This document shows, piece after piece, positions 1 through 12,049 of a stretch of 12,049 bases of DNA. The translations under genes were made by a program, and so were the position numbers. The notes beneath the pieces were generated by a model. It ran no database searches and had not been told where the DNA came from. It was given only the letters and a program-made list of their open reading frames with translations. This DNA comes from Comamonadaceae bacterium (GTDB lineage Bacteria; Pseudomonadota; Gammaproteobacteria; Burkholderiales; Burkholderiaceae_C), in the NCBI GenBank assembly GCA_947454585.1, contig CANGML010000031.1:1-12049 (forward strand). Direction: 5' to 3'. The first letter of the stretch is position 1, and each line of letters starts with the position of its first letter.

Positions 1-1391
1 AAGGGATCCACCGCCAAGTTGATCAGTTCGTTGCGACGACCGATACCTTGGTAAGCGATACCCAAATCAGCCAAGGCATCAGGGTTGTACAGATTGCGTC
101 CATCCAAGATGTAAGGCGTACGCATGCTCAGCTTCATGGCTTGGAAGTCGGGATTGTGAAAATTCTTCCATTCCGTCAAGATCATCAACGCATCGACCCC
201 CTCAAGCGCCGCCATATCATGCGCGACGAGCGTGAAGTGGTTCAGCAAGCCTTCTTGACCTGCGCAATCTAACCTCAAGGCTGTCATGGCTTCATGTCCT
301 GCCACAGGGTCGTAGGCTGTCACTGTCGCACCCCGTTGGAGCAGGCTCTTGATGACCACACGGCTAGGGGCTTCACGCATGTCATCGGTATTGGGTTTGA
401 AGGCCAAACCCCACACGGCGATTTTTCTTCCTGTCAAATCTTCACCCAAGCGTTTGACCAAGCGATCGACCAACAAGGTTTTTTGACGCTCATTGACTTG
501 CTCTGTGGCCGCGACCACTTGCATGTGATGGCCATGGGCCTGTGCGGTGCTGACCAAGGCTTGTGTGTCTTTGGGGAAGCAGCTGCCACCATAGCCACAA
601 CCGGCGTACAAGAAGCTGTAGCCAATGCGGTTATCTGCGCCAATGCCACGACGAATTTGATCTACATCGGCACCTAGGGCATCCGCCAAATTGGCGATTT
701 CATTCATGAAGGAAATGCGCGTGGCCAACATCGCATTGGCGGCGTACTTGGTGAGCTCGGCACTGCGAACATCCATCCAAACTGTGCGCGAATGGTGGCG
801 GTTAAAACTGGCGTACAAGTCACCCATCATGCGCTGACTCTTTTCATGATGAATACCCGCATCCACACCCACCACGATTCGGTCAGGGCGCATGAAATCA
901 TCAATCGCTGCCCCCTCTTTCAAGAACTCAGGATTTGAGACCACATCAAACATGTCAATCGACATGCCGCGTTGCGTCAGTTCATGACGCACAGCATCGC
1001 GGACACGATCTGCGGTTCCTACCGGCACAGTGGATTTGTTCACGATCAGTTTGAAGTCTTTTATATGACGTCCGATCATGGAAGCCACTGACAGCACATG
1101 CGCCAAATCTGCCGAGCCATCCTCTTGCGCTGGCGTGCCTACGGCGATAAACAAAATATCGCCATGGTCAATGGCCTCTTTTGCATCATCAGTGAATCGA
1201 ATACGGCCATCGGCTTGGTTGCGTGTCAGCAATTCTTTCAGCCCGGGTTCATAGATAGGAACCTCGCCCTCTTGCAGCATCTTGACCTTATGTTCATCCT
1301 TATCAAGGCACACCACCTTGAAACCCAAGTCAGATAAACATGCCCCTGTAACCAACCCCACGTAGCCTGAACCAATGACTGTGACTCGCAT
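1..1391 (-). CDS. ugd: UDP-glucose 6-dehydrogenase (partial, C-terminal tip outside window)
   Basis: Cytosolic enzyme that oxidises UDP-glucose to UDP-glucuronate with two NAD+, feeding acidic polysaccharides and possibly glucuronosyl lipids. The frame is open from the ATG at 1391 to the window edge (463 complete codons). The N-terminus carries the Rossmann motif [10 protein letters not shown] (residues 7-16). Further in are NKSTVPVGT, the central-domain stretch [14 protein letters not shown], and the active-site block [13 protein letters not shown] with the catalytic cysteine at residue 271. The UDP-binding C-terminal domain includes [19 protein letters not shown], and the visible end reads [10 protein letters not shown], which is where family members usually stop, so only a few residues should be missing. 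The start is well supported: an AGGAGG (1398-1403) sits 6 nt before it. A terminator separates it from the lipid operon upstream, so it is probably transcribed on its own. I saw no convincing Pho box in its leader. Confidence 0.95.
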
Positions 1392-1475
1392 AAATTTCCT
1401 CCTGAATGCCGTCATGGTTGCAGAACATCATGAAAGGAATAAGAAGAAAAAAAGTCAATTCGGTGACGGGGAGTC

Positions 1476-1499
1476 AAAAAAAATGACTCAGAGAGTCAT
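1476..1499 (-). terminator. Rho-independent terminator closing the olsB-plcP-agt-orf operon
   Basis: On the minus strand a perfect 7-bp stem, ATGACTC/GAGTCAT (1493-1499 with 1483-1489) and 3-nt loop, is followed directly by a run of eight T (1476-1483). It lies about 20 nt after the stop of the 127-residue gene and before the ugd leader, so it should end the four-gene lipid operon. A third copy of the arm (GAGTCA, 1471-1476) lies just beyond the T-run and could form an alternative hairpin. The stem is short and only moderately GC-rich. Confidence 0.75.
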
Positions 1500-1517
1500 G
1501 CGCAATTATTTGATTTT

Positions 1518-1901
1518 TTATCGTGGCTGCCAGTGTGCAACCCCCATCATCAAAAGCACACGCAAATGATTTTCTAGATTTTCTAGACCTTGTACTTTGA
1601 ATTCTTGTGACGACTGTCTGACATGAAAAAACTCATGCCGCGGAGGGAATTCAATACAGATCACATCTGGCACAAAACCCACGGGACATTGGAGTCGAAG
1701 CGTGGGGTATTGCCCATCAAACCGATTGGTACATGAAAAGCGAAAATTTATTTGCTGCGGCAATGGGTCAATCGATGCGATCAAGCCAGGCAACAAGTGC
1801 TCTCGCACATCGCCATAATCTAAATACCGATGCGTCTCTTTCAGGTGTGACTCAAAGTAAGCATCGCTCACACCATTGGACAAAAAATGAAGGGCACTCA
1901 A
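1518..1901 (-). CDS. Uncharacterised 127-residue protein, last gene of the lipid-remodelling operon
   Basis: I do not recognise this protein. It is soluble-looking, with no signal peptide or membrane segment. It has aromatic-rich alternating stretches typical of beta strands around residues 50-93 (INFRFSC, TLRLQCP, ICIEFPP, EFFHVR), an amphipathic C-terminal helix (about 105-120) and three cysteines (57, 72, 82). The start is a TTG at 1901 that overlaps the TGA of the glycosyltransferase (TTGA). GGAGG at 1909-1913 lies 7 nt before it, which is why I accept the non-ATG start. It is the fourth of four overlapping genes and is followed by a terminator, so it is made together with OlsB, PlcP and the glycosyltransferase. 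A role accessory to lipid remodelling is an inference from position only. Confidence 0.7.
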   Translation of the reverse strand: MSALHFLSNGVSDAYFESHLKETHRYLDYGDVREHLLPGLIASIDPLPQQINFRFSCTNRFDGQYPTLRLQCPVGFVPDVICIEFPPRHEFFHVRQSSQEFKVQGLENLENHLRVLLMMGVAHWQPR

Positions 1902-2965
1902 GGATGGACCTCCATCCCCTGAACGTGTGTGCGATCCATGCGAATCACATGCTGCTCAAACAACCGCGTGGACTCATCCCAGCTAAATAACAAAGCTTGC
2001 GCGCGCGCTTCAGAGCGAGGTATTTTTAAAGCTTCTAAGCTGGCATACGCCAAATCCTCGTGCAACACCCCACCCTTGCGGTGTTGTGGATCGTCCTTAT
2101 CAGGCCGTAAAACTTCCAAAGGACCATCCACCGGATAGGCTGCCACGGGTGTGCCGCAAGCCATCGCCTCCAGCATGACCAAGCCAAAGGTTTCATTCCG
2201 GCTGGGAAAAGTAAACACATCAGCCGCAGCGTAGACACGTGCCAATTCTTCGCGAGGTAGCACGCCCAACCAACGCACGTGCTGAAACTTAGCTTGCAGC
2301 TCTTTCTCCAGCGGGCCTACGCCACAGACCACTTTGCTGCCATGCCAAGGCATCGCCAAAAAGCTGTCGATGTTCTTTTCGTAAGACACGCGGCCCACAT
2401 ACAAGGCAATGGGTCGTGGCAGATCATCAAGGTCTGGATGGTGCGCCACCGTTTCTTCATAACTGAACAAACGCATATCGACGCCGTGCGTCCAGCTGCG
2501 TAAATTCTTAAAGCCCCAGCCCTCCAACAAGCGCATCACGCCGTGTGTGGGCACCAAAACACCCGAAGATGGCTTGTGAAAATGCCTGAAGATGGCATAA
2601 CCGATCCAAAGTGGAATTCGCAAGGCGGCTTTCAACACCTCGGGGAAACGCGTGTGAAATGCGGTGGTGAATGGCAGTGCGTGCTTCAAGCAATATTTGC
2701 GCGCTGCCCAGCCCAAGGGTCCCTCTGTCGCCACATGAATCACATCGGGGTGGAATGCATCCAGTTGGCGGGCTAACTGCTGATAGGGCCTGACGGCCAA
2801 ATCAATACCGGCGTAGCCTGGACAGGGCCGCGTCTTGAATAAATCTGGATGAATCACCTCCACCACATGTCCTTTGGCATGGAGCTGATCCACCAACTCC
2901 ACCAAGGTGGTCACCACCCCATTGATTTGGGGGCGCCAGGCGTCTGTGATTAGGGCGATCTTCAT
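1898..2965 (-). CDS. agt: GT4-family glycosyltransferase, Agt-like (probable diacylglycerol glycosyltransferase)
   Basis: Retaining GT-B glycosyltransferase of 355 residues, predicted to transfer a sugar from a nucleotide donor to diacylglycerol at the inner face of the cytoplasmic membrane. The N-terminal acceptor domain opens with TDAWRPQINGVVTTL (residues 7-21) and contains EGPLG (81-85) and AFHTRFPE (102-109). The donor domain has GRVSYEKN (191-198) with the usual Arg/Lys pair, and the E-x7-E signature as NETFGLVMLE (Glu258 and Glu266). The ATG at 2965 overlaps the plcP stop by 4 bp, and its own stop overlaps the next gene. Enzymes of this type sit beside plcP in bacteria that swap phospholipids for glycolipids under phosphate starvation (Agt makes glucosyl-, galactosyl- or glucuronosyl-DAG in Agrobacterium). 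The family call is firm. Substrate is inferred from context; a mannosyltransferase acting on another acceptor cannot be excluded. Confidence 0.8.
   Translation of the reverse strand: MKIALITDAWRPQINGVVTTLVELVDQLHAKGHVVEVIHPDLFKTRPCPGYAGIDLAVRPYQQLARQLDAFHPDVIHVATEGPLGWAARKYCLKHALPFTTAFHTRFPEVLKAALRIPLWIGYAIFRHFHKPSSGVLVPTHGVMRLLEGWGFKNLRSWTHGVDMRLFSYEETVAHHPDLDDLPRPIALYVGRVSYEKNIDSFLAMPWHGSKVVCGVGPLEKELQAKFQHVRWLGVLPREELARVYAAADVFTFPSRNETFGLVMLEAMACGTPVAAYPVDGPLEVLRPDKDDPQHRKGGVLHEDLAYASLEALKIPRSEARAQALLFSWDESTRLFEQHVIRMDRTHVQGMEVHP
1902..1917 (-). promoter_or_regulatory. Hairpin enclosing the ribosome binding site of the 127-residue gene
   Basis: In the mRNA, GGATGG and CCATCC can pair (6 bp) around an AGGT loop. 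The GGAGG Shine-Dalgarno sequence of the downstream TTG start lies partly in the stem and partly in the loop. The hairpin covers the last five sense codons of the glycosyltransferase, so ribosomes finishing that gene would open it. This looks like translational coupling; the pairing is visible in the sequence, the regulatory effect is inferred. Confidence 0.45.
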
Positions 2966-3735
2966 AGGGCTTTGGCCAGCTCTGCACTAGCAACCACCAC
3001 AGGTTCTGTTTGCCAATAGAGCAGCGACAACTCACCTTTGTCGTTTTCGACCAGGGCAGTTCGACTCTCCACCCAATCACCATCGTTGCAATACAAGACG
3101 CCATTGACATCACGTATTTCCGCACGGTGAATATGCCCACACACCACACCTTGGTAGCCATGTTTGGCGGCTTCATGGGCCACAGCATTTTCAAAATCGG
3201 TCACATAGTTCAGTGCTTTTTTGACTTTGTGCTTGAGGTAGGCAGACAAAGACCAGTAGGGCAAGCCCAAGCGTCCACGCATGTTGTTCAAATAACGGTT
3301 GAGTTTGAGCGTGAACTCATACAAATAGTCCCCCACATAAGCCAACCATTTGGCTTGCTGAACCACGGCATCAAAGTAGTCGCCATGAATCACCCACAAC
3401 TTTCGGCCATCGGCTGTTGTGTGCACCGCTTCATCTACCACTTCAATTCCGCCGAAATGATGATCAAGGAAATGCCTGGCAAACTCATCGTGGTTGCCTG
3501 GCACATAAATCACGCGACAGCCTTTGCGCGCTTTGCGCAAAAGCTTTTGTATCACGTCGTTGTGGGCTTGCGGCCAATACCAGCGACGGCGCAACTGCCA
3601 GCCATCAATGATGTCGCCCACCAAATACAAGTAATCACTGGTGTTTTCTTTCAGAAACTCCAGCAACGCATCCGCTTGGCACCCGGGCGTCCCCAAGTGC
3701 AAATCTGAAATGAAGATGGCGCGGTAGTGCATCAA
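2962..3735 (-). CDS. plcP: PlcP-like metallophosphoesterase (phospholipase C of lipid remodelling)
   Basis: Calcineurin-type metallophosphoesterase of 257 residues. The metal-binding set is complete: DLH (Asp11, His13), GDIID (Asp41), GNHDE (Asn81, His82), HGD (His117) and GHIH (His201, His203). It superficially resembles LpxH and is often annotated as UDP-2,3-diacylglucosamine hydrolase. However, the stretches WYWPQAHNDVIQKLLRKARKG (52-72) and RLGLPYWSLSAYLKHKVKKA (155-174) are those I associate with PlcP of Sinorhizobium, which removes the phosphorylated headgroup from phosphatidylcholine or phosphatidylethanolamine to leave diacylglycerol. Both flanking junctions are 4-bp ATGA overlaps, with olsB upstream and the glycosyltransferase downstream, the arrangement expected if the DAG made is glycosylated next. 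The start could be either of two adjacent ATG codons. The PlcP assignment rests on motif memory plus context. Confidence 0.82.
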   Translation of the reverse strand: MMHYRAIFISDLHLGTPGCQADALLEFLKENTSDYLYLVGDIIDGWQLRRRWYWPQAHNDVIQKLLRKARKGCRVIYVPGNHDEFARHFLDHHFGGIEVVDEAVHTTADGRKLWVIHGDYFDAVVQQAKWLAYVGDYLYEFTLKLNRYLNNMRGRLGLPYWSLSAYLKHKVKKALNYVTDFENAVAHEAAKHGYQGVVCGHIHRAEIRDVNGVLYCNDGDWVESRTALVENDKGELSLLYWQTEPVVVASAELAKAL

Positions 3736-4580
3736 GCGCCCAAAAAGTGTTTGCGGTAACGCGGTGGCATGTCGTTGATCTTCATCAACATGGGTAAATC
3801 AGCCGTGTTGAAATCTGGGTCCCAAGCGGGTGCCCCCAATACCTTGGCACCTAAGCGCAAGTAACCTTTGATCAATGCGGGCGGCTCAAACGCGGGGTTG
3901 ATGTCCCATTGCTCAACCGGCAGAGCCAAACGGGGCGTCACTTGGTTTTCAATACCCGCCAAATGGGTGGTCTTCAATTGGTGCCAAATACTGGCCGCCA
4001 CTTCGCCGCTCACCACACCTTGGTGCAACATAGGGATGCTGGCACAGCCGATCATCACATCGAGCTTGTTGCGCACCATGAATTCAGCCAATGCCCCCCA
4101 CAACGCCATGATGACGCCGCCATGGCGATGCTCTGGGTGAACGCAGCTGCGACCCAGTTCCACCATGCGATCACGGTATTGCCGTAAGCGCGTCAAATCA
4201 AATTCCAAATCAGAGTAGGTGCTGCCAATGCGCTTGGCTTGCGCCGGTGTCAAGACACGGTAGGTGCCAATCACTTGCCCAGAGACATCATCGCGAATGA
4301 TGAGGTGCTCACAAAAGTCATCGAACAAATCGATGTCATGACCAGGGATGGTGTCTTTCAAACGTGCGCCCATTTCGGTGGCAAACACGTCATAGCGCAA
4401 ACGCTGGGCCTCGCGCACTTCGTCTTGGTGCTTGGCCCATTCAACAATCAGGGCTGGTCGTGTTTCAGTTTTTTGGGCAGCGACAGAAACCTTTTGAGCG
4501 TCTTGATCGTGTCGATGAAGTGACCCCCGAGGTACATCGATGAATGACAAAGGCATGGTTGGATTTGGTAGTTCTTTCAT
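3732..4580 (-). CDS. olsB: L-ornithine N(alpha)-acyltransferase, first step of ornithine lipid synthesis
   Basis: GNAT-fold acyltransferase of 282 residues. It joins a 3-hydroxyacyl chain from acyl carrier protein to the alpha-amino group of ornithine, giving lyso-ornithine lipid. Family signatures visible are LRYDVFATEMGA (61-72), DLFDDFCEHLIIRD (84-97), VIGTYRVLTP (103-112), YSDLEFDL (122-129), the acyl-donor loop VELGRSCVHPEHRHGGVI (140-157) and MIGCASIP (176-183). Residues 1-45 are a variable N-terminal extension. The ATG at 4580 is preceded by AAGGA (4587-4591) with 6 nt spacing. It is the first gene of the four-gene operon and is divergent from olsA, so both enzymes of the ornithine lipid pathway share one regulatory region. 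A candidate Pho box lies in that region, in line with phosphate-limited induction of ornithine lipids in other proteobacteria. Length and motifs look intact. Confidence 0.92.
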   Translation of the reverse strand: MKELPNPTMPLSFIDVPRGSLHRHDQDAQKVSVAAQKTETRPALIVEWAKHQDEVREAQRLRYDVFATEMGARLKDTIPGHDIDLFDDFCEHLIIRDDVSGQVIGTYRVLTPAQAKRIGSTYSDLEFDLTRLRQYRDRMVELGRSCVHPEHRHGGVIMALWGALAEFMVRNKLDVMIGCASIPMLHQGVVSGEVAASIWHQLKTTHLAGIENQVTPRLALPVEQWDINPAFEPPALIKGYLRLGAKVLGAPAWDPDFNTADLPMLMKINDMPPRYRKHFLGA

Positions 4581-4609
4581 GATGTGTCCTTAGTGAATCA
4601 ATGGTTGAT

Positions 4610-4665
4610 ATTCTTAACAACGCATATGAATTAACTGGGAAGATTGCATGAAATATTCGTGACAA
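4610..4665 (-). promoter_or_regulatory. Candidate Pho-box promoter of the olsB operon
   Basis: Reading the minus strand, 7-mers recur exactly every 11 bp: TTGTCAC (4659-4665), ATTTCAT (4648-4654), a degenerate TCTTCCC (4637-4643) and AATTCAT (4626-4632). Ten bp after the last comes AAGAAT (4610-4615), a fair -10. This matches the PhoB-box layout (7-mer, 4-bp linker, 7-mer, 10-bp gap, -10). Transcription would begin near 4603, giving a leader of about 22 nt that contains the AAGGA ribosome site. Called by eye; the middle units are weak. Confidence 0.55.
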
Positions 4666-4710
4666 ACTTCACACGGCGTTCACCGATTTGTCACACAGCA
4701 TGCCTATGCT
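4666..4710 (+). promoter_or_regulatory. Candidate Pho-box promoter of olsA
   Basis: Three plus-strand 7-mers lie exactly 11 bp apart: ACTTCAC (4666-4672), CGTTCAC (4677-4683) and TTGTCAC (4688-4694). Each contains TTCAC or GTCAC. TATGCT (4705-4710) follows after exactly 10 bp, the gap typical of PhoB-dependent promoters. The first unit directly abuts the first unit of the olsB Pho box on the other strand (4659-4665), so the two sites sit back to back. The predicted transcription start is near 4717, only a few nt before the olsA start codon. Confidence 0.62.
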
Positions 4711-4722
4711 TGAGCGCTAACT

Positions 4723-5466
4723 ATGCTGATCAAATACCTACGACTCGTGCACGCGTTCGGACGCGCCTTTTGGATTTTGTGGGTCAAGTTCCCCAAACTC
4801 GACCGCGATCAAAAACTTGAATGTATTCAGAAGTGGTCGCACGACACTTTAAAAATTTTAGGGATTCATGTGGTGCATGAAACACCCTTGGCACACGTTG
4901 AAAACTCTGAATCCCCTCTTCTCCTGGTCGGCAACCATGTCTCATGGGTTGATGCGCTGATCATCCAATCGATACAGCCCAGCATTTTTGTAGCGAAATC
5001 TGAAGTCAAGGGCTGGCCGATTGTGGGCCATATTGCTACCGGTTGCGGCGTTGTCTTTGTAGATCGTGGCTCACCCAGCTCAGCACGTCGTATGGTCGAC
5101 GATGTGGCAAGCGCTCTGCACCATGGCTATTGCGTGGCGGGTTTTCCTGAGGGCACCAGCAGCGAAGGTAGCTCGGTGAGTTTGTTTCACGCCAACTTAT
5201 TTGAAGCAGCCATCAACCACCAAGTGCAGGTGCTGCCCTTGGCGATTCGCTACACCAACCCTACTACGGGTGCGCTGTGCTTGAAAGCTGCATTCATTGG
5301 TGACATCGGCTTTGTGGCCTCGCTTCACCAAGTGATGTCGTCAGCAGGTATTCAAGCCAAGGTCCATGTCGGCGCGATGCTGTCACCCCAAGGTCATTCC
5401 CGCCGAACTTTGGCCCATTTGTCTCACCGCAGCGTGAGTCATCAACTTGAATTACTCAACGCATAA
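4723..5466 (+). CDS. olsA: Lyso-ornithine lipid O-acyltransferase (PlsC family)
   Basis: PlsC-type 1-acyl transferase of 247 residues that adds the second, ester-linked acyl chain to lyso-ornithine lipid at the cytoplasmic membrane. Motif I is NHVSWVD (71-77, the H-x4-D catalytic pair His72/Asp77). Motif II lies around KSEVKGWPIVG (92-102), followed by VFVDRG (111-116). Motif III is FPEGTSSEG (141-149). A hydrophobic patch near residues 10-22 may help membrane contact. General PlsC (phosphatidate synthesis) is the alternative, but the short length, single domain and divergent pairing with olsB favour OlsA. No clear Shine-Dalgarno sequence precedes the ATG, which fits the very short leader predicted from the Pho-box promoter. 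The 3' end overlaps the TRAP permease gene by 11 bp tail to tail, so no separate terminator is visible. Confidence 0.87.
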   Translation: MLIKYLRLVHAFGRAFWILWVKFPKLDRDQKLECIQKWSHDTLKILGIHVVHETPLAHVENSESPLLLVGNHVSWVDALIIQSIQPSIFVAKSEVKGWPIVGHIATGCGVVFVDRGSPSSARRMVDDVASALHHGYCVAGFPEGTSSEGSSVSLFHANLFEAAINHQVQVLPLAIRYTNPTTGALCLKAAFIGDIGFVASLHQVMSSAGIQAKVHVGAMLSPQGHSRRTLAHLSHRSVSHQLELLNA

Positions 5467-7261
5467 GCGTAGCGACCATTGTCGGTAAACCGGTTGCCAA
5501 CAAAGGCAGCCAAGAGATGATCATGGTGCCTACAAAGATAGCCAACAATGCGGGTGCTACGCAAGCCGCGACCGTTCGAATGGGTTGCTTGAACACCGCA
5601 GAAGCGAAGTAAATGTTCATGCCAGCCGGCGGACACAAAAATCCCATTTCCATGTTCGCCAAGAAGATGATGCCGAAATGCACGGGGTCGATGCCATAGC
5701 TGGTGGCTAAAGGCAGCAGCAACGGCACCAACACCACGATGGCGGCATAGATTTCCATGAGTGCGCCTGCTGCAAACAAAAACACATTCAAAGCCAACAG
5801 AAATACCCATTTGTTTTGGGTCACGCTTTGCACCCACTCGGTGGCCAAGTCGGGGATGCCTGCATCGACCAAATAGTTGGTAAGCCCCAAGGCCATACCC
5901 AAGATCAACATCACGCCACCAATGATCTGCGTGCATTGCGACAAACATTCGCCCAGTTTTTTACTGTCCAACTCATGGTGTGCCCAAGCTTGTGTCAGCA
6001 CGGCATAGATGGCCGTCAAGGCAGCGCTCTCAGTCGGTGTGGCAAAGCCACTGCCCAAGGAGCCAATGGCTACGACGGGCGCCAACAACTCCCACTTGGC
6101 ATGCCATGCAGCTGTCTTTAAAGCATGCACATCGCGCACCGCTGCTGGTCCGTGCTCGGAAGGAATCGCGTCCTGACGCAAATAGCCACCAAAGATCAAC
6201 AAGCACACCACCATCAACACAGCGGGGACAACGCCCGCCAGGAACATGGTGTTGATGGGCACGCGGGCAATGATGGCGTACATGATCAGCGGTACCGAGG
6301 GCGCAAGCAACACACCCAAGGCACTGGCACTGGTCACCAAGCTGATCCCTTTTTTATCGGGGTATCCCACCCCTTGCAGCAAGGGCAGCAACAAACCGCC
6401 TAACGCCAAAATAGTGACGCCGCTGCCGCCCGTGAAAGCGGTGAAGCAAGAACACAGCACTGTCGCTGCGATCACCGTACCGGCTTTACCGCCACCAAAC
6501 AGCGCCACAAACACTGCGCCTAAGCGTTGGGCCGCGCCAGTACCTGCAAAAATCAATCCCGCTAAGGTGAAAAGAGGTAAAGCAGGCAAGGAAGGGTTGA
6601 CTGTGATTTGGTAATGCGACAAGGCAATCGACGCCAGTGGCAACCCTTCTTGCCAAAACAACGCCAAGGCTAAACCGCCTAACACCGTAAAAATGGGGGC
6701 GCCAAACGACAACAGCATCGCCAACACAACCGCCCAAGGCCAAAAGGGCAAAGCTTGGCCATCCAAGGCATAAGCAACGTAGGCACCCAGCCAAGGTGCC
6801 ATGAGGGCACCTGCCCATTTGAGGACTATTTGGGTTGAACAGCGCGCACCGAGCTTCATCCCCAGCACCGCAAAGCCCATCGGCATGGTGGCTTGAAACC
6901 ACCACACAGGAATGCCATAAGCCAAGACCTGCTCGGCGCCCCGCTCGCTGAGCACCAGCTGTGCGCTGGCCCATGCCAGCACACCACAAATCGCGGCAGC
7001 ACCTAATTGCCCAAGCGCAGACCAACGCGGCACCATCACACCTAGGCTGGTGAGGTGGCCATCACGTTCGGCCGCGATTGCGCCGCCCATCGCCATCAGC
7101 AAACCCAGGTGTTGAACCACCACGGAGGCGTTATCGATGCCTTTGCCCATCAAAGGGCGCGACAAAATTTCGACCAAAGGGATCAGCGCCATCAAGACCA
7201 GCGCCAAAGACGCCACGCCTATATCGGCCTGGGTCAAACCTCGCAATAAACGCCCCATCAC
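5456..7261 (-). CDS. TRAP transporter fused permease, DctQ-DctM
   Basis: Inner-membrane permease of 601 residues in which the small and large TRAP subunits are one polypeptide. Residues about 1-148 form a four-helix DctQ-like domain (hydrophobic blocks near 15-33, 48-64, 86-105 and 118-137). A linking helix lies around 150-168. Residues about 172-601 are a full-length DctM, with the family pattern LPLFTLAG (228-235), FGGGKAG (255-261), FTAFTGGSGVTI (273-284) and LLAPSVPLIMYA (318-329). It uses ion gradients to import a solute handed over by the binding protein encoded upstream. The start is a GTG at 7261 overlapping the dctP stop (AGGGA lies 7 nt upstream) or the next codon, an ATG at 7258 (TGATG overlap). 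It is the last gene of the tatT-dctP-dctQM operon and convergent with olsA. Confidence 0.9.
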   Translation of the reverse strand: MMGRLLRGLTQADIGVASLALVLMALIPLVEILSRPLMGKGIDNASVVVQHLGLLMAMGGAIAAERDGHLTSLGVMVPRWSALGQLGAAAICGVLAWASAQLVLSERGAEQVLAYGIPVWWFQATMPMGFAVLGMKLGARCSTQIVLKWAGALMAPWLGAYVAYALDGQALPFWPWAVVLAMLLSFGAPIFTVLGGLALALFWQEGLPLASIALSHYQITVNPSLPALPLFTLAGLIFAGTGAAQRLGAVFVALFGGGKAGTVIAATVLCSCFTAFTGGSGVTILALGGLLLPLLQGVGYPDKKGISLVTSASALGVLLAPSVPLIMYAIIARVPINTMFLAGVVPAVLMVVCLLIFGGYLRQDAIPSEHGPAAVRDVHALKTAAWHAKWELLAPVVAIGSLGSGFATPTESAALTAIYAVLTQAWAHHELDSKKLGECLSQCTQIIGGVMLILGMALGLTNYLVDAGIPDLATEWVQSVTQNKWVFLLALNVFLFAAGALMEIYAAIVVLVPLLLPLATSYGIDPVHFGIIFLANMEMGFLCPPAGMNIYFASAVFKQPIRTVAACVAPALLAIFVGTMIISWLPLLATGLPTMVATLMR

Positions 7262-8280
7262 TTGGCTTTCCCTGCGCGATAGGCCTTCAAGTGACGGAAC
7301 ACTTCATCAAATGTGTCAGCAGGCACCAAGGTGCCGCGAATACGGGGGTACAACTTATCAGCCAAGTCGTTCCAGGCACGCAGTTGTTCTGCATTGGGTT
7401 TGTTGACGACCAAGCCTCGCTTTTTCATGGCGTCAACGGCCTCTTCCACCTCTTGACGTGCTTTGGCGCGAATTTGCGCCCCGGCTTTGTCACTGGCTGT
7501 GCGCACCGCGGCTTGGCTATCGGGGGACATCTCGTCCCATGATTTTTTAGTCACGACCAAGGCACCGACGATGGGCGCCCAGTTGATTTCCAACATATGG
7601 GGGGCCATGGTGTAAACCTGACTCGCCAAGGCAAAGTAAGGCGTTGAAGGCACCACATTGATCATGCCCGTTTGCACAGAGGGCAAGATGTCACTGGTCT
7701 CTAAGGGAACAGGGGTGTAGCCCATGCTTTTCATGATCTCTTGTTGATCAGCCTCGCCACCCCAGGCGAAGAACTTCATTTTTTGATAGTCCTCCGGTTT
7801 GAATGCGGGCTCTTTGGAAAAGAACCGAACCCAGCCTGCATCGCCCCACGCTAAAACGACGAATCCTTTGTCGAGAAACTTCTTCTCCATGGCAGGACGC
7901 ATCTTTTCACGCACATAGTCCACCTCCTCCCACGACTTGAACAACAGTGGCATGGACTGCAAGGCGGCAATGGAGGGTTCAATTTCACGCAGGCCCACCA
8001 CGGAGAGCAGGGCCCCCTGCAACTGGCCAATGCGCATGCGGCGTGCCATCTCGGTCTCACCACCTTGGCTGCCATCTGGAAACACCACAAACTTAGCATT
8101 ACCCCCCTGCGCGGTGCGCCATGCATCACCAATCTCCATCAACTGACGGTGGTAAAGCGAGTTTTTGGGGGCAAGGGTGCCAAAGCGCAGTTGCTTGTCA
8201 GCGGACCACGAAGTGGCTTGGCTCAACAACAGGCTGGCACCCACGCAAATTTGCACACACGATTTAAAAAATTTAGACAT
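7258..8280 (-). CDS. TRAP transporter periplasmic substrate-binding protein, DctP family (TatP-like)
   Basis: Periplasmic solute receptor of 340 residues. A Sec signal peptide has a Lys-containing start, a hydrophobic core at residues 9-20 and a likely cut after SWSA (Ala27). The mature protein begins LRFGTLAPKNS, followed by FPDGSQGGETEMARRMRIG (67-85) and LETSDILPSVQTGMINVVPS (193-212), the order seen in DctP proteins. In typical family members an arginine in a K-[IVM]-R-V segment near the middle clamps the substrate carboxylate; here the equivalent stretch reads KMKFFAW (167-173) with phenylalanine at that place, suggesting a different or non-carboxylate ligand. It starts 9 bp after tatT with only a weak ribosome site (GAAAG) and overlaps the permease gene. 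The ligand is unknown. Confidence 0.9.
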   Translation of the reverse strand: MSKFFKSCVQICVGASLLLSQATSWSADKQLRFGTLAPKNSLYHRQLMEIGDAWRTAQGGNAKFVVFPDGSQGGETEMARRMRIGQLQGALLSVVGLREIEPSIAALQSMPLLFKSWEEVDYVREKMRPAMEKKFLDKGFVVLAWGDAGWVRFFSKEPAFKPEDYQKMKFFAWGGEADQQEIMKSMGYTPVPLETSDILPSVQTGMINVVPSTPYFALASQVYTMAPHMLEINWAPIVGALVVTKKSWDEMSPDSQAAVRTASDKAGAQIRAKARQEVEEAVDAMKKRGLVVNKPNAEQLRAWNDLADKLYPRIRGTLVPADTFDEVFRHLKAYRAGKAK

Positions 8281-8289
8281 TTATGACTT

Positions 8290-9165
8290 TCAAAATAGAT
8301 CTTCAACCGTGTCGAGCAGCCACTGCGCACGCTCACGCATCACTTCGTTTTGCAGGCTACGGTGCTGCTTGCTAATTTCTAAGGCTTGGTTGAGCAGTTG
8401 TTCAAACTGCTGTTTATCTTCAGCAGGCAGCGCCACCCCCTCAGCCTTAGCCACATAGGGACCCGCGTCTTGGCCTTGGCTCCACGTGATCGCCTGATCG
8501 AAATAGGCCACTATTTTTTGTGTCGAACCACCTACTTTTGCCGCCTCCAAGGTGCCCATCAAACTGGCCAAAGCGCCCCTACCAAACTCGGGATTGGCTT
8601 TCCATGCGAGCTCAGCCAAACGCATCGACAGGGGTAAATCAGCCACCAAATCTGGGTCGTCTTTGGACATCGAAATCCAACCGCCCAACGATGCCGCCGC
8701 CCAATAAGCCAACGGGACTTGCGCCTGTGTCAGGCGGGGGTGCTTGCTTGCATCCGATTGCCCAATGGCAGCGGTGATACCTGGCGCACTCAGCTCCAAT
8801 GCCGTCATCGCGTGACGATGTGCACGCGCATACAAGCGGGCCGCACGCTCACGCATGTGAGCTGCCGCTTTGGGCGCTTGGGCATCGATCTTTTCGGCAT
8901 CCAAAGCCACAAAGGCGTAGGCGTATTGCGTGAAGCCCGAAGACACCGATTCGGCCAACTTCAAATGACCCGGTGTTTCTTTCAACACCGATTCAGAGAA
9001 CTTCAAATAAAACGCACTCGCTTCACGGGCCAATTGCAGATCGTCCTCGCTTGACACAGGCTGACTCGACAACGCATGTGCGGTTTGGTCCATCACATAG
9101 GGGCGAACTGCGCAGCCTGAAAAAGCCAGCATCAGCGCCAACAAGGGCATAAGTCGGTATGAAAT
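8290..9165 (-). CDS. tatT: TatT-type TRAP-associated lipoprotein (TPR-like)
   Basis: Helical lipoprotein resembling the TatT component of TPR-associated TRAP (TPAT) transporters, known from Treponema pallidum, where it pairs with the binding protein. Lipobox-like AFSGC is followed by alanine, which predicts outer-membrane sorting. The rest is almost all helical, with repeated aromatic/alanine-rich hairpins (for example AYAFVALDAEKI, AARLYARAHRHAMTALELS, PLAYWAAASLGGWI) typical of this family. The start is unusual. Upstream TTG codons at 9237 and 9231 lie on top of a candidate promoter and lack a ribosome site, while the ATG at 9150 has none at useful distance and would leave no basic residue in the signal peptide. 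AGAGG (9173-9177) sits 7 nt before an ATT at 9165, so I prefer that; 9150 is the conservative alternative. Family call firm, start uncertain. Confidence 0.8.
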   Translation of the reverse strand: MSYRLMPLLALMLAFSGCAVRPYVMDQTAHALSSQPVSSEDDLQLAREASAFYLKFSESVLKETPGHLKLAESVSSGFTQYAYAFVALDAEKIDAQAPKAAAHMRERAARLYARAHRHAMTALELSAPGITAAIGQSDASKHPRLTQAQVPLAYWAAASLGGWISMSKDDPDLVADLPLSMRLAELAWKANPEFGRGALASLMGTLEAAKVGGSTQKIVAYFDQAITWSQGQDAGPYVAKAEGVALPAEDKQQFEQLLNQALEISKQHRSLQNEVMRERAQWLLDTVEDLF

Positions 9166-9172
9166 AGGACGA

Positions 9173-9177
9173 CCTCT
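9173..9177 (-). promoter_or_regulatory. Ribosome binding site deciding the tatT start
   Basis: The minus strand reads AAAAGAGGTC, and the AGAGG core is 7 nt from an in-frame ATT (9163-9165) but 22 nt from the nearest ATG. It lies downstream of the predicted transcription start near 9197, so it would be in the leader. It argues for AUU initiation, or else marks a weakly translated gene. Confidence 0.45.
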
Positions 9178-9203
9178 TTTGAAGTGTTGAAAAAACTGAG
9201 AAA

Positions 9204-9237
9204 AATATAAGTCGGCAATATGAATATTCAATGACAA
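9204..9237 (-). promoter_or_regulatory. Candidate Pho-box promoter of the tatT-dctP-dctQM operon
   Basis: On the minus strand TTGTCAT (9231-9237) and TATTCAT (9220-9226) are spaced 11 bp apart with linker TGAA. After exactly 10 bp comes TATATT (9204-9209), five of six matches to the -10 consensus. The first unit matches the enteric CTGTCAT unit in six of seven positions; the second shares only TCAT. An ordinary promoter reading (TTGAAT at 9226-9231, 16 bp, TATATT) is also possible, and the two are not exclusive. Confidence 0.55.
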
Positions 9238-9291
9238 GCGTCATCAAGTTGAAACAGTTCAAGCGGATGATTCCGACAAAAGGAAATAACC

Positions 9292-10173
9292 ATGAGCGAC
9301 ACACATCAACTCGACGAAGCACAAATTCAACGCTTGCGCGAAGACATCTTGGACACGCTGGATGAAGAGCTTGAGATGTCGATTGACGAAGCGGGTGACA
9401 ACACCGACCGCGTCACGTACTTTCGGGAACTGCTGCGCCTGCAAGGCGAATTGGTCAAGCTGCAAGACTGGGTGGTGGCCACCAAACAAAAAGTAGTGAT
9501 TCTCTTTGAAGGTCGCGACGCAGCAGGCAAAGGCGGTGTGATCAAACGCATCACACAACGCCTCAACCCGCGCGTCTGTCGGGTAGCCGCCCTGCCGGCC
9601 CCCAACGACCGTGAACGCACACAGTGGTACTTTCAACGCTATGTGTCGCACTTGCCTGCCGCCGGAGAAATCGTCTTGTTTGACCGCAGCTGGTACAACC
9701 GCGCAGGCGTAGAACGCGTGATGGGGTTCTGCAATGACGATGAGTACGAGGAATTTTTCCGCACTGTGCCAGAGTTCGAGAAGATGCTGGCGCGCAGCGG
9801 TATCACGCTGATCAAGTACTGGTTTTCCATCACTGACGACGAACAACACAGCCGCTTCTTAGGACGTATCCACGACCCTTTGAAACAATGGAAGCTCAGC
9901 CCCATGGACCTAGAAAGTCGTCGCCGCTGGGAAGATTACACGGTGGCCAAAGAAACCATGATCGAACGCACACATATTCCCGAGGCGCCGTGGTGGGTGG
10001 TGCAGGCAGTCGACAAGAAGAGCGCTCGCTTGAATTGCATTCACCATTTGCTGGGGCATTTCAACTACCACGAGATTGAGCACCCGGAAATCGCATTACC
10101 CGCTCGCGTTCGCAATCCTGACTACATCCGACACCCTATTCCCCACGACATGATCGTTCCAGAAATCTATTGA
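9292..10173 (+). CDS. ppk2: Polyphosphate kinase 2 (class I PPK2)
   Basis: P-loop kinase of 293 residues moving phosphate between polyphosphate and nucleoside diphosphates (ADP or GDP); many class I enzymes favour using polyphosphate to regenerate NTP. The Walker A motif is GRDAAGKGG (74-82, Lys80) and the Walker B/lid region is DRSWYNRAGVERVMGF (131-146), preceded by RERTQWYFQRY (107-117). A C-terminal block near 255-292 includes ARVRNPDYIRHP. Residues 1-40 are acidic and helical. Length is standard for a single-domain class I enzyme, as opposed to the shorter or tandem-domain types. The ATG at 9292 has AAGGA (9280-9284) 7 nt upstream. It is divergent from tatT and followed by dgkA, which has its own promoter signals. 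I found no Pho box oriented toward ppk2; the one in this gap points to tatT, though PhoB bound there could affect both. Confidence 0.95.
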   Translation: MSDTHQLDEAQIQRLREDILDTLDEELEMSIDEAGDNTDRVTYFRELLRLQGELVKLQDWVVATKQKVVILFEGRDAAGKGGVIKRITQRLNPRVCRVAALPAPNDRERTQWYFQRYVSHLPAAGEIVLFDRSWYNRAGVERVMGFCNDDEYEEFFRTVPEFEKMLARSGITLIKYWFSITDDEQHSRFLGRIHDPLKQWKLSPMDLESRRRWEDYTVAKETMIERTHIPEAPWWVVQAVDKKSARLNCIHHLLGHFNYHEIEHPEIALPARVRNPDYIRHPIPHDMIVPEIY

Positions 10174-10187
10174 GCAGCTTTGCGTAA

Positions 10188-10221
10188 TTTTCATCAACGC
10201 GTCATAAAAGATAGATAAATT
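10188..10221 (+). promoter_or_regulatory. Candidate Pho-box promoter of dgkA
   Basis: TTTTCAT (10188-10194) and GCGTCAT (10199-10205) share TCAT at 11-bp spacing with linker CAAC. Exactly 10 bp later stands TAAATT (10216-10221), four of six to the -10 consensus. The geometry is the same as at olsA and tatT. The predicted transcription start is about 10228, almost at the dgkA ATG (10230). Only two units are present and the first is weak outside TTCAT. Confidence 0.5.
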
Positions 10222-10229
10222 TACACACG

Positions 10230-10625
10230 ATGAACGAGATTCATGAAAACTTGCAAAAGCAAAGACGTGGTTTGAACAGAATTGTTCACGCCTTTGGCTA
10301 TTCCATGCAAGGCTTGAAGGCAGGCATGCTTGAACCTGCCTTCAAGCAAGAAGCCTATCTGGCGTTGGTACTGATCCCGCTCTCGTTTTTGGTTGGAAAC
10401 AACTGGGTCGAAATTTCAATTCTTTCAGGATCGGTCATATTTGTGTTGACAGTTGAACTTCTAAACACGGGCCTAGAGTCCGCCATCGATCGCGTGGGCC
10501 CCCAGTGGCACGATTTATCTAAACGCTGCAAAGACTTGGGCAGCGCGGCGGTGCTTCTTAGCATCTTGTTGTGTTTGGCCATCTGGTTAGCAGCCTTGTT
10601 TGCAAAATTACCGCACTACCTGTGA
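10230..10625 (+). CDS. dgkA: Diacylglycerol kinase (prokaryotic DgkA)
   Basis: Small inner-membrane kinase of 131 residues phosphorylating diacylglycerol to phosphatidic acid with MgATP. The family core is intact: EPAFKQE (35-41), VELLNTGLESAIDRV (75-89) and HDLSKRCKDLGSAAVLLS (94-111). Glu76 corresponds to the E. coli catalytic Glu69, and Glu35 and Glu83 to the metal ligands Glu28 and Glu76. Three membrane helices fit residues about 43-56, 60-80 and 106-126. No Shine-Dalgarno sequence precedes the ATG, and the candidate Pho-box promoter predicts a near-leaderless transcript. In this neighbourhood its likely substrate is DAG released by the PlcP-like enzyme, so it competes with the glycosyltransferase for DAG or recycles the surplus. 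It lies 56 bp after ppk2; read-through from ppk2 is also possible. Confidence 0.93.
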   Translation: MNEIHENLQKQRRGLNRIVHAFGYSMQGLKAGMLEPAFKQEAYLALVLIPLSFLVGNNWVEISILSGSVIFVLTVELLNTGLESAIDRVGPQWHDLSKRCKDLGSAAVLLSILLCLAIWLAALFAKLPHYL

Positions 10626-10683
10626 AGCGTCTCATGTTGTGACACACAACTTTATATTCAGCCTCCGCTGACAGCTTTTTTCA

Positions 10684-11979
10684 ATGTCACTTAAAAACTT
10701 AATCGAGATGTTGAATAAACAAAAACTGGTGGATGGCATGGTGCATAGCCAACAGATGCACAAGCAGGATGTTGTCGAGTCCTTGCTAAAGAAACAGCAC
10801 GAAGCAGAACTGCACAACTTCATCGCCAAACAAAGCGCCACTGAACTTGGCAGTTACCTGGACGCCCTCCCCTTAGAAGACGCAGAAAAACTTTGGCACA
10901 AAATTCCGCCGACCCGTGAAAACGATGTGTTGTGGGAGTTATCAGACGAACGGCGCATCGCCATTGCAGGTGATAGACAACCCGACTTTGAATCTAGCAA
11001 GATCAATGTCTACGAACTTGTCGATGGGAGGCTGAAAAATATTGCCATTACCGGCCGAAAAGACCTTGAAGGGGCTAAACCTATTTGGGTTGATTTGATC
11101 AACTCATCCAAGGCTGAAAGGGTGTTTATTGGCGCGCATTTTGGCCTAGAGCTTCCCGATCCGATAGAGGCCACGGACCTAGAAGTCAGTGCACGGTTTC
11201 ACGTCGAAGAAAACGACGATATCCACCTGCATTCGAATTTTTTGCTGGACCGCGAAGGCCACGCCAAAAGCGTTCCGGTGGCATTCATCTTGCACGGGGG
11301 CATCTTGTTCTCGCTGCGCAATGAAGAACTTTCCGTCTTTCGACACCAACGACGCCGTGCGTTGACCCAGCCTGGCTATGTCACGGATTGCGTGGATCTG
11401 TTGCTTGACCTCTATGGTGCGGATGTTGAAGTCTCCGCAGACTCACTAGAGAACATTTACGCCAAGCTCGGCGTGGTGGGACGCCATGTGCTGAGCGAAG
11501 CCATCACCGACCAAGAAGCCGCAGGCATCTTGGCTGACATTGCCGAAGAAGAAGATCAAAACGGTCGTATCCGAAGCAATATTTTGGACACGCAAAGAGC
11601 CCTGAGCTTTTTGATGCGCGGGCGCTTGTTAACGCCCGATCAAATCTCAGACGCCAAACAAATTTTGCGCAACATTGACTCGTTAAACAGCCATACCGCT
11701 TTCTTGTTCGACAAGATCAACTTTTTGATGGACGCCACAATTGGTTTCATCAACATCAACCAAAACAAGCGCGTGAATCAGCTCACGGTATTTAGTGTGG
11801 TGTTCATGCCAATCAACATTTTGGCGGGGGTGGGCGGCATGTCTGAGTTCTCCATGATGACAGAGGGAACACCCTGGCCTGTCGCTTATGGTGGGTTTGC
11901 CGTGGGTTCAGCGTTCATTGGCTTGATCACGTATGTGCTGCTCAAGCATGCCGAGAAAAAACGGCTGAAAAAATCTTGA
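10684..11979 (+). CDS. Divergent CorA-family divalent cation channel with extra N-terminal domain
   Basis: Protein of 431 residues with CorA-like architecture: a long cytoplasmic alpha/beta domain, a stalk helix rich in acidic residues and the block FLFDKINFLMDATIGFININ (340-359), then two C-terminal membrane helices (about 367-384 and 400-420) and a basic tail. The selectivity loop after the first helix, normally Gly-Met-Asn, reads GGMSEFSMM (384-392), so Asn is replaced by Ser. Residues about 40-92 (NFIAKQSATELGSYLDALPLEDAEKLWHKI and following, partly quoted as key residues Leu56, Leu59, Leu62, Trp71) recall the helical repeat of MgtE N-domains, which is unusual in front of CorA. The ion could be Mg2+, Co2+, Ni2+ or Zn2+. 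No strong ribosome site lies before the ATG at 10684; the ATG at 10708 is an alternative. The 58 bp upstream holds no Pho box I accept. Confidence 0.82.
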   Translation: MSLKNLIEMLNKQKLVDGMVHSQQMHKQDVVESLLKKQHEAELHNFIAKQSATELGSYLDALPLEDAEKLWHKIPPTRENDVLWELSDERRIAIAGDRQPDFESSKINVYELVDGRLKNIAITGRKDLEGAKPIWVDLINSSKAERVFIGAHFGLELPDPIEATDLEVSARFHVEENDDIHLHSNFLLDREGHAKSVPVAFILHGGILFSLRNEELSVFRHQRRRALTQPGYVTDCVDLLLDLYGADVEVSADSLENIYAKLGVVGRHVLSEAITDQEAAGILADIAEEEDQNGRIRSNILDTQRALSFLMRGRLLTPDQISDAKQILRNIDSLNSHTAFLFDKINFLMDATIGFININQNKRVNQLTVFSVVFMPINILAGVGGMSEFSMMTEGTPWPVAYGGFAVGSAFIGLITYVLLKHAEKKRLKKS

Positions 11980-11984
11980 AACGG

Positions 11985-12049
11985 TTAAAGATTGGGACGC
12001 CAACGCGCGACTGGAAAGACCAACCTGAAACAAGAGCCCTTCCCTAGCT
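11985..12049 (-). CDS. C-terminal tip of a gene, probably a sensor histidine kinase (partial)
   Basis: Reading in from the right edge on the minus strand gives 20 residues, LGKGSCFRLVFPVARWRPNL, then a TAA at 11985-11987. The GKGSCFRLVFP part resembles the final strand of a histidine-kinase ATPase domain (pattern G-x-G-S/T-x-F-x-x-x-F/L-P). It converges on the CorA-family gene with about 5 bp between the stop codons. With so little sequence the call is tentative; the other two minus frames give no better candidate. Confidence 0.45.
   Translation of the reverse strand, partial: LGKGSCFRLVFPVARWRPNL

Follow-up and report, generated by a model that had tools for sequence, protein, structure and literature searches.

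A predicted phosphate-starvation lipid-replacement cluster with glycolipid and ornithine-lipid genes in a Comamonadaceae bacterium

The replacement of membrane lipids in response to phosphorus stress has been documented for marine alphaproteobacteria, methanotrophs and Pseudomonas; according to the accessible text of a 2026 study, freshwater systems show it less strongly than marine ones (PMC13086504). For P. aeruginosa, the available part of the respective report covers experimental tests of PlcP, Agt1 and Agt2 (PMC8528852). For P. putida BIRD-1, PlcP, DagK, OlsA, OlsB and TuaD (a UDP-glucose dehydrogenase) are given as PHO-dependent based on proteomics in what is accessible of PMC5082522. 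The first-pass annotation of the locus studied here had placed such responses mainly in alphaproteobacteria, a view that these two Pseudomonas systems make out of date. Among betaproteobacteria, P. xenovorans has its PE replaced when phosphate is low, according to the accessible text on Burkholderia sensu lato (PMC7814305).

Here, we analysed contig CANGML010000031.1 over its whole length of 12,049 bases (the window), which belongs to a 69% complete assembly of 261 contigs. On the minus strand, olsB (3732-4580; ornithine N-acyltransferase-like) is the first gene of an operon that continues with plcP (2962-3735; intracellular phospholipase C-type metallophosphoesterase), agt (1898-2965; GT4 glycosyltransferase of the Agt1 type, a predicted monoglucosyl-DAG synthase) and orfX (1518-1901; 127 aa, start codon TTG). 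Based on ORF coordinates, each neighbouring gene pair overlaps by 4 nt, including orfX and the agt stop. The divergent olsA (4723-5466, plus strand; lyso-ornithine lipid O-acyltransferase-like) faces away from this operon, and ugd, ppk2 and dgkA are close by. ORFs, strands and overlaps thus agree with the layout described before, in which the ornithine-lipid and glycolipid branches are joined in one operon via the overlapping olsB, plcP and agt.

We consider it likely, with a probability of roughly 85%, that the window represents a phosphate-starvation lipid-replacement cluster under PhoB control, with a glycolipid and an ornithine-lipid branch, OrfX as a subunit and an Agt2-type enzyme past the contig end; this judgement is based on sequence comparison. 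The window would then be the left half of the cluster. At low phosphate, phosphorylated PhoB would induce the olsB-plcP-agt-orfX operon together with olsA and the TRAP/ppk2 region, as suggested by the Pho boxes. Given their orthology to tested enzymes, PlcP would convert membrane phospholipids to diacylglycerol (DAG) and Agt would combine DAG with glucose to glucosyl-DAG. OlsB and OlsA would, going by their families, produce a phosphate-free ornithine lipid, and DgkA may turn surplus DAG into phosphatidic acid. OrfX may act as a subunit of Agt, for which gene fusion and constant adjacency speak. Ugd would supply UDP-glucuronate for an Agt2-type enzyme, i.e., for the acidic glycolipid GADG; synteny with relatives lets us expect this enzyme just past the contig end. 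PPK2 and the TRAP transporter would be local additions with putative roles in the pathway.

Compared to this locus, the P. aeruginosa genes PA3219-PA3218 and PA0842 (PMC8528852, as far as accessible) are alike in that PlcP (60.7% identity) and Agt1 (44.5%) are orthologous, plcP is directly upstream of agt and a Pho box is present. In contrast to the window, where olsB heads the operon and agt is followed by orfX, P. aeruginosa shows no olsB in 8.7 kb around plcP-agt. Furthermore, its Agt2 is unlinked, while the window's relatives carry Agt2 within the same cluster, mostly together with ugd. P. putida BIRD-1 shares the functional set, DAG kinase and UDP-glucose dehydrogenase included, although its DagK may belong to another family than the window's DgkA. 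In that species, the locus tags quoted in the accessible text place olsA-olsB far from plcP, whereas the window holds a physical cluster, known from sequence alone. That is, the functional gene set is already known in the form of PHO-dependent P. putida proteins (PMC5082522) and the shared operon is a variant. In S. meliloti, the predicted reactions are the same (PlcP 53.2% and an OlsB-like ORF 34.0% identical to the window proteins), but the 8.7 kb around plcP contain an MFS transporter and quorum-sensing genes as its neighbours and neither agt nor olsB, and the olsB-like and olsA-like ORFs, about 15 kb apart, are 1.6 Mb away from plcP. Burkholderia sensu lato has a betaproteobacterial OlsB like that of the window, with predicted Pho boxes in 21/43 genomes for the first matrix; plcP is not mentioned in PMC7814305, and the accessible part describes no agt in the olsB locus.

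The gene order around plcP was compared, as the first-pass annotation had suggested, in a close sample of 80 plcP loci (the best matches listed from one scan, thus not independent) and a wide sample of 60 plcP loci from 33 families. Among the 80 close loci listed, the order olsB-plcP-agt recurs in 46/74 assessable loci and is incomplete in 28/74, such that this arrangement is no peculiarity of the source genome. Within the same best 80, olsB is found just upstream in 63/78 and agt just downstream in 50/76 loci, and ppk1 is located within at most 4 kb in 46/67; where olsB-plcP-agt recurs, ppk1 usually comes after it. In the wide sample, agt is adjacent to plcP in 34 of the 60 loci, further partners are olsB (15), dgkA (11), ppx (9), ppk1 (8) and pstS (5), and ppk2 and ugd are rare (1 each). 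There, olsB is near plcP in 9/33 families and directly upstream in only 5/60 loci from 2 families. By a count of the matches listed, close PlcPs occur in 132/250 sampled genomes of this order. The close loci among the matches listed include Limnohabitans, Rhodoferax and Polaromonas, genera common in fresh water, and commonly have plcP in one operon with an ornithine-lipid gene. Such bacteria would be suitable for studying the balance between the two phosphorus-free lipid branches.

With regard to the identity of PlcP, the window protein reaches identities of 60.7% with the P. aeruginosa reference and 53.2% with the homologue from S. meliloti, and these two share 46.6% with each other. Its metallophosphoesterase motifs are complete (D11, H13, D41, N81, H82, H117, H201, H203), and the respective residues are in columns that are at least 97% conserved in an alignment of 83 PlcP sequences. 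A functional LpxH, which had been named as the outcome that would speak against the proposal, was assessed by sequence. In this alternative, the phosphoesterase would act in lipid A synthesis as an LpxH-type enzyme, and the adjoining glycosyltransferase would be part of lipopolysaccharide or exopolysaccharide synthesis. UDP-2,3-diacylglucosamine diphosphatase is indeed the name that public annotation gives to such proteins, the PlcP sequence matches no solved structures other than LpxH, and the solved relatives of Agt form a mixed list of GT4 enzymes, whose products are often cell-surface glycans. However, the window protein stays below both LpxH equivalog cut-offs (50.4 vs. 134 and 43.7 vs. 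190.35 bits), while a separate LpxH in the same genome clears the LpxH models with 245.7 and 203 bits. It carries GNH (N81-H82, with H82 within GNHD) where that LpxH shows GNR, the arginine being typical of LpxH. In addition, plcP is frequently paired with Agt-type enzymes in both close and wide loci. We thus rejected LpxH as a candidate and consider this alternative highly implausible; the annotation as plcP-like stands, i.e., the enzyme is of the PlcP type with a predicted cleavage of phospholipids to DAG.

The agt-like assignment could be specified further. The window's Agt, encoded directly downstream of plcP, is closer to the Agt1 reference (44.5%) than to the Agt2 reference (31.1%) and is therefore of the Agt1 type, with predicted transfer from UDP-glucose to DAG. 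The neighbouring ugd (3-1415, minus strand; UDP-glucose 6-dehydrogenase) is incomplete and runs off the contig end; it scores 437.8 bits for TIGR03026 (cut-off 189.8). Among the best 80 close loci listed, ugd is confined to those with genes of the agt2 block (7/18 vs. 0/62 without). An Agt2-type module comes next in 6/6 re-fetched relatives with split genes, and relatives of the window also have an Agt2-type gene (44% in the comparison with P. aeruginosa), whereas no Agt2 was found in the 69% complete source assembly. From ugd onwards, the predicted gene order past the contig end is LplT-agt2-mpo1-aminotransferase-psd-ppk1. Thus, the proximity of ugd to the lipid genes holds as proposed, but its partner is more likely an Agt2-type enzyme past the contig end than the window's Agt.

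OrfX shows no Pfam or NCBIfam match in the profile search and no clear fold match, and 18 further homologues were found. The gene is present in 12/101 genomes and limited to one genus among 41 searched. In all 12 carriers it directly follows agt, and in 3 of these the Agt frame continues into orfX. Because of this fusion to the Agt C-terminus in 3/12 carriers, OrfX is probably an Agt subunit or domain. The fusion as well as the Agt2-type module following in split-gene relatives are new here. Alternatively, OrfX could be a lineage-specific gene unrelated to Agt that is co-transcribed by chance, in line with its restriction to a single genus, the missing family and fold matches and an evolution faster than that of Agt. 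The constant position behind agt and the in-frame cases argue against this, as do dN/dS values of 0.06-0.13 (7/28 pairs, i.e., those with computable dS), which are signs of purifying selection; we regard a chance association as unlikely. Going beyond the probable subunit role, it is a tentative idea, and rather doubtful as it stands, that OrfX represents a novel type of regulatory domain, restricted to one genus, for a membrane-lipid glycosyltransferase, either fused to it or as a translationally coupled subunit, and that it partitions PlcP-derived DAG between neutral glucosyl-DAG (Agt1) and the Agt2/GADG, ornithine-lipid and DgkA branches. If so, membrane charge and phosphorus content would be tuned from one locus. 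OrfX is a small and testable candidate for the control of an Agt enzyme.

For the ornithine-lipid branch, OlsB contains PF13444 (119.7 bits) and has OlsB as its best curated NCBIfam models, with scores below both equivalog cut-offs (163.6 vs. 350 and 148.1 vs. 320 bits). The names of the two models presumably reflect an origin from Rhodobacter and Brucella. Similarly, OlsA carries a PF01553 domain and has OlsA as its best NCBIfam model, again below both equivalog cut-offs (116.1 vs. 300 and 93.1 vs. 300 bits). Since these cut-offs are missed, we grade the proteins as OlsB-like and OlsA-like only. The missed cut-offs would fit an acylation of another amino acid (glycine, glutamine or lysine), i.e., an aminolipid that is not ornithine lipid. 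So would the mere 34.0% identity of OlsB to the S. meliloti ORF and the general 1-acylglycerol-3-phosphate acyltransferase model, which with 81.8 bits comes near OlsA's best score while also staying below its cut-off. On the other hand, the next other NCBIfam family reaches only 44.4 bits for OlsB compared to 148 and 164 bits of the OlsB models, and Burkholderia makes ornithine lipids via the OlsBA pathway according to the accessible text of PMC7814305. We therefore consider another amino acid improbable and keep ornithine lipid as the predicted product.

To assess PhoB control, we used null fractions for a matrix built from pstS upstream regions. The first-pass annotation proposed Pho boxes for four transcription units that it did not name. 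Of the four boxes considered here, two are well supported, i.e., that of the olsB operon (4648-4665, minus strand; TTGTCACGAATATTTCAT; 12/14 consensus positions, null fraction 0.013) and that in the tatT/ppk2 gap (9220-9237, minus strand; TTGTCATTGAATATTCAT; 12/14, 0.029 for tatT). Support is modest for the olsA candidate (4677-4694, plus strand; CGTTCACCGATTTGTCAC; 12/14, 0.069) and weak for dgkA (10188-10205, plus strand; TTTTCATCAACGCGTCAT; 11/14, 0.23); for ppk2, on its own strand, the null fraction is also 0.23. The window contains 4 sites at 12/14 compared to 1.05 expected. Three are upstream of genes (olsB, olsA, TRAP/ppk2 gap), and we attribute the fourth, located within olsA, to chance. 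At the 11/14 level of the dgkA site, 8 are observed vs. 8.2 expected. The olsB box shows no more than single changes in 5/5 aligned genomes, the half-sites of the olsA candidate are retained in 5/5, and the tatT/ppk2 box is retained with small changes in 3/3; for the dgkA candidate, the alignment with relatives is poor. Among olsB upstream regions of relatives, 34/64 exceed the 95th percentile of the null (25/43 with pstS loci left out), only 5/64 exceed the 99th, and 25/64 have no site above 10/14, i.e., are at shuffle level.

The many relatives lacking a clear olsB box, the moderate box scores and the weak dgkA and ppk2 boxes raise the question whether or not the lipid enzymes are correctly assigned in an operon outside PhoB control, with constitutive lipids and a clustering that is historical. 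In accordance with that, Burkholderia sensu stricto makes its ornithine lipids constitutively, although some olsB there have predicted Pho boxes (PMC7814305, accessible part). Nevertheless, we give this scenario little credence given the enrichment over the null and conservation of the boxes upstream of olsB and in the tatT/ppk2 gap, the neighbours pstS, ppk1 and ppx, and a PhoB encoded in the same genome (321.2 bits, cut-off 296.2). Together, the conserved predicted boxes and PhoB point to membership in the Pho regulon.

DgkA (10230-10625, plus strand; diacylglycerol kinase) matches PF01219 with 96 bits (cut-off 22.3) and has no NCBIfam match in the profile search. The proposed link of a DAG kinase is borne out by the wide sample, where dgkA is near plcP in 11/60 loci from 8/33 families and comes after plcP-agt in 8 of these 11. 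For polyphosphate, ppk2 (9292-10173, plus strand; TIGR03707 with 374.1 bits, cut-off 301.8) is indeed beside the lipid genes here, but ppk1 and ppx are the commoner plcP partners; of the best 80 close loci listed, 13 have ppk2 in the vicinity of plcP vs. 1/60 wide loci. For P. putida, the accessible text of PMC5082522 lists both Ppk and Ppx among the proteins without PhoBR regulation. The earlier gene list lacked a TRAP transporter (tatT-dctP-dctQM, 5456-9237, minus strand), which comprises a fused DctQ-DctM permease (5456-7261; PF04290 and PF06808), the DctP solute-binding protein (7258-8280; PF03480) and the TatT lipoprotein (8290-9237; PF16811, 174.9 bits). TRAP genes and corA are each found near plcP in 0/60 wide loci and are not general plcP partners. 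The tatT ORF contains a lipobox-like MPLLALMLAFSGC, and its true start is probably near 9150.

The genes olsB (3732-4580), plcP (2962-3735), agt (1898-2965) and orfX (1518-1901; 127 aa) lie on the reverse strand, each overlapping the next by 4 nt, while olsA (4723-5466) is divergent from them. The first-pass annotation described these open reading frames, the overlaps and the divergent olsA correctly but omitted a TRAP transporter (TatT lipoprotein, fused DctQM permease), which occupies the other flank and is followed by ppk2, dgkA and corA. The source assembly is fragmented (1.82 Mb, 261 contigs, 69% complete); the window is one complete contig, whose end interrupts ugd. Its nearest relatives by PlcP (L004-L007; 91-94% identity) come from assemblies titled Comamonadaceae or Burkholderiales.

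The phosphoesterase was evaluated against the alternative that it is a functional LpxH, which, if lacking phospholipase C activity, the first-pass annotation had named as fatal to its proposal of a phosphorus-sparing lipid-remodelling locus. The protein reaches neither LpxH equivalog cut-off (50.4 vs. 134; 43.7 vs. 190), while a separate phosphoesterase of the same genome exceeds both (245.7 and 203). The PlcP motif residues are conserved across 83 PlcP sequences, and His occupies the position that is Arg in the genome's own LpxH. Furthermore, the window's phosphoesterase shares 60.7% identity with a P. aeruginosa protein whose gene lies 5' of glycosyltransferase and cyclase genes, and 53.2% with the S. 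meliloti homologue, whose gene adjoins LuxR and acyl-homoserine-lactone synthase genes. On these grounds, we reject the LpxH identity and treat the protein as PlcP. From gene order, we take the P. aeruginosa reference genes to be PA3219, PA3218 and PA0842, whose names are absent from the records. The two reference PlcP proteins show a measured identity of 46.6%, and the 46% printed in a passage of PMC8528852 agrees with it. Among 32 matched plasmid-collection records, the weakest of which may not be PlcP, 24 name the feature, all as UDP-2,3-diacylglucosamine diphosphatase, and 8 are nameless. Such a label would mislead, and PlcP is easily missed.

Next, we compared gene order around plcP. The close loci are the best 80 of at least 590 relatives from one genome scan; they are related rather than independent. 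Many bear the title Comamonadaceae or that of one of its genera, and others are called simply Burkholderiales or beta proteobacterium. Among those of the best 80 with enough flank, olsB is immediately 5' of plcP in 63/78 and agt immediately 3' in 50/76, and ppk1 follows within 4 kb 3' in 46/67. The complete olsB-plcP-agt order is present in 46/74 (olsB only in 15, agt only in 2, neither in 11). For the 48 loci of this set with 8 kb on both sides, we find ppk1 and sixA in 39 each, ppx in 32, pstS in 18, psd, aminotransferase, mpo1 and agt2 in 10 each, LplT in 7, olsA and ppk2 in 4 each, dgkA and ugd in 3 each, and TRAP genes and corA in 2.

A PlcP search of 250 genomes of the order matched 171 (132 at E <= 1e-30, own genome counted). 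From these, the wide sample comprises 60 listed places from 33 families including the window's own, taken with flanks of about 8 kb, a few of which are shortened by contig ends. Here, agt adjoins plcP in 34/60 loci (23 families), and olsB is inside the stretch in 15 (9 families). In the gene-order comparison across Burkholderiales that the first-pass annotation proposed, the full arrangement is frequent among close loci, but olsB is directly 5' of plcP in only 5/60 wide loci (2 families). dgkA is found in 11/60 (8 families; 3' of plcP-agt in 8/11) and agt2 in 10/60 (8 families), followed by ppx (9), ppk1 (8), pstS (5), olsA (4), ugd (1) and ppk2 (1). For a genome of 4 Mb, we estimate that a stretch of 17 kb contains a given single gene by chance in about 0.4% of cases. 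By this measure, plcP has genuine partners in olsB, dgkA and the polyphosphate genes. corA and TRAP genes, found in 0/60 wide loci (33 families, about 8 kb flanks), are not general partners. One genus with small genomes has ppk2 and olsA divergent from plcP-agt-dgkA (3/3 genomes); in L165, the one retrieved with longer flanks, olsB is next, which gives nearly the window's gene set in another order. On a Mitsuaria plasmid (L099:4917-9700), ppk1 and ppx follow plcP, with agt and olsB absent from the stretch, a further sign of the polyphosphate link.

The window's Agt is of the Agt1 type (44.5% to Agt1, 31.1% to Agt2). According to a passage of PMC8528852, Agt1 yields glucosyl-DAG and Agt2 yields GADG. 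The nearest relatives L004 and L005 carry a second glycosyltransferase (44-45% to Agt2, 33-34% to Agt1). Nine of the 11 other orfX genomes were re-fetched with wider flanks. Where orfX is a separate gene, LplT, agt2, an mpo1-like gene, a class-III aminotransferase, psd and ppk1 follow in 6/6, with ugd preceding LplT in 5/6; where it is fused to agt, ppk1 comes next in 3/3, and nothing of the LplT-to-psd block is seen in these three re-fetched stretches. The conserved block lies at L004:13077-18889 and in the loci L193-L198. Its aminotransferase has an N-terminal extension, and its psd matches the archaetidylserine-decarboxylase model. Among the best 80 of at least 590 relatives, ugd occurs only alongside agt2-block genes (7/18 vs. 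0/62 loci; Fisher p ~1e-5, ignoring kinship and with short contigs counted in). The simplest reading is that, in the lineage of the window, an insertion placed the block between agt-orfX and ppk1, and that the ugd product supplies UDP-glucuronate to Agt2. Agt2 itself was not found in the window's own assembly, which is 69% complete and whose contig stops inside ugd. In the wide sample, the block psd is near plcP in 5/33 families and the aminotransferase in 6/33, in 0/60 loci with Agt1 adjacent. An Mpo1-like gene is also near plcP-agt in the P. aeruginosa record (L098:3956-7737), as in the Burkholderiales block.

OrfX is found in 12/101 genomes (own included), all from a single genus of 41, and is directly 3' of agt in 12/12. 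It is a separate gene in 9/12 and an in-frame extension of Agt in 3/12 (open frame of 483 aa; OrfX parts 34.5-35.8% identical to the window's). The OrfX homologues are all 127 aa long (19/19 including the window's own). Between genomes that share 86-90% identity in Agt, identity in orfX is 57-63%, i.e., orfX changes much more quickly than its partner. For the 7/28 pairs with computable dS, only 2 of them with dS under 1, dN/dS is 0.06-0.13; the remaining pairs are saturated and show far less nonsynonymous than synonymous change. Given adjacency, fusion and constrained evolution, OrfX probably works with Agt. Its predicted model is confident, with no clear match to known structures.

With the plain consensus (14 positions), olsB upstream regions score on average 11.06 vs. 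9.85 for shuffles, and 25/64 are without a site above 10. We also used a matrix from 21/22 pstS upstream regions (site of at least 12 of 14), against a null of 693 regions upstream of other genes. Here, 34/64 olsB regions exceed the null's 95th percentile (25/43 without the loci that gave pstS sites), but only 5/64 its 99th. The fraction of null regions reaching the score of the window's site is 0.013 for olsB, 0.029 for tatT, 0.069 for olsA, and 0.23 for ppk2 and dgkA. The olsB site is nearly constant in five genomes, the tatT/ppk2 site in three. The window's own genome encodes a PhoB that scores above the cut-off, as do 49/61 genomes searched (match at E <= 0.001 in 61/61).

Gene order, orthology and conserved boxes are observed directly, and they suggest a pathway. 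PhoB would control the cluster, PlcP would release DAG, and Agt, with OrfX as putative partner, would convert it to glucosyl-DAG. DgkA may return DAG to phosphatidic acid, OlsBA would form ornithine lipid, and Ugd with Agt2 could yield GADG; any roles of PPK2 and the TRAP transporter are guesses.

Every enzyme type of the cluster is already known; for a combined olsB-plcP-agt operon or for OrfX, we saw no report among the open-access papers listed (titles, abstract openings and some passages). There, only PMC12981677 mentions plcP together with Burkholderiales, by term match. Passages of PMC5082522 describe PlcP, DagK, OlsA, OlsB and TuaD of P. putida as PHO-dependent, and Ppk and Ppx as not PhoBR-regulated. 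An excerpt of PMC7814305 reports predicted Pho boxes 5' of olsB and, for P. xenovorans, loss of PE at low phosphate, the replacing lipids being, by context, ornithine lipids. Methanotrophs of type II and type Ib usually carry plcP immediately 5' of agt, with OlsB/A in some (passage of PMC9239053), and six plcP gene arrangements are described for marine bacteria (passage of PMC4796936).

Finally, the TatT-type TRAP transporter with fused DctQM and conserved Pho box (5456-9237) is within the cluster in 8/9 re-fetched relatives, and dctP-dctQM also adjoins olsB-plcP in a further locus (L035). As listed, the tatT reading frame (8290-9237) begins within the Pho box, at 9237; judging by the lipoprotein signal, the true start is probably near 9150.
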